From a virus, in IMG/VR virus record IMGVR_UViG_3300025289_000033, positions 1 through 53,037 of that record: a stretch of DNA of 53,037 nucleotides. One strand, written 5' to 3'. The position numbers and the translations under genes are program-made. Of this stretch, positions 1 through 53,037 are shown one piece after another. Numbering within the stretch: position 1 is the stretch's first letter; each line of letters begins with the position of its first letter. The notes beneath the pieces are model-generated. The model saw only the letters and a program-made list of their open reading frames with translations. It was not told the DNA's origin and made no database searches.

Positions 1-1
1 T

Positions 2-127
2 TTCTGATAAAATTTCAATATGAGACATGATTTTATCTTTTGAAATTGATTTTTTTTTGTGAATATGTCGCCCAATAAGGAGCCTTGAAAGCTCCCCCCC
101 CCAGTTAATTAAATCTTGTGTGTTCAT
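2..127 (-). CDS. partial hypothetical protein, N-terminus only
   Basis: A leftward reading frame starts at ATG 127-125 and stays open for 42 codons to the window edge, so its C-terminus is outside. It begins MNTQDLINWGGELSRLLIGR. The start lies one base after the stop of the upstream gene (129-323), which suggests one operon, and is preceded by an A-rich leader. Codons 9-12 contain a run of nine G on the coding strand (C9 at 94-102 on the plus strand), which could cause slippage or be a sequencing error. I do not recognise the family. Confidence 0.5.
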   Translation of the reverse strand, partial: MNTQDLINWGGELSRLLIGRHIHKKKSISKDKIMSHIEILSE

Positions 128-128
128 T

Positions 129-323
129 TTATTTGCAAATTTCAGGATATAAATCTTCAACACATGCCTGATGCGAATTTTGAGCGTTTATTACTTTCAC
201 ATCACTTGCTTTAATTGTTGCATCTAATTGTTGAAATCTTGCAACTGCATTTACTTTTTTGTAAGCTTTAATTTGAGTGAAAGTTCCGTTTACACTTGCT
301 GAGAATACTTTTGAATTTTTCAT
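129..323 (-). CDS. small hypothetical protein, 64 aa
   Basis: Leftward ORF of 64 residues with an A-rich start region and tight spacing to the next leftward gene (one base). It has one Cys pair near the C-terminus (QACVEDLYPEIC) and no membrane segment or known motif. No function can be assigned. It is kept as a gene because of the operon-like spacing and the absence of a competing frame. Confidence 0.5.
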   Translation of the reverse strand: MKNSKVFSASVNGTFTQIKAYKKVNAVARFQQLDATIKASDVKVINAQNSHQACVEDLYPEICK

Positions 324-678
324 TGTAGTAATTTTTATTTGTTTTGTATCTTATTGATGAAGTAAAAATAACGCATTTGTGTGATACGTGCAAGCATTTT
401 TATAATTATTTTTCATGTTGTACAACATTTTTATAAAACCACCAACTTTTTACTATATAAATAATAGTCCTACTATGTTTATAGTAATGAAAATCACCAC
501 ATTTAAACACGGTTAAATTGATACGGTTTTTAAGCCCTCATCTACTTTTGTATTTTGCCGTGTGATACGGTTTTTATGCCCGTGTGACTATTATCTACCC
601 TGGGCAGTGTAAATATACCAGAAATAAAAAAAGCTACCCAAAATTGGATAGCTTTAAAACAATGAAAAAAGCAAATTA
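324..678. other. noncoding interval with short repeats and a terminator
   Basis: About 355 bases without a convincing gene. It holds the leftward terminator at 626-655 and two near-identical direct repeats, TGATACGGTTTTTAAGCCC-like at 519-537 and TGATACGGTTTTTATGCCC at 563-581. The second lies next to CCGTGTG words. No promoter matching TAnnTTTG was found for the gene at 129-323. Confidence 0.5.
626..655 (-). terminator. intrinsic terminator of the 679-999 gene
   Basis: On the minus strand AAAGCTA and TAGCTTT pair around a CC/GG-closed AAUUUU loop. The 3' arm runs into seven T, 24 bases after the stop of the leftward gene at 679-999. The T-run is on the correct side for leftward transcription only. 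Confidence 0.8.
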
Positions 679-999
679 TTAATCAAGCAAATAATAAACG
701 CCTTTATAAATAAACTCGGTTTTACCCGACTTTGGATGTGTGCCTGTGTATGTAATACAGTTAGCCAATTCACCGGAATCAAAATATAGATATTCATTGG
801 CTTCAATGTTTTCAATTATAGGTTCATCGTTATCCTCATAATAACGCATTGTCATTTCATAATCTTCTGGATACTCAAAATTATCAACAGATTCAACGGA
901 TAGTAAAAAATTTCTATGTTCATTTATTGCCCGTTCTTTTGCGTGTTCTACCAACTCACTGAAAGAATACAGCCTTACTCTAATATCAACAGTTTTCAT
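679..999 (-). CDS. small phage protein resembling the 'YSFSELVEHAKERAI' antitoxin-like family
   Basis: 106 residues, leftward. The N-terminus (VRLYSFSELVEHAKERAINE) resembles a small acidic protein family that is common in phages and is sometimes labelled toxin-antitoxin stability system antitoxin, where 'F/L-D-E-L-S-E-E-A-K-E-K-A' opens the protein. The rest is acidic with several Tyr. The gene stands alone between its own promoter (1030-1060) and terminator (626-655). No toxin partner is visible. The family likeness is from memory of the motif; function is unknown. Confidence 0.7.
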   Translation of the reverse strand: MKTVDIRVRLYSFSELVEHAKERAINEHRNFLLSVESVDNFEYPEDYEMTMRYYEDNDEPIIENIEANEYLYFDSGELANCITYTGTHPKSGKTEFIYKGVYYLLD

Positions 1000-1029
1000 A
1001 ATATTTTAATTTTTGTGATTAATAATAGA

Positions 1030-1060
1030 CAAATATAAATACTATAAACAACATAAACAA
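1030..1060 (-). promoter_or_regulatory. leftward promoter, TTG-N20-TATATTTG
   Basis: On the minus strand TTG (1060-1058) is followed after 20 bases by TATATTTG (1037-1030), the Bacteroidetes -33/-7 consensus. It drives the 679-999 gene and sits back-to-back with the rightward promoter at 1077-1104. Confidence 0.75.
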
Positions 1061-1076
1061 ACAAAACAAAATTATT

Positions 1077-1104
1077 TTGTAAAAAATATTATAATGTAAC
1101 TTTG
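1077..1104 (+). promoter_or_regulatory. rightward promoter, TTG-N17-TAACTTTG
   Basis: TTG at 1077-1079 and TAACTTTG at 1097-1104. Transcription would begin near 1108-1110, so the in-frame ATG at 1102 would be outside the mRNA and the ATG at 1129 is the likely start. Confidence 0.75.
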
Positions 1105-1128
1105 CATGGTTACACTAATATAATAATT

Positions 1129-1695
1129 ATGAATAAAAGAGTATTACCAGTTAATCAGTGTGTTTATGTTATATACAACAAAGAGTATGATATAACCAAA
1201 ATAGGAATAAGCCAGAACCCCGAAACAAGATTAATAGAATTAGAAACGGGTGCGGGGTGTGAATTAGTTATTAAACATCAAACAATGCCATTAATGAATG
1301 CAAGACAAATAGAAAAACTATGCCACAAACATTTTAAACCTCATCATAAACGCGGTGAATGGTTTTACATAGACCCGGCGCGTGTGATTGAATATATTAA
1401 AACCCTTACTTTACACTATGACGAAATAACTAATATGTACATGAATAATAAAACCATTACAGAAATAGCAGATAAATATGACGTAACAAGACAGGCTATA
1501 ATTAAAAGACTAAAAGAATACGGAATACACAAAGAACACAAGCCAATAAAACTACCCGAACACAAGGAATCAATTATTGATATTACTAATTATTCGCGTG
1601 TGGATAAAAATATCTATAAAGACGAACAAGGGAATACTATACAAATACAATATAAAAATGGTGCGTTCTACAAAATAGCTGAAGTAGTAAATTAA
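1129..1695 (+). CDS. GIY-YIG/T5orf172-like protein with C-terminal HTH
   Basis: 188 residues from ATG 1129, chosen because the promoter -7 box ends at 1104. Residues 7-75 (CVYVIYNKEYDITKIGIS ... RLIELETGAG ... FKPHHKRGEWFYI) have the pattern of the T5orf172/Mug113 branch of GIY-YIG nucleases: 'YVI' strand, 'KIGIS' strand, Arg-rich helix, and the closing H-x-GEWF. Residues about 95-130 (ITEIADKYDVTRQAIIKRL) form a helix-turn-helix. Such proteins are selfish endonucleases or DNA-binding regulators. The gene is one of only two rightward genes in the left arm and has its own promoter, which fits a separate mobile or regulatory gene. Nuclease activity is inferred. Confidence 0.75.
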   Translation: MNKRVLPVNQCVYVIYNKEYDITKIGISQNPETRLIELETGAGCELVIKHQTMPLMNARQIEKLCHKHFKPHHKRGEWFYIDPARVIEYIKTLTLHYDEITNMYMNNKTITEIADKYDVTRQAIIKRLKEYGIHKEHKPIKLPEHKESIIDITNYSRVDKNIYKDEQGNTIQIQYKNGAFYKIAEVVN

Positions 1696-1977
1696 ACTAA
1701 AAATTAACGTGCTTAAAGTACATTTAATTAAAAAACTTTTCTTTTCTCTAAAAATATATATAATTACTCAATAAAATCGGTAGTTTCAATAATTGCGTGT
1801 CTTATAATTGCTATTATGATAAACAGAAATGTACTCTTTGACTGAACACTGATAAATAATGCTTTCCCAGACTTCACCACATTGTTTTAAATCAACTATC
1901 TTTTTGAATGTGTGCAGTTATAAGCATAAAAAAGCCCGTCGTTAAACGGGCTTTAAATCAATCAGTGTGAAATTGCT
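1696..1977. other. noncoding interval with a possible decayed ORF
   Basis: AT-rich. On the minus strand codons from about 1921 to the TGA at 1786-1788 read as plausible protein (FKKIVDLKQCGEVWESII, then YQCSVKEYISVYHNS) but have no ATG, GTG or TTG start before an upstream stop. This looks like the tail of a broken gene. The terminator at 1928-1954 also lies here. Confidence 0.35.
1928..1954 (-). terminator. intrinsic terminator downstream of the 31-aa membrane peptide
   Basis: AAAGCCCGT pairs perfectly with ACGGGCTTT (9 bp, 6-nt loop). Read leftward it is followed by six T. It lies 24 bases after the stop of the small gene at 1978-2073, which supports that gene being expressed. Confidence 0.85.
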
Positions 1978-2073
1978 TTATGAGATGGATATAATCAGAC
2001 ACACGGCTAAGAACCAACCCGACACAACTGCCACGATAATTGTTGAAATAACTGTATTAACTTTTGTTTTCAT
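1978..2073 (-). CDS. 31-residue single-pass membrane peptide
   Basis: Leftward ATG 2073 to TAA 1978. The product is MKTKVNTVI followed by a long hydrophobic stretch (STIIVAVVSGWFLAVCLIIS). The Lys residues at the N-terminus and the roughly 20-residue hydrophobic segment predict a single transmembrane helix. The gene is followed at once by a strong leftward terminator and lies downstream of the 2143-2400 gene. Small membrane peptides of this kind in phages may act in superinfection exclusion or lysis; neither can be told from sequence. Confidence 0.6.
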   Translation of the reverse strand: MKTKVNTVISTIIVAVVSGWFLAVCLIISIS

Positions 2074-2142
2074 AATGATAAATATTTAATTGATTAATAG
2101 ATAAATTAACACGGTTTAAGGCTGAACCGTGAACCAGGTAAA

Positions 2143-2400
2143 CTAATTATAAACTACCTTGGATAAACCGTTCTTTGCGATTATTTCGTCAAATTCAGCA
2201 CAAAGACCGTTGTCTTGATATATTAATCCAAGTAACCGAATGAATTGAATATTGTTAATTGTCGGTTTTCGACCTGCCTGAACACAAAGCATTGTTTTAG
2301 CTTGTTTCCAACCAGGGGCTAAATGTTGTTTGAACTTATAATAAGTAATTGCATCAAGTAATAAAGACTTTATTGTCAGTCTGTTAAATGTTGTTTCCAT
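2143..2400 (-). CDS. hypothetical protein, 85 aa
   Basis: 85 residues, leftward, with a promoter 33 bases upstream (2433-2463). It is basic and slightly Cys-containing with the segment KTMLCVQAGRKPTINNIQFI, and has no motif I recognise. It forms a short operon with the 31-residue membrane peptide downstream; the terminator at 1928-1954 ends the unit. Confidence 0.65.
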   Translation of the reverse strand: METTFNRLTIKSLLLDAITYYKFKQHLAPGWKQAKTMLCVQAGRKPTINNIQFIRLLGLIYQDNGLCAEFDEIIAKNGLSKVVYN

Positions 2401-2695
2401 AATATATACTTTTTAATTGATTAATAATAGAACAAAGCTACAACTAATAATTGAATAAAACAATAGCTATCTGAATTTATTTTAATCACACGGCACAAAC
2501 AACACAGTTTTAAATATCTGTTCTAACACGTCAAACAAGCGATTTAAACTACTTTCTTTGTCTGAAGATAGTAACACAGTGAAACTGCTTTATTTTGTAA
2601 TATGAATTGAAAATTGAAACTAAAGTCGATGGTACGGTTCGCAGTTTTCGTTTCTTATTTGTTTGTAGTTCAGTGAATTAATAGTGCAGGGTACA
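2401..2695. other. promoter region and weak coding remnant
   Basis: Holds the leftward promoter at 2433-2463. On the minus strand 2577-2482 can be read from GTG as a 31-residue peptide (LLSSDKESSLNRLFDVLEQI then FKTVLFVPCD). It has protein-like composition but no good start context, so it may be a relic of a longer gene. Nothing else is seen. Confidence 0.35.
2433..2463 (-). promoter_or_regulatory. leftward promoter, TTG-N20-TAGCTTTG
   Basis: Minus-strand TTG at 2463-2461 and TAGCTTTG at 2440-2433 with the optimal 20-base spacer. The start codon of the downstream gene is at 2400. Confidence 0.75.
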
Positions 2696-3553
2696 CTAAC
2701 CTAATCGTTCGTTCTCAGAGGAATTACTGTATCTGTCGTACTGAGTTACTTCTGTTGATTTTATATAATTAAATATCTGGAGATGGTCGAAGTCTATCCT
2801 TCCGTATATCATGTGAAAGTTATCGTGACAGTTTTTGCACAGTAGTATTCCGTTAGATAATGTAAGTGCTAATTCTGGTTTTGTGTTTATTGGTATTATG
2901 TGGTGTGATGCTGTATTCTGTTTAGGGAATGTGTTTTTGCATTTTTGGCACACACCGTTGAACCTGTCATATACCAATCTACTAAACTTTGATAGTTTTC
3001 TGCTTATTCTGTCCCTATATGATGGTTCTTTATATTCACCGTTTTCTATTTTATCCTTTATTCTTTTTTTAGCAGACCTTTTGCCTTGTTCTATTTTGTG
3101 CTGTTGAAATTCCTTATCACATAGTTTTCTTCCTGCTTTTAGTACTGATGCCGTAAGTTCACACGGCTCACCGCATTTGCATACGCATTTATATTTAGCT
3201 ACTGGTCTTCCTTTTGGTGGTTTATGCCAACCTATATGTTCTAACACGGTAAATCTTCCTATTTTTTGTCCTGAAAGGTTTTTAAATCTTTTTGGCGTAA
3301 CGAATTTTGTTTTCTTAGTTGATACTTGTGTGTTTGAGGTATTATGGCTTATTGGGCATATTGGATTAGATAGGAATTTATTAAGTTCAAGTCTTGACAC
3401 ACCGCCGCATTCATGGCACTTTATTATTACAGAGTAGTACTCTGGCATCCTAAGTATTTCGGTTATCTCACAACTTCCGTATATTTTACCAACGTACTCT
3501 AATCGTTTCTGTTCAAGTCTTACTAATTTTATACGAGATAATTCTTGTGTCAT
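2696..3553 (-). CDS. HNH homing endonuclease with N-terminal zinc ribbon
   Basis: 285 residues. Residues about 90-155 contain 'GQKIGRFTVLEHIG ... YKCVCKCGE', the DNA-recognition ribbon often fused to phage HNH and AP2-HNH endonucleases. Residues about 185-255 are a complete HNH domain: CQKC, then SHHIIPIN (catalytic HH), the conserved Asn in LSNGILLC, then CKNCHDNFH. The first and last CxxC pairs bind the structural zinc. It is a free-standing enzyme, not inside another gene. Such genes cut intron- or gene-less relatives and spread by repair. Ends 19 bases before the next upstream gene, so it is co-transcribed with the early operon. Confidence 0.9.
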   Translation of the reverse strand: MTQELSRIKLVRLEQKRLEYVGKIYGSCEITEILRMPEYYSVIIKCHECGGVSRLELNKFLSNPICPISHNTSNTQVSTKKTKFVTPKRFKNLSGQKIGRFTVLEHIGWHKPPKGRPVAKYKCVCKCGEPCELTASVLKAGRKLCDKEFQQHKIEQGKRSAKKRIKDKIENGEYKEPSYRDRISRKLSKFSRLVYDRFNGVCQKCKNTFPKQNTASHHIIPINTKPELALTLSNGILLCKNCHDNFHMIYGRIDFDHLQIFNYIKSTEVTQYDRYSNSSENERLG

Positions 3554-3572
3554 TGTTTATATGTAATTATGG

Positions 3573-3782
3573 TTACACACGCGGCTCAGTCTTTATTTTC
3601 ACGACAAATGAGTTAAAATCATGTATTATGAATGTTTTTTCAGACAGGGATAGGGTATGTAGTTTATATACTTTATTATCTTCTGTCAATAGTTTTATTA
3701 GGGCTTCGCTTACTGGTTCTGTTCCTGAGCCGTCTCTTTTTATTCTACTGATAAAGACAAGGTTTTTTGCTTTTTTTCTCAT
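3573..3782 (-). CDS. hypothetical protein, 69 aa
   Basis: Short basic protein (MRKKAKNLVFISRIKRDGSG...) in the leftward early operon, 16 bases from the upstream gene. Alternating strands and a C-terminal 'FVVKIKTEPRV' suggest a small beta-rich fold. The plus-strand frame in the same place is a shadow. No function is recognisable. Confidence 0.6.
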   Translation of the reverse strand: MRKKAKNLVFISRIKRDGSGTEPVSEALIKLLTEDNKVYKLHTLSLSEKTFIIHDFNSFVVKIKTEPRV

Positions 3783-3798
3783 ATTCTATTCACCCCGT

Positions 3799-4047
3799 TC
3801 AGTCTATAAGGTTAATCACGTCGGTTATTGATTGCCTATTCACAAATCCTGTTTCACCACCCTCGTCACATTCTGTTTCTGCTTTATTTGATGCAAGTTC
3901 GATAGTTTGTTTACACGCCTCTACGCAGATTTCTTTAATCATTTGCATAGATATGTCGAAGTCTCTTTGAAACTCGTGTGCATCTTTACACCCGTATGCT
4001 TCGAGTATTATTTCTTCTAAGTTTATTCTGTCTTTCATATTATTCAC
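3799..4047 (-). CDS. hypothetical protein, 82 aa
   Basis: Acidic, mainly helical protein. It carries VEACKQTIELASNKAE, a pattern that recurs in neighbouring genes (helices with an Ala-Cys pair followed by an acidic stretch, compare 5331-5603 and 5839-6108). Those small phage proteins of Bacteroidetes are of unknown role. Separated by nine bases from the upstream gene. Confidence 0.65.
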   Translation of the reverse strand: MNNMKDRINLEEIILEAYGCKDAHEFQRDFDISMQMIKEICVEACKQTIELASNKAETECDEGGETGFVNRQSITDVINLID

Positions 4048-4056
4048 ACGGTTAAT

Positions 4057-4332
4057 CTATCTCATTCCATTTGCGTATTGCCAAGTAACTACATATCCTT
4101 GTTTAAATGCGTGCGCACCGAGTTCTATATCACGGTCTGAATAGTTACGAAGTTTAGAGTTTTTGGTTAATTTCTTTATTTCGTTGTCTATCCATTCCTC
4201 TTGTGGTAGTATATCCTTAATCACACGGCTGAACGCTTCTTTAGCGAGTTCTATTATTTTACCACGCGAGTAGTTATCTCTGTCAGCGTAGATTTCTGAC
4301 ATGATTTGATTAAACTGGTCTTGTGCTGTCAT
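4057..4332 (-). CDS. hypothetical protein, 91 aa
   Basis: A longer reading to 4512 exists, but the region above 4332 is occupied by the better-coding frame of 4310-4594. ATG 4332 sits in an A-rich context (AAAGAAAGAAACA before ATG), so that start is used. The product begins MTAQDQFNQIMSEIYADRD and ends with an aromatic segment (GYVVTWQYANGMR). It overlaps the upstream gene by 23 bases. Helical and charged; no known motif. Confidence 0.65.
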   Translation of the reverse strand: MTAQDQFNQIMSEIYADRDNYSRGKIIELAKEAFSRVIKDILPQEEWIDNEIKKLTKNSKLRNYSDRDIELGAHAFKQGYVVTWQYANGMR

Positions 4333-4594
4333 TGTTTCTTTCTTTAATGAATATTTCAAAAAGTTGTTTGGTTGGAATTGGTTTCTTATCATCATGTCTG
4401 AAATGTTTCCATCCGTATTCTTTCGCAAAGTCTGCGAACTCACAAAACACAGGTTCGAGTTCTGATATGTCGAATTGTGTTCCGTACTTAAATTGATTAA
4501 TTGCAAATTCATCGTGTTGTCTCATCCAATCTGGATTATATTCACAATTATCTTTTGCTTCCTGTTCAATCTTTTCTTTCGGTATTAGTTCCAT
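4310..4594 (-). CDS. hypothetical protein, 94 aa
   Basis: Acidic and aromatic-rich (EPVFCEFADFAKEYGWKHF). It has a promoter-like TACCTTTG at 4622-4629, 28 bases upstream of ATG 4594, and overlaps the next gene by 23 bases. No family recognised. Confidence 0.65.
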   Translation of the reverse strand: MELIPKEKIEQEAKDNCEYNPDWMRQHDEFAINQFKYGTQFDISELEPVFCEFADFAKEYGWKHFRHDDKKPIPTKQLFEIFIKERNNDSTRPV

Positions 4595-4621
4595 GATTAT
4601 TAATTATTATTTTACACCACG

Positions 4622-4629
4622 CAAAGGTA
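4622..4629 (-). promoter_or_regulatory. leftward -7 box TACCTTTG
   Basis: CAAAGGTA on the plus strand. No clear TTG is found at the expected upstream distance, so the -33 element is weak or absent. It would start transcription of the 4310-4594 gene and the small genes below it. Confidence 0.5.
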
Positions 4630-4641
4630 GTGATAAAAACG

Positions 4642-5334
4642 TTATATAAGCCTCCTTAAATGTCTTTTTATTTTCTTCAGTATTGTATCACGCTGCTGAG
4701 TTTCGTGGAATGAAGGCACACCCGACGTAACCCTGCCCGTGTTTATGTTGTTACCCTTTTTGAAGATTACTATGCTGTCGAAGAAGTGTATTGATTCACA
4801 CGGAAAATAAGCAGGCTTGTAATGTACAGAATTAAGTTCGTCTATTTTACTCTTAGCGTATTCAATAAATGTTCCTTTTCTTTTTACACCACCGCCAAAC
4901 TCACGCCAATAAGAAGTGTGTGTGTCTTCCACAAGGTATATGTGGTCAACGATGCTGTACATAACGTCAAAGGCTGTTATCTGCTGTATCATTGTGTGTC
5001 CACCATCGTCAATGAGAATATCAACGTGTACAAGTTCTTTAGCAACTTCTGACATGAAATTGGTGTCAGACTGTGAGCCTATGAAGATTTTTATTCTGTC
5101 TTCCTCAAATGTTTTACAGATAGGGTTAATGTCTATACCGAATATCTCTGCTTTATCACCGAAATAGTGCTTCCACATTTGCAGGCTACCACCATGAGAA
5201 ACGCCTATTTCAAGTATTCTGACGGGTGTGTTGCGGAACTGTGAGAAGTACTCTTCGTATATATCGAAGTAGTGATTCCACTTGTCTATTTTACGTTTGG
5301 TGTTGTTGTAGAAGTATTCTTTTATGTCGTTCAT
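4642..5334 (-). CDS. class I SAM-dependent methyltransferase, macrocin/TylF-like
   Basis: 230 residues. Motif I is RILEIGVSHGGSLQMW (residues 39-54), the SAM-binding Gly loop; motif II acid is in IFGIDINP (about 64-71); LVHVDILIDDGGHTMIQQI (about 102-120) is the 'DGGH' metal/acceptor motif of TylF/MycE-type sugar O-methyltransferases and cephalosporin-hydroxylase-like relatives. A basic C-terminus (KKIKRHLRRLI) may contact nucleic acid or membrane. The family methylates hydroxyls of sugars. With the GT2 enzyme at 9231-10022 it may modify a phage or host glycan. Overlaps the upstream gene by four bases (ATGA). Confidence 0.8.
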   Translation of the reverse strand: MNDIKEYFYNNTKRKIDKWNHYFDIYEEYFSQFRNTPVRILEIGVSHGGSLQMWKHYFGDKAEIFGIDINPICKTFEEDRIKIFIGSQSDTNFMSEVAKELVHVDILIDDGGHTMIQQITAFDVMYSIVDHIYLVEDTHTSYWREFGGGVKRKGTFIEYAKSKIDELNSVHYKPAYFPCESIHFFDSIVIFKKGNNINTGRVTSGVPSFHETQQRDTILKKIKRHLRRLI

Positions 5335-5603
5335 AACTTCCCTATTTCTTTTTTAACTAATTCTAACTGCACGATTTTATCAGCTACCGAATACACGTTT
5401 TCGCCTATAACGAGTTGTGTTGATTCACTGTATCTCTGATAGTCTTTTATCATGTTGTCTATTTCTATTGTAGCACACGCCTTAGCGTTTCTAATTACTT
5501 GTTTTGGGTATGCGTAGTTTGAATCTGTGGGTTCACACGCATTGCCCTTGACGTAAGGCACGTATTTCATTGTCATTGATATTGCTTCGCTCTTTGGTGT
5601 CAT
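5331..5603 (-). CDS. small Bacteroidetes-phage protein, 90 aa
   Basis: The pattern 'A-K-x-C-A-x-I-x-I-D-x-M-I' (NAKACATIEIDNMI) followed by a helix ending VKKEIGKL is common in small proteins of Bacteroidetes phages that follow TPK-x-K-A-xx-L openings; the role is unknown. It overlaps both neighbours by four bases, which indicates coupled translation. Confidence 0.7.
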   Translation of the reverse strand: MTPKSEAISMTMKYVPYVKGNACEPTDSNYAYPKQVIRNAKACATIEIDNMIKDYQRYSESTQLVIGENVYSVADKIVQLELVKKEIGKL

Positions 5604-5827
5604 ATCTTAATTTCAATGTGATTTAAAAAGTCATGTCTTAGTTCGTGTATGTCGGATAGATTATTATACACACCGTCTAATTCATACGCCCAACACGCAG
5701 AATCATCATTGTACACGATAGTGCTTTCAAAAGAAGGCAATAAGTATCCGTTGTGTGCTGTGTATATGAATTTATCGTTTTCATATAGCTGTATTCCGTT
5801 TTTATCTGTTACTCCCCTTGCTTTCAT
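5600..5827 (-). CDS. YopX-like small protein, 75 aa
   Basis: Opens with RGVTDKNGIQLYENDKFIYT, the 'R-x-x-x-D-x-x-G-x-x-(I/M)-Y-E-x-D' signature of YopX-family proteins, followed by a strand with IVYNDDSACWAYEL. The family is a small beta-barrel found in many prophages; function is not established. Overlaps the next gene by four bases. Confidence 0.7.
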   Translation of the reverse strand: MKARGVTDKNGIQLYENDKFIYTAHNGYLLPSFESTIVYNDDSACWAYELDGVYNNLSDIHELRHDFLNHIEIKI

Positions 5828-5838
5828 AAGTGTAATTA

Positions 5839-6108
5839 TTACTTCTGTTTATTCGATGAGGGTAATTTAAGTTTAAGTATTGAATCTTTATCCACTGTGG
5901 CGTATTCCATATAGTATTTCACACACGCAGCTTCCGCAGCAGCTTCTATTGCTTCATTCCACACGGTATTACCCATATATTCAGCACACGCCATAAACCC
6001 TTCTATGTACCGTTCACGCAATAGCTTCATAGTTGGCTTAGTTTCAAGTTCACTGTCAGCACACGCAATGCCTATGCTCTTTAGTTTTGCTACGTCTATT
6101 AGTTTCAT
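5839..6108 (-). CDS. small helical protein, 89 aa
   Basis: A helical, Ala- and Glu-rich protein (NEAIEAAAEAACVKYYMEYA) with three Ala-Cys pairs encoded by GCGTGT words. Its ATG at 6108 overlaps the stop of the preceding 52-residue gene (ATGA). Resembles other small proteins in the same operon; no function known. Confidence 0.7.
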   Translation of the reverse strand: MKLIDVAKLKSIGIACADSELETKPTMKLLRERYIEGFMACAEYMGNTVWNEAIEAAAEAACVKYYMEYATVDKDSILKLKLPSSNKQK

Positions 6109-6263
6109 TGTATTTCAAATTTACCTTTATGCCACTGTATTTGCACCACCTCTCCTGTCTTCTTGTTAACATAAGTCTTTGGGACTTGTGTTTTGCGTTT
6201 TAGATAACTGTTGTATTCCAACACAGGCTCGTATTGAGTTATATCTACTGATTCTTTTTTCAT
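6105..6263 (-). CDS. small basic protein, 52 aa
   Basis: ATG 6263 to TGA 6105; the product starts MKKESVDITQYEPVLEYNSY and ends TYVNKKTGEVVQIQWHKGKF plus EIQ. It sits in an operon with a four-base ATGA overlap at its 3' end. Lys-rich with a TGE turn and short strands; may be a small nucleic-acid-binding protein, but that is a guess. Confidence 0.65.
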   Translation of the reverse strand: MKKESVDITQYEPVLEYNSYLKRKTQVPKTYVNKKTGEVVQIQWHKGKFEIQ

Positions 6264-6325
6264 AGCTTACATTTATACCCACTCAGGTACGATAATGCCT
6301 CACACGGCTCGTAGCGTACCCACAA
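6260..6325 (-). CDS. possible 21-residue ORF with TTG start
   Basis: On the minus strand TTG TGG GTA CGC reads to a TGA that overlaps the ATG of the next gene (CTATGA). The peptide is (M)WVRYEPCEALSYLSGYKC plus KL. It fills the only gap in this stretch of the operon and has protein-like content, but there is no ATG. It could be the end of a truncated gene. Confidence 0.25.
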   Translation of the reverse strand: MWVRYEPCEALSYLSGYKCKL

Positions 6326-6329
6326 GGGA

Positions 6330-6449
6330 TTATTCTACCTCTACTTTAATCACACCCGAAATATCATATATGCTTTCTGCTATTTCTGCTTTTAAGTCTT
6401 CACGTTCCATGTCTTCGTATTCGACTGTTACTTTAAATGTTGTTTTCAT
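6330..6449 (-). CDS. small acidic protein, 39 aa
   Basis: ATG 6449 to TAA 6330: MKTTFKVTVEYEDMEREDLK, then an acidic helix and a strand (ISGVIKVEVE). The start overlaps the end of the upstream gene by 17 bases. The beta-alpha-beta layout with an acidic middle is typical of very small phage proteins; no function known. Confidence 0.6.
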   Translation of the reverse strand: MKTTFKVTVEYEDMEREDLKAEIAESIYDISGVIKVEVE

Positions 6450-6837
6450 CTTTTATTATTTTAATTCTACCTTCTTTACTGTAAGTTAATCCCGGACTTG
6501 AATACACGTTCCACGTATCACCTTTGCCAACAAGTTCCTCCCATATTGGTCTGTATATGTCGTATGCGATATTGGCATCTTCTGACAAATGTGGTGAACC
6601 TATACCGTATGATTCATTTAATTGTAATCCTGTAAGCACAGATTTAAGTATGTTCAGTTGTTCTTCAACATGATTCCTTAAACTCCAAAATTGAGAATCT
6701 TTGTTTCTGTTTTCATATTCTTTCCATTCCATTGCATCGGGTATCTCCCATTGTCCTGCAAGGAATCTTGAATAGAACTCTAACCCTATTGCTACGATTT
6801 GGAGTTGTGTATCGTTAAATTCAATTGTATATTTCAC
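6433..6837 (-). CDS. hypothetical phage protein, 134 aa
   Basis: Opens with FNDTQLQIVAIGLEFYSRFLAGQW. Proteins with a 'L-x-x-x-T-x-L-E-F-Y-S-R-x-x-x-G-Q' opening recur in phages of Bacteroidetes and Firmicutes, without known function. A middle segment YGIGSPHLSEDANIAYDIYR contains a conserved-looking 'A-x-x-x-Y-D-x-Y-(Q/R)'. Overlaps both neighbours by 17 bases. Confidence 0.7.
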   Translation of the reverse strand: MKYTIEFNDTQLQIVAIGLEFYSRFLAGQWEIPDAMEWKEYENRNKDSQFWSLRNHVEEQLNILKSVLTGLQLNESYGIGSPHLSEDANIAYDIYRPIWEELVGKGDTWNVYSSPGLTYSKEGRIKIIKDENNI

Positions 6838-7051
6838 TTAATATTTTTTTTAGTTCTTTATAACTCAAAGCACACACAAATCTATCACCGGACGAGTATA
6901 TCAGTGTCCTGTTGCCTTCGTATGGAGAAACAGCGTCTATTGTTATAAACAGTGTTTTCTTTAGCTCACAATCGTCCAAGTCAACTTTTATTTCCAACTC
7001 TTCGAGCTTAGACGTTTCATCGGTGTTGTAGTAAATATCAAGTTCTATCAT
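6821..7051 (-). CDS. hypothetical protein, 76 aa
   Basis: Acidic, probably beta-rich (LKKTLFITIDAVSPYEGNRT). Overlaps its upstream gene by 14 bases and its downstream gene by 17 bases. No family recognised. Confidence 0.65.
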   Translation of the reverse strand: MIELDIYYNTDETSKLEELEIKVDLDDCELKKTLFITIDAVSPYEGNRTLIYSSGDRFVCALSYKELKKILSEIYN

Positions 7052-7172
7052 ATCCTTCTATTTCAAAGTCAAAGTACATATTACCTTCTTTGTCCGAGTA
7101 GAAATGTTCTCTAACTGATTCGTCAGAAACTTCTTCCACTTCAATCCATTCGTCGTAGCATTTAATTTTCAT
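7038..7172 (-). CDS. small acidic protein, 44 aa
   Basis: ATG 7172 to TGA 7038: MKIKCYDEWIEVEEVSDESV then a segment rich in Asp, Glu and Phe (YFDFEIEGYD). It overlaps both neighbours, which supports it as part of the operon. Highly acidic small proteins are frequent anti-host or DNA-mimic candidates, but nothing more is visible. Confidence 0.6.
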   Translation of the reverse strand: MKIKCYDEWIEVEEVSDESVREHFYSDKEGNMYFDFEIEGYDRT

Positions 7173-7360
7173 TAGAATAAATATTTAAGTAATAATTCGT
7201 GAATATAATCGCTGTCATCATTTAGTTCGTTTAGTTCTTCTTCTGTCAGTGGCACACCACCACGTTCAGCATACGATACAAAGGCATCTGCTAAATCCGG
7301 GTAATCCCATCCATATACGTCTTGCCAAACTTCACTTCCTGAATCTATTTTTTCAACCAT
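7172..7360 (-). CDS. small acidic protein, 62 aa
   Basis: Acidic (LTEEELNELNDDSDYIHELL), overlapping the next gene by one base and the upstream gene by 16 bases. No motif recognised. The strong negative charge is shared with the neighbour at 7038-7172. Confidence 0.6.
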   Translation of the reverse strand: MVEKIDSGSEVWQDVYGWDYPDLADAFVSYAERGGVPLTEEELNELNDDSDYIHELLLKYLF

Positions 7361-7494
7361 GACAATAATAATTTAAGTTCGTGTTTCCTAATCTCCATTT
7401 CAATCATCGTAGCCTTGTCGTTGTTCTCTTTTGCTTTTTCCTCAATTCCGTTTAACTCGAAGATACGCTTTCTTATTTTACTTCTTATTCCCAT
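7345..7494 (-). CDS. small basic coiled-coil protein, 49 aa
   Basis: ATG 7494 to TAG 7345: MGIRSKIRKRIFELNGIEEK, then KAKENNDKATMIEMEIRKHE. A charged helix with heptad-like spacing. It overlaps the 7172-7360 gene by 16 bases. Function unknown. Confidence 0.6.
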   Translation of the reverse strand: MGIRSKIRKRIFELNGIEEKAKENNDKATMIEMEIRKHELKLLLSWLKK

Positions 7495-7506
7495 ATTTTT
7501 ACAAAT

Positions 7507-7818
7507 TTAGTTATTACATCGCAATTCTACAACATTTTTTTCTATTCTATTCAATTTATCAAGTATTTCTACATACACAGGGTTGTTCAATGCGTTGTTC
7601 TCCATCTCACGCGACCTGATGCCGAACTTGGTGTCTAAATAGCCTATTACTATCAGTAGTATCACACCAACCACCACCCCTGCTACGATAACGAAGTACG
7701 ACAACTTAATGTCAGAAAAGAACAGTTTCATTATCATTAAAAGCTGTATGTACCCTAAGTAAGTCCGTGACCTGTCAAAGTATATCTTGTACTTGGCTAT
7801 TTGTTGTGATAGTTTCAT
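7507..7818 (-). CDS. small membrane protein, 103 aa
   Basis: Two hydrophobic stretches: residues about 20-36 (YLGYIQLLMIMKLFF) and 40-60 (YFVIVAGVVVGVILLIVIGY). The C-terminal half is a charged helix (YVEILDKLNRIEKNVVELRC). That layout (two membrane helices plus a coiled coil) is seen in phage membrane proteins of unknown role, including exclusion proteins and some holin-like proteins. It is in the early operon, far from the endolysin gene, so holin is unlikely. Confidence 0.65.
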   Translation of the reverse strand: MKLSQQIAKYKIYFDRSRTYLGYIQLLMIMKLFFSDIKLSYFVIVAGVVVGVILLIVIGYLDTKFGIRSREMENNALNNPVYVEILDKLNRIEKNVVELRCNN

Positions 7819-7892
7819 GTGGTTGTAAATGAAATAATTAACATATAAATCGCCGTCATTTTATTGCACATATAACATAGTTATTGGTAAGG

Positions 7893-8168
7893 CTAAAGAC
7901 GTTCAAACAAGTGAAAGACTAATCTGCCATTTTGCATCTGAAACGTTCCAATATATTTTCTATCAATACCCATATCACAATGAACAGGATGCCCAGTTCC
8001 AAATACTTCAAAGCATCTTTCCTCTGTTGCTTGATTGGGATTTACTAAAGCCCATAAACAAGGCGTTTCATTTTGTGTTTGAACTGATAATAATTCAGCT
8101 TCTTGTGGCATACGAACAAATTGTTTATCCGTAACGTCTAATTCAAATTTCCAAATTGTTTTTTTCAT
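7893..8168 (-). CDS. DUF7352-like protein, 91 aa
   Basis: Clear family pattern: KKTIWKFELDVTDKQFVRMP at the start, then a segment 'A-x-x-L-S-V-Q-x-Q-N-x-x-P-C-L-W-A-L-V', 'VFGTGHPV', and a closing 'YIGTFQMQNGRLVFHLFE'. These residues match a widespread small phage/bacterial family of unknown role. It is the first gene leftward of the palindromic element at 8200-8324 and may be a mobile-cassette passenger. Confidence 0.8.
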   Translation of the reverse strand: MKKTIWKFELDVTDKQFVRMPQEAELLSVQTQNETPCLWALVNPNQATEERCFEVFGTGHPVHCDMGIDRKYIGTFQMQNGRLVFHLFERL

Positions 8169-8199
8169 TTCTATTTAAGTTTGTGAGAAGCCCTACCTA

Positions 8200-8324
8200 T
8201 AACAGCACATAGGCAATATGGCGGGTTCTCGGTTAATATTAAGTTTCGTTTTCAAATCAAGTTTAGTGGTTGCAGAAAGTTCAGCGTTCCAAAGTCCGCC
8301 ACATTGCCTATGTGCAAACCGTTA
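8200..8324 (-). repeat. 125-bp attC-like palindromic element, copy 1
   Basis: Bounded by GTTA (8321-8324) and TAAC (8200-8203). Just inside are 20-bp inverted arms, 8205-8224 and 8296-8315, that match at 19 of 20 positions (GCACATAGGCAATRTGGCGG). The central 71 bases form the loop. Read leftward the element starts within the TAA stop of the 8322-8615 gene, as integron attC sites often do, and ends before the 7893-8168 gene. Copy 2 at 10293-10417 has exactly the same length and related arms and loop. Confidence 0.8.
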
Positions 8325-8615
8325 ACCGCAATGCTCAATACGGTTTTTAATTGCTTTCAGTAAGTTTTCAATATCAGGGCATCCCCATTTACCGGCCTCA
8401 CCAGTTAATGCTGCATCTTTTCCTGTCAATAAAGGGTCTAACCATGTCGTTGGGATAACAGAAGCACAGCGGTTAACACAAGCTATATTTAATTGCTCTT
8501 TATGAGCATTTAATGAACTTGCCATTTTTGCACTGCACTCTTTTGAGCTTATTTCACCTTTAACGTAGGCTGATGATGCCTCAATCATTTTTTCCAATAA
8601 GTCGTAATCATTCAT
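8322..8615 (-). CDS. hypothetical cassette-type protein, 97 aa
   Basis: Helical N-terminus with a motif SVIPTTWLDPLLTGKDAALT and a C-terminal 'CPDIENLLKAIKNRIE'. I recall the 'P-T-T-W-L-D-P-L-L-T-G' and 'D-I-E-x-L-L-x-x-(V/I)-(K/R)-x-R-I' pair in small Bacteroidetes proteins of unknown role. Its stop codon TAA forms the boundary of the palindromic element copy 1. Confidence 0.7.
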   Translation of the reverse strand: MNDYDLLEKMIEASSAYVKGEISSKECSAKMASSLNAHKEQLNIACVNRCASVIPTTWLDPLLTGKDAALTGEAGKWGCPDIENLLKAIKNRIEHCG

Positions 8616-8659
8616 AATATTTCGTTTTAATTTGTTCGCAACTAAACATAGCTAAACCG

Positions 8660-8884
8660 TTATCGGTCATTGCTGACAGCATATTCAAGCGGACTTTCTC
8701 CCTTTAATTTCTTTACTATTAAATCACAAGTATCTTGGTCATGCCATTGTTCATCTTGGTATTGTGCTGTTAGAAATCCGTCCCACACTATTTGTTGCAA
8801 CGAACCGCTAACATTGTATAACTGAACATTGCCAGCATCATCGGTAATTTTAATTTCTATTTTCATATCAACTTTTATTTTCAA
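8660..8884 (-). CDS. hypothetical protein, 74 aa
   Basis: Begins with a beta-hairpin (MKIEIKITDDAGNVQLYNV) and continues with a helix and charged segment. The stop TAA (8660) is followed on the coding strand by CGGTTTAGC, the same TAACGGTTT junction as the palindromic element copy 1, but the palindrome itself is missing. No function recognised. Confidence 0.6.
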   Translation of the reverse strand: MKIKVDMKIEIKITDDAGNVQLYNVSGSLQQIVWDGFLTAQYQDEQWHDQDTCDLIVKKLKGESPLEYAVSNDR

Positions 8885-9012
8885 TTAAACATTTGTGCTG
8901 TAAATCCGCTACTGACAACAAGCACCAAAACGTTATATAACACCACAATTATTACAATCAGCCATCGTACACTCACGCCCGTTTACAGCCTCCCTACGGT
9001 ACTTTAGTTTTT
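8885..9012. other. intergenic remnant between cassette genes
   Basis: On the minus strand a protein-like tail can be read (KYRREAVNGRECTMADCNNC then GVI) ending at TAA 8937, followed by CGTTTTGGTGCTTG. There is only an ATG ten codons before the stop. I read it as the 3' end of a lost cassette gene plus half of a recombination-site-like element. Confidence 0.3.
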
Positions 9013-9234
9013 TTACTTAAAAATATCTTTAAAAATATTTAAGAAATCGTTATCCATTTCCTCCTTGCAGTCATGCACTATCAACACACCGAAATTTGGC
9101 ATCTTGCTTTTCAGATAATCTTCAAATGACAATTGTGCGTGGAGTGTACTCATTTTGTTTTTCACACGCATCTTGCCACTCTTTATCACAACTCCTTGTG
9201 TGGTCTTTGCCGTGTATTCAATTAGATAGTTCAT
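9013..9234 (-). CDS. small phage protein, 73 aa
   Basis: Pattern 'N-Y-L-I-x-Y-x-A-K-T-x-Q-G-V-V-I-K-x-G-x-M-x-V-K-N' at the N-terminus, then 'LHAQLSFEDYLKSKMPNF'. I recall similar short proteins in Bacteroidetes phages, none with a known role. Overlaps the glycosyltransferase gene by four bases (ATGA), so it is co-translated with it. Confidence 0.65.
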   Translation of the reverse strand: MNYLIEYTAKTTQGVVIKSGKMRVKNKMSTLHAQLSFEDYLKSKMPNFGVLIVHDCKEEMDNDFLNIFKDIFK

Positions 9235-10022
9235 TTATTCCACCTTTTAAATATTATACTCACCATATCCCTTGTAAATTTATAAATCATGTAGGTAAAC
9301 GTGGTTGGTTTACAACCATACCTTCTAATATACCACAGCTTTATTTTCATGTATCCTAACACGAGTTTTAGCCTTTTTAAGCGACTTTCTGTCTTGGTAG
9401 CTGTTTCTGTACCCACACGGTACGTTCCTGTGTAGAAATCGAAATATACCATTTTGGTGTGGCGTATAGCTTCAAGTAGTATCGGTAAATCCCACACGTT
9501 GAAGTCTAAAAACTTATCGAAGTCTATGTACTTGTCAAAGTAGTCTTTTTTTATCATTAACGTTTGTGCGTGAACACACGCCTTACCTTTCAGTACATTG
9601 TCGTAAGCCAATCCTGCCTCCAACACTTCAATCGGTGTGTCTGACTTAATTATTTTACCGTTATCAATGTATGCTCGTGAACACGTAAGGTCATGGTTAA
9701 ACGCTGCCATCATTAGAAACTGAAACTTTAGTCCACGATTCTTGTAGTCATCACAATCACAAAAAGTAATGTAATCACCACTTACATTATCAAGTGCTAC
9801 TTTGTAGGCGTTCAACATTCCGTAGTGCGGTGTGAATATCTTCTTAATTTTACTATCGGTGTATGAATTGATTATATCCACACTGCCATCTGTGCTTCCA
9901 TCGTCAACGATTATTAACTCATAGTCTATTCCGATTAAGTTGTTAATCACGCTGTCGATTGCGTGTTTTAGTGTTTCACACTTGTTGTAAGAAGTTGTTA
10001 TTACTGATAGTTTCATAATCAA
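9231..10022 (-). CDS. family 2 glycosyltransferase
   Basis: 263 residues with the GT-A fold signature: LSVITTSYNKCETL at the N-terminus, the nucleotide-binding IIVDDGSTDGS (residues about 38-48), and the metal-binding FCDCDDYKNRG (about 87-97) as the DXD-type motif; a second acidic region near 175 (NVWDLPILLEA) fits the catalytic base. Length matches compact GT2 enzymes. They move a sugar from a nucleotide-sugar donor to a glycan, lipid or modified base. A basic, possibly membrane-associating C-terminus follows (IKLWYIRRYG ... IIFKRWNK). The acceptor cannot be inferred. Confidence 0.9.
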   Translation of the reverse strand: MIMKLSVITTSYNKCETLKHAIDSVINNLIGIDYELIIVDDGSTDGSVDIINSYTDSKIKKIFTPHYGMLNAYKVALDNVSGDYITFCDCDDYKNRGLKFQFLMMAAFNHDLTCSRAYIDNGKIIKSDTPIEVLEAGLAYDNVLKGKACVHAQTLMIKKDYFDKYIDFDKFLDFNVWDLPILLEAIRHTKMVYFDFYTGTYRVGTETATKTESRLKRLKLVLGYMKIKLWYIRRYGCKPTTFTYMIYKFTRDMVSIIFKRWNK

Positions 10023-10079
10023 ACATTTACAAAGTTTTGTATAACAAAATATTCGTTTAGCAGATTGTTAGCGGAAACC

Positions 10080-10259
10080 CTAATCGACACACAACGAGAT
10101 TTTAGCATCTGAGAAACTTGCATTTTTATTAATTGATTTTATCCAATCATCAATCTCTTTAATGGTTGAATTTTCTTCAAACACTTTTGTAGTGTGAAAG
10201 TCTTTCCAAGTTTCTATTCCTATTTGATGGCAAACTGTTACTATTACTGCTATTTTCAT
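10080..10259 (-). CDS. small hypothetical protein, 59 aa
   Basis: ATG 10259 to TAG 10080: MKIAVIVTVCHQIGIETWKD, a helical middle (STIKEIDDWIKSINKN) and ISLCVD. It lies alone between the palindromic element copy 2 (GTTAGCGG side) and the sequence CCGCTAAC at 10070-10077 in plus-strand coordinates (gttagcgg), so it has the layout of a single-gene cassette. No family recognised. Confidence 0.65.
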   Translation of the reverse strand: MKIAVIVTVCHQIGIETWKDFHTTKVFEENSTIKEIDDWIKSINKNASFSDAKISLCVD

Positions 10260-10292
10260 TTTTATTTATGATTTATGAAGAAGGGCATCCGC

Positions 10293-10417
10293 TAACAAGT
10301 GATATACAATATGGCGGGTGACGTGCTTCGGTTAAATATTTTTACTAATTCAAACTGTGGTGCTTCGTATTGGGCTTTCTGCTGAAAGTCCGCCACATCG
10401 TATAGCACCATACGTTA
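10293..10417 (-). repeat. 125-bp attC-like palindromic element, copy 2
   Basis: Bounded by GTTA (10414-10417) and TAAC (10293-10296), the same 125-bp length as copy 1. Inverted arms 10301-10317 and 10390-10406 match at 14 of 17 positions. Two of the three mismatches become G-U pairs when read on the minus strand, so an RNA or single DNA strand still folds. Core GGCGGACTTT ... CCGCCATATTG and the internal AACCGA are shared with copy 1. A leftward promoter (10436-10443) lies just outside it. Confidence 0.75.
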
Positions 10418-10435
10418 CCATAACTTTTTTTTCTG

Positions 10436-10443
10436 CAAAGATA
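10436..10443 (-). promoter_or_regulatory. leftward -7 box TATCTTTG before the cassette region
   Basis: CAAAGATA on the plus strand. Transcription would start near 10430 and run leftward into the palindromic element and the genes beyond. No TTG is found 20 bases upstream, so strength is uncertain. Confidence 0.5.
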
Positions 10444-10509
10444 ATGAATAATTCGTATAAATGAGCATAATTTTTTATGTTTTACAACACATCGAGCAAT
10501 ATTTATTAC

Positions 10510-10517
10510 TATATTTG
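10510..10517 (+). promoter_or_regulatory. rightward -7 box TATATTTG
   Basis: Lies 16 bases before ATG 10533, the typical spacing in this genome. The -33 region is TTTTAC-like and weak. Confidence 0.6.
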
Positions 10518-10532
10518 TAGTAAAAAAAGATT

Positions 10533-10922
10533 ATGAATATTAGCGACACAAAACTTTTAGCAAAGTACGTTACAGAAACCACACCCGAAGAGGCGGAACG
10601 CTTAATTAAACTCTATGGCGACCAACGGCAGGAACTCGGTATTGAACACGGTTGGAAAGGTTGCAGGAAACTGTGGGCGTGGGTGAATGAAAACCGTAGA
10701 AGGAAATTTAGAAAGTTCTTACTCGAATATGACGTGGATAACGGTGCTGTTGAATTTGGTGAATTTTTAAAGTTCTTCTGTGCAATAGAAGATGAAATGG
10801 TGAAGTATTCACGTGATAGAAGTAAAGAAGTAGGAAAGTTTGCAAAGAATATGCAGAGTGCTATGTATGCTCACTTAGGAAATATTAAAATAGATAGGAG
10901 AAGTTTATTTCAGAAGAACTAA
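10533..10922 (+). CDS. hypothetical protein, 129 aa
   Basis: A rightward gene with its own promoter. It is basic and helical: TPEEAERLIKLYGDQ, then a Trp-rich segment GWKGCRKLWAWVNENRRRKF and a long helix. The basic helices could bind nucleic acid. Its stop overlaps the stop of the leftward methyltransferase gene by four bases (10919-10922), a tail-to-tail arrangement with no terminator between. It could control the nuclease-methyltransferase pair, but this is only suggested by position. Confidence 0.65.
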   Translation: MNISDTKLLAKYVTETTPEEAERLIKLYGDQRQELGIEHGWKGCRKLWAWVNENRRRKFRKFLLEYDVDNGAVEFGEFLKFFCAIEDEMVKYSRDRSKEVGKFAKNMQSAMYAHLGNIKIDRRSLFQKN

Positions 10923-11572
10923 AATAGAGTTAACTGCCTTTTGTATTCGTTAAATCTGTTTACACCAGCATCGAAGTAATCTTTATCGATTTCACAGATG
11001 TCAAGGTCGAATCCTTCCATGTCGCAAGCTATTGCCGAACTCATGCTTCCTCCATGTGAATCAAATATCTTATCTCCTATCTTTGCGTAGTTTTGGAGTA
11101 GCCAACGGTATAGGGAGATTGGTTTTTGGGTTACATGAATCCTATATTCTGTTCCTTTGTCTTTATTGAATGATACTTTTTTTGCGTTTTTATCAAAAGA
11201 AGTTAAAGCCAATTCTACATTACTCATGGAGTGCATACCATCCATATATGGTTTATGCCAAGCAATAAAGTTTCTACAATTTGGTAAATGCTCTATAAAG
11301 TAATTTCCACCCCAAACAATCCAATTATTAGATACCCTAAATAATTGTTCCCAATATTCTTTTGTTGGCGTTTTATCCCAATCAGCACCCTTATCCTGCC
11401 ATTTTACAGACCAAGTGCCACCATTTGTCAATTTGTTACCTAATCCATAGGGCGGGTCTGTAATGGCAATAGAAAAGTAATTATCAGGAATAGACCGCAT
11501 AAATTCAATACAGTCACAGTTATAAAAATTTATTGTATTATTTTCCGATTTACTTATATAGTCAGGAACCAT
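10919..11572 (-). CDS. N6-adenine DNA methyltransferase, beta class
   Basis: 217 residues. Motif IV (catalytic) is ITDPPYGLG (residues about 35-43), preceded by INFYNCDCIEFMRSIPD, the usual lead-in. The SAM-binding motif comes near the C-terminus: VTQKP, then KIFDSHGGSMSSAIAC (about 169-184). The order IV before I defines the beta class of N6-adenine or N4-cytosine enzymes; DPPY favours adenine. There is little room for a target-recognition domain, so specificity is probably short. It overlaps the nuclease gene upstream by 19 bases and so forms a coupled pair. Confidence 0.9.
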   Translation of the reverse strand: MVPDYISKSENNTINFYNCDCIEFMRSIPDNYFSIAITDPPYGLGNKLTNGGTWSVKWQDKGADWDKTPTKEYWEQLFRVSNNWIVWGGNYFIEHLPNCRNFIAWHKPYMDGMHSMSNVELALTSFDKNAKKVSFNKDKGTEYRIHVTQKPISLYRWLLQNYAKIGDKIFDSHGGSMSSAIACDMEGFDLDICEIDKDYFDAGVNRFNEYKRQLTLF

Positions 11573-12141
11573 GATTTATCTTTTTTAAATTCTGAAAAAT
11601 ACTTTGCATTTGTTTTAAAAGGTATGTAATTTGGTTGTAAATATTTACTTACAACAGCCTGTTGTATATTTAACATTCTCCCTATTTCTGATTTATTTTT
11701 TATGTTTTCATGTAGCTTTATAGCCTGATTGTAATCCAATAATCCTTTTTCATCGTAATATTTACCACGCTCGCTATCAACTCTTATATTTATTGTTGTT
11801 GGCATTTCTTTATTTAATAAATAACCAATACTTATGGTATCTAAACAAACCAAAGCGAATAAATCTATTTCGTTTTCATTGTAGCGTGTTTTGCCATTTG
11901 CTCCAGCCCTTTTAATACTGAAAATATATGCAGGTATTGGCGTGTTTCTTTGTTTAACTAAACGTGGTCTTTCTGTCGTTTTTACTTGAACCCTCAATAG
12001 TTTTTCTCCTGTGTCTAAAAGTACATCATAAGGTAGTCCTTGTTCACTTGGAAATGCTATAAATCCTTTTAAAATTAAATCAGCACAAACCAAATATTCT
12101 CCAGCTTTTCCGATTTGCAATTGTTTTGAATCTCGTATCAT
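11554..12141 (-). CDS. PD-(D/E)XK nuclease with C-terminal HTH
   Basis: 195 residues. The fold signature is visible: GKAGEYLVCADLILKGF (Glu in the first helix), YDVLLDTGEKLLRVQVKTT, with Asp at about residue 39 and the QVK motif at about 52-54 forming D-x(n)-(E/Q)-x-K. Middle strands include FSIKRAG and EIDLFALV. Near residues 150-167 'IGRMLNIQQAVVSKYL' is a helix-turn-helix. This matches the PDDEXK_5-like family, which includes group I intron homing nucleases and restriction-like enzymes. Paired with an overlapping methyltransferase, a restriction role is likely, homing being the alternative. Confidence 0.8.
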   Translation of the reverse strand: MIRDSKQLQIGKAGEYLVCADLILKGFIAFPSEQGLPYDVLLDTGEKLLRVQVKTTERPRLVKQRNTPIPAYIFSIKRAGANGKTRYNENEIDLFALVCLDTISIGYLLNKEMPTTINIRVDSERGKYYDEKGLLDYNQAIKLHENIKNKSEIGRMLNIQQAVVSKYLQPNYIPFKTNAKYFSEFKKDKSWFLTI

Positions 12142-12163
12142 TTATTAATGTTTTAATTTATTA

Positions 12164-12193
12164 CAAATATACATTAATGTTTTGATACAACAA
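12164..12193 (-). promoter_or_regulatory. leftward promoter of the nuclease-methyltransferase pair
   Basis: Minus-strand TTG (12193-12191), 19-base spacer, TATATTTG (12171-12164). ATG of the nuclease is at 12141. The -7 box overlaps the stop of the methyltransferase remnant at 12174-12266 within a few bases. Confidence 0.7.
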
Positions 12194-12266
12194 TCGCCAA
12201 ATCATAATACTTATCTGGCTTACTTTTCATAAACCCCAAATTGTCAACATTGAAAAAGTTTATCAT
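12174..12266 (-). pseudogene. N-terminal remnant of a second adenine methyltransferase
   Basis: ATG 12266 to TAA 12174 encodes 30 residues: MINFFNVDNLGFMKSKPDKY then YDLAIVVSKH. This is the characteristic lead-in to the DPPY motif of phage adenine methyltransferases (compare INFYNCDCIEFMRSIPDNYF then SIAITDPPYG in the intact enzyme at 10919-11572), but it stops exactly where DPPY should begin. I read it as a decayed gene cut at the catalytic motif, probably by the event that brought in the neighbouring pair. Confidence 0.65.
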
Positions 12267-12343
12267 TTTTAATATCGTTATGTTTGCATAATATCACAAA
12301 CGTTGATATTGAGCAAAATTAGTGATAGTTTGTTTCAATAAAG

Positions 12344-12673
12344 CTAAGCATTTCTTATCTTTATTTTCTTAAAGTCAGCCATCGTTTCCATTGGGAACTT
12401 CGATAGTTTTTTCACACGGAACTGCCACGCAAATTCCATGAACTCATCCATCGTAAACTTCCTTTTTATCTCTTTGTGGTTTTTACAAATGAACTTCATC
12501 ACGTCCTCATACCACCCAAGATAACCAAAAGAATTATATACGTCGAAGTCGCAAAAAGTTTGTGTGGCAGACATCAGCGTGTAGTGCTGTTGAAGTAACA
12601 CGTACTTGTTGGCAATCATATCCACTTCCATTTGAAGCAGGATATTTTTCTGATTAATTTGCGCGTATGTCAC
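12344..12673 (-). CDS. hypothetical protein, 109 aa
   Basis: Helical, aromatic-rich (NSFGYLGWYEDVMKFICKNH). It overlaps the upstream gene by 20 bases, so the two form an operon under the promoter at 12919-12926. No family is recognised. Confidence 0.65.
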   Translation of the reverse strand: MTYAQINQKNILLQMEVDMIANKYVLLQQHYTLMSATQTFCDFDVYNSFGYLGWYEDVMKFICKNHKEIKRKFTMDEFMEFAWQFRVKKLSKFPMETMADFKKIKIRNA

Positions 12674-12914
12674 TTGTAATGTTTTCTTCTTCGTAAATCA
12701 ACACGGATGAATTGATAATGTCATACAACTCTTTATACTGTTCCATACACGTTATAAAGCCTGTGATTAGCGTGTGGTCAAGTCCTGTGTACCCAATACT
12801 CACGCTGTTACCTTTCATCCTAAAGTAGAAACACGATTCATCATCTATGTTCTTTATGTCGTTTACTAAGTTGTAAACTTCAATGTCGGTGTTGTATTTT
12901 TCGTCCTCTTTCAT
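12654..12914 (-). CDS. hypothetical protein, 86 aa
   Basis: Acidic (MKEDEKYNTDIEVYNLVNDI) with a possible beta-sheet segment (YFRMKGNSVSIGYTGL). The -7 box TATCTTTG ends only five bases before ATG, so the transcript is nearly or fully leaderless. Downstream overlap of 20 bases with 12344-12673. Confidence 0.65.
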   Translation of the reverse strand: MKEDEKYNTDIEVYNLVNDIKNIDDESCFYFRMKGNSVSIGYTGLDHTLITGFITCMEQYKELYDIINSSVLIYEEENITSDIRAN

Positions 12915-12918
12915 GTCA

Positions 12919-12926
12919 CAAAGATA
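12919..12926 (-). promoter_or_regulatory. leftward -7 box TATCTTTG, near-leaderless
   Basis: CAAAGATA on the plus strand, with ATG at 12914. Transcription would begin at or next to the start codon. Confidence 0.55.
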
Positions 12927-13040
12927 TGTATAAAGGTAATGATTTTTATTTTTGTTATTTTTTTCACACGTTTAACTCAGTATCCAATATTAAAGTTTGA
13001 TTTTATTGCAATAATTTATTCGTTTACAAACTTGTTATGT

Positions 13041-13235
13041 TCAAGTTTGCTTACCACATTCTGAACATCTATACTCTATTATATCATTATCCATCCCCAT
13101 AACTGGTTGTGGATTATGAATAACGCAAACCTGAAACATAATACCATATAAAAGAAATAGCTTGTCAGCACATTCTTCTGGTGTTAATTCTCCTGTTTTA
13201 ACTTTGCGTATTTCGTTAATTATTTCTTCTTGCAT
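13041..13235 (-). CDS. small protein with C-terminal CxxC, 64 aa
   Basis: Helical N-terminus (EIRKVKTGELTPEECADKLF) and C-terminal EYRCSECGKQT. The single CxxC may pair with the Cys-His at residues 37-40 (CVIH) as a zinc site. Neighbouring gene 13273-13638 has a similar layout. Function unknown. Confidence 0.6.
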   Translation of the reverse strand: MQEEIINEIRKVKTGELTPEECADKLFLLYGIMFQVCVIHNPQPVMGMDNDIIEYRCSECGKQT

Positions 13236-13272
13236 AGTTACTTCTTTTATACTTTTTCGTTACCGGTAATGC

Positions 13273-13638
13273 TCAAATTGGCGAAAGGCTTTTTTTACAA
13301 TCCATACAATACAAACCATCTTTATCTTCGCTTAATGAGCGATACGGGTGTTCGCACTCCCCGGTAACATCAGTCATAGCAAATAATTTTACTATGTCGT
13401 CTCTTAATTTGCCACATATCTCCCCTGTCATTTTTATGTAATCAAGGTTGTCGTTGTCAATTTTTACTTCACTTAATTTTAAGTGTACTTCTCTTTCGTT
13501 CATTGTATTATTTTTTAATTCTTCAATTCCTTTTTGTAAGTATTCGGCAACATTTACGCCTTCGCTTTCAAGATATTTCTCAGCGCCTTCAACTGTATCA
13601 ATATCAAATTTTACATGTTTATTTTCAACTATATTCAT
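13273..13638 (-). CDS. small protein with C-terminal zinc ribbon-like motif, 121 aa
   Basis: Two helical regions and a C-terminal 'GECEHPYRSLSEDKDGLYC' followed by MDCKKSL: C-x-H-x(n)-CxxC, a common phage zinc-ribbon pattern for a structural metal site. No catalytic motif. The gene stands alone, 79 bases from its upstream neighbour. Confidence 0.6.
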   Translation of the reverse strand: MNIVENKHVKFDIDTVEGAEKYLESEGVNVAEYLQKGIEELKNNTMNEREVHLKLSEVKIDNDNLDYIKMTGEICGKLRDDIVKLFAMTDVTGECEHPYRSLSEDKDGLYCMDCKKSLSPI

Positions 13639-13717
13639 TGTATAAAATTTTAATTTAACATTCGTTCTCGTCTTAAATTTCGTGGTGATTTATCGGTTCA
13701 GAACATACCACTATCCG

Positions 13718-14104
13718 TTATAAGCCATTCTCAGACTCATATCGTTCAATAACATTTTTAGCATTAAAGTAATCTTTTTCTGTAACTTTTTTCTTAGGTA
13801 CTTCAATTCGTTCCAAAAACTTAGTATCAAACTCTCGTACTACAATAATGTTATTACCTTCAATGTCCTTTACATTATTATCAAGTTTTATAGCGTATGT
13901 TTTATAGCAATCGTTTTTAATTAAGTGCTTGGTTACATAAGTATATCCACCACTGCAAGTATGATAATAATGCTCATACCCATCGTTTTCAACAATAACA
14001 CCAGTAACCTTCTTAAGTTTTTTCCACTTAACTTGTGGGTTAATTTCAACTGTTATTTCTCTAACCTGTACTTTAGCACCAATGTTTTTATTTATTCGTT
14101 TCAT
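13718..14104 (-). CDS. hypothetical protein, 128 aa
   Basis: Basic beta-rich protein (MKRINKNIGAKVQVREITVE). ATG 14104 follows an A/T-rich leader like other starts here. An in-frame ATG at 14155 would add 17 residues, but that stretch looks like a remnant of the palindromic element (TAACGGTTTGTG and AAAGCCAC..ACGAA). It is better spaced to the promoter at 14177-14184, so both remain possible. The stop TAA is followed by CGG, the junction seen at other cassette-like genes. Function not recognised. Confidence 0.6.
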   Translation of the reverse strand: MKRINKNIGAKVQVREITVEINPQVKWKKLKKVTGVIVENDGYEHYYHTCSGGYTYVTKHLIKNDCYKTYAIKLDNNVKDIEGNNIIVVREFDTKFLERIEVPKKKVTEKDYFNAKNVIERYESENGL

Positions 14105-14176
14105 ATTTTTAAAATTAAATTCGAGTGTTCGTGCTGTGGCTTTCAAAACATACACAAACCGTTATAATTTTAACCG

Positions 14177-14184
14177 CAAAGATA
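14177..14184 (-). promoter_or_regulatory. leftward -7 box TATCTTTG at the arm junction
   Basis: CAAAGATA on the plus strand, the first leftward promoter of the left arm. No clear TTG at 17-20 bases. Confidence 0.5.
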
Positions 14185-14421
14185 CGACAAATAACACAAA
14201 CTTATCCCGCAAAATACTATTTTTGCACCACGTTCCTAAAATATGTACCAAAATATGCAGTATATTGGCTAATTTGTCAATTATAACCAACTTTGGCTAA
14301 TATTTTAGCATCTAAGTGCAATATTATACACAAAGTATAGTATATTGCGCAAAATAGTTGACAAAATACTTGCACACTAAATTTATTTTAACTATCTTCG
14401 TGAAATAATTATGTATATATT

Positions 14422-14450
14422 TTGGGGATAAAAATAAATTATTATCTTTG
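14422..14450 (+). promoter_or_regulatory. promoter of small-RNA cassette
   Basis: TTG 14422-14424, 18-base spacer, TATCTTTG 14443-14450. It is followed about 100 bases later by a strong terminator with no credible gene between. Confidence 0.7.
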
Positions 14451-14455
14451 TCGCT

Positions 14456-14558
14456 ATGATAGGTATTAGATTATATAAGATTGGATTTTCAGGGGTTGTT
14501 TTCAACCTTAGTTCTATATGTACTTATCATACTGCCGCCCGCTTTGGGCGGCTTTTTT
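14456..14558 (+). ncRNA. candidate small RNA of about 100 nt
   Basis: Defined by promoter 14422-14450 and the terminator at 14534-14558. It contains an internal hairpin GGTTG-TTTT-CAACC around 14500-14515. An ORF of 39 codons starts at 14456 (MIGIRLYKIGFSGVVFNLSS) but runs through the terminator hairpin, so a structural RNA or short leader peptide is more likely than a gene. Its role could be regulation of the rightward arm. Confidence 0.55.
14534..14558 (+). terminator. intrinsic terminator
   Basis: GCCGCCC and GGGCGGC form a perfect 7-bp stem with loop GCTTT, followed by six T. Confidence 0.9.
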
Positions 14559-14599
14559 CGTGGTGTCCACCATAACAACATCTACATATCAACTACTGG

Positions 14600-14800
14600 T
14601 AATGGTCTCTCAGTATAAACAAGGCTTAGAATCGAACAAAGGTGGTGGTTACTGATTTCCTTAAATCTTACACTTAAATGTCAAGTAGTTCGTTCGACGA
14701 CTTATGAGCCTTGACAGCCTGCCGAGAACTCAAAACTCATTATACGAAGCAAGCGTGAATTTAAGTCACCTTCTTTGGGGGAGGGGGGTGACTTAACTTT
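14600..14800. other. structured noncoding segment
   Basis: Nested complementary words: CAAGGCT (14620-14626) with AGCCTTG (14707-14713), and inside them TCGAAC (14632-14637) with GTTCGA (14692-14697). A separate perfect 10-bp hairpin pairs TTAAGTCACC (14761-14770) with GGTGACTTAA (14787-14796) around a G-rich loop. The word AGCAAGCG occurs at 14748 and again near 14835. A folded RNA or an origin structure is possible. Confidence 0.45.
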
Positions 14801-14907
14801 CCACACCAACCTCCAATCTAAAATCTATTACCAAAGCAAGCGAAGAATTTTAAAGCATTAAAATTCAGTTAGTTACAAATATGTGTTATAAAACATATAA
14901 ATTATAG

Positions 14908-14938
14908 TTGCAATATAGTGTATTATATATTATTTTTG
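14908..14938 (+). promoter_or_regulatory. rightward promoter, TTG-N20-TATTTTTG
   Basis: TTG 14908-14910 and TATTTTTG 14931-14938, 17 bases before ATG 14955 of the helicase gene. Confidence 0.75.
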
Positions 14939-14954
14939 CAGTAAAATATTAATT

Positions 14955-16178
14955 ATGGAGAATTTTAAAAGTGTAATAGAAAACGAAGTAATTACAGAAC
15001 CAAATTCAGATGGTACTTATATATTAAGGGACTATCAGGAAAAAGCGTGTGATAGTGCTATAAACTTTTTTAGTGGTGCAAGAAAGAATCCTGCGTTAAT
15101 GGTATTACCAACAGGTTCAGGTAAAAGTCTTATAATAGCAAATATTGTTAAAAACATACAAGGACACACGCTTGTATTCCAACCGTCTAAGGAAATTCTT
15201 GAACAAAACTTTAATAAACTACTTAGTTACGACCAATTCATAGATGCGAGTATATTCAGTGCATCATTTAATTCAAAGCAAATATCAAAAGTAACTTATG
15301 CCACCATTGGTAGTGCCATAAACAGAGTAAACGCATTTAAGCATTTTGACAACGTCATAATTGATGAGTGCCATTTTGTAAATGCAAAAGAAGGTATGTA
15401 TAAAAGATTCCTTAGTAGCATAGGAACTAAAAAGATATTAGGACTAACAGCAACACCATACCGAATGAATATAGATGGCTTTGGTGGTACTATGCTTAAA
15501 TTCATCACACGGACACGACCTCGTGTATTCTATGATTTAATATATTACGCACAAATAGAAGAATTATCCAATAAAGGATATTTGGCAGATATTGAATATT
15601 TCAATGCCAATGTAGAGTTCAATACAGATAAACTTGTTGTAAACTCTACCAAGATGGATTACACGGATGATTCTGTAAGAAAATACTATAAAGAAATATC
15701 TTTTGAGGAACAGATAGTAAATTTAGCACAAAGGCTATTAAAAGCAGGAAGAAAGAACATATTAATATTTACAAAGTTCGTAGAAGAATCAAATTATGTG
15801 AAAGATAAGTTGGGTGATATTTGCGAAACAGTATCAGCACAAACTAAAAAAAATGATAGAGAACGAATATTAGCTGATTTTAGAAGTGGAAAGATAAAAA
15901 TAGTAACCAATGTTGGTGTGTTGACAACAGGGTTTGACTTTCCTGAATTAGATACTATTTTACTTGCAAGACCAACACGGTCATTGGCATTGTATTATCA
16001 GATGATAGGTAGGGCAATGCGACCACACAAAAACAAAGAAAGTGCTTATGTTGTTGATATGTGTAAAACATACAACAGGTTTGGGCGTGTGGAAGAACTT
16101 GCAATAGGAAACGATGGAGATGTTCAGTGGTATTTTCATAGTGGTGGTAAAAGACTAACAAATGTGTATTTAGACTAA
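14955..16178 (+). CDS. SF2 DNA helicase, RadD/UvsW-like
   Basis: 407 residues with the full SF2 set: Q-like region DYQEKACDSAINFF, motif I VLPTGSGKSLI (about 54-64), motif Ia VFQPSKEILEQN, motif II DECHF (about 136-140), motif III GLTATPYRM, motif IV IFTKFVEE, motif V GVLTTGFDFPELDTILLARP and motif VI QMIGRAMRPH. DECH and 'TTGFDFP...LARPT-S-L-A-L-Y-x-Q-M-x-G-R' are the RadD/YejH pattern; UvsW-type phage helicases are close in layout. It would remodel branched or recombining phage DNA. First gene of the rightward arm, with its own promoter. Confidence 0.92.
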   Translation: MENFKSVIENEVITEPNSDGTYILRDYQEKACDSAINFFSGARKNPALMVLPTGSGKSLIIANIVKNIQGHTLVFQPSKEILEQNFNKLLSYDQFIDASIFSASFNSKQISKVTYATIGSAINRVNAFKHFDNVIIDECHFVNAKEGMYKRFLSSIGTKKILGLTATPYRMNIDGFGGTMLKFITRTRPRVFYDLIYYAQIEELSNKGYLADIEYFNANVEFNTDKLVVNSTKMDYTDDSVRKYYKEISFEEQIVNLAQRLLKAGRKNILIFTKFVEESNYVKDKLGDICETVSAQTKKNDRERILADFRSGKIKIVTNVGVLTTGFDFPELDTILLARPTRSLALYYQMIGRAMRPHKNKESAYVVDMCKTYNRFGRVEELAIGNDGDVQWYFHSGGKRLTNVYLD

Positions 16179-16183
16179 TCAAT

Positions 16184-16411
16184 ATGATAATTACAGAAGA
16201 AGAAAGAAATAATCTATTTGACTTTAAGACATACGTTTTAGATGGACTTCGCATGGTGTATAAAGTAGAATCCAAAAAGAACGGCAGTTATTTAATCCAC
16301 ACAGCCAAGTTCGGTGTGATAGAGATGTATCCAAAGGCGAACAAGCTATTGTTTAGGAATAGTGACAGGTGGTTGAACGGTGCGATGGAGTGGTTGTGTA
16401 ATAATTTATAA
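16184..16411 (+). CDS. hypothetical protein, 75 aa
   Basis: Five bases after the helicase gene. Mixed alpha/beta small protein (YLIHTAKFGVIEMYPKANKL) ending in a Trp-rich helix (DRWLNGAMEWLCNNL). No family recognised; co-transcribed with the helicase. Confidence 0.65.
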   Translation: MIITEEERNNLFDFKTYVLDGLRMVYKVESKKNGSYLIHTAKFGVIEMYPKANKLLFRNSDRWLNGAMEWLCNNL

Positions 16412-16441
16412 ATTTTGTGTACAACTAAGCGTTATTTGTTT

Positions 16442-16449
16442 TATCTTTG
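16442..16449 (+). promoter_or_regulatory. -7 box TATCTTTG
   Basis: Fourteen bases before ATG 16463. The -33 TTG is not at the optimal distance. Confidence 0.6.
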
Positions 16450-16462
16450 CGGAATAAAAACA

Positions 16463-16723
16463 ATGAGTATGTTTAAGAATATTTACTACAAGGACATAGA
16501 CACGGCACTCGTTAACGGTAGCCTGTGTGTGTTGGAAGTACCGTACAATCATTATCACTCGGAACACGTGTTAGCGTATTACAAAGACGGAAACTTCTAC
16601 GATGCTTATTCACTTGAAGACCCAGACGTGGTGAATGAAGATTATATCAACATAACAGACATAGCAATAAGCTATCTGAATACAGGAAAGAACGTATTTA
16701 AAAAACAACAAATATTAAATTAG
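16463..16723 (+). CDS. hypothetical protein, 86 aa
   Basis: Start at ATG 16463, since the in-frame ATG at 16415 lies upstream of the promoter -7 box. Product MSMFKNIYYKDIDTALVNGS, acidic and aromatic. Its stop TAG is one base from ATG of the SSB-like gene. Function unknown. Confidence 0.65.
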   Translation: MSMFKNIYYKDIDTALVNGSLCVLEVPYNHYHSEHVLAYYKDGNFYDAYSLEDPDVVNEDYINITDIAISYLNTGKNVFKKQQILN

Positions 16724-16724
16724 T

Positions 16725-17102
16725 ATGGAAGAGATAGGAAAATTGATTAAGAAACTACCGATTGAATCAGGTGCAAAGAAAGACGGTTCTGGTGATTGGA
16801 GTAAAATGTCATTTGTAATTCAGGTGAAGGATTCAAAGTACCCAACTGAAATATGTTTTGACACGTTCAATTCAGAGTTGATACAGTTTATATCCGACAC
16901 AAGTTTGGACACAGTGATTAAAGTAGCGTTTAGCATTAAGAGCAGGGAATACAATGGAAGATACTTTACAGGCGCAACAGCGTACAGTGCGGAGGTTGTG
17001 CGTGATATGGGCAACGAAGAAGTAAGAGTACCCAAGAACGAGTGGAACGATATTAAGAAAGATGCGTTACAGCCTGTGGAAGACGACCAACTACCTTTTT
17101 AA
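16725..17102 (+). CDS. DUF3127-type single-stranded DNA-binding protein
   Basis: 125 residues. The body matches the Bacteroidetes DUF3127 OB-fold family: GKLIKKLPIESGAKKDGSGDW, FVIQVKDSKYPTEICFDTF, and FSIKSREYNGRYFTGATAYS. The C-terminus is the SSB-type acidic tip EDDQLPF. The family is expected to bind single-stranded DNA and recruit partners by its tip. It is encoded beside a helicase, consistent with replication or recombination. A plausible coding extension in the -1 frame follows the stop (see findings). Confidence 0.85.
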   Translation: MEEIGKLIKKLPIESGAKKDGSGDWSKMSFVIQVKDSKYPTEICFDTFNSELIQFISDTSLDTVIKVAFSIKSREYNGRYFTGATAYSAEVVRDMGNEEVRVPKNEWNDIKKDALQPVEDDQLPF

Positions 17103-17137
17103 AAGAGGAAGTAAGTCAGCCTGAACCAAAAGAGATT

Positions 17138-17227
17138 ATGTTAACACCTAAAGATGTTCTTGACGATTTCATGCAGTCGGAACACTTTAGGAAATTGATG
17201 GAAACGTTTAAACTTGAATTAGTATGA
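17138..17227 (+). CDS. 29-residue ORF or frameshift extension of the SSB-like gene
   Basis: ATG 17138 to TGA 17227: MLTPKDVLDDFMQSEHFRKL then METFKLELV. The TGA overlaps the ATG of the next gene (ATGA), which supports translation. The same frame is open back to the SSB stop and reads KEEVSQPEPKEI before the ATG, so it might be reached by -1 slippage at the CCTTTTTAAAA tract (17094-17104). Confidence 0.5.
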   Translation: MLTPKDVLDDFMQSEHFRKLMETFKLELV

Positions 17228-17877
17228 AAACAATTAAAATAGCCTTTTCTAAATTGATTGGACACGAATATGATTTGGAAATAAAAATGGCAGTTCTTGA
17301 TTGGATGCTTAAAACAGGCAATGGGTTTTCTCATCAATATGGGTGGTATAGGGACGGAATAAATAAATCTTTGTTCGGATATTCGGCAAATAACTACGAC
17401 TGTAAATGTAAGTTACCAGACAGCTCAACGGAATTAAATAATTATTTTGATGCTATTTTTGCACGTGCCGTTTATGGTAATGAGAATAAGCCACTTAAAG
17501 AATGGAGAGAAAAAGAATCTATTTATCCATCCAAATATAGAATGTTAAAGTTTAATTTTGATTTTAAGTCGTTTTTAGAAAAAAGCACAATTGGATTAAT
17601 TTTTGAAATACAAAGACTTGACGGAAAATTTCTTAAAGATGAATTTGCTCATCCAGACTACAGCGGTAGAACAGAACCAAAGATTTTATCTATTTCTATA
17701 TATACTATTGGACATGGGTGGATTGTTGATTACACTTTTTCGTTTAAAGAATTTAATTATGAACCCGGTTGGACAGAAGGATTTATACAGGAAAAAGATG
17801 AATCTATACGTGTGTTCTTGAATAGAGTTTTGTGTGAACTAAGCACAATGATACTTACAACCGAAAACTTAAAATAA
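17224..17877 (+). CDS. hypothetical protein, 217 aa
   Basis: Globular mixed protein with aromatic-rich segments (GNGFSHQYGWYRDGINK and SIYTIGHGWIVDYTF). I recognise no catalytic motif. It overlaps the 29-residue ORF by four bases and precedes the first GroES-like gene by nine bases, so it belongs to the same operon. Confidence 0.7.
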   Translation: MKTIKIAFSKLIGHEYDLEIKMAVLDWMLKTGNGFSHQYGWYRDGINKSLFGYSANNYDCKCKLPDSSTELNNYFDAIFARAVYGNENKPLKEWREKESIYPSKYRMLKFNFDFKSFLEKSTIGLIFEIQRLDGKFLKDEFAHPDYSGRTEPKILSISIYTIGHGWIVDYTFSFKEFNYEPGWTEGFIQEKDESIRVFLNRVLCELSTMILTTENLK

Positions 17878-17886
17878 ACAAAAAAT

Positions 17887-18123
17887 ATGGTGACACCAAA
17901 AGGAAATAACATATTAGTAACGTTAATCGAAGAAAATGTAAACACTTCGTTGATCATTCCTGAAACGGCAACAAAGAAAGACTTGCAGTGGGGCGTGTGT
18001 GTAAAAGGCAACGAAGAAGTAAAAACAGATTCAATGGTGCTATTCAACACAAAGGGGTGCTTTAGTAAAGATGGTAATTACATTGTAGGTACAAACAAAA
18101 TACTTTATTGGCATGAACAATAG
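17887..18123 (+). CDS. GroES-like co-chaperonin, 78 aa (first of three)
   Basis: The pattern is that of Cpn10: VTPKGNNILVTLIEENVNTS (strand with 'P-x-x-x-x-(I/V)-L-V'), SLIIPETATKKDLQWGVCV (end of mobile loop and strand), 'VKTDSMVLFNTKGC' and a C-terminal DGNYIVGTNKILYW. Length (78) fits one GroES domain, but the mobile loop is shortened and lacks the GG-I/V pair. It overlaps the next gene by 11 bases. Phage GroES analogues (T4 gp31, RB49 CocO) help host GroEL fold the capsid protein; that role is inferred. Confidence 0.8.
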   Translation: MVTPKGNNILVTLIEENVNTSLIIPETATKKDLQWGVCVKGNEEVKTDSMVLFNTKGCFSKDGNYIVGTNKILYWHEQ

Positions 18124-18808
18124 CGCAGGAGCAAAACAATCCTACACTACAGACAAGTTACCGTCACAGATGATGAACAATAACGTTCTTATCAGGATAG
18201 ACTTTAATCCGATGGAAGACGTTGTGTTAGACAGTGGAATAATATTGTCAGGAGTTGGCGGTGTGATGTGGAATGAATCAGCACACGTAGCAAGGTATGG
18301 CGTGGTGACTAAAATACCAAAAGTATTAAAGACACGCCCACAGTATCATTTTAACGGCTGTATGGAGTGGAAAACAACCATAGAGATAGAAGAAGGAGAT
18401 ACAGTATATTTCACTAAGATAGGCTCTGCAAATGCCGTGGAACTGATTGTGGGCGGTGTGTTGTATTACATAATGAACTACTCAGACTTGGTGTTTACAA
18501 AGCGTGGAAACAAAATGATACCGTTAAACGGATATTGTTTAGTAGAAAAGGTGATGAAAGAAAGTGTGCAATCGAGCATAATAAAAACTTTGGATGCAGA
18601 GCAGGATAAGAGGTTGGGTGTGGTCGTGGTGAATGGAACAAATACAGAATACCACTACGGTTCAAAGCTGTATGATGCAGACGTGGAAGTAGGCGATGAA
18701 GTTGTGTTTGATGGTGGCTTTTGGACAGCGATAGAATACAGCCTGTTTAAGACGATAGATAGGGAATTGGGGTTTGTGCAGAAAATATTTATAGTGGGTG
18801 TGTTATGA
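18113..18808 (+). CDS. tandem GroES-like protein with two domains, 231 aa
   Basis: Two co-chaperonin-like domains in one chain. The first (residues about 19-120) has NNVLIRIDFNPMEDVVLDSG, IILSGVGGV (mobile-loop-like GG) and EEGDTVYFTKIG plus a closing NYSDLVFTKRG. The second (about 122-225) has PLNGYCLVEKVMKESVQS, RLGVVVVNGTNTE, DVEVGDEVVFDGG and a closing strand. Fusion of two GroES units is unusual, and a heptamer would have pseudo-symmetry. Overlaps the third gene by four bases. An in-frame ATG at 18170 could also be the start. Confidence 0.75.
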   Translation: MNNSAGAKQSYTTDKLPSQMMNNNVLIRIDFNPMEDVVLDSGIILSGVGGVMWNESAHVARYGVVTKIPKVLKTRPQYHFNGCMEWKTTIEIEEGDTVYFTKIGSANAVELIVGGVLYYIMNYSDLVFTKRGNKMIPLNGYCLVEKVMKESVQSSIIKTLDAEQDKRLGVVVVNGTNTEYHYGSKLYDADVEVGDEVVFDGGFWTAIEYSLFKTIDRELGFVQKIFIVGVL

Positions 18809-19050
18809 AAGGAAAAGTACCAAAAGGAAAGATACTTGTAAAGAGAATAGACAAGTTAACAAAGACTGCGGGTGGTGTGATAATACCCAATGCAGTAGAA
18901 GAAAGACAGAAGCGTGGTGAGGTGGTTATCGGTGGTGATGAAGTGTGTGTAGGAGATAGCGTAATCTTCACCACAAGGGGAACAGAGATAGAACTTGACG
19001 GAAGTAAATATTTGGTGATAGGGGAGAGGGAGGTGTTATACATAGAATAA
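18805..19050 (+). CDS. GroES-like co-chaperonin, 81 aa (third of three)
   Basis: The most canonical copy: PKGKILVKRIDKLTKTAGGV, then IIPNAVEERQKRGEVVIGG (complete mobile loop with KTAGGVIIP), VCVGDSVIFTTRGTEIELDG and YLVIGEREVLYI. The order and spacing match Cpn10 but the protein is about 15 residues shorter than GroES. It is followed by a strong terminator at 19073-19103, which ends the operon before the terminase genes. Confidence 0.88.
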   Translation: MKGKVPKGKILVKRIDKLTKTAGGVIIPNAVEERQKRGEVVIGGDEVCVGDSVIFTTRGTEIELDGSKYLVIGEREVLYIE

Positions 19051-19072
19051 CTTTATTTAACTTATGAGTATT

Positions 19073-19103
19073 AAGCTGTATCATTCGTGGTGCAGCTTTT
19101 TTT
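19073..19103 (+). terminator. intrinsic terminator after the co-chaperonin genes
   Basis: AAGCTG-TATCA-TTCG-TGGTG-CAGCTT forms an 11-bp stem with a UUCG loop, followed by seven T. The T-run continues into the promoter at 19124-19131. Confidence 0.9.
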
Positions 19104-19123
19104 ATGCCTAAATTTCAGCGTGT

Positions 19124-19131
19124 TATATTTG
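19124..19131 (+). promoter_or_regulatory. class II promoter, GTGTTATATTTG
   Basis: TATATTTG with upstream TTTATGCCTAAATTTCAGCG. This word order recurs at 23381, 30112 and 46611 (see findings). ATG of the TerS candidate is at 19150. Confidence 0.7.
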
Positions 19132-19149
19132 TGTGCAACATAATACGAT

Positions 19150-19866
19150 ATGGATAGAGACATAAAATCACTTGACTGTTCAAAAATGTCTATTCACCCG
19201 AACTCACCACAGCTTGTGACGTTCTTGGAGAAAGAGATACCACAGTTAAAAATATTTACAGATTTCAAGGAAAAGACGTTCACCAAGTCGCAGGTGCTAC
19301 GTTATATAGTATTAATGTACGACCCGAACTCACCCATTCATCAAATGAACTCACTTGACTATTGGGGACAGAAATGGGAAGCGGCTGCGTATGCAGGATT
19401 TCCACAGACAAAGTCAAAGCATGACGGGCAACAGAGGTTTGACGAGCGTGTGGTACAGATGGTGTTAGGAAAAAATAAAGACGTATTAGACATGATACTT
19501 CTTTATACAAAGTGGACAAACAAAAAAGATTGGGACTACCTTGTGTATCTACAAGAGGCTATGGCAGGACACGTGCTGAGTGCTATGAAAGAAAAGCAGG
19601 ACATTAAGTCAATCAAGGAGGTGAACACTTTGTGGCGTGAGAAAAATGCTATCGAAAAGAAAATGTCAAATCAGGCAGTACCGGAGACAGAGGATTTTGT
19701 GTCGAGATTCTATTATCAGATTGAGCAGTCGAGACTCGCCATTAGACCGGAGGACTATGCTCACGCACTTGCCGATGGCGATGACTTAAGACTAGATTGC
19801 CCTTATGGGGTGAATTTTACTATACAACAGCTTAGATTTGTAGGAGATAAATTGCCTGATGAGTAA
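19150..19866 (+). CDS. putative small terminase subunit
   Basis: 238 residues, directly upstream of and overlapping the large terminase by eight bases. It is helical with a central Trp/Lys-rich region (LLYTKWTNKKDWDYLVYLQE) and a coiled-coil-like segment (KSIKEVNTLWREKNAIEKKM). Position and length fit a TerS-type packaging protein or the conserved gene preceding TerL in Bacteroidetes podoviruses. No sequence motif proves it. Confidence 0.6.
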   Translation: MDRDIKSLDCSKMSIHPNSPQLVTFLEKEIPQLKIFTDFKEKTFTKSQVLRYIVLMYDPNSPIHQMNSLDYWGQKWEAAAYAGFPQTKSKHDGQQRFDERVVQMVLGKNKDVLDMILLYTKWTNKKDWDYLVYLQEAMAGHVLSAMKEKQDIKSIKEVNTLWREKNAIEKKMSNQAVPETEDFVSRFYYQIEQSRLAIRPEDYAHALADGDDLRLDCPYGVNFTIQQLRFVGDKLPDE

Positions 19867-22800
19867 TCTAAAGGACTATATACCCGCTGACAAGTACGTG
19901 GTGTTAAATGATAATGACCCCGACTTGCGACCAATCGTGTTGAAACTACCCGAACCACCACCGTTGAAATACATTGATGGGTACGGTGATTATTACAAAG
20001 ACCAACGATTTAAGAGATTGGAAGTGCCAAGAAGATTAATTGACTTGGAAGAAGAAGCGGTACAATCCGTTAAAGAGGAATTGGCTACCAATAAGAACAA
20101 TGTTGTAACACTACTAAAAATTCAGAAGAAGTTTTGGGAAATGCTTACCGAAAGGAATAAGGATTTTAAAAACGAAATAAATTTCATAAGAAAATTTTGG
20201 TGGCATAGAATGAATGGATATTGGTTTTACAATATGGGTAAACCAACATACATTACAGGAAAGCACTTCTTTTATTTGAACGTGTGGAGAATGGATACCA
20301 ACGAGGGTGAAGACAGACCCGGATATAGAGATAGAGATAGAAAAGAGTATCTGTTTGTTGATTATTGCTATACGTCAAACGAAACATTTGAAAAGATAGA
20401 CAAAGACGGATTTGCCGTACCTAATGAAGACGGAACTTATTCTATGATTAACTTAGTGGATAGGATTGGCAACAAACACGTGCCAAGAAGAATATGCTAT
20501 GGAAAGCATCAGGCAAAGAACAGGCGTTCAGGAAATACAAATAAGTCAATTAGCAATGGAGTTGAGGTAATTACAAGGACGATAGGAACAGACGGTGGTG
20601 GTATTCAAAGTTATAGTAACGATAACGCAGAAGAACATTTTAAGATGAAACTTCTTCCATCGTTTGATAAGTTTCCTATATGGATAAAACCGTTTACGTC
20701 TTCGGGTAGAACTTCTGATTCACTAAAATTCGATGTAGGCAAAAACGAATACGCAGTTGATTCCTTACAAACAAAATTTGTGTATGCAACAACGGCATCA
20801 GAGAAGTATTTCGATGGTAAAAAGATGACATACCTACTTGTTGACGAAGCCGGAAAATGTTTTGGAAAAGGAACGGAAATAAGAATGTTTGATGGTTCTG
20901 TAAAGAATGTTGAAGATATACGAGTTGGGGATGTTTTGATGGGGGATGATTCTTTGCCGAGAAATGTTTTAAGGTTAGCACGTGGTGTTGACGAAATGTA
21001 TAAGATAATTCCAAATCAGGGGAAAGAGTGGACTTGTAACAGCGAGCATATATTATGTTTGAAGTCAAGTGATGGTAATGCCATACCCGGAGTTAGAGGT
21101 GGTGATTATTTTAAGAAAACCATAAAGGAATATCTTAAAATGAAACCAAGACACAAACTTGCATCTGTTATGTATAAGAAACCAGTCAAATACACAGAGA
21201 ACAAGCACGTAGTAGAACCTTATTTTTTGGGATTGTGGCTTGGTGATGGGTATCATGGTGGTGTTAATATTACGAATATAGACATTGAAATAATTGATTA
21301 TTTAAAAGAGTTTTCATCATTAAACGATACTCAAATGGTTAGGGATGAAATAACATATCATCTATCCAGAAAATCAGAATATACATATTTTTTTAATAAT
21401 GGTGTAGAAGAACTTGTGTTTTATTCAGTAGGAGAAATAGCGTCATATTTTGATACTACTATTAGTTCTATAAATTGGACTATAAAAACAAAAGACAATT
21501 ATCGTGGTTACGAGATAATTAAACAAAAGAATTTTAGCTTAATAGAAGAATTAAGAAAGATAGGTGTTATAGGTAACAAACATATTCCAAAAGATTACCT
21601 TTTTGATTCAGAAGAAAACAGACTTAGTTTATTAGCGGGATTAATTGATTCGGATGGATACGCATATACAGGCAATAGAACAGGATATGAAGTAACACAA
21701 AAAAGAAAAGTTCTTGCCGAAAATATAAGAAGACTTGCACTTGATTTGGGATTTAGTTGTTCTATGTATCCAAAGATTGCAAGAATGAAAAGAGAAGACG
21801 GAAGTGTTTATGAATGTGAGGTATTTCGTGTTTCTATATATGGACTTGATTTGTGGAGAATACCGTGTAAGGTAAACAGGAAAAGATACGAAAGAAAGCC
21901 GCATCATCCAAATACGAGAAATCCGTTACATACAGGATTTTCGGTAGAGAGTATTGGCGTTGGTGATTATTACGGATTTGTTATAGACGGAAACAGAAGA
22001 TTTTTATTGGAAGACAATACGGTAGCGCACAATACTTCCAATGTCAGTGTATTAAAACGCCATGACGTAAATAAGAACTGTTGCGCACAAGGAAATGGAA
22101 GAATCATATTTGGATACTTAGACTATCCATCAACGAGTGATGAATTAACGGATGGTAGTTTTGATTACAGGTTCTTGGCAAATACGTCAAACTTTTATCA
22201 AAGGATAAAGTCAAGCGGACAAACATTTTCTGGACTATTTAGGTTGTTTATACCCGCAACAGAGGGTCTTGACGGGTTTATTGACAGCTATGGATTTTCG
22301 GTTAAAGATACGATATTGGACTATCAGAGAGAAGAAGGATTCACACAGACAGCACTTGAATTTTTACAGGGCAAAAGAGACGTGTTACTTCAGCGTGGTG
22401 ATTCAGAATCCATGAGAGCATATAGGGAAGAAAAGAAATTGTTCCCTATTAAGTATGCAGACTGTTGGTTAGGAGAAGCAGGTTCAATAGGATTTCCACT
22501 TGAAAGGATAGATGAAAGGCTTGCTGAATTAAGGAGAGAAGACAAAACAGTGCGTGGTGATTTAGTGTGGGTAAACGGGTTTGGAAGCGATGTTGAATTT
22601 GTACACGATGAAGAAAATGGTAGGTTTAGGATAAGTGAATTTCCAAGTCCTGCCGTATCTAATAAAAGAATACAGATAAGCACATATAGTTCCATAAAGG
22701 GAAAACATATTCCAATGTGGCGACCACAGTATCCAAACAAGTACGTGTTAGGGTGCGACCCGTTTAAGTTCGGAACAAAACAGGATTCACGGACAGGTGC

Positions 22801-23371
22801 TTCACTTGGCAAGAAAAGTAGGTTGTCTGACGGTGGTATAGCTATACTACTTAAATACGACCCATCAGTTGATGGCGGTAAGGAAATAAAAGATTGGGAC
22901 ACATATAAGTTTGTGTTGTCTTACAGACATAGACCCGCAAATTCAAATGAGTTTAACGAAGATACGTTAAAGGCAGCGATATATTTTGGGGCGATGGTGT
23001 ACCCTGAAACAAACTTAGATGAAACGCTTAGATATTTTATCGAAAAAGAATATGGAGCATATCTTCTTTACGACATAGACTTAAAGACAGGAAGATACAA
23101 GGAAAAAGCGGGGTGTGATTCGTTGGAAAGGTCTAAGCAATTGCTATTCAGTAGAACAAGGGACTACCTTGAAAACAGGTGTCACGTGGAAGCATTTGCT
23201 GAATATCTACAAGAATGTAAGGAGATTACTGGAATGGAGATGATGAGACACTATGATAGGTTAACAGCACATGGTATGTGTCTAATGGGTGCAGAAACTC
23301 CATACGCAGAAGAAATGCTAAGCGATAATTCTGATTCGTATAACGCAGAGGACTATTGGAATTTTGCATAA
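19859..23371 (+). CDS. terL: large terminase subunit interrupted by an intein
   Basis: 1170 residues; excision of the intein (residues 334-725) leaves 778. N-extein: an atypical Walker A-like CYGKHQAKNRRSGNTNKS (about 213-230) and Walker B TYLLVDEAGK (324-333). C-extein: TSNVSVLKRHDVNK, a coupling motif IIFGYLDYPST, and an RNase H-like nuclease start VLGCDPFKFG. The spliced junction DEAGK-TSNV resembles crAss-like and related terminases. The protein powers DNA packaging and cuts concatemers. Confidence 0.92.
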   Translation: MSNLKDYIPADKYVVLNDNDPDLRPIVLKLPEPPPLKYIDGYGDYYKDQRFKRLEVPRRLIDLEEEAVQSVKEELATNKNNVVTLLKIQKKFWEMLTERNKDFKNEINFIRKFWWHRMNGYWFYNMGKPTYITGKHFFYLNVWRMDTNEGEDRPGYRDRDRKEYLFVDYCYTSNETFEKIDKDGFAVPNEDGTYSMINLVDRIGNKHVPRRICYGKHQAKNRRSGNTNKSISNGVEVITRTIGTDGGGIQSYSNDNAEEHFKMKLLPSFDKFPIWIKPFTSSGRTSDSLKFDVGKNEYAVDSLQTKFVYATTASEKYFDGKKMTYLLVDEAGKCFGKGTEIRMFDGSVKNVEDIRVGDVLMGDDSLPRNVLRLARGVDEMYKIIPNQGKEWTCNSEHILCLKSSDGNAIPGVRGGDYFKKTIKEYLKMKPRHKLASVMYKKPVKYTENKHVVEPYFLGLWLGDGYHGGVNITNIDIEIIDYLKEFSSLNDTQMVRDEITYHLSRKSEYTYFFNNGVEELVFYSVGEIASYFDTTISSINWTIKTKDNYRGYEIIKQKNFSLIEELRKIGVIGNKHIPKDYLFDSEENRLSLLAGLIDSDGYAYTGNRTGYEVTQKRKVLAENIRRLALDLGFSCSMYPKIARMKREDGSVYECEVFRVSIYGLDLWRIPCKVNRKRYERKPHHPNTRNPLHTGFSVESIGVGDYYGFVIDGNRRFLLEDNTVAHNTSNVSVLKRHDVNKNCCAQGNGRIIFGYLDYPSTSDELTDGSFDYRFLANTSNFYQRIKSSGQTFSGLFRLFIPATEGLDGFIDSYGFSVKDTILDYQREEGFTQTALEFLQGKRDVLLQRGDSESMRAYREEKKLFPIKYADCWLGEAGSIGFPLERIDERLAELRREDKTVRGDLVWVNGFGSDVEFVHDEENGRFRISEFPSPAVSNKRIQISTYSSIKGKHIPMWRPQYPNKYVLGCDPFKFGTKQDSRTGASLGKKSRLSDGGIAILLKYDPSVDGGKEIKDWDTYKFVLSYRHRPANSNEFNEDTLKAAIYFGAMVYPETNLDETLRYFIEKEYGAYLLYDIDLKTGRYKEKAGCDSLERSKQLLFSRTRDYLENRCHVEAFAEYLQECKEITGMEMMRHYDRLTAHGMCLMGAETPYAEEMLSDNSDSYNAEDYWNFA
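20858..22033 (+). mobile_element. intein with LAGLIDADG homing endonuclease, 392 residues
   Basis: Begins at Cys334 with CFGKGTEIRMFDGSVKNVED (block A, 'C-x-x-x-G-T') and IRVGDVLMGDD; block B is TCNSEHILCL. The C-terminal splice site is LLEDNTVAHN followed by Thr. The DOD endonuclease has two motifs, PYFLGLWLGDGYH and SLLAGLIDSDGYAY, each with its catalytic Asp. All splicing residues (Cys1, block B His, penultimate His, terminal Asn, +1 Thr) are present, so it is probably active. The insertion site is the Walker B/ATPase coupling region, a favoured intein location. Confidence 0.95.
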
Positions 23372-23404
23372 AGTATCAATTTTTATGTTAAAAAATCAAC
23401 GTGT

Positions 23405-23412
23405 TATCTTTG
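23405..23412 (+). promoter_or_regulatory. class II promoter, CGTGTTATCTTTG
   Basis: TATCTTTG with upstream TTTTTATGTTAAAAAATCAA; ATG of portal at 23429, 17 bases away. No terminator lies between TerL and this promoter, so portal is also reached by readthrough. Confidence 0.7.
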
Positions 23413-23428
23413 TTAAAAATATTTTGAA

Positions 23429-25840
23429 ATGATTTACAAAGGCGATGAATATTCTAAGGGCAAAAAGTACGTTATGCCCAACCGTGATAACGACCAGATA
23501 AGTCCTGCCGAAAAGGATAAACCCGCATACAATCTACAAATGGCACAAGCTATTTATAAAGAGTTTTGCAGGGGTGGAACATACGTTGATTATGCGTCCT
23601 ATTCGGATGTGGATATTAACAGGAGTTATGCACACGGAAATCAGCCACAGAGTATTTACGAAAACGCCTATTACGGAACAGACAACACAAGCACCGTGTC
23701 TGAAAAGATAGACGATGCAGCCGTAAAAAACAAGAAAAGAAAAGCGGGTGATAACCTGAATTTCACAATACAATCACCCGCACCGAAGATGATGGATTCG
23801 CTTATAGGCAAACTGTCAGAACTGATAAACATGGTATCCGTTGACCCGACAGACAAGTATAGCGGTGCAGTAAAGGAAACAGCAAAGTGGGGGGCGTGGG
23901 CAGACAAACAATATCGGAATGAACTAAACACGCTAAAAGCCTTAATGGTGCTTCCACAACAGGAACAAGGATTCGTGCCTGAAAACCTTGAAGAACTGAA
24001 TCTGTACGAAGCAGAGGGTGGTTTTAAACCGTCCTACGCAACAGTAATGGAGCAACTGCTGAAGTATGCCTTTGAGCAGTCAGCATGGGATGAGGTGATA
24101 GTAGAAAAGGTACTTGCAGATTTGGTAACAGTAGGATTTGCAGCAGTCAGGGACGTGTATAATCCAATTACAGGACAAACCAAAGTAGAATACATAAATG
24201 CTAAGACAGCGGGTGTGCAATATGTAGATGAAGAATCATACAGAAATCCCGACTATGGATTCTTTATTAAATTAGTAAAGCTGTCAGATTTAAAACAAAA
24301 AGGCTTTACAGAAGAAGAATTAAAAAGTGTAGCAAAGAAATTCTCAGGAGATTTTGGTAACGATAAATACGAAGACCCCAACTCAATAAACAAAGGAGCA
24401 GAATATGGCTTTGCAGAACAGACAGACAAGTTTGTAGTACCCGTGTTCGTGGTGAATTGGATAGATGTAGATTACAAACAGGAAGTATCACACACGAACA
24501 GGTATGGAAAAAAGAGAACAAGGGAATACGATGGAAAAGCCAAGTTAGGCAAGAACGATGAATTATTAAAAACAAGAATAAAAACAGTCCGTGAGGCACA
24601 TTGGATAATCGACACAGAGTTAATGTACGATTATGGCAGAATGAAGCACCAATGCAGGGACGGATTGTCAGAACCCGTGTTACCTATCCACATGGTAAAG
24701 GTATTTGGAAGACCAATCATTCCAAGACTAATCCCCGTGTTAGACTTATACATGAACAGTTGGATGAAGTTCCAACAGGGAATCAGGATGAGTACAATCA
24801 ATGGGTTAGCTATTGACATGGCAATTATTAACAACATTAATTTGGGTGGCAGAAAGATGAACCCAAAGGACGTGTTAAAAGCATACAGGGAAACAGGAAC
24901 ATTATTCTTTAGTTCAGAAAACACACAAGGCAGACACACGGTTCAGAACACACGCCCGATAGAAAAGTTAGATGGTGGGGCAGGTGCGGTGTTACAGGAA
25001 CAGGTAACGGCAATGGATTGGGCGTTAAGACAGATAGAAGAACTGACAGGTATAAATCCTTTGTCAATGGGTTCATCACCCGATAGCGGAACAGGCAAGG
25101 AGGTGAATGAATATTCTATCATGGGGACGAGTGATATATTAAAGAATATCGTTAAAAAAGCAAACATACTAAAATCCGATGTAGCACGAAATATGTGTCT
25201 GAGGATACAATATACCGTAAAGGATGAGAAAGTGGCTGCAAAGGCTTATGAAGACGTTGTAGGGGCATCTAATCTTGAACTGTTGCGCATAGCAGAGGGG
25301 CATGACGTGAAGTACGGAATAAGGACACACGCACGACCAACACAGAAAGACATAGCAGAGCTAAAAGAAATGATAGCACTATCATTGAAGAACGGGCGTG
25401 ATGGCAAGGTAGGAATAACAGAAGCAGACTATGTTAGGTTCAATTCGATGATAAATGCGGGTGAAAGTCTAAAGAGAATAGCAATGTTACTTGGTGCAGC
25501 TAATAAAAAAGCAAAAAGAGAAGCAGAAGAAGCAGCAGCAAGGGCAAACCAACAGACCATGCAGGGTGCGCAACAGCTTGAACAAATGAAAGCACAGAAC
25601 AAGCAACAGGAGTTCATGCTTAAAACACAGTCTGAAATTGCCAATGAAAAGACTAAGGGGACTAATCAAATTCTGAACGAAGCAGTCAAAAAAGGAGAGA
25701 TGACAGCAATGCAGGCGTTAATGGTACTGAACGGTGTTCCAATACCACGTGGACAGCAGCAACAGCAAGCACCACAACAGCAAGCACCGTCAGCACCCGT
25801 GAGCGAATCACCGATACCTGTTGAGGGACAGGCTATTTAA
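23429..25840 (+). CDS. portal protein
   Basis: 803 residues, encoded directly after TerL. NRSYAHGNQPQSIYENAYYG near residue 60 has the 'Y-A-x-G-x-Q' pattern of portals in crAss-like and related podoviruses. Long helices in the centre (about 430-620, LYMNSWMKFQQGIRMSTING, INPLSMGSSPDSGTGKEVNE) form the stem and wing. The C-terminus is Ala/Gln-rich (EEAAARANQQTMQGAQQLEQ ... QQQQQAPQQQ), likely the tail of the crown barrel. It would form the dodecameric DNA channel at one capsid vertex. Confidence 0.85.
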   Translation: MIYKGDEYSKGKKYVMPNRDNDQISPAEKDKPAYNLQMAQAIYKEFCRGGTYVDYASYSDVDINRSYAHGNQPQSIYENAYYGTDNTSTVSEKIDDAAVKNKKRKAGDNLNFTIQSPAPKMMDSLIGKLSELINMVSVDPTDKYSGAVKETAKWGAWADKQYRNELNTLKALMVLPQQEQGFVPENLEELNLYEAEGGFKPSYATVMEQLLKYAFEQSAWDEVIVEKVLADLVTVGFAAVRDVYNPITGQTKVEYINAKTAGVQYVDEESYRNPDYGFFIKLVKLSDLKQKGFTEEELKSVAKKFSGDFGNDKYEDPNSINKGAEYGFAEQTDKFVVPVFVVNWIDVDYKQEVSHTNRYGKKRTREYDGKAKLGKNDELLKTRIKTVREAHWIIDTELMYDYGRMKHQCRDGLSEPVLPIHMVKVFGRPIIPRLIPVLDLYMNSWMKFQQGIRMSTINGLAIDMAIINNINLGGRKMNPKDVLKAYRETGTLFFSSENTQGRHTVQNTRPIEKLDGGAGAVLQEQVTAMDWALRQIEELTGINPLSMGSSPDSGTGKEVNEYSIMGTSDILKNIVKKANILKSDVARNMCLRIQYTVKDEKVAAKAYEDVVGASNLELLRIAEGHDVKYGIRTHARPTQKDIAELKEMIALSLKNGRDGKVGITEADYVRFNSMINAGESLKRIAMLLGAANKKAKREAEEAAARANQQTMQGAQQLEQMKAQNKQQEFMLKTQSEIANEKTKGTNQILNEAVKKGEMTAMQALMVLNGVPIPRGQQQQQAPQQQAPSAPVSESPIPVEGQAI

Positions 25841-25841
25841 T

Positions 25842-25869
25842 TTGGTGTATTTTATTTAACATATATTTG
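25842..25869 (+). promoter_or_regulatory. rightward promoter, TTG-N17-TATATTTG
   Basis: TTG 25842-25844 and TATATTTG 25862-25869, 21 bases before the scaffold-candidate ATG at 25890. It partly resembles the class I promoters (TTTGGTG). Confidence 0.7.
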
Positions 25870-25889
25870 CGAACAACAAAAAATATATA

Positions 25890-26945
25890 ATGGATTATAA
25901 TGAGATTTTAGCGACAGTAAAAGCAGAGGAAGCCCCCGTGGTGGATGCACCTGTTGTAGATGTAAAAACAGAAGAAGTAAAAGATGTAAAAGAACCCGTA
26001 AAAGAAGAAGTGAAAACAGACGAGTTTTCGTTTGATTCTTTTAAGAGTTATGCAAAGGCAAAGTACGAAAAAGACATAAATTCTGAAGAAGATTTGGTGT
26101 CGTATTTTGAGAAAGCAAAAAAGGCAGACGAGTTGACCCAAGAAGTAGATGGTCTAACGCAAAAAGTTAGCGAGCTAACAAATTTAGCGTCAAAAGGCAT
26201 AAGCGGAAGGGAATGGTTTGCGAGTGATGATGAATTTATCAGGCAGCAGTTTTTAACAAAGCGAGCTGGTGAGTACAGTGAGCAGGCGATGAAATTGCTT
26301 GTGAATTTAAGTCCTGAAAAAGTTAAGAATCTTGACCATGTAGAAGCCATTAAACTAAGTATGATGGTCGAAAATCCAGACTTGGAGAAATCTGAAGTCG
26401 ATGAACTGATTGCTGAAGAGTATGGATTAAACGAAGACGATGAACTTAGTGGTGCTGCAAAGGCGAAGATTAAAGTTAACGGCAACAATGCCAAGAAGAC
26501 ATTAGCGAAACTCTATGATGGAATCGAAATACCAAAGGCGGTAGATTGGGAATCAGGTAGGGCAGCGTTAAAGAGTGCGTGGGAAAGTCCTTTAAAAGAC
26601 TTAGTAGATGGCATAACAGAGTTAAAGTTAACAGAAGAATTTTCGTTCAATGTATCCCCAGAAATGAAAGCGGGTATGGTAGAAGAGGCGTTAAACGAAG
26701 TCCTGTCAAGTCAGACAAAAGTCAGCGAAGAAGCTGCGGGTGTGATTGCAGGAAAAGTACGCAGCAAGATACTGGAAAAGAATTTTGACAAGATTGTGAA
26801 AGTCCTTACAGATGAAATCAGTGAGAGAGAAAAAGAGAGATGGAGAAAGGAAGTTCACAACGACACAGGAGTTAATAACGATTCACGGGCAGAAGGGGCG
26901 AGCGACGGTGTTATGACTGGTGCTGAGTGGATGAAAAGTTTATAG
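25890..26945 (+). CDS. putative scaffolding protein
   Basis: 351 residues, very acidic and Lys/Glu/Val-rich at the N-terminus (VVDVKTEEVKDVKEPVKEEV), then coiled coil (LTQEVDGLTQKVSELTNLAS). It lies between portal and capsid genes, where scaffolds lie. The C-terminus is charged helix followed by a short acidic tail. It would direct procapsid assembly and be removed later. The assignment rests on position, charge and coiled coil. Confidence 0.65.
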   Translation: MDYNEILATVKAEEAPVVDAPVVDVKTEEVKDVKEPVKEEVKTDEFSFDSFKSYAKAKYEKDINSEEDLVSYFEKAKKADELTQEVDGLTQKVSELTNLASKGISGREWFASDDEFIRQQFLTKRAGEYSEQAMKLLVNLSPEKVKNLDHVEAIKLSMMVENPDLEKSEVDELIAEEYGLNEDDELSGAAKAKIKVNGNNAKKTLAKLYDGIEIPKAVDWESGRAALKSAWESPLKDLVDGITELKLTEEFSFNVSPEMKAGMVEEALNEVLSSQTKVSEEAAGVIAGKVRSKILEKNFDKIVKVLTDEISEREKERWRKEVHNDTGVNNDSRAEGASDGVMTGAEWMKSL

Positions 26946-26970
26946 TAGTAATTAAAAAAGAAAAAAGAAA

Positions 26971-28380
26971 ATGGCTTATAGAGAGAGTACATCACAAGCA
27001 GGGTGGGCAGGGCAACTTGTAACCACTTGGGATGTTGCATTTGAAGAACAAGCCTTCGCAGAATTGCAAAGCAGATATGGCGATGGCTTTAAGGTGTTGA
27101 ACTTCCTCAACATGGCGGGAGCAGAAATGAATGTTGGCAGCAACAACATTACTATCTTGGAAGAATCAGTACCAGAACGTCCGGTAACTGTAACAGTGGC
27201 ACAGGCATTGTCAGCACCGATAGACCCCGTACTTACATTCTCATCTGCTGATAACAGCGATGACTATGTGCGTGAAGGAATGTCGTTATTGATTCCTGCG
27301 CAGTATGTAACAGGACAGGATTATGATTTAGAGTTGCGTATTTGGGACGACAACGGAACATGGAAAGGTAAATCTTTCAGCTTAACAGCAACAATCGACA
27401 CAGCTATTACTTCAAAAGAACTTATTCTGACAGCAAGTTCTTACGGTGAAGGAGCAGACGGTATTGACCCGATGACAGGTGGTTTGTATGAAAGAAACAC
27501 CAACGGTCGTATTTTGAAAGAATCGTGTGCTATCGAAGGAGGTCGTGTGTTTGAACAAGTATTCCAAGCAGTAAAAACTAAATACGGTACAAATGCCTTA
27601 TTTAGCAAAGAACAGATGGATGCAACATTCCGTTTGGATTCACAGAAAGACGCTTTCCTTTTAACAGGTAACGCCAACACCAACGTAGCAAACTTAAAAA
27701 CAGTTTCTATCACAGGTGGAAGCAACGTAGTACGTTCAACAAAAGGTTTAGTGCCTATTATGAAAGAGTTGGCACAGGAATTAACTTGGACAACCGACTT
27801 CGACATGGACAAATTCAAAGCCGTAAAAGGTTATTTGGAAGCAGTAGGTGTTATGAACCGTGAAGTTGACTTCTTGGGAGGCACAGACCTTATTCAGTCT
27901 ATTGAAGATGCAAATATTGAGTGGCTGGCAGCTAATTCAACAGGACATTCGTTATACGAAACAATGCGTTCAGTTGGGTTCTATGCAAAAGAAGTTAATA
28001 TCACTGGTATTAAATTCAATTTGATGGAGCTTAGCTCATTCTCAAATCCGAATAAATTTGGTGCTTCTGAATACGGATACAGAAACATGGGATTCCTTAT
28101 GCCAAAAGGTATGCACAACGTAACCATGAGTGGTCATGGAAGTCCTGATGAAAAAATGAAACTTCCACACTTAACATTAGGTTATGCTGTTAATCAGGGT
28201 GAAAACCGCAGATATACAGTAACCAGCGTGAAAGGTAATATTGACTTCCCGTCAGGAAGTGCAGCAGCAAACTCTTTTGATGGTGTTAAATTCGACTTCA
28301 AAACACACATTGTACCTATTTTCAATAATATCCACAAGACCATATTAGTAACCCAAGACCTCTCAGGTGGAGGTGCATAA
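26971..28380 (+). CDS. major capsid protein
   Basis: 469 residues after the scaffold candidate. Content is balanced and globular without low-complexity sequence. The N-terminal arm (STSQAGWAGQLVTTWDVAFE) and long helix-plus-loop region before residue 60 suit an HK97 N-arm; alternating strands and the segment MKLPHLTLGYAVNQGENRRY continue. The length agrees with crAss-like capsid proteins (about 460-500 residues). High position-based confidence; no diagnostic motif exists for this fold. Confidence 0.75.
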   Translation: MAYRESTSQAGWAGQLVTTWDVAFEEQAFAELQSRYGDGFKVLNFLNMAGAEMNVGSNNITILEESVPERPVTVTVAQALSAPIDPVLTFSSADNSDDYVREGMSLLIPAQYVTGQDYDLELRIWDDNGTWKGKSFSLTATIDTAITSKELILTASSYGEGADGIDPMTGGLYERNTNGRILKESCAIEGGRVFEQVFQAVKTKYGTNALFSKEQMDATFRLDSQKDAFLLTGNANTNVANLKTVSITGGSNVVRSTKGLVPIMKELAQELTWTTDFDMDKFKAVKGYLEAVGVMNREVDFLGGTDLIQSIEDANIEWLAANSTGHSLYETMRSVGFYAKEVNITGIKFNLMELSSFSNPNKFGASEYGYRNMGFLMPKGMHNVTMSGHGSPDEKMKLPHLTLGYAVNQGENRRYTVTSVKGNIDFPSGSAAANSFDGVKFDFKTHIVPIFNNIHKTILVTQDLSGGGA

Positions 28381-28381
28381 C

Positions 28382-28396
28382 AGGAGGGTAGTAAAA
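28382..28396 (+). promoter_or_regulatory. Shine-Dalgarno sequence AGGAGGG
   Basis: AGGAGGG lies seven bases before ATG 28396, directly after the capsid stop codon. Nearly all other starts here have only A-rich leaders, so this is unusual and may secure high expression of the next gene from the capsid mRNA. Confidence 0.7.
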
Positions 28397-28875
28397 TGAA
28401 AAGAGTATTAATATTCATCGTTTCAGTATTGTTCGCAGTTGTAAGCTACGGACAGAATCTCACCGTAGACGGTATTGCAGGTTCTTATGACTTCAAGTTT
28501 GACGTTAAAAAGAACATAACATACAGTTTTTTCTACGGAAGTGAAACTGCTGACACCCTGATTAAAAGTCAGACGTGGAACAGAGATTATGTAATTGATA
28601 ACTTGTTTGATGCAGTAAAGCATGAATGGAGAGTAGCACTTGATAGTATCAGTGGAACACCAGTTGCAACAGTAACATTGGAAGGTAAATTTACCACAGC
28701 AGATACTTACGCTACACTTGCAACAGCAACATGGCATGGAACAAGCGCAGATACAGTAATTGCATTAGCCAATAGTACGGCAAAAAACTATCGTATTCTC
28801 AACTTAAAGGTTGTTACAAGTTCAGCAACACAAAAGATACAGATAGAACGTGTCGAGGGAGGCATTTACAAATAG
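28396..28875 (+). CDS. Sec-signal protein after capsid gene, 159 aa
   Basis: The N-terminus (MKRVLIFIVSVLFAVVSYGQ) is a typical Sec signal peptide with cleavage after YGQ, followed by NLTVDGIAGSYDFKF. The mature part is beta-rich (TPVATVTLEGKFTTADTYAT and ILNLKVVTSSATQKIQIERV). Position after the capsid protein would suit a decoration or fibre protein, but structural proteins assemble in the cytoplasm, so a signal peptide is surprising. Translation is assisted by the Shine-Dalgarno site. A terminator follows at 28883-28910. Confidence 0.7.
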   Translation: MKRVLIFIVSVLFAVVSYGQNLTVDGIAGSYDFKFDVKKNITYSFFYGSETADTLIKSQTWNRDYVIDNLFDAVKHEWRVALDSISGTPVATVTLEGKFTTADTYATLATATWHGTSADTVIALANSTAKNYRILNLKVVTSSATQKIQIERVEGGIYK

Positions 28876-28882
28876 AAAACTT

Positions 28883-28910
28883 GGGGGTGGTGATTAAGCC
28901 GCCCCCTTTT
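28883..28910 (+). terminator. intrinsic terminator
   Basis: GGGGGTGG and CCGCCCCC pair as an 8-bp stem with one G-U and loop TGATTAAG, followed by four T. It separates the capsid unit from the next gene. Confidence 0.8.
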
Positions 28911-28923
28911 AAATAACAGAGAT

Positions 28924-29949
28924 ATGATATTTTATAATGGAGAAATGGTTGACTACAAGAAAAAGGATACCGAGTTAGCCAAAGAGATTAGTAAAACAAT
29001 TGCGGAGTTTAAGTTAAACAACTTCGGCAAGGACAAAAAAGGATTTTGTCAATTAAGGTATCCGAATGGAGTAAGAGTAAAAAACATTTCAGGAAAATAC
29101 GAGCCAAAGAAGCAGTTTTTCCTTGACTTGGTGAGTTGGGATGGTTTGTGGCGGTGGAGTGATGCGAAGCCACGTAACGGCAAGTTCAGGTATCAAAATG
29201 GGAACCACCTAAAGATTAGCGACCCTTATATGTTTGAGGAAAAGGATGCAGAGTTGGTGTGGTTCTTACAAACACACTGTCCACAGGTAAAAAGTGGCAA
29301 AGTATATTTTGAAGACTTCGAAGCCAAAGCAGAAAAAGAAGCAAAAGAATTAGTAGAAGACCTTGACATTAGGCATGCTATTTACAGCAAGAAATCACCC
29401 GTATCGCAAGACATTCCATTATTGAGGCAGGTAGCAGAGGTGTTTGGAATAGAAGACGTGAATAAGTTGGGTGTATTTGAATTAAGAAATGCGCTATACC
29501 ACAAAATCACAAACGGAGAGGCGAGTGGTAGCAAGTATGTAAACTTTCAACGATTTGAGGAACTTACCGACAATAAGGGTAAGATGCGTGCAGCAACTAC
29601 AATCAGGAAAGCAATAAACGAAGAATCACTACGGTACAACAAGAAAGACAAATCATGGTGGAGTTGTGCAGCGGGTGAGGACATAGAATGTTTACTGACA
29701 TTAAAACCCAATGAGGTAGCAGACAAAGAGGGTGTGTTACTTGAAAAGGTAATAGAAGATAAATCATTCAGAGCAATTGTGTATGCAGAACTTGGAATAA
29801 CGGGGTATGCAACAAAAGACGAAGTGAAAGACTTAGGTTACACTGCGTTGGCAAAGATATGCAAACTTGAAGGGATAGAGGTAAAGACGACAGATAAGTT
29901 GGCAGACCTTGTTGACAAGTATTGTGAGAAGTTTAATATAGGTTCTTAA
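28924..29949 (+). CDS. hypothetical virion-region protein, 341 aa
   Basis: No promoter is visible, so expression may be by readthrough of the terminator at 28883-28910. The N-terminal half (LVSWDGLWRWSDAKPRNGKF) has dense Trp and basic residues; the C-terminal half has two similar helical segments, GIEDVNKLGVFELRNALYHK and GYATKDEVKDLGYTALAKIC, both like short HTH or HeH domains. No family is recognised. It may bind DNA or act as a capsid-region accessory protein. Confidence 0.7.
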   Translation: MIFYNGEMVDYKKKDTELAKEISKTIAEFKLNNFGKDKKGFCQLRYPNGVRVKNISGKYEPKKQFFLDLVSWDGLWRWSDAKPRNGKFRYQNGNHLKISDPYMFEEKDAELVWFLQTHCPQVKSGKVYFEDFEAKAEKEAKELVEDLDIRHAIYSKKSPVSQDIPLLRQVAEVFGIEDVNKLGVFELRNALYHKITNGEASGSKYVNFQRFEELTDNKGKMRAATTIRKAINEESLRYNKKDKSWWSCAAGEDIECLLTLKPNEVADKEGVLLEKVIEDKSFRAIVYAELGITGYATKDEVKDLGYTALAKICKLEGIEVKTTDKLADLVDKYCEKFNIGS

Positions 29950-29974
29950 TCTGTATATACTTTGTTGTTTTAAA

Positions 29975-30000
29975 AGTCCTGCTTCGGTGGGGCTTTTTTT
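29975..30000 (+). terminator. intrinsic terminator with UUCG loop
   Basis: AGTCCTGC-TTCG-GTGGGGCT forms an 8-bp stem with G-U pairs, followed by seven T. Confidence 0.85.
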
Positions 30001-30012
30001 ATTTAAAAAAGT

Positions 30013-30043
30013 TTGGTGGATTGCGAATTAATACTTACCTTTG
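30013..30043 (+). promoter_or_regulatory. class I promoter, TTGGTGGATTG...TTACCTTTG
   Basis: TTG 30013-30015, 20-base spacer, TACCTTTG 30036-30043. The extended word TTTGGTGGATTG matches the promoters at 45614 and 46352. Confidence 0.75.
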
Positions 30044-30047
30044 TTGC

Positions 30048-30113
30048 GTTGGATTCATACATAATAATTGGTTAATGGTTTTGGGGGGTTGCCGTTGGGT
30101 AGCCCCTTTTTTT
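30048..30113 (+). ncRNA. candidate small RNA A, about 65 nt
   Basis: Lies between class I promoter 30013-30043 and the terminator at 30085-30113, with no room for a gene. It shares TTCATAnATAATA and GGTT...GGGGTTGCC with the unit at 45649-45711. The terminator hairpin GGGGTTGCC-GTTG-GGTAGCCCC has compensating differences from its paralogue. It may be a regulatory RNA or a short attenuated leader. Confidence 0.6.
30085..30113 (+). terminator. intrinsic terminator of small RNA A
   Basis: A 9-bp stem with two non-Watson-Crick pairs and loop GTTG, followed by seven T. The T-run includes the -33 TTTG of the promoter at 30112-30141. Confidence 0.85.
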
Positions 30114-30141
30114 GTGCTTAATTTTAACGTTGCTATCTTTG
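30112..30141 (+). promoter_or_regulatory. class II promoter, TTTGTGCTTAA...GCTATCTTTG
   Basis: TTG 30112-30114 at the end of the terminator T-tract, 19-base spacer, TATCTTTG 30134-30141, ATG at 30158. Confidence 0.75.
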
Positions 30142-30157
30142 TTGAAAATAGCGATAA

Positions 30158-30844
30158 ATGTTCACAAACGGAGATATTATAAACATAGTAAACCTGATAC
30201 GCAACAAAGACGTAGAGGGCAAGGACATAAATGCTGATGAGTGGAGCAGCTTAATAACGGCAAACAGTCAGAATCTATTTGCATCATTGCTTGGTGTGCC
30301 TAATTTGTATCAGGTAAACATGGCAGTAGAAAGGCGTGGTGCAGAAGTGTCAAGGGTCGTGAGTGAAAAGCTACGACCATTCTATGTGAGAGAAAGTGCA
30401 AATGTAGTTGGTGGTGCAGTAGATTTAAGCACAAAAGATATAGGATACCTTTTGGCAGTAGAACCAACGACAATCACAGGTAGGGGATTTGATGAATTAG
30501 AACCGTCAGAGGTAGCAGACAGGCTTGGCGACCCCGTAGTAGCACCAACGTTAAAAGACCCATGTTTAGAGTATTCGACAGCGGGTGATTCGATATTGGT
30601 GTATCCTTCGTCAATGGCATCGGTAACACTTAAGTACTATAAATTCCCAACAGATGCAGTAGTAGTATTCACCACCGACAATCAGACTTTATTACAGACT
30701 TATGATGAAGGTAACAGCACAGAAACGGGGTGGAAGAAAAACGAACTACTTAAAATCGCTTATATGTGTTTGCGTGATTTGGGTGTGAATATGAAAGAAT
30801 CAGACGTAATAGCTTACTCACAAAATTTAGTAACAAATGAATAA
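30158..30844 (+). CDS. putative head-tail adaptor, 228 aa
   Basis: Encoded between the capsid block and tail genes. Helical N-terminus (MFTNGDIINIVNLIRNKDVE) and a later beta-rich segment (DPCLEYSTAGDSILVYPSSM, VTLKYYKFPTDAVVVFT). Similar-sized adaptor or ring proteins sit here in crAss-like and other Bacteroidetes podoviruses. Overlaps the next gene by eight bases. Assigned by context. Confidence 0.6.
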   Translation: MFTNGDIINIVNLIRNKDVEGKDINADEWSSLITANSQNLFASLLGVPNLYQVNMAVERRGAEVSRVVSEKLRPFYVRESANVVGGAVDLSTKDIGYLLAVEPTTITGRGFDELEPSEVADRLGDPVVAPTLKDPCLEYSTAGDSILVYPSSMASVTLKYYKFPTDAVVVFTTDNQTLLQTYDEGNSTETGWKKNELLKIAYMCLRDLGVNMKESDVIAYSQNLVTNE

Positions 30845-31448
30845 GGCAGCATTAATAAGTTTCGTGAGAACGGCTCTCTTAAAAAGAGAAGCAGTAGGTG
30901 ATGACCAAAAGAAGTTACACTATCAGAGGGTGGCACAGGCTGTTGGATATGCCTTTGATACGATATTATCACAGATAAAGTTAACACCAGAAGGAAAGTC
31001 ACAGATAGAATCTTTTTATGTTAAGCACTACTACAATCAACCTGTATCAGAATCAAACGGATTAAGATACTTCGGGGTGTCAGATGATGTAGCACCCGTA
31101 GGCAATGGCGTGTGGTATGTACAACCTACGGGTGGTGGAATAAGTTTGCCGTACTCACAACGACCAAACATATCAGTAATAAGAAGTTTGCCTGTTGGCG
31201 GTGTGATGAATCAAACCTTTTGGAGATTTGGAAACATAGCCACCAAGAAGCAAATTATACTTGAAAACATAGGAGATAGTCCAAGTGCAGACATAAGAAA
31301 AGTGGATTACGGAATAGTAAGGGCGTTTAGCAGTTATAGTGATGACGAACAGGTAGTAATTCCAGACGGAAGAAGCGACCTTTTAATACAATTGGCAAGT
31401 ACATGGCTACAAGCAACTCCAACGGATAACGCTAATAATAATATTTAA
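30837..31448 (+). CDS. putative head-tail joining protein, 203 aa
   Basis: Starts inside the previous gene and ends one base into the next one, a tight structural operon. It contains the segment VGNGVWYVQPTGGGISLPYS and beta-strands (YGIVRAFSSYSDDEQVVIPD). Context suggests a ring or completion protein. No signature motif. Confidence 0.55.
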   Translation: MNKAALISFVRTALLKREAVGDDQKKLHYQRVAQAVGYAFDTILSQIKLTPEGKSQIESFYVKHYYNQPVSESNGLRYFGVSDDVAPVGNGVWYVQPTGGGISLPYSQRPNISVIRSLPVGGVMNQTFWRFGNIATKKQIILENIGDSPSADIRKVDYGIVRAFSSYSDDEQVVIPDGRSDLLIQLASTWLQATPTDNANNNI

Positions 31449-32179
31449 TGAAAGCATATTACACAGCAGAACAGATAATAAATGAAGCATTAGTAGGCAT
31501 TGGAGATGCAGAAAGAAGAAACTACCAAGTAGCCGCTATGTACTTTATGAGAGGGTACAGGGACTTTGCGTTGTTCAATTCGGTGCAGTTTAAAGAAAGT
31601 TGGTTAACGATAAACACACAGAACAGAACGGTAAAATTACCCGAAGATTGCTTGCACGTGGACAAGTTGGGGTTAATTATAAACGGAGAGATATTTACTT
31701 TCACAGAAAGTACAGATATGCCAACACCGTCAGACCCATTGAACAGCGATTTGTTGTCAGACAGGAGAGAAGACGGAAATATAGTAAGAATACCCACAAC
31801 AGGATATGGTGCAAAAGGTTCAAACCTTGAATACTATTTCCATGTGGACATGAGAAAAAGACGTATAATCCTCAATCGTTTATTCGTGGATAAAACACGA
31901 TTGGCAGACAGCAGCGAGGTGTTGTTAAGATATGTGTCCAACAACGTAGAAAACCTTGTAGAAGCCATTATAGACGGTGATTCAGCCAATATGTTAATAT
32001 CCTATGTGGAGTGGAAGCTAATATCATCACGCCCTGATTTGTATGACAGGGGATACAGGGCAGAAAAGAAAATGCAGTTTGAGGAAGACGAAAGGAAATA
32101 CAGGCTGTTATCATTGCCGAGTGTGCAGGAATTATTAGATGCAATGTATGAAACTTCAGGACAGGGGGTAAGATTATGA
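31448..32179 (+). CDS. putative tail adaptor/ring protein, 243 aa
   Basis: N-terminal helical segment (YYTAEQIINEALVGIGDAER) followed by a beta region, RTVKLPEDCLHVDKLGLIIN, then helices. The pattern of an N-terminal helical hairpin, a beta-domain with 'L-P-x-D', and long C-terminal helices (SYVEWKLISSRPDLYDRGYR) occurs in tail-tube adaptor proteins of podoviruses. Overlaps the large tail gene by four bases. Confidence 0.6.
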   Translation: MKAYYTAEQIINEALVGIGDAERRNYQVAAMYFMRGYRDFALFNSVQFKESWLTINTQNRTVKLPEDCLHVDKLGLIINGEIFTFTESTDMPTPSDPLNSDLLSDRREDGNIVRIPTTGYGAKGSNLEYYFHVDMRKRRIILNRLFVDKTRLADSSEVLLRYVSNNVENLVEAIIDGDSANMLISYVEWKLISSRPDLYDRGYRAEKKMQFEEDERKYRLLSLPSVQELLDAMYETSGQGVRL

Positions 32180-35100
32180 AAGTAATATTGCCATTAAACG
32201 GGGCGGTCAACAAGGATAAAAACCAACTATACATAGATTCGGAGAAAGGTGAAGTAGTATCACGCAAAAATTGCAGGGTAACTTCAACAGAGGGTGGCAG
32301 AGTAGGTGTTAACTGTTCTATCCGAAGCATGGAACTTGTGGCTACATTGTTCCCCGTTGACGGTGTGAGTAAGATAATAGGATTCGTAGAAGACAAGGAA
32401 AGAGATGGTTCGTTGTTCTTTGTGTACAACAGTGTAGGACACCATGCCATATACAAGTTCTATAATGACTTTGCAAGCACCATGAACTTTGCAGATGGCG
32501 TGTTGAACTTTCAGGAAGACGAAATAATAGATGCTACTATTTTGGGTGATTACTGTGTGTTTGCAAGCGACTACAACCCACCACGAAAACTAAATGTACT
32601 TTTAGATGACGTGGCAGTAGCAGCGTTAGATTCATACGATATACAGTTAGCGGTGCGTCCACCGAGTAGTAAACCCACAACAAGCATAGGAAGCAATTCA
32701 TTAAGAAAAGTAAACAAACTTGTAGGAAAGACATTTCAATTTGCAAGTATGTATATCTACGATGATTATACATATTCAGTACTAAGTCCATATTCAGATT
32801 TAGCAGTATCAAGTTCCGTGTTTGCAGCAGAGAGCAATACCTACGAAGATAATAACATAGGAAACTACGTACAGGTAGGATACGACTTAGGCACAGACAA
32901 TGTGCGTGCAGTAAGGCTACTTGCAAGAGAAGGAAACACAGGCGATTGGTTTATAGTTGAAGAATACGAAAAGAATGGAGAAACAGAATATGCAATCAGA
33001 ACCTATCCGTTTTACAATGATGTTGCGAGACAGGGGCTTGCTGAAAAAGCAGCGTTGGACTTATATAGTGACGTGCCACGTACAGCGAGGACGGCATTGG
33101 CGGTGCAGAACCGTATCGGACTTGGGCGTGTAAAAAAAGGATATAATAAAACCAAGCCAAATGTAGATTATTCCATAACATACGAAACAGTAGTTCCGGG
33201 AGCAGAGTTTGATACATTAGCAGTATCAGATGGCGTAATAGAAGGCTTAGTACCTGAAAATGGATATTACTATGTAGATATAACAATACCGTCAGATGTA
33301 GCAGAAGGAGAAATCATCTCAATAAATTTATTCAACAGGTTTCTTGAATTACGTGATTTCGTACCGGAAGTATCGTTTGAGTGGAATTATTTATTTACAT
33401 ACACCGTAGCAGCCTTAGAAGATGCAGACACCGTGTGTACATCTATTCAATATGACTTTAAATACAGAGACATCTATTCTATAATAGACCCTGTGTATTA
33501 TGGAAATATTAATACATGGCAGCTAAACGCAACTAAATTAGGAGGAGGAGTAGTAAGGCTTGAAATATTAGGAGTACACGATTCTACGAGGATAACAGCT
33601 ACTAACATAGTAGAAAGCACATCAACAAGAGAGACAGTCCCAAGTGGCGTATCCACATTTAAAAGCGGAAGCTATTATAATGTAGGCGTATTATTTTATG
33701 ATGAATTTAGCAGGACAAGCGGTGTGTTAATGCCACAATCAGTATATGTACCACACGCAGGGGAAAGAGCCTATACAGATGCTTTCGACAGGGCAAGGAT
33801 AGCCTTTACAATACCTGTGGCGACAACGGGAGTACCATCATGGGCTAAGTATTATAGATTTGCAGTAACAGAATCAGTGAACTTTGCCGGCGTGTATCCA
33901 TTTGTGTCGGGACAAGTAGAAACAGTAACAGTAGATGGGCAAGAAGTATATGCTATAAATATGCCGTCAAATCTACAATACGAATTTGAAAAAGGAGATT
34001 ACCTGCAATTAGAAGTAGATTCAGGCGTAGCGATAACAAGCACAATAGTAAAGAATATTATAGGCACACGGACAACCGTAGAAATAAGCGGAACAGACAC
34101 AGCAGGATATTGGTTACTTATACCCAAAGGAGAAGAATTAGCAGCCGACTATGAAGAAAAGCTCGTGTACATATACCGTACTAAAAATACAGTACAAGAC
34201 CTAATATACTTTGAAGATTCCAACACCTACAACATTACAAACGGAGTAATGCAAACACTAACAGGATATGTAGGTGGAGAAGATGCGTGGTACGTAACAA
34301 GGAAATTTGAGTGGACAGGAGGAGATTCCACTAAAGTAGTAGAAGACTTTTATATAAACGTAGATGATGCGTTACGAGCTTACTCAAAAGGGCGTGTAGT
34401 AGTAGAATTTGACACATTAGGAGAAATAACCCTACAAGATTTCGTGTGGAGTTTTAATTACTTAGATAACACAAAAATCAACGGAATATCCACATTCAAT
34501 TCACTAAACAGAAAACAGTTAGACGAAAAAGACGGACAGATACAAAGGATAAGATTAGTTGGGGACGTGATAAAAGTCATTCAGGACAATAAGGAAACGT
34601 CAATGTATGTAGGCAAGGCACAGATAAGTGATGCTTCTGGAAACCTACAACTTGTAAAATCCAACGACTTTATCGGTGCGACAAACCCAAGTGAAGACGA
34701 ATGGGGTTCACGCTATCCGCTTTCAATAGTAGTAGTAGGCAGAGATATGTTCTATTGGGATGGTGATTTGGGTGAGGTGATAATGTCATCACCCAACGGA
34801 CAGCACCCTATTTCGAGATACGGAATGAAGTCAGAGTTCCTTGCACTGAAAGATGAATCACCTACCCGTGTGTTTAGTTACTTCGACAAAAAGAACGGAG
34901 AATATGTAATAACATTTGAGTTTCCGAGTTACGCAAGAAGTTTAAGCTACAAAAAAGATGCATACGGGTGGAACATGGATTATTTAGACCTGACAGACGG
35001 TAACGGAGATGCAGCAGAGTTCTACGGTGTGATAGGAAATCAGAATTATTCATTCCTAAAAGAAAGCATATACAAACACGAAGCAGGAAGCTCATATAAC

Positions 35101-35472
35101 GTGTTCTTAGGCGATTCTAAGCCTTTTTCGGTTAAGGGTGTTATAAATGCCTTTCCCAACGAAGAAAAGTGCCTGAGAGCCTTAAAAACGGATTCCAACA
35201 GAGGGCTGAATACGATAATAACTTCACCAATTACGAATACACGTACATTGGGGCAAAAGACAGTATTATATCCTTCGACATATAAGGTAAAAGACGGTGG
35301 ATACTTTTCATCCGTGTTTAAGAATATCCTAACTACATTGGGTGAAAACTTAGGGTTAATCCACACAGGAACAGATATAACAGGAAAATATATAGAAGTT
35401 GAATTTACAGATAGCGGTTCAACGGAGTGTCAATTGAGGCTCGTGACGGCTAATATATCTGTAAACAAGTAG
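32176..35472 (+). CDS. large tail protein, stabilisation/tail tubular B-like
   Basis: 1098 residues, beta-rich throughout. Early residues include GAVNKDKNQLYIDSEKGEVV with a structure like T7 gp12/P22 gp10-type tail proteins; FASMYIYDDYTYSVLSPYSD (about 193-212) matches the 'Y-x-Y-D-x-x-x-S-x-x-S-P' motif of stabilisation proteins in crAss-like phages. Further segments contain WYVTRKFEWTGGDSTK and a beta-propeller-like region near DMFYWDGDLGEVIMSSPNGQ. It would form the tail barrel beneath the adaptors. Confidence 0.75.
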   Translation: MKVILPLNGAVNKDKNQLYIDSEKGEVVSRKNCRVTSTEGGRVGVNCSIRSMELVATLFPVDGVSKIIGFVEDKERDGSLFFVYNSVGHHAIYKFYNDFASTMNFADGVLNFQEDEIIDATILGDYCVFASDYNPPRKLNVLLDDVAVAALDSYDIQLAVRPPSSKPTTSIGSNSLRKVNKLVGKTFQFASMYIYDDYTYSVLSPYSDLAVSSSVFAAESNTYEDNNIGNYVQVGYDLGTDNVRAVRLLAREGNTGDWFIVEEYEKNGETEYAIRTYPFYNDVARQGLAEKAALDLYSDVPRTARTALAVQNRIGLGRVKKGYNKTKPNVDYSITYETVVPGAEFDTLAVSDGVIEGLVPENGYYYVDITIPSDVAEGEIISINLFNRFLELRDFVPEVSFEWNYLFTYTVAALEDADTVCTSIQYDFKYRDIYSIIDPVYYGNINTWQLNATKLGGGVVRLEILGVHDSTRITATNIVESTSTRETVPSGVSTFKSGSYYNVGVLFYDEFSRTSGVLMPQSVYVPHAGERAYTDAFDRARIAFTIPVATTGVPSWAKYYRFAVTESVNFAGVYPFVSGQVETVTVDGQEVYAINMPSNLQYEFEKGDYLQLEVDSGVAITSTIVKNIIGTRTTVEISGTDTAGYWLLIPKGEELAADYEEKLVYIYRTKNTVQDLIYFEDSNTYNITNGVMQTLTGYVGGEDAWYVTRKFEWTGGDSTKVVEDFYINVDDALRAYSKGRVVVEFDTLGEITLQDFVWSFNYLDNTKINGISTFNSLNRKQLDEKDGQIQRIRLVGDVIKVIQDNKETSMYVGKAQISDASGNLQLVKSNDFIGATNPSEDEWGSRYPLSIVVVGRDMFYWDGDLGEVIMSSPNGQHPISRYGMKSEFLALKDESPTRVFSYFDKKNGEYVITFEFPSYARSLSYKKDAYGWNMDYLDLTDGNGDAAEFYGVIGNQNYSFLKESIYKHEAGSSYNVFLGDSKPFSVKGVINAFPNEEKCLRALKTDSNRGLNTIITSPITNTRTLGQKTVLYPSTYKVKDGGYFSSVFKNILTTLGENLGLIHTGTDITGKYIEVEFTDSGSTECQLRLVTANISVNK

Positions 35473-35478
35473 AAATGT

Positions 35479-35486
35479 TAACTTTG
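35479..35486 (+). promoter_or_regulatory. -7 box TAACTTTG
   Basis: Seven bases before ATG 35493 and 16 before ATG 35502; the second fits the spacing at other genes. A -33 TTG is not evident. Confidence 0.55.
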
Positions 35487-35501
35487 TGGTAAATGATAAA
35501 G

Positions 35502-35915
35502 ATGGTTCACGGTGATGGTATAAGGAGCTTAATAAAAGATGTTTTCGGTACAGACGAAGACCTTTATTTGCGCAGGCAACATTCTGACAATAAGACATTG
35601 GATGGGTTGGTAGATTACACGATTGAATCACTGTATAAAGACATACCCGGCGTGGAAATATATTCGTATGGAGATGACTACGGATTTTTTGCTGTAAACA
35701 GGGATGAGAAGATACTAAGGTCATTTGGGATAAAAAAGCAACACAGGGATAAAAAAGAATTGTTTTGGCAATCATTAGAGGAGGTATTGGGCAAAGAATA
35801 TTATTCGGGGGTGTGGAAAGAAAACATTAACGCCATAAGATTTTTTGAATCTAACGGTGGTAAACTGATAGCGGAACAAGACGGTGGGTTAGTATATATA
35901 TTTAATAAAAAATAG
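35502..35915 (+). CDS. GNAT-like virion-region protein
   Basis: 137 residues from ATG 35502. The C-terminus (YYSGVWKENINAIRFFESNG then GKLIAE) is the 'V-x-x-x-N-x-x-A-I-R-F-(Y/F)-E-x-x-G' end of GNAT acetyltransferases; the acetyl-CoA loop (R/Q-x-x-G-x-G/A) is not obvious, so it may have lost catalysis. Proteins of this kind lie next to the internal virion proteins in T7-like and other podoviruses (gp13 position). A possible earlier start is ATG 35493. Confidence 0.7.
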   Translation: MVHGDGIRSLIKDVFGTDEDLYLRRQHSDNKTLDGLVDYTIESLYKDIPGVEIYSYGDDYGFFAVNRDEKILRSFGIKKQHRDKKELFWQSLEEVLGKEYYSGVWKENINAIRFFESNGGKLIAEQDGGLVYIFNKK

Positions 35916-35917
35916 TT

Positions 35918-36532
35918 ATGCCATTAGGAGGATTAATAATAGGAGGGGTAGCAGGGGCAACGCAGCTTGGCGTGGGCATTGTAGATAAGATAAAAGGCAA
36001 GAGAGAATACGACAAGGCGCAATCCTTTTTTGAAAAAAACAAATTTGCCATACCAGAATCAGCAAAAGCATCTCTTAACAACGCACAGAGGCAGGCAAGC
36101 GGGTTGACATTGCCGGGTGAAGACATTACAAGGGCAAGGATGCAGGAAGCCACGAGTGGCGCAGTTGGTTCGGCACAAAATGCGGCAACAAGTTCAGCAG
36201 ATTTATTGAGCGTGTTGGGAAATGTTTACGGACAACAGCAACAGGGAGAACAAGACCTTATGTATCAGGGTGCACAGAGGTACGACCGAAATCAGGATAT
36301 GTTGCGTGGTGAAATGAACAGAATGGCAGATTGGGAACAACAGAAGTGGCAATATAACTCATTGATGCCATATCAGCAAATGTTGGGCAGGGCAGCGGCG
36401 TTTAGCGACAGGGGTAGTGAGGGTATAGGAATGGGACTAAAAGCACTTGGTCAAACGGGTGCAAACTACTCAATGGTTAAGGGTGCAGAAAGTTCACAGG
36501 CAGATTTTATGAAATTAATGGGGTTAGTATAA
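35918..36532 (+). CDS. putative internal virion protein, 204 aa
   Basis: N-terminal Gly-rich hydrophobic segment (PLGGLIIGGVAGATQLGVGI), then Gln/Ala/Met-rich helices (DLLSVLGNVYGQQQQGEQDL). That layout is shared with T7 gp14-type internal core proteins, which are ejected into the host envelope with the DNA. It follows a GNAT-like protein and precedes larger internal proteins, as in podoviruses. Stop and next start are adjacent (AATGG). Confidence 0.65.
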   Translation: MPLGGLIIGGVAGATQLGVGIVDKIKGKREYDKAQSFFEKNKFAIPESAKASLNNAQRQASGLTLPGEDITRARMQEATSGAVGSAQNAATSSADLLSVLGNVYGQQQQGEQDLMYQGAQRYDRNQDMLRGEMNRMADWEQQKWQYNSLMPYQQMLGRAAAFSDRGSEGIGMGLKALGQTGANYSMVKGAESSQADFMKLMGLV

Positions 36533-38085
36533 TGGCAGAAGGATACGGAATAGGAATGAGTGCAAAACCGATAGATTTCGTATCGGGTGCTATGGCGTTT
36601 AATCAGGCGGCAGCAGATGAGAAGTTGCGTCAGATAAAGGAGAACAAGGAACAAGTTTCTGATAATTACAAAAAAGTATTAGAAGCATCGTCCATAAAGT
36701 TACTACCTGAACTAACGGGCAAGGTGCGTGACAGGTATCAGAAGGAAATAGAAGATTACCGTACCGACATAATGAATAAATTCAAGGAGAGTAATGGTAA
36801 GTTGACCATGCAGCAGCAGCGTGAAATCCAAGACGGCTTTATAGACAAACAGCAGAGTATGCTGTATGATATTAATGGGTTAAAGAAAATAGAAGAAGCG
36901 CAAAAACTAAGGTTAGACCCACGGTATGACGGTGTTTACGATAATAGGATTATTGACGAGGCGATTATAGAAGCACAGAAAAACATAGAAGAAGGTCGTG
37001 GTATAGGAAGTGATTTTACAGCCAAGATTGCGAGTGCATTAATACCACAATCCAATAGTAATTATTTTGCAAAGCACTATGGTAATTTAGTAAAAGGTCT
37101 TAATACAGAGGTTAGTGCAGCGTTGCGTGGTGGAATATTGACAAGCACACAGAAAAGTGGATTAAGTGTAGAAGACCAAGAAAGTTATGATAAGGCAAAT
37201 TGGGCTGTTGAAAATGCACTTGAAACAAATCCTTTCTATAAAAACCAGTTTACTGATGCCAACGGAAATGTAAATACAGAGGCAAGGGCGCGTGTGAGAA
37301 AAGAAATTGTAGATTCTATAAGTCCAATAGATACACAGCAGACACAGGCAAGGTATCAGAGTTCGGGTGGTCGTGGTTCTAATCCATACAGTAGCATGAT
37401 TGACTATACACCAAAATCATTTAAGTATGGTGATAAAACCTATGACAACTTCGTTCAGATTAGGGGTGATAAGTCGCAAACAGACAGAAATTTTTTTATT
37501 GACAACGCTGTTAACTTGGATACAGGTGAAAAATCCCAACTAACAGAAGATAATGCCAAGATTGTTGGATTTGATGTAAACAAAGGCGTTCTGTTGTTAA
37601 AGGGCAAGGGTGGTATAGCATTAAAAGCAGGAAAACCAGTGTTTATAGATGAAGAAAAATCACCCGCTAAAATGGATGGTGTATGGAAGGGTAAAACAGA
37701 AAACGAAATGACACCTGCTTGGCAAGAAACTATTGTGCGTGGTGGATACGAAGGAACTAAAGACATAGAAGGTGTTGAGAATGTTTCTATGAATAAAGAC
37801 GACAATGGGAATATAGTTGTAACAGGAACGGTTCTTGTTGATAAAAAACTCCCGTTTACAGGCAATGAAAAAATAAAGGTTAAAAAAGTGTTTAAGACAT
37901 TCACAGACCCATTAGCAGAGGCAACGTATGAAGCTCAATTATATGAAAATAAAGAAGCAGCAACACCATTTCTAAGAACGATGGCTGTTAACGGCAAACC
38001 ACTTGAAAAATATTTCGATGAATATAAGCCGGGTGAACAGAAACCTGCTGAAAACAAAACAACAACTAATAAGTACGGCATATAA
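36532..38085 (+). CDS. putative internal/cargo virion protein, 517 aa
   Basis: Helical N-terminal third (QAAADEKLRQIKENKEQVSD), a flexible middle and a beta-region (KAGKPVFIDEEKSPAKMDGV). No enzyme motif was found. It overlaps both neighbours by one base and lies in the internal-protein block. Probably packaged or tail-associated. Confidence 0.6.
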   Translation: MAEGYGIGMSAKPIDFVSGAMAFNQAAADEKLRQIKENKEQVSDNYKKVLEASSIKLLPELTGKVRDRYQKEIEDYRTDIMNKFKESNGKLTMQQQREIQDGFIDKQQSMLYDINGLKKIEEAQKLRLDPRYDGVYDNRIIDEAIIEAQKNIEEGRGIGSDFTAKIASALIPQSNSNYFAKHYGNLVKGLNTEVSAALRGGILTSTQKSGLSVEDQESYDKANWAVENALETNPFYKNQFTDANGNVNTEARARVRKEIVDSISPIDTQQTQARYQSSGGRGSNPYSSMIDYTPKSFKYGDKTYDNFVQIRGDKSQTDRNFFIDNAVNLDTGEKSQLTEDNAKIVGFDVNKGVLLLKGKGGIALKAGKPVFIDEEKSPAKMDGVWKGKTENEMTPAWQETIVRGGYEGTKDIEGVENVSMNKDDNGNIVVTGTVLVDKKLPFTGNEKIKVKKVFKTFTDPLAEATYEAQLYENKEAATPFLRTMAVNGKPLEKYFDEYKPGEQKPAENKTTTNKYGI

Positions 38086-41000
38086 TGGAAGAATACAGAA
38101 AAAAGGTTTATTCAGCACTGAAGGGTGAACTCGGTGATAGTTTTACTAAAACAGAATCCGAATTTGATTCCTTATTGGATAACGATAGCGAATATGCCAA
38201 AAAAGTATATAGTGCATTAAAGGGTGAGTTGGGTGATTCTTTTGACAAAACGGAAGATGATTTTTACAGTTTAGTAAAAAAAAAAGAAGTTGGCGAAAAA
38301 GTTTCAGAATCTTTGGCAGAACCTATTACTACGGGCGAGAAAGCTAATTTAGTTTCCACACCCGACCAAGAGTTTATTTCACAGGATGAATTTGAACGTA
38401 GGAATTGGTTTTCACCTAAAGCGGGTGATGAATTATCTTTTAAAGAAAAAGAAACACCAAAGAAAAACTACCTAAACATATTTAATCAGAAAGACGATTA
38501 CCGTGTGGCAGATGCGAGTGGTTCAACCGTGTCTATGTTAAGTAATGTAAAAGAAAACATACTTCAAACACAAGCACCACTTGACTATCTTATTGACGTT
38601 GCAGATATAAAGAACAGGATAGATGCAATACCTAAATACTTCCCTGAACACGCAGGACAAGCAGAGGAACTAAAAACATTGTTGGCAAATGCTAATCCAA
38701 AAAACATAAGTGAAGTTCGTGATGCGATAGACCAAATAGAAAAAGAAACGTTTAAGCCTACTGTTGGTTTATACGGTGTAGCAGAAACACCATACCAAAG
38801 AGAGGTGATAAACAACCCAACTATTCGTGCTGCAAAAAGATTGCGTGAAGATACCAATAAGCTAAGAGAAACATTCTCACAGACAGGCGTAAGGGATGGT
38901 ATAGTTGATTCGTATTTAGATATATCGTCAAACATATCAAAAGGTTCTGTTGAGGGTTTAAAAGACTATGTAAAAGGCTACACCGAACTTCGTGCTGAAT
39001 TAGCAAAGAACGAGGGTGTGGGAAAGCTAACAGAAAAGCTACAAGACGGAAACACAGAAACATTAGATTCAAACGATAAGTTACTGTTAAATGTGTTGGC
39101 ACAAAACGATGCAGCACACACAACATTAGACAAGAAGATACCTACCTCTTATAAAATCGGTGAAGCAATGGGAACTTCACTTGGTTTTATGTCTGAATAT
39201 ATCCTTACAGCAGGGTTGGTAGAAGGCATTGGGGCGGGTGTTAAAGCCACAAGCAAACTTGGTAGGATAGGAATGGGTGCTACTGTCAAATTGGCACAGG
39301 CAGGTGTTCAGACAGCAGCTATGCCTGCAATGTGGCAAAAAACAGCCATAAACGTTTCCAATGGCGATAATTTTGGTGAAGCATTGTTAAATTCATATTG
39401 GGATACAGCAGCAGAAAACCTATCGGAGAGAATATTCATGGGTAACCCAATTGCGGGTGGTGCGGGGAAAAAGACAGCCAACATATTACAAAGAGCAGGC
39501 ATTAACTTTAAAGCAGACAAGGGTGCGTTGGGTGTGTTTAAGAACGTGTTGGAAGAATCAGCAGAAGAAAAGATAGGAGAGATATTTACAGCACCAAAAG
39601 ACTATGATAGCTTTAAAGAGTTTTGGAAAGGCTATACCGATTTAGAACAAAACAAAATAATGCTTGGTTCAGTAGGATTGATGGTGGGTGCTATGGGTTC
39701 AGCAACATTAGCGGGAAATTCAATAGCAAAAAAGCAAAACGACATAAGGGTAAAACGACTTGAAAAACTTGTACCGTCAGACATACGTTCAGAGATAGAC
39801 GTGGTGTTTGATAGCAAGGACTTAACAACAGAAGAACAAATAGATTTAATTAATGGTATATTAACCGATAAACTCAACTCAAAGGAAATAGAAGGTGATA
39901 TACCTACCGTTGTGGGTAATGCAAAGAAATACGCACAATATAAGCTAAGCCAACTAACAGCAGAATCAACAGATGAAACAGCCGTTGTAGAGAATGGTGA
40001 AATGACTATTGGCGAAGTGGAAGAAGCAGGCAACAGTCAGGAAAAAATAGACTACCTGAATGAGCAGGGTGTGAAAATACCTGACGGCACAACAGGGGAA
40101 CAGTTAGATAAGCTGTATGAAGAACCCAAAATCGAAAGTAAACAAGGCGGTAGAGAAACGTCAAAAGGAAGTGAAAAGGGAACAGGCAAAGAGGCAAAGG
40201 CAGGCAAAGCGGAGGTAGAGTTCAAGCCGTTTGCGGACGTGGTATTAAAGAGTAAGACAAAGAAAGAAGCCTTTGACAAAGTAAGTAAAATCAAGAATGT
40301 AAGTGCTGAAGTAAGCGATGCGTTCAGGAAGAAATACGACCCCGAAGAAAAGCTGACACCACGACAAGCGTTTGATAAATTTTATGATGAAATTAAGCCC
40401 ACAGACACGCAAATTAAGCCCGTAGAGCCACTATCTCCTAAAAAAGGTGTAAGTGTACCAACAGAGGGTAAAGTGGGTGAAAAAGGGGTGAAAACGAGAA
40501 TAGCGAAACCAAAGATAGAAGAACCTGATTTCTCAAAGAAACCATTAAAAGTAGAAAGCGGTAAGTCTGTAATATCGGCGGGAAATGTTTCTGCATCGGA
40601 TGTTAAAAGCGTGGTAAATGGTGTAATTAAGAAAGGCTTAAAAGACAATAAAGGAAACATTCAAAAAGCAAAACAATTTCCAAAGGAAGCGGCAGATGCT
40701 ATGATGCGTGGATTATTTGGTAGTTCTGCGAGTGTTGGAAGTCTTTCTTTGAAAGACCAATTAGATAAGATTAATTTTAGACCTGATAATTATAAATATT
40801 CCAAAAATGACTTAAATCAAGCACATTATGATGGCATAAAAATGCTTATTGATATGGGGTTTGAAACAACTGATGAAGTGTGGTCTTATTTTTCTAAGAT
40901 AGGAGTAGTTGATAGAATAAAAGAAAAAAAGCAACCCGTATCTGAGCAAGGTACGACAGACGGGGGTGATATTACTTCATCCCCTGTTTCTAAAAGTAAT

Positions 41001-44000
41001 GTTGAATCGGGTGTGAAACCCATAAAAACAAAACAAAATGAAAAAGAACAAGCCAAAGGGCAAGGGCGGGAAGAAGGGCTGTTAGCCAAAAATGAAAAAG
41101 CAGACAAACTTTTAAGTGAAGGGCTGTCTGACTTAGCTGACTTAGTGGGTGCTAAAATATCCATTACAGGTGAACAGCGTGTGCGTGTGAAAAATGCTAT
41201 TGCAAAAGTAGCAGAAGGACTAATACTTAAAGGAGAAGTAAAACTTGAACAATTAGCTATGGCTATCAAGGAATACTTCTCCAAAAGTAATATTGACATA
41301 TCGGAAGAACTGATAAATGAAACAATAAAAGAAAGAGGTTATGCCAAAGGGAACGAAAGTAGAAAAGTGCTACCAGAAGTTGAAAAAGACAAAGGGGAAG
41401 GGAAGCGCAGCAGCGATATGTCAGGCATCGACGAAACAAAGCCTGAAAACGGGAAAAAAGCTAAAAAAGTAAGTTCATCAAGATTTGGTGTTCGATATGC
41501 TTTTGGTGATAATTATTCTGAAAAAGGAAAACAAAAGTATAGAGAAGAAAATCTATATGAATACAAACCTGAATCACAGGAAGAAGTTGTGGCTATTGCA
41601 AGGGCAGTTGTGGCAGATAATTCAGTAGAAGATGTTGCAGACTTGTTTTATGGCACAAAAGTTCCACGTAGGGTTCGTACTGCTATCGGTGTGTTATTAG
41701 CTGATAAGTATTCTGAAATGGCAGAGGAATCACTTAGTAACGGTGATGAGGTTGCTGGTGATTCTTTTATAGACAAGGAATCAATGGTAATGGAAACCAT
41801 ACAGAGAGAGATAGCAACCGAATCAGGAAGAGACATATCTTTCTTTGGTTCTGAATTTGTAATGGAGAGACTTACGCCATATAAAACAGCCAGAAAGGTT
41901 CAACTGGCTATGGGTAAACACGCCAAAGAGGTAAAAGAAAGCAAGGGATATAAGACGGTTAAGAAAATAGTAGAGGAAGAACTAAGTGGGCTTCGTGGTG
42001 AAGTGTTAAAAGAAGTAGGTAAAAACCAAAGAGTAAAACAGGCAAAAGAGAAAGCAAAAAAACAGGTAGATACCAAGCGTGCAAAAATACAAAAGGACAT
42101 AAGCGACCTGACAGATATGCTTCGTGCAGCATCTAAAAAATCGCTTAGCTCTTCTATAATAGGATTAAACAACGACCAAATAGAAATCGGTGGTAAGTTG
42201 GTGCTGAAGTATATTGAATTAGGTATATATGATGTTAAAAAACTTGTTGTAAAACTAAAGAATAAGTTTAAGGAAGTAGGCGTTGACATTACAGACGAAC
42301 AAGCCAAGAGCATGATACCCGAAATCGGTGGTAAATCGGTTGATGAATTAGAGAAAGAACAGATACTTGAACAGGCAGCAGCGCAATTGGCACAAGAAGA
42401 GTTTGGTGTGGTAAGGGACAAGAAAACGCCAAAGTCAGACCCCATAAAACAAATGGTATCTACCCTTGTGTCTAAGTTCAGGGAACGTGCAAAAGCGGGT
42501 GATAAAGCTGTACCAAAGAGCAATATGGATATTGTAAAGGAAGCCATTCTTAACAGGTCTGATTATATGGATGTTTGGGAACAGGCAAGACAAGATGCAA
42601 TAGCCTTGATAGACCAAATGGTTGCAGAAGAAAAATTAACAGAATCACAGGCAGATGTTTATAAGAAAAGAGTAGAGGATGCCTACGACAAGGCTACCAC
42701 CTTTTCGGTGTCAGAGAAAAGAGTTCAGCAATTAATAAGAGAATCATTTAAGGAAAGAGATATATCAATAGATGACGTTGTGAGAGACCACTACGAAAGA
42801 AAGGAACTTCATAAAAAAGATTTAATTGATGACTTAATTCAGAAGTCTGGTCTTACAGAAGATGCAGCCACAGAACTTGCAGATGCCATTGACAATGCGT
42901 TTAATACGTTAATGATACAAAAGGGAGAGGCATTGCTTAGAAAATATGTCGATACCACTGTTAAGGGAACTATTAAGAAATCTGCTATAACAAAACTTAA
43001 CGAACTTGTTAATTTGATAGACAGAAGTAAGTTTTCAAGTGTAATAAAGGAAAGCGACCTGTTTAATGCTATAAGAGAATCGGTTAATGCCCGCAACATT
43101 GATTTGAACGAGTTGGTGAAAAAGAATGGTTCAGAGAAGTTGATAGAAAAGGCAAGGATAATATCTGACATATTAAATAAGATGGAATTATCGGAAGAAG
43201 ATGCAGCCAAATTATCTGACGCGATTGGAAGTGCATTTGATTCTTTAATGAAAAAAAGAGGTGATTCGTTGGTTGGAAAGATGATAAATAAAAGGGCAAA
43301 AGAAAAGTCAACAAATCCCCAAAAATCACCAATAGCAGAGATAATTGAGCTTGTTAATATAGGCGCAATAGAATCACCTGAATTTGATAATATTTTCGCA
43401 GAGATGTATGGCGTGTCTGAACTAAAGGAAGAAGACAGACAAGAAATCATAAAACGTGGTAAAAAGATACAGAAAATAAAAAGTGCTACTGTAAGACACA
43501 AGGAAGAACAGAGATTAATGTCATTTATATTGGATTTAAAAGGCGTTAACATGGCAGAGGTTTTAACAGGATTCTGGTATGCACACGTTTTGTCAGGTGT
43601 TACTACGCACATGAGAAACGTATCTGATGCTTACATATCTTCTTGGATAGAACTAATGGGATTAGCGGGGTATAATCCAACAGATATAAGAAGAGCTATT
43701 AAGGCACACAAAAGGGGGATGAAAGGTGAGGGGCGTGATAGGCTTGTGGAATCATTTAAAACGGGATACACACCGCTATCAAAGAAACTTGAAATACCGT
43801 CAATATTGGAAAGGATACAGGCACTTCCGAAAGAAGACACGGCAATATCGAGAGGTGTAGCTTGGGCTGCGAATAAATATAAAGATTTCTTTAAGCATAT
43901 ACCAAGACTACTTATTGGAACAGATTCATGGATTTATGCTGGTGCAAAAGAAATGGCTTCTGACCTTATTGTTTCAAGAGAGGCAAGAAAACAACTTGAA

Positions 44001-45611
44001 ATATTAAAAGGAAGAAAACTAACGAAAGACGAAAAAAAGGCATTGCAAGAACAGATAGACAAAAAGTTGTATATTGACGATGCAAGTATGGCTGCGTTCA
44101 GGAAACAGGTGGATAATGAATCAGAAGACTATAAAAAAATACAAGAGGAATTTGGAGAAGAACCAACAGGCTATTCAAGAAGGGAAAAGAATTTGCGTGT
44201 GTATGAACTGATAGACCAAGCAAGGGGTGTAGATGTAACAGATAAGGCATTTGATATAGCAGGAAGGGCTATTGGTAATATAAATGCTTATGGAATAATA
44301 GGATGGGCTGTTGATGGATTATCTCGTGCGCTTAGAGTGCTAAGAGTAAAGATTAGCAAACCAGAGGTTATAATAGTAAAGGGCAAGCCTGTGATTACAT
44401 TCAATAAAACAAAAACAGTAGAAATAAGACCCGCATCACTTGTAATTCCTTTTACAAGAATTGTTGCTAACGTAGCCACAAGAAATATAGGTTGGAATCC
44501 ATACGTGGCTATATACAGGGCATCCGTTGGCAGTTTTGGTGCTATATTGGGTAAGGACAGTAAGTACTATGTTGAAATGACACCGGAAGAAAAATCAAAG
44601 GCATGGCAGAAAGTGGTTAAAATTGCTGTTATACAAAGTCTGCTAATGGCACTTACAGCACCCGGAGATGACGATGACCCAGTGATAAGAATTACGTTAA
44701 ACGGAACAGGAAACACAGAGAAGAACAAACAGCTATTGGCTTCAGGATGGAAACCATATTCAATACAAATAGGGGATTGGAGTTTTGATTACAGGATACT
44801 TGGTGGGTTGTCAATGATATTAATGCCAATAGGATACGTTAGGGATAAGCAAAGATTTTCTGATACAGAAATGAACGAATTAGAATTAATGGCTACTGCT
44901 AATTTTATGGCAATAGGACATATTCTTAAAACGACACCCCTGTATGCAATAAACAGAATGTTTGAGGCACTTGGTTCGTTTATGTCGGGAGATGGAGAAA
45001 TGGGTTCAAAACAGGCAACGCAGATATTGAGCAGCATGGGAACAGGGTTTGTATCCCCGCGTGTGTTAAAAGATATTGAAGACGTGTTTGATTTAATAGT
45101 TGATTCTGATGCACCAAGAGAAAATGCAGAAACAGTAATGGCAAGGGCAACACAATATTTACCGTTTACAGACTTTACAAAAGGAAGGGAAATGTTTGAT
45201 GTGTTTGGAAGACCAATACCTGTTAAGTTTACTACGGCACAGATAATAGAAAGTGTTAAACAAGACGAAGACGTTCAATATTACTTAAAGCAAGGCTATT
45301 TCAGACCAGCGGTATCAATGCGTTCTACTACTTTCACACTTGAAGATGACAGGGGAAACACTGTTATAAGGAAGTTGAATACGAGTGATGAAAGAGAAGT
45401 AGAGGCATTTAATCAATACGAACAAGCAATTGGCAAATTGTTTAGAGATGCTGTTATGGAAAATAAGGCAGACGGATTAGAGGGTGAAGAATTTGTGAGT
45501 AAGATGAGGAGAGATTGGGATAGAATACAGAAAGATGCAAAGAGCGAGGTGTATAATTGGAGTGAAAATATTCCGGTTAAATACGATAGAAAAGCAAATG
45601 TAGTTGAATAA
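38085..45611 (+). CDS. giant polyvalent/internal virion protein, 2508 aa
   Basis: N-terminus has a tandem repeat, KKVYSALKGELGDSF at residues 7-21 and again at 40-54, each followed by an acidic helix. A low-complexity charged linker covers about 670-1130. Large-polyvalent-protein segments occur at about 1000-1090 (LSDLADLVGAKISITGEQRV) and 1370-1430 (LIGLNNDQIEIGGKLVL-type). A 90-110-residue helical unit is duplicated near 1545 and 1660 (both with L/A-I-R-E-S and L/I-x-x-E-D-A-A-x-x-L-(A/S)-D-A-I). The C-terminal part has HVLSGVTTHMRNVSDAYIS and hydrophobic helices like LPD38. It is probably ejected with DNA. Confidence 0.7.
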   Translation: MEEYRKKVYSALKGELGDSFTKTESEFDSLLDNDSEYAKKVYSALKGELGDSFDKTEDDFYSLVKKKEVGEKVSESLAEPITTGEKANLVSTPDQEFISQDEFERRNWFSPKAGDELSFKEKETPKKNYLNIFNQKDDYRVADASGSTVSMLSNVKENILQTQAPLDYLIDVADIKNRIDAIPKYFPEHAGQAEELKTLLANANPKNISEVRDAIDQIEKETFKPTVGLYGVAETPYQREVINNPTIRAAKRLREDTNKLRETFSQTGVRDGIVDSYLDISSNISKGSVEGLKDYVKGYTELRAELAKNEGVGKLTEKLQDGNTETLDSNDKLLLNVLAQNDAAHTTLDKKIPTSYKIGEAMGTSLGFMSEYILTAGLVEGIGAGVKATSKLGRIGMGATVKLAQAGVQTAAMPAMWQKTAINVSNGDNFGEALLNSYWDTAAENLSERIFMGNPIAGGAGKKTANILQRAGINFKADKGALGVFKNVLEESAEEKIGEIFTAPKDYDSFKEFWKGYTDLEQNKIMLGSVGLMVGAMGSATLAGNSIAKKQNDIRVKRLEKLVPSDIRSEIDVVFDSKDLTTEEQIDLINGILTDKLNSKEIEGDIPTVVGNAKKYAQYKLSQLTAESTDETAVVENGEMTIGEVEEAGNSQEKIDYLNEQGVKIPDGTTGEQLDKLYEEPKIESKQGGRETSKGSEKGTGKEAKAGKAEVEFKPFADVVLKSKTKKEAFDKVSKIKNVSAEVSDAFRKKYDPEEKLTPRQAFDKFYDEIKPTDTQIKPVEPLSPKKGVSVPTEGKVGEKGVKTRIAKPKIEEPDFSKKPLKVESGKSVISAGNVSASDVKSVVNGVIKKGLKDNKGNIQKAKQFPKEAADAMMRGLFGSSASVGSLSLKDQLDKINFRPDNYKYSKNDLNQAHYDGIKMLIDMGFETTDEVWSYFSKIGVVDRIKEKKQPVSEQGTTDGGDITSSPVSKSNVESGVKPIKTKQNEKEQAKGQGREEGLLAKNEKADKLLSEGLSDLADLVGAKISITGEQRVRVKNAIAKVAEGLILKGEVKLEQLAMAIKEYFSKSNIDISEELINETIKERGYAKGNESRKVLPEVEKDKGEGKRSSDMSGIDETKPENGKKAKKVSSSRFGVRYAFGDNYSEKGKQKYREENLYEYKPESQEEVVAIARAVVADNSVEDVADLFYGTKVPRRVRTAIGVLLADKYSEMAEESLSNGDEVAGDSFIDKESMVMETIQREIATESGRDISFFGSEFVMERLTPYKTARKVQLAMGKHAKEVKESKGYKTVKKIVEEELSGLRGEVLKEVGKNQRVKQAKEKAKKQVDTKRAKIQKDISDLTDMLRAASKKSLSSSIIGLNNDQIEIGGKLVLKYIELGIYDVKKLVVKLKNKFKEVGVDITDEQAKSMIPEIGGKSVDELEKEQILEQAAAQLAQEEFGVVRDKKTPKSDPIKQMVSTLVSKFRERAKAGDKAVPKSNMDIVKEAILNRSDYMDVWEQARQDAIALIDQMVAEEKLTESQADVYKKRVEDAYDKATTFSVSEKRVQQLIRESFKERDISIDDVVRDHYERKELHKKDLIDDLIQKSGLTEDAATELADAIDNAFNTLMIQKGEALLRKYVDTTVKGTIKKSAITKLNELVNLIDRSKFSSVIKESDLFNAIRESVNARNIDLNELVKKNGSEKLIEKARIISDILNKMELSEEDAAKLSDAIGSAFDSLMKKRGDSLVGKMINKRAKEKSTNPQKSPIAEIIELVNIGAIESPEFDNIFAEMYGVSELKEEDRQEIIKRGKKIQKIKSATVRHKEEQRLMSFILDLKGVNMAEVLTGFWYAHVLSGVTTHMRNVSDAYISSWIELMGLAGYNPTDIRRAIKAHKRGMKGEGRDRLVESFKTGYTPLSKKLEIPSILERIQALPKEDTAISRGVAWAANKYKDFFKHIPRLLIGTDSWIYAGAKEMASDLIVSREARKQLEILKGRKLTKDEKKALQEQIDKKLYIDDASMAAFRKQVDNESEDYKKIQEEFGEEPTGYSRREKNLRVYELIDQARGVDVTDKAFDIAGRAIGNINAYGIIGWAVDGLSRALRVLRVKISKPEVIIVKGKPVITFNKTKTVEIRPASLVIPFTRIVANVATRNIGWNPYVAIYRASVGSFGAILGKDSKYYVEMTPEEKSKAWQKVVKIAVIQSLLMALTAPGDDDDPVIRITLNGTGNTEKNKQLLASGWKPYSIQIGDWSFDYRILGGLSMILMPIGYVRDKQRFSDTEMNELELMATANFMAIGHILKTTPLYAINRMFEALGSFMSGDGEMGSKQATQILSSMGTGFVSPRVLKDIEDVFDLIVDSDAPRENAETVMARATQYLPFTDFTKGREMFDVFGRPIPVKFTTAQIIESVKQDEDVQYYLKQGYFRPAVSMRSTTFTLEDDRGNTVIRKLNTSDEREVEAFNQYEQAIGKLFRDAVMENKADGLEGEEFVSKMRRDWDRIQKDAKSEVYNWSENIPVKYDRKANVVE

Positions 45612-45613
45612 AT

Positions 45614-45644
45614 TTGGTAGATTGTGTAATAATATTTACCTTTG
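45614..45644 (+). promoter_or_regulatory. class I promoter, TTGGTAGATTG...TTACCTTTG
   Basis: TTG 45614-45616, 20-base spacer, TACCTTTG 45637-45644. It starts three bases after the stop of the giant gene. Confidence 0.75.
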
Positions 45645-45648
45645 TGTT

Positions 45649-45711
45649 GTTTTTCATAATAATAGGTTTTAGTTGATTTGGGGTTGCCTTAAAAAAGCAG
45701 CCCCTTTTTTT
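45649..45711 (+). ncRNA. candidate small RNA B, about 62 nt
   Basis: Paralogue of the unit at 30048-30113: the same promoter class, TTCATAATAATAGGTT, and the terminator GGGGTTGC-CTTAAAAAA-GCAGCCCC. There is no ATG in it. Conservation at two distant sites, with compensating base changes in the hairpin, supports a functional RNA or a regulated attenuator. Confidence 0.6.
45680..45711 (+). terminator. intrinsic terminator of small RNA B
   Basis: Eight-bp stem GGGGTTGC/GCAGCCCC with a nine-nt loop and seven T. The T-run leads into the next promoter. Confidence 0.88.
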
Positions 45712-45731
45712 ATGGTTAAATATATCATTAG

Positions 45732-45739
45732 TATTTTTG
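45732..45739 (+). promoter_or_regulatory. -7 box TATTTTTG of the membrane-protein gene
   Basis: Upstream TTTTTTTATGGTTAAATATA resembles the class II layout. ATG 45770 is 31 bases from the box end. Confidence 0.6.
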
Positions 45740-45769
45740 TTTCAGGAAGATTTAATTGGGTTGGGGATA

Positions 45770-46267
45770 ATGGAAAACAGAAAAACAATGAGCGACTTTT
45801 GGGATGAAGCTAATTCTATTTTGAACAAAATGGAGAACCAGTTAGAGCAGGCACGTTCATATCAAGAGTTGCACAAGGAGCAGCTTGCCATGTACAAAAG
45901 TACAATAGACAGTTCAGTTTCTTTTAACAAAGAGAGGATAGATGCGATAGAAAAGCGGTGGGGACACATACGGTCAACGGTGGTGGCAATATCGCTTGCG
46001 TGTTTAGCTTATTTTATGACAGCAGGGACAATGATTTCACAACGCCCAACGGTAAAAGAAGTAAATGAGATTATCGACAAAAAAGATTTCAGCACCACCG
46101 ATGAGGTTATAGACGGGTTCGGTGTGGTGATAGATGACACATACGGAATACTCTTAGAGAAAGAAGTAATAACAAATCAGGAACAGAAAATATTAATAAA
46201 AGAGACACAGCGGGGTGTGTTTAAAGAGTTAGACCCGACAAGCGTGTCAAGAAGTGTTGGTAAATGA
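45770..46267 (+). CDS. coiled-coil membrane protein, 165 aa
   Basis: ATG 45770 is used because the in-frame ATG at 45737 lies in the promoter. N-terminal coiled coil (ANSILNKMENQLEQARSYQE), one transmembrane segment at about 76-96 (VVAISLACLAYFMTAGTMI), then a charged exterior domain. One membrane helix with coiled coil fits a spanin- or holin-accessory-like protein; the endolysin gene is about 5 kb away in the same arm, so lysis is possible. No family is recognised. Confidence 0.65.
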   Translation: MENRKTMSDFWDEANSILNKMENQLEQARSYQELHKEQLAMYKSTIDSSVSFNKERIDAIEKRWGHIRSTVVAISLACLAYFMTAGTMISQRPTVKEVNEIIDKKDFSTTDEVIDGFGVVIDDTYGILLEKEVITNQEQKILIKETQRGVFKELDPTSVSRSVGK

Positions 46268-46408
46268 GATTCGGTTAATGTAGCATATCTTATTTTACTT
46301 TTACGCCATAAACTTAAATAACGAAATTCTTATTTTACTTTTTAAAAATAGTTGGTAGATTGTGTTTTAATGTTTATTTTTGCTGAATAACATTAAAATT
46401 AAAAAATT
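46268..46408. promoter_or_regulatory. class I promoter region with direct repeats
   Basis: Two 15-base direct repeats TCTTATTTTACTTTT at 46288-46302 and 46328-46342 precede a class I promoter (TTG 46352-46354, 20-base spacer, TATTTTTG 46375-46382; extended TTGGTAGATTGTG). The repeats may bind a regulator. Confidence 0.6.
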
Positions 46409-46585
46409 ATGACAAAGAGACAAGAAAAAAGAAAGAATGCTAAATTAAACAGCACACCGGGAAGAAATACTCCCGTATATTTCACTATTGGTGGAAATGG
46501 TGTTAATGACTTCGGCGTAGTAGTTGCGCCACCAAGAAGTTTTAAATCATGTTCAAACTATTTAAGGAAGAATCCAATTAAATAA
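46409..46585 (+). CDS. small basic protein, 58 aa
   Basis: ATG 46409 to TAA 46585: MTKRQEKRKNAKLNSTPGRN, then a beta-like segment with GGNGVNDFGVVVAPPRS and a basic end (NYLRKNPIK). It has its own class I promoter and terminator, a single-gene unit. It may bind nucleic acid (basic N-terminus) but no family is recognised. Confidence 0.65.
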   Translation: MTKRQEKRKNAKLNSTPGRNTPVYFTIGGNGVNDFGVVVAPPRSFKSCSNYLRKNPIK

Positions 46586-46594
46586 TTTTAATAC

Positions 46595-46615
46595 AGGGGC
46601 AACAGCCCTTTTTTT
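46595..46615 (+). terminator. intrinsic terminator
   Basis: AGGGGC-AACA-GCCCTT, six paired bases with one G-U, followed by a T-run that continues as TTTTGTGCTTAAA into the promoter below. Confidence 0.8.
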
Positions 46616-46643
46616 GTGCTTAAACTTTGCTGTGTTATCTTTG
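46614..46643 (+). promoter_or_regulatory. class II promoter, TTTGTGCTTAAA...GTGTTATCTTTG
   Basis: TTG 46614-46616 at the end of the terminator T-run, TATCTTTG 46636-46643 and ATG 46656. The sequence TTTTTTTGTGCTTAA is identical to that at 30107-30121. Confidence 0.75.
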
Positions 46644-46655
46644 TGATAAAAAAGA

Positions 46656-47153
46656 ATGGCAACGTTTAAAATAAAATGCAGCAAGTCAAAAGACCAACTG
46701 ACGGTTACTATCAGGAAAACAGATTTAACAGACATTTCGTCTTTAACGTCAGTAACAGCAAATGTTTACACAAGCAACCTTTCAACCCCTGTTAATAGTT
46801 ATGTATTTTCAGGACAGGATATAACCGATTTAAAGGCGGGTGTGGTGTCTATTGCCACCGAAGATTTACTTGGAAGCACAGACGATGAGTGGTACAAAAT
46901 AATCTTGGAAGGAGATACACTCGATTCAGATTCAGCGGGTGTGGCAATAACACTTGAAGCAGCAGGAAAAGTATATTCAAAGCAGGGATTTGTGGACGTG
47001 TATTCACCCGATTACACGATAGACAAAGTGCTGCATAGCGCACACTTGTTGTATCAGGAAATGAACAGCATAGAAGACGTAACGCCATCACTTCAAAAAA
47101 GAGTTGATTTCACGACACGGTGGGGTGATTTAAAACAAATACTAAACTACTAA
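46656..47153 (+). CDS. hypothetical tail/fibre-region protein, 165 aa
   Basis: Beta-sandwich-like N-terminal region (KDQLTVTIRKTDLTDISSLT, VTANVYTSNLSTPVNSY) and a helical C-terminus (VDFTTRWGDLKQILNY). Leads the fibre operon under a class II promoter and overlaps its neighbour by one base. It may form a baseplate- or fibre-adaptor part; no motif proves this. Confidence 0.6.
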   Translation: MATFKIKCSKSKDQLTVTIRKTDLTDISSLTSVTANVYTSNLSTPVNSYVFSGQDITDLKAGVVSIATEDLLGSTDDEWYKIILEGDTLDSDSAGVAITLEAAGKVYSKQGFVDVYSPDYTIDKVLHSAHLLYQEMNSIEDVTPSLQKRVDFTTRWGDLKQILNY

Positions 47154-47746
47154 TGAAACAGTCGAGATTAGACGATATAAGAGAGGGGTGTGCGGAAATC
47201 TTCGTTAAGTTCACAAACGGTTGGTTAGATTCAAAGTTGCGTGGAACAGGAAAGGAAAATGCACTATTCTATGATTCACTAAGGGTGAGTTATCTTTATG
47301 GGATATTATCAGAAGTGTACTTGGATGGAACAACGCTGTACGTGGGTGATACCGTTGTTGAAGATAAAGAGGTAGAAACAGTATTCGATAAAATATGGCA
47401 CTACAACGGCATATACGCAATCGACTTAGCTGACTATCTGACCAACACAGACACCGATGGAACGATAATACCTGACGATGGAGATGGAGATGTTGTTGTG
47501 CCGGGTGTAACCCCTGTAACAGACCATTACAGGTCAGGAACACAGGTAGCAGTAGTAGGAACAAACGTAATAGGATTCAGTTCACCGCTACCATCAGCAG
47601 ACTATACAATTCAGGTGTATGTAATAGGAGAAACAGGCTATCAGCAAACCAACTTGGTAGTGAGTACGGTAACAGCAAATGGGTTCGTGGTAACAGACGT
47701 TCTTGAAGCGGGTGTATTAACATATTTTTGTGTAATAGAATTATGA
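47153..47746 (+). CDS. fibre-region protein with C-terminal beta domain, 197 aa
   Basis: Helical N-terminus with DDIREGCAEIFVKFTNGWLD; a linker rich in Asp, Gly and Val (DGTIIPDDGDGDVVVPGVTP); then a beta-domain, HYRSGTQVAVVGTNVIGFSS and YTIQVYVIGETGYQQTN. The end resembles a segment of the next gene (NNYWRAGKVRVPSGDNTITF), a lectin-like fibre module. Overlaps the next gene by four bases. Confidence 0.6.
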   Translation: MKQSRLDDIREGCAEIFVKFTNGWLDSKLRGTGKENALFYDSLRVSYLYGILSEVYLDGTTLYVGDTVVEDKEVETVFDKIWHYNGIYAIDLADYLTNTDTDGTIIPDDGDGDVVVPGVTPVTDHYRSGTQVAVVGTNVIGFSSPLPSADYTIQVYVIGETGYQQTNLVVSTVTANGFVVTDVLEAGVLTYFCVIEL

Positions 47747-49974
47747 TGAGTAAAATACGTTTATTAGGTACTTTAGTAGTATTATTCCTATCGGCTAATG
47801 TATTTGGTCAGGGAAAAATAGAGAGGTATGTAACAGCCACAGACAAGCTACAAACCAATCTACACTTTATATACGAAGGGATATATACGCCCGTTAAGGA
47901 CATAACATATCACGAGTTCAGTGCAGACAGTGTAACGTGGAGAAAAAACTATGTAGAAGGAGATTGCTTTATCAGGTTTGCCAACACCACGACCAACGCA
48001 ACCAACCCCTATACGGGATATTCGGGTTATCACGAAGATTGGTGGGTGTTTAACTTCTGTACTTGTAATGGAGCTATAAAGCCCGGTGGTGGAATAATCG
48101 ACACTATATTTATAGAGTATCATTCAGTAGATACGATATATATAGACACCATTCCTCCGGGTGAACCGATAGATATAGTTATACCCGCCCCTGACACGAT
48201 TACAGGCTCTACAACCAACTTTCAGGACACGGCAAGGCATACACACCAACTGTATATATTTCTTAATGACAACGAAGATGTGGACGCTTACCCGACAAAC
48301 GGACAGGTACTAAAGTGGAACTCAACATTAGAACAGTGGATAGCAGCAGATGATTTGACAGGCGGTGGTGGAACTTCGTTAATAGTCAGAGAGGAGGATG
48401 GCACACCGAATGTACTTGCGGTGAATAAAATATCAGTAACCAACGGACATTTAACAGACAATGGAATAGGACACGTATCAATAGATTTGACGATAGACCC
48501 ACGACAGGGGTACAACAACTATTGGAGAGCAGGGAAAGTAAGAGTACCATCAGGAGATAACACGATAACATTTGATGAACCGTTTACGGATAATGATTAC
48601 TTCGTGGTGGCAGCTTATGCGCTGTTAGACGAATTAGACACACGGCAGAACTTGGTGTATGGAAATCAGACAGCAGGTGGATTCGACGTGTATGACGTTA
48701 TAGACAGTGCCTACGTGCATTATTTAGCAATAAGGGATATAGATTCACTTCTTACTTCAATAGAAGATATAGGACATATTTTAGCCACACCATCTGACCC
48801 AACGTTGGGATATTTAAGTAACAAGGTAGATGATACTACGATGGTTGTGGCGAACAACGAACTTCATGTAATAAACAGTCCAAATGCAGATTCACTTGGA
48901 CACATAGCAGCAAGTGGGTATGTACCATTTGATAATGCAGCATCAAATGTTAATTTGAATGATAAAAATTTAACAAATGTTGATAGAATTTTAGTAAATA
49001 CAACAACTGACAACGGAATTGATAAATTACAGGTTAATGGTGGCGGTTATATAGTTGGTAATTTAGGCGTAGGAGGAACTGCTTCCACTAAATTGGATAT
49101 TTTTGGGCAGACTATAAAAATTGGGGGCAACAATGGGAATTGGAATTCTCGCACTGATAATTTTTTAAAATCAGCATTTATTGTATCTCCTCATTATTCT
49201 ACAACCGAAGAAGATATTTTATCAGTATCAAATGTATCATCATCTACCTTAAATGCCCTAAGATTAGGAGGAGGGGCAGGTTCATTTAATGCTGTTAATG
49301 GAATTGAATTTTACACTGCGCCAAATACCACTACTTTAAGTGGTACGAAAAGGATGGAAATTACAAGTGCAGGTAATATTTTAGTAAATACCTCGATAGA
49401 TAGTACAGCATATAAACTTCAGGTTAATGGTTCAGTAAAATCAACTTCGTATAAAGCAAACGCAGGAGCTAATATTGATGAATTTTCAACTGATGGAACA
49501 TTATCCGGTAATTCAGATACAGCAGTGCCAACAGAACAAGCGATAGTAGAATACAGGGACAATAATTCAGCCTACGGAGAGATATACAACGCGGCAACAG
49601 TAATAGCCACACCATCAGCGGGTGTGTACCACACGTTAAGAGGAAACACACTTGGAAATTATTATAACACAACGCTAACCGATAGTACGATTACAGTAAC
49701 AAACGCAGGAATATACCTTGTTAATACGTCGTATAGCTTAACACATTCGGCAGTGGGAACTACTGCTCACATATCATTATTTGTAAATGACGTAGAAGAT
49801 TCAGGCATACAGACTGAAACAAAAATAGGAACAGGTGGTGATATAGTTGACCTGTCTCACTCAGGAATAATTAGCTTAACAGCAGGACAGGTGCTTAAAA
49901 TGAAAGTAGAAGCAGATAGCTCAGGCAACTTAACAGTCAATCATTCTAATTTCAACGTGGTGAGGATAAAATAG
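47743..49974 (+). CDS. Sec-signal tail fibre-like protein, 743 aa
   Basis: Start ATG 47743 (ATGA overlap). A signal peptide (MSKIRLLGTLVVLFLSANVF, then GQG) is followed by a module GIYTPVKDITYHEFSADSV, TWRKNYVEGDCFIRFAN (about 43-80) that recurs in the 51736 gene. Next is a lectin-like region (about 250-340). Two repeats 'I-L-V-N-T-x-x-D-x-x-x-x-K-L-Q-V-N-G' lie at about 425 and 555, typical of Bacteroidetes fibre proteins. The C-terminus (about 620-743; AGIYLVNTSYSLTHSAVGTT) is a C1q/TNF-like head. Likely receptor binding. Confidence 0.8.
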   Translation: MMSKIRLLGTLVVLFLSANVFGQGKIERYVTATDKLQTNLHFIYEGIYTPVKDITYHEFSADSVTWRKNYVEGDCFIRFANTTTNATNPYTGYSGYHEDWWVFNFCTCNGAIKPGGGIIDTIFIEYHSVDTIYIDTIPPGEPIDIVIPAPDTITGSTTNFQDTARHTHQLYIFLNDNEDVDAYPTNGQVLKWNSTLEQWIAADDLTGGGGTSLIVREEDGTPNVLAVNKISVTNGHLTDNGIGHVSIDLTIDPRQGYNNYWRAGKVRVPSGDNTITFDEPFTDNDYFVVAAYALLDELDTRQNLVYGNQTAGGFDVYDVIDSAYVHYLAIRDIDSLLTSIEDIGHILATPSDPTLGYLSNKVDDTTMVVANNELHVINSPNADSLGHIAASGYVPFDNAASNVNLNDKNLTNVDRILVNTTTDNGIDKLQVNGGGYIVGNLGVGGTASTKLDIFGQTIKIGGNNGNWNSRTDNFLKSAFIVSPHYSTTEEDILSVSNVSSSTLNALRLGGGAGSFNAVNGIEFYTAPNTTTLSGTKRMEITSAGNILVNTSIDSTAYKLQVNGSVKSTSYKANAGANIDEFSTDGTLSGNSDTAVPTEQAIVEYRDNNSAYGEIYNAATVIATPSAGVYHTLRGNTLGNYYNTTLTDSTITVTNAGIYLVNTSYSLTHSAVGTTAHISLFVNDVEDSGIQTETKIGTGGDIVDLSHSGIISLTAGQVLKMKVEADSSGNLTVNHSNFNVVRIK

Positions 49975-50013
49975 GAATAAAAATAATAGTAGTAATTTTA
50001 TAAACAAAAAAAA

Positions 50014-51171
50014 ATGGCAGCAATATTAACAGCACATGATTTAAGCACAGGAACAGGGTTATCAACTGCTGTTTTGGCAATAAACGACAAGTGGAGGGTA
50101 ACAGCGACAACAAGCGGTTGTCCAGACAGGCAACGTGTTACGGTAGAGTTCTTGGTAACGGGTGAAAACGGTGTGTACTCTGCACTGTTAGATAGCGACA
50201 AAAACGCTATAACATTTGACATAGTAGGCAACAAGACAAAGAGTTTAGTGGTAGAGGGAGTTAATGCAAGTGGCGGTAAAATCAGGGTGTACCCACAATT
50301 CGGTTCAACAGGGCTTATAAGTATAGATTCCGTAACCTCAGAAGCACTTCCGGGTGTGACACAGATAACAGACCCAAGCGGAAACGTGCTGAACCCATCG
50401 GGAACACCACATAGGGATTCAATAGAGATTACAAGACCAAACAACACAACTGCCTATACAGCACTTGACTGTATTTCCAATTTAGCAGCAAACGTAAAAC
50501 AAAAAGATACCATAACGCTAACAGGAACAGAAGGGACAGTAAATATATCAATCCCAAATATAGCAAACAGGGACTTGGATTTCGACACAAGTTTAACTAT
50601 AACGGCAGCAGCGTTTGTTACCGATTACGCAGCAGACTTTCTACCGTTGGTTGTAGTAACAAGTTCAGGTGAAGATATAATCTTTGAAGCGGCTACTGCG
50701 GGTGTACCATTTTCAAGCCCTGTCGTAACCAATACCGTAACCGATTTAGACGGAACAGTAGTAAACACCACAGCCAACGCAACCATAGCAGCATTTGAAT
50801 TTGAGAACATGAGCATTACAAATGGCGGTGGTGGATATATCATGGACTTAAAATTAGAAACAGACATTACAGACATGACAGCCAAAGCAGTCAGGGTGTG
50901 GATATTCAATGAAGCACCAACAGGCGTTGTGGGTGATAACGTAGCCTTTGTAACATCTTATGCTAATAAAGACAAGCTTATAGGATTTATAGATGTAACG
51001 ATGGAAGCACTTATAGGTTCAAGCACAAGCGTCGTAGGACAGACATCTATTATTCAGCAATACAATTGTGCAGACACATCATTGTTCTTTCTTGTAGAGG
51101 CTGTGGATGCGTTTACGCCTACTGCAAATGGTAAGATAAATGTAACGATAAACGTACTGAAGATAAGTTGA
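50014..51171 (+). CDS. hypothetical virion protein with inserted domain, 385 aa
   Basis: A-rich leader before ATG. Ig-like N-terminal region (WRVTATTSGCPDRQRVTVEF), then GTPHRDSIEITRPNNTTAYT, an inserted beta domain at about 155-250 (VKQKDTITLTGTEGTVNISI, FVTDYAADFLPLVVVTSSGE) and a C-terminal part whose FNEAPTGVVGDNVAFVTSYA resembles the end of phage structural proteins. The inserted piece recurs in Bacteroidetes phage proteins as a separate module. Possibly a capsid-decoration or tail protein. Confidence 0.6.
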   Translation: MAAILTAHDLSTGTGLSTAVLAINDKWRVTATTSGCPDRQRVTVEFLVTGENGVYSALLDSDKNAITFDIVGNKTKSLVVEGVNASGGKIRVYPQFGSTGLISIDSVTSEALPGVTQITDPSGNVLNPSGTPHRDSIEITRPNNTTAYTALDCISNLAANVKQKDTITLTGTEGTVNISIPNIANRDLDFDTSLTITAAAFVTDYAADFLPLVVVTSSGEDIIFEAATAGVPFSSPVVTNTVTDLDGTVVNTTANATIAAFEFENMSITNGGGGYIMDLKLETDITDMTAKAVRVWIFNEAPTGVVGDNVAFVTSYANKDKLIGFIDVTMEALIGSSTSVVGQTSIIQQYNCADTSLFFLVEAVDAFTPTANGKINVTINVLKIS

Positions 51172-51172
51172 T

Positions 51173-51685
51173 ATGACGGATAGTGACAGATTAAGTTTTT
51201 TAACTAAAATATATCCACACGCAAAGAGAGTTGAATCCGAAACAGGGTTCAACTCTGTTGCTATGATGGCACAGGCTTGTGGGGAGTGTGGGTGGGAAGA
51301 ACCACCGGGAAATATGTATTTCGGTGTGAAATCATTTAAGGAAACCGATAATAGGCAACTTATAAGAACAAAAGAGATATTAGACAGACCCGACGTAAAG
51401 TTTCCTGTGATACATTCTATAACACCGATAGGAAACAAGTTCAAGTACGACATAGAAGATTGGTTTATGAAATACGATTCACCCTACGAATCTTTTCGTG
51501 ACCACGCAAGGTTCGTAACAGAAAACAAAAGATATTCAAAGGCACTGGAAGTGAAAGACAATCCTGTTTTATTCTTAACAGAACTTGCAAAAGCAGGATA
51601 TGCCACAGGTGAAAACTACGCACAATTTATGACAGACATGGTGAAAAGTGTAGAAATAAGGCTTAAAAAACTGTCCTTAACATAA
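51173..51685 (+). CDS. glucosaminidase-type endolysin (GH73-like)
   Basis: 170 residues. MMAQACGECGWEEPPGNMYF then GVK is the FlgJ/LytG glucosaminidase motif: Gln, catalytic Glu in 'A-Q-A-C-G-E', and the N-x-(L/M)-(F/Y)-G-(I/V)-K substrate site. YDSPYESFRDHARFVTENKR (about 101-120) and YAQFMTDMV complete the fold. It cleaves N-acetylglucosaminyl bonds of peptidoglycan. No signal peptide is present, so release needs a holin. Begins one base after the previous stop. Confidence 0.9.
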   Translation: MTDSDRLSFLTKIYPHAKRVESETGFNSVAMMAQACGECGWEEPPGNMYFGVKSFKETDNRQLIRTKEILDRPDVKFPVIHSITPIGNKFKYDIEDWFMKYDSPYESFRDHARFVTENKRYSKALEVKDNPVLFLTELAKAGYATGENYAQFMTDMVKSVEIRLKKLSLT

Positions 51686-51690
51686 ATCAT

Positions 51691-51698
51691 TACCTTTG
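51691..51698 (+). promoter_or_regulatory. -7 box TACCTTTG before the terminal fibre gene
   Basis: TTACCTTTG is the same -7 sequence as class I promoters, 38 bases before ATG 51736. The TTGGTAGATTG part is missing. Confidence 0.55.
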
Positions 51699-51735
51699 TA
51701 AAAAAATGCCACACAAGGCTTAAAAAACGTATTAC

Positions 51736-53037
51736 ATGAAGAAATTACTGACAATATTATTTACACTTCTTGCGACAATAACGTTTGCACAGAATGTGGG
51801 GGACTATGACGTTGTGCAGCGTGCAAGAGATACGCTGATAACAGATTCATTGTTTAAGTATCAAGGGGTACTGATTCCCGTGTTGGATATAACATATCAC
51901 GAGTTTTCAACCACTACACCTTACGTGTGGAAGAAAGAATACGTGGAAGGAGACAGGTACATGAGATTCTCCAATGACGTAAAAGAAACTTGGTATATAA
52001 TGGATTTGCGTGGTATAGAGTTTCAAAAGATAGATACTTTTGATTTGTATGACAGCAATAAAATACGAATATCAATAACAGACGATGGAGAGCCTTTTAA
52101 GACATTGACACTGCCAGACGAAACACCACAGTTAGTTGATACTTTTAGATTGGTAGGAGATTCACTTGAAATATCGCTATCTGATGATGGTGTGCCACCA
52201 AGCGTTGTAGATTTAAGTACGCTGATATTAACCTGTGAGGACATACTTGCGTGTGTGGGTGATTTAATACCACAGAAAGACACTACAAGCTATTATACGG
52301 TGTGTGATACTATATATGACACAAACAATGGATTTGGATTGCTATATAATTGGTATGCAGCAGCAGATGTAAGGAAAATTACAAGTTCAGATGATTGGGT
52401 TGTGCCAGATTCGGCACAATACGCAACACTTTTAAACCATATTGATACTTATGATTCAGGAAGTGGAGCGTGGCTATTAGCAGGTGGAATACTTAAAGAA
52501 GAAGGTTTTGAATATTGGAATACACCAAATGAAGGGGCAATTAATTATGTTGGATTTAATGCAAGAGGGTCAGGTTACAGGTATGGGGATGTGGAATATG
52601 GGGTAGAAGGTACATTTGGATTTATTAAAGAACAATATAATGCAATAATAAACGAATTAGTTGATGCAGACAGTTATTATACATTGTCATTAAACGAACA
52701 AGAAGGAGCTGCTTATATAAGTAGTCAATTTTTAAAAGACGCAGGTTCTATTCGCCTACTTTACACCGGAGCAGGCACACCCACCTCATACACTAGCAAT
52801 GACGGACACGAATACCGTGTAGTAACAATAGGAACACAAACTTGGCTTGCAGACAACCTCATGGAAACAAAATACCGCAACGGTGATTACATAGCAGGAT
52901 ATGACGGAGGAACATACACACCAATAGCAAATGCTACGTGGGCTGCACTTACCACAGGTGCGTTGTGTGCCTACGAAGATAATACAGAATTAGCCTTTGG
53001 CGTAGATACTTATATGGTAGAGTGCGACACCTTTGTA
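51736..53037 (+). CDS. partial Sec-signal protein with FISUMP domains, receptor-binding candidate
   Basis: Open from ATG 51736 to the window edge (434 codons, C-terminus missing). Signal peptide MKKLLTILFTLLATITFAQ. Residues about 42-80 (GVLIPVLDITYHEFSTTT, WKKEYVEGDRYMRFSN) repeat the N-terminal module of the 47743 gene. Residues about 198-275 (NGFGLLYNWYAAADVRK, WVVPDSAQYATLL, LAGGILKEEGFEYWNTP, VGFNARGSGYRYG) and about 353-420 (NDGHEYRVVTIGTQTWLADN, LMETKYRNGD, TWAALTTGALCAYEDN) are FISUMP (TIGR02145) segments in permuted order. FISUMP domains occur in Bacteroidetes surface proteins; as phage fibre tips they may bind the host. Confidence 0.8.
   Translation, partial: MKKLLTILFTLLATITFAQNVGDYDVVQRARDTLITDSLFKYQGVLIPVLDITYHEFSTTTPYVWKKEYVEGDRYMRFSNDVKETWYIMDLRGIEFQKIDTFDLYDSNKIRISITDDGEPFKTLTLPDETPQLVDTFRLVGDSLEISLSDDGVPPSVVDLSTLILTCEDILACVGDLIPQKDTTSYYTVCDTIYDTNNGFGLLYNWYAAADVRKITSSDDWVVPDSAQYATLLNHIDTYDSGSGAWLLAGGILKEEGFEYWNTPNEGAINYVGFNARGSGYRYGDVEYGVEGTFGFIKEQYNAIINELVDADSYYTLSLNEQEGAAYISSQFLKDAGSIRLLYTGAGTPTSYTSNDGHEYRVVTIGTQTWLADNLMETKYRNGDYIAGYDGGTYTPIANATWAALTTGALCAYEDNTELAFGVDTYMVECDTFV

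What the first reader, a model, noticed from the sequence alone, without database searches (positions are those of the whole stretch)
17887..19050. Three overlapping genes carry four GroES-like domains just before the terminase
Gene 17887-18123 (one domain), 18113-18808 (two fused domains) and 18805-19050 (one domain, the only one with a complete KTAGGVIIP mobile loop) are translationally overlapped and end in one strong terminator. Phages that carry a co-chaperonin (T4 gp31, RB49 CocO) normally have a single gene; a fused pair flanked by two singles is unusual. One possibility is a hetero-oligomeric cap with pseudo-symmetry; another is that some copies have become structural proteins with a GroES fold. 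No GroEL is visible.
Basis: partly seen in the sequence, partly recalled or inferred. Interest (0 to 1): 0.75.

Follow-up and report, generated by a model that had tools for sequence, protein, structure and literature searches.

The report
Phage double-plus-single GroES cap genes
A Bacteroidetes-type phage carries three small genes with four copies of the GroES chaperonin-lid domain; a fused double copy beside the DNA-packaging gene turns out to be a widespread trait of its phage relatives, always accompanied by a single copy in the complete genomes checked, much like the mixed lid of plant chloroplasts.

Summary
Gene 3 (18805-19050) is a canonical Cpn10/GroES. Gene 2 (18113-18808) has two Cpn10-like domains. 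Gene 1 (17887-18123) is a weak but real Cpn10 relative: third of 503 window ORFs with a GroES profile free of window sequences, E 2.7e-4, next ORF 0.43. No GroEL lies in the 53 kb fragment.

The fused pair is not an oddity of this phage. A tandem Cpn10 gene upstream of TerL was found in all 76 IMG/VR relatives with upstream DNA. It also occurs in cultured Pervagoviridae, Baltivirus/Bacelvirus, elemoviruses and Panino, and is already PHROG_13932. All nine complete genomes checked that carry the tandem also carry one separate single Cpn10; five also encode GroEL. Gundel lacks all three. A divergent relative, L118, has a three-domain fusion plus a single.

Best reading: a phage co-chaperonin set, a double plus single(s) that probably form a mixed seven-domain lid on host GroEL, as chloroplast Cpn20+Cpn10 do, serving capsid folding as T4 gp31 does. 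Homology and co-occurrence are shown; mixed-ring assembly and clients are inferred. Gene 1 could be a decaying copy. What looks new is the consistent double+single pairing and its compact four-domain form here.

The parts
17887..18123 (+). Gene 1: 78-aa single Cpn10-like domain, divergent
   Evidence: GroES profile without window sequences E 2.7e-4, third of 503 ORFs; NCBIfam GroES models 0.0019 and weaker, below cut-off; BLASTP to gene 3, 33% identity; Pfam 0.045
17941..17961 (+). Gene 1 mobile-loop remnant NTSLIIP: hydrophobic tripeptide kept, glycine pair lost
   Evidence: sequence, alignments
18113..18808 (+). Gene 2: 231-aa tandem of two Cpn10-like domains; probable true start 18170 or 18173
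   Evidence: Pfam Cpn10 E 6.8e-9, two stretches; tandem-family profile E 1.1e-6, only significant window ORF; Foldseek best 29 PDB matches all Cpn10, including tandem Cpn20 7ekq_R over 204 columns, on a low-confidence model
18167..18499 (+). Gene 2 domain 1, with a canonical-looking mobile loop DSGIILSG at 18230-18253
   Evidence: hhalign to GroES alignment E 3.2e-6; maps to domain 1 of the tandem family (1.6e-4) rather than domain 2 (5.5e-3)
18500..18805 (+). Gene 2 domain 2, eroded loop SSIIKT at 18572-18589
   Evidence: hhalign to GroES alignment E 8.9e-6; maps to domain 2 of the tandem family (7.8e-5) rather than domain 1 (0.003)
18805..19050 (+). Gene 3: 81-aa canonical Cpn10/GroES; mobile loop TAGGVIIP at 18865-18888
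   Evidence: Pfam 3.1e-12; PHROG_3188 8.8e-12; PDB GroES chains down to 5.8e-12 and Cpn20 7ekq_R 1.2e-12
19073..19105 (+). Intrinsic terminator closing the three-gene unit
   Evidence: 11-bp stem, 4-nt loop, T run; -15.4 kcal/mol, z -3.4
19150..19866 (+). 238-aa ORF between the GroES genes and TerL, candidate small terminase by position
   Evidence: position only; no Pfam or PHROG match; small ORFs occupy the same slot in phi19:3, ctfjg026, L027 and L118
19859..23371 (+). Large terminase (TerL), interrupted by an intein
   Evidence: PHROG_6681 E 4.5e-56; Hom_end_hint, Hom_end, LAGLIDADG_3

Best explanation
The three genes encode a phage co-chaperonin set. The tandem protein (gene 2) and the canonical single protein (gene 3), perhaps with gene 1, assemble into a lid of about seven GroES-type domains that caps the host's GroEL during infection and helps fold phage proteins, most likely virion or packaging proteins made from the adjoining late module. 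This combines the job of T4 gp31 with the mixed double-plus-single build of the chloroplast Cpn20/Cpn10 lid. Shown: Cpn10 homology of all four domains, kept hydrophobic loop motifs in at least three of them, conservation of the tandem gene upstream of TerL, and constant co-occurrence with a single Cpn10. Inferred: mixed-ring assembly, docking on host GroEL, and the clients. I put co-chaperonin activity of the set at about 0.65 and true co-assembly of double and single chains at about 0.4.
For: Cpn10 homology of every domain. Tandem gene upstream of TerL in 76 of 76 IMG/VR relatives with upstream DNA and in cultured Calle, phi38:1, phi19:3, phi46:3, phi13:2, elemo, Panino and in ctfjg026. All nine complete genomes with the tandem also have one separate single Cpn10: phi19:3, phi46:3, phi13:2, phi18:3, Calle, phi38:1, Panino, elemo, ctfjg026; Gundel has no tandem, single or GroEL. 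GroEL is optional (five of the nine), so use of host GroEL is normal in this lineage. L118 has a triple-domain fusion plus a single. Precedents: chloroplast Cpn20 and Cpn23 combine with Cpn10 into functional rings of seven GroES-like domains (PMC5780408); A. thaliana Cpn10(1) works only as hetero-oligomer with Cpn20 (PMC4242682); T4 gp31 replaces GroES to fold the capsid protein (PMC3012670). Cpn10 is listed as a core protein of Pervagoviridae (PMC8776804).
Against: No interaction or activity data. Loops of gene 1 and of gene 2 domain 2 are degraded. AlphaFold models were poor: gene 2 mean pLDDT 48.7, gene 1 46.2, and the gene 1 model gave no meaningful match. In most relatives the single Cpn10 lies far from the tandem, so close linkage is not needed. 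Domain 1 of the wider tandem family has drifted far from GroES (hhalign 0.0014 over 21 columns). The nine complete genomes include close relatives, so they are about five or six independent lineages.
Confidence: 0.55

Rival explanations
1. The tandem protein is a dedicated, self-sufficient co-chaperonin (homo-oligomer of doubles) and the singles work separately as ordinary GroES.
For: In most relatives the single Cpn10 sits elsewhere, usually near phage GroEL, while the tandem sits by TerL. Plasmodium Cpn20 alone can replace GroES in E. [quoted passage not shown]
Against: Constant co-occurrence of tandem and single, including in the four GroEL-less Pachyviridae genomes; physical linkage of double and singles in the window and, with TerL between, in L118.
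Confidence: 0.25
2. The tandem protein is a packaging or structural protein that borrowed the GroES fold; only gene 3 is a co-chaperonin.
For: Strict conservation beside TerL; strong drift of domain 1 in the wider family; it sits near the position of a small terminase in some phages.
Against: A separate small ORF lies between tandem and TerL in the window, ctfjg026, phi19:3, L027 and L118, and where it is missing (Calle, elemo, Panino) TerL carries an N-terminal extension, so the tandem is probably not the small terminase. It is not labelled structural in phi38:1 or phi19:3 records where most downstream neighbours are. Window domain 1 keeps a SGIILSG loop.
Confidence: 0.15
3. Gene 1 is a decaying duplicate of a Cpn10 domain with no function of its own; the working set is genes 2 and 3, equal in content to the relatives.
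For: Gene 1 is the weakest match, its best relative is gene 3 of the same window, and no relative searched has a counterpart.
Against: The frame is intact, the hydrophobic tripeptide is kept, and it is preserved in three further contigs, which are however 100% identical over gene 2 and so not independent.
Confidence: 0.4

Closest known systems
PHROG_13932 'co-chaperonin GroES' (tandem Cpn10 by TerL in Pervagoviridae, Baltivirus, Elemovirus, Panino)
   Same: Two Cpn10-like domains in one ~180-230 aa chain just upstream of TerL; domains 1 and 2 map in order; phage also has a single Cpn10
   Different: Window protein is too divergent for the PHROG_13932 profile, has a more GroES-like domain 1, and is flanked by two singles in one unit
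Chloroplast Cpn20/Cpn10 co-chaperonins (e.g. Chlamydomonas CPN11/20/23, PDB 7ekq)
   Same: Tandem double-domain chain plus single-domain chain(s); structural best full-length match is 7ekq_R
   Different: Organellar, very distant in sequence, probably independent fusion; partner there is a plastid Cpn60 or the Clp core
T4 gp31 / RB49 CocO
   Same: Phage-encoded co-chaperonin without phage GroEL; expected client is a capsid protein
   Different: Single-domain homo-heptamer from one gene; no double-domain chain
Ordinary GroES/Cpn10 (PF00166, PHROG_3188)
   Same: Gene 3 is a plain member with a full mobile loop
   Different: Genes 1 and 2 are divergent; no GroEL gene in the fragment

Membership tests
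Cpn10/GroES (PF00166) | Profile match over the curated cut-off | tested here: met
   Genes 2 (36.1 bits) and 3 (46.8 bits) over 21.1; gene 1 at 14.2 bits does not reach it
Cpn10/GroES (PF00166) | GroES beta-barrel fold in gene 1 | tested here: inconclusive
   Model pLDDT 46.2; Foldseek gave nothing below E 1.6; sequence profile E 2.7e-4
Cpn10/GroES (PF00166) | GroES fold in gene 2 | tested here: met
   Best 29 PDB matches all Cpn10, best E 1.5e-4, although mean pLDDT is only 48.7 and domain 2 is poorly modelled
Cpn10/GroES (PF00166) | Mobile loop with hydrophobic tripeptide that binds GroEL | tested here: met
   Gene 3 GGVII complete; gene 2 domain 1 SGIIL; gene 1 TSLII without glycines; gene 2 domain 2 SSIIK eroded (sequence)
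Cpn10/GroES (PF00166) | Heptameric ring that caps GroEL | not testable with these tools
   No complex prediction or biochemistry available
PHROG_13932 tandem co-chaperonin | Match to the PHROG profile | tested here: not met
   No match of the window protein at E 1 or 0.001; a profile built here from seven relatives matches at 1.1e-6
PHROG_13932 tandem co-chaperonin | Two colinear Cpn10-like domains just upstream of TerL | tested here: met
   Domain-to-domain hhalign; position
Chloroplast-type Cpn20/Cpn10 hetero-oligomer | Tandem and single chains encoded together | tested here: met
   Window and nine complete relatives
Chloroplast-type Cpn20/Cpn10 hetero-oligomer | Mixed ring of about seven domains | not testable with these tools
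   inference by analogy only
T4 gp31-type phage co-chaperonin | Needed to fold the phage's own capsid protein on host GroEL | not testable with these tools
   Only genome context: late module, no phage GroEL in the fragment

The most novel reading that the evidence does not exclude
A whole lineage of Bacteroidetes podoviruses builds a hetero-oligomeric GroES-type lid from double- and single-domain chains, an independent invention of the chloroplast Cpn20/Cpn10 design, and in this phage the lid has three different chains and four domain types made from one operon, giving a fixed asymmetric cap on host GroEL.
Probability: 0.3. Interest if true: 0.75.

Novelty: new variant of a known kind. Interest (0 to 1): 0.5.

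Why it matters
Chloroplast Cpn20 raises an old puzzle: how lids made of double domains fit a seven-fold chaperonin, and why a cell would mix doubles and singles. Simple culturable phages (phi38:1, Calle, elemo, phi19:3) appear to use the same double-plus-single recipe, some with host GroEL only. That would make the question testable in small genetic systems, and would give a second, independent case beside T4 gp31 of a phage reshaping the host folding cage. It also gives the many 'co-chaperonin GroES' annotations beside TerL a concrete architecture.

Tried and rejected
Close-homologue searches of the tandem protein and of TerL in IMG/VR returned only three contigs 100% identical to the window. 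No independent close relatives were found, so selection on gene 1 could not be measured. tblastn of gene 2, the 238-aa ORF and the major-capsid-position ORF against phage records found nothing. Multi-sequence TerL and tandem alignments were too diverse for pattern scans; two-sequence ones worked; a further one gave only the same contigs. The best GenBank tblastn hit of gene 3 (MT838442, human faeces) sits at the end of a small contig whose other ORFs read like bacterial chromosome genes, so it was discarded as a phage relative. Structure models of genes 1 and 2 were weak for lack of deep alignments; the gene 1 fold search is meaningless. The small 71-80 aa ORF upstream of the tandem gene in many relatives was considered as a counterpart of gene 1 and rejected: no Cpn10 match and different sequence. 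The small-terminase reading of the tandem was rejected as unlikely (separate ORF or TerL extension fills that slot). The count of TAnnTTTG promoter-like sites is only slightly above chance, so no promoter was assigned.

Full report
WHAT IS THERE. The three ORFs are present as described. Gene 3 (81 aa) is a plain Cpn10/GroES with a complete mobile loop (KTAGGVIIP): Pfam 3.1e-12, PHROG_3188 8.8e-12, solved GroES structures at about 6e-12. Gene 2 (231 aa) has two Cpn10-like domains: Pfam 6.8e-9 with two stretches; each half matches a GroES alignment by itself (3.2e-6 and 8.9e-6). Gene 1 (78 aa) fails Pfam's cut-off (E 0.045) but is the third best of 503 six-frame ORFs of the window with a GroES profile that contains no window sequence (E 2.7e-4; next ORF 0.43), has weak matches to NCBI GroES models (0.0019, below their cut-offs) and is 33% identical to gene 3. 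I accept it as Cpn10-derived.

Details of the claim that need correction. The gene 1/gene 2 overlap rests on the longest start codon choice; relatives of gene 2 start right at the first domain, which favours Met20 or Met21 (18170/18173). The gene 2/gene 3 overlap (ATGA) is firm. Three of four loops keep the hydrophobic tripeptide: gene 3 VII, gene 2 domain 1 IIL, gene 1 LII. The terminator after gene 3 is a credible AT-rich hairpin. Between it and TerL lies a 238-aa ORF.

STRUCTURE. The gene 2 model has low overall confidence (pLDDT 48.7; domain 1 core 70-80, domain 2 below 50), yet the best 29 PDB matches are all Cpn10/GroES chains, and the tandem chloroplast co-chaperonin chain 7ekq_R is the one aligned over both halves. 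The alignment given to the model held only phage sequences from the window and its loci. The gene 1 model is uninformative.

WHAT PHAGE. The window is a linear IMG/VR fragment of 53,037 bases. Portal and TerL match, at 20-27% identity, podoviruses of Flavobacteriia: Cellulophaga phi19:3, phi46:3, phi13:2 (Pachyviridae), Calle and phi38:1 (Pervagoviridae), Flavobacterium elemoviruses, Maribacter Panino, and the uncultured ctfjg026.

THE DOUBLE IS A LINEAGE TRAIT. In these phages a 180-200 aa 'co-chaperonin GroES' gene sits directly upstream of TerL or one small ORF away. I retrieved 80 further IMG/VR contigs by TerL and searched them with a profile of the tandem family: 76 have it, all upstream of TerL; the other four contigs begin within 501 bases of the TerL match. 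Nearly all are 186-194 aa. The family is PHROG_13932, already named co-chaperonin GroES, and 'chaperonin cpn10' is listed as a core protein of Pervagoviridae (PMC8776804). Gene 2 of the window belongs with it: the tandem-family profile picks gene 2 as the only significant window ORF (1.1e-6), and domain 1 matches domain 1, domain 2 matches domain 2. It is too divergent for the PHROG profile itself.

DOUBLE GOES WITH SINGLE. In nine complete genomes with the tandem (phi19:3, phi46:3, phi13:2, phi18:3, Calle, phi38:1, Panino, elemo 6-9C, ctfjg026) there is always exactly one other Cpn10 match, a single-domain ORF elsewhere in the genome; five of the nine also encode GroEL, the four Pachyviridae do not. 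For elemo, Panino and ctfjg026 the Cpn10 search finds only the single, and the tandem is found by its own family profile. Tenacibaculum phage Gundel has no tandem, no single and no GroEL. Among the IMG/VR fragments, all seven with GroEL also have the single; fragments without a single are incomplete and not counted. The nine genomes include close relatives and stand for about five or six independent lineages. A divergent relative, L118 (and its near twin L035; TerL 30% identical to the window over its N-terminal part), has a 260-aa gene with the tandem plus a third Cpn10-like domain upstream of TerL, and a separate single Cpn10 just downstream of TerL. So the window (1+2+1) and L118 (3+1) both have four domains around TerL.

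HOW IT LIKELY WORKS. The pattern matches the chloroplast system: a tandem chain (Cpn20) plus a single chain (Cpn10) that combine into functional rings of seven GroES-like domains (PMC5780408), where one single type works only together with the tandem (PMC4242682). In the phage, the lid would sit on host GroEL, since no GroEL is in the fragment and GroEL is optional in the lineage. By analogy with T4 gp31, which replaces GroES to fold the capsid protein (PMC3012670), clients would be virion proteins. Co-assembly, docking and clients are inferences; none was tested.

LIMITS. The fragment may lack 10-25 kb, judged by the 60-79 kb of relatives, so a GroEL gene elsewhere cannot be excluded. The identical contigs give no information on selection. 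The literature search covers open-access PMC only; I found no paper describing the tandem nature or the pairing with a single, but subscription papers (for example the original Cellulophaga phage genome paper) were not available.

Noticed in passing
19859-23371: TerL is interrupted by an intein with Hint and LAGLIDADG homing endonuclease domains, starting at about residue 333, right after the DEAG motif that is probably Walker B.
   Followed up: partly
L118:4722-5501 and 8411-8665; L035:6587-7369: Three-domain Cpn10 fusion upstream of TerL plus a separate single Cpn10 downstream of TerL in an uncultured relative; a triple fusion is even rarer than the double.
   Followed up: partly
Calle gp14, elemo gp31, Panino 89, L017:9651-9878, L026:4909-5187, L027:6835-7071, L118:8181-8411: A conserved 71-92 aa ORF of unknown function (motif RKI..G..., ending near WK....... 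IEY) next to the tandem gene in most relatives and just after TerL in L118; no family match in Pfam for those scanned.
   Followed up: no
30012-30043 with 45613-45644; 30111-30141 with 46613-46643: Two pairs of similar promoter-like sequences (TTTG-N19/20-TAnnTTTG) in intergenic gaps of the structural region, possibly repeated late promoters.
   Followed up: no
16725-17102: DUF3127 protein / PHROG single-strand DNA binding protein upstream of the GroES unit.
   Followed up: no
38085-45611: A 2508-aa ORF in the late region, similar in size to the giant structural proteins of related flavophages.
   Followed up: no
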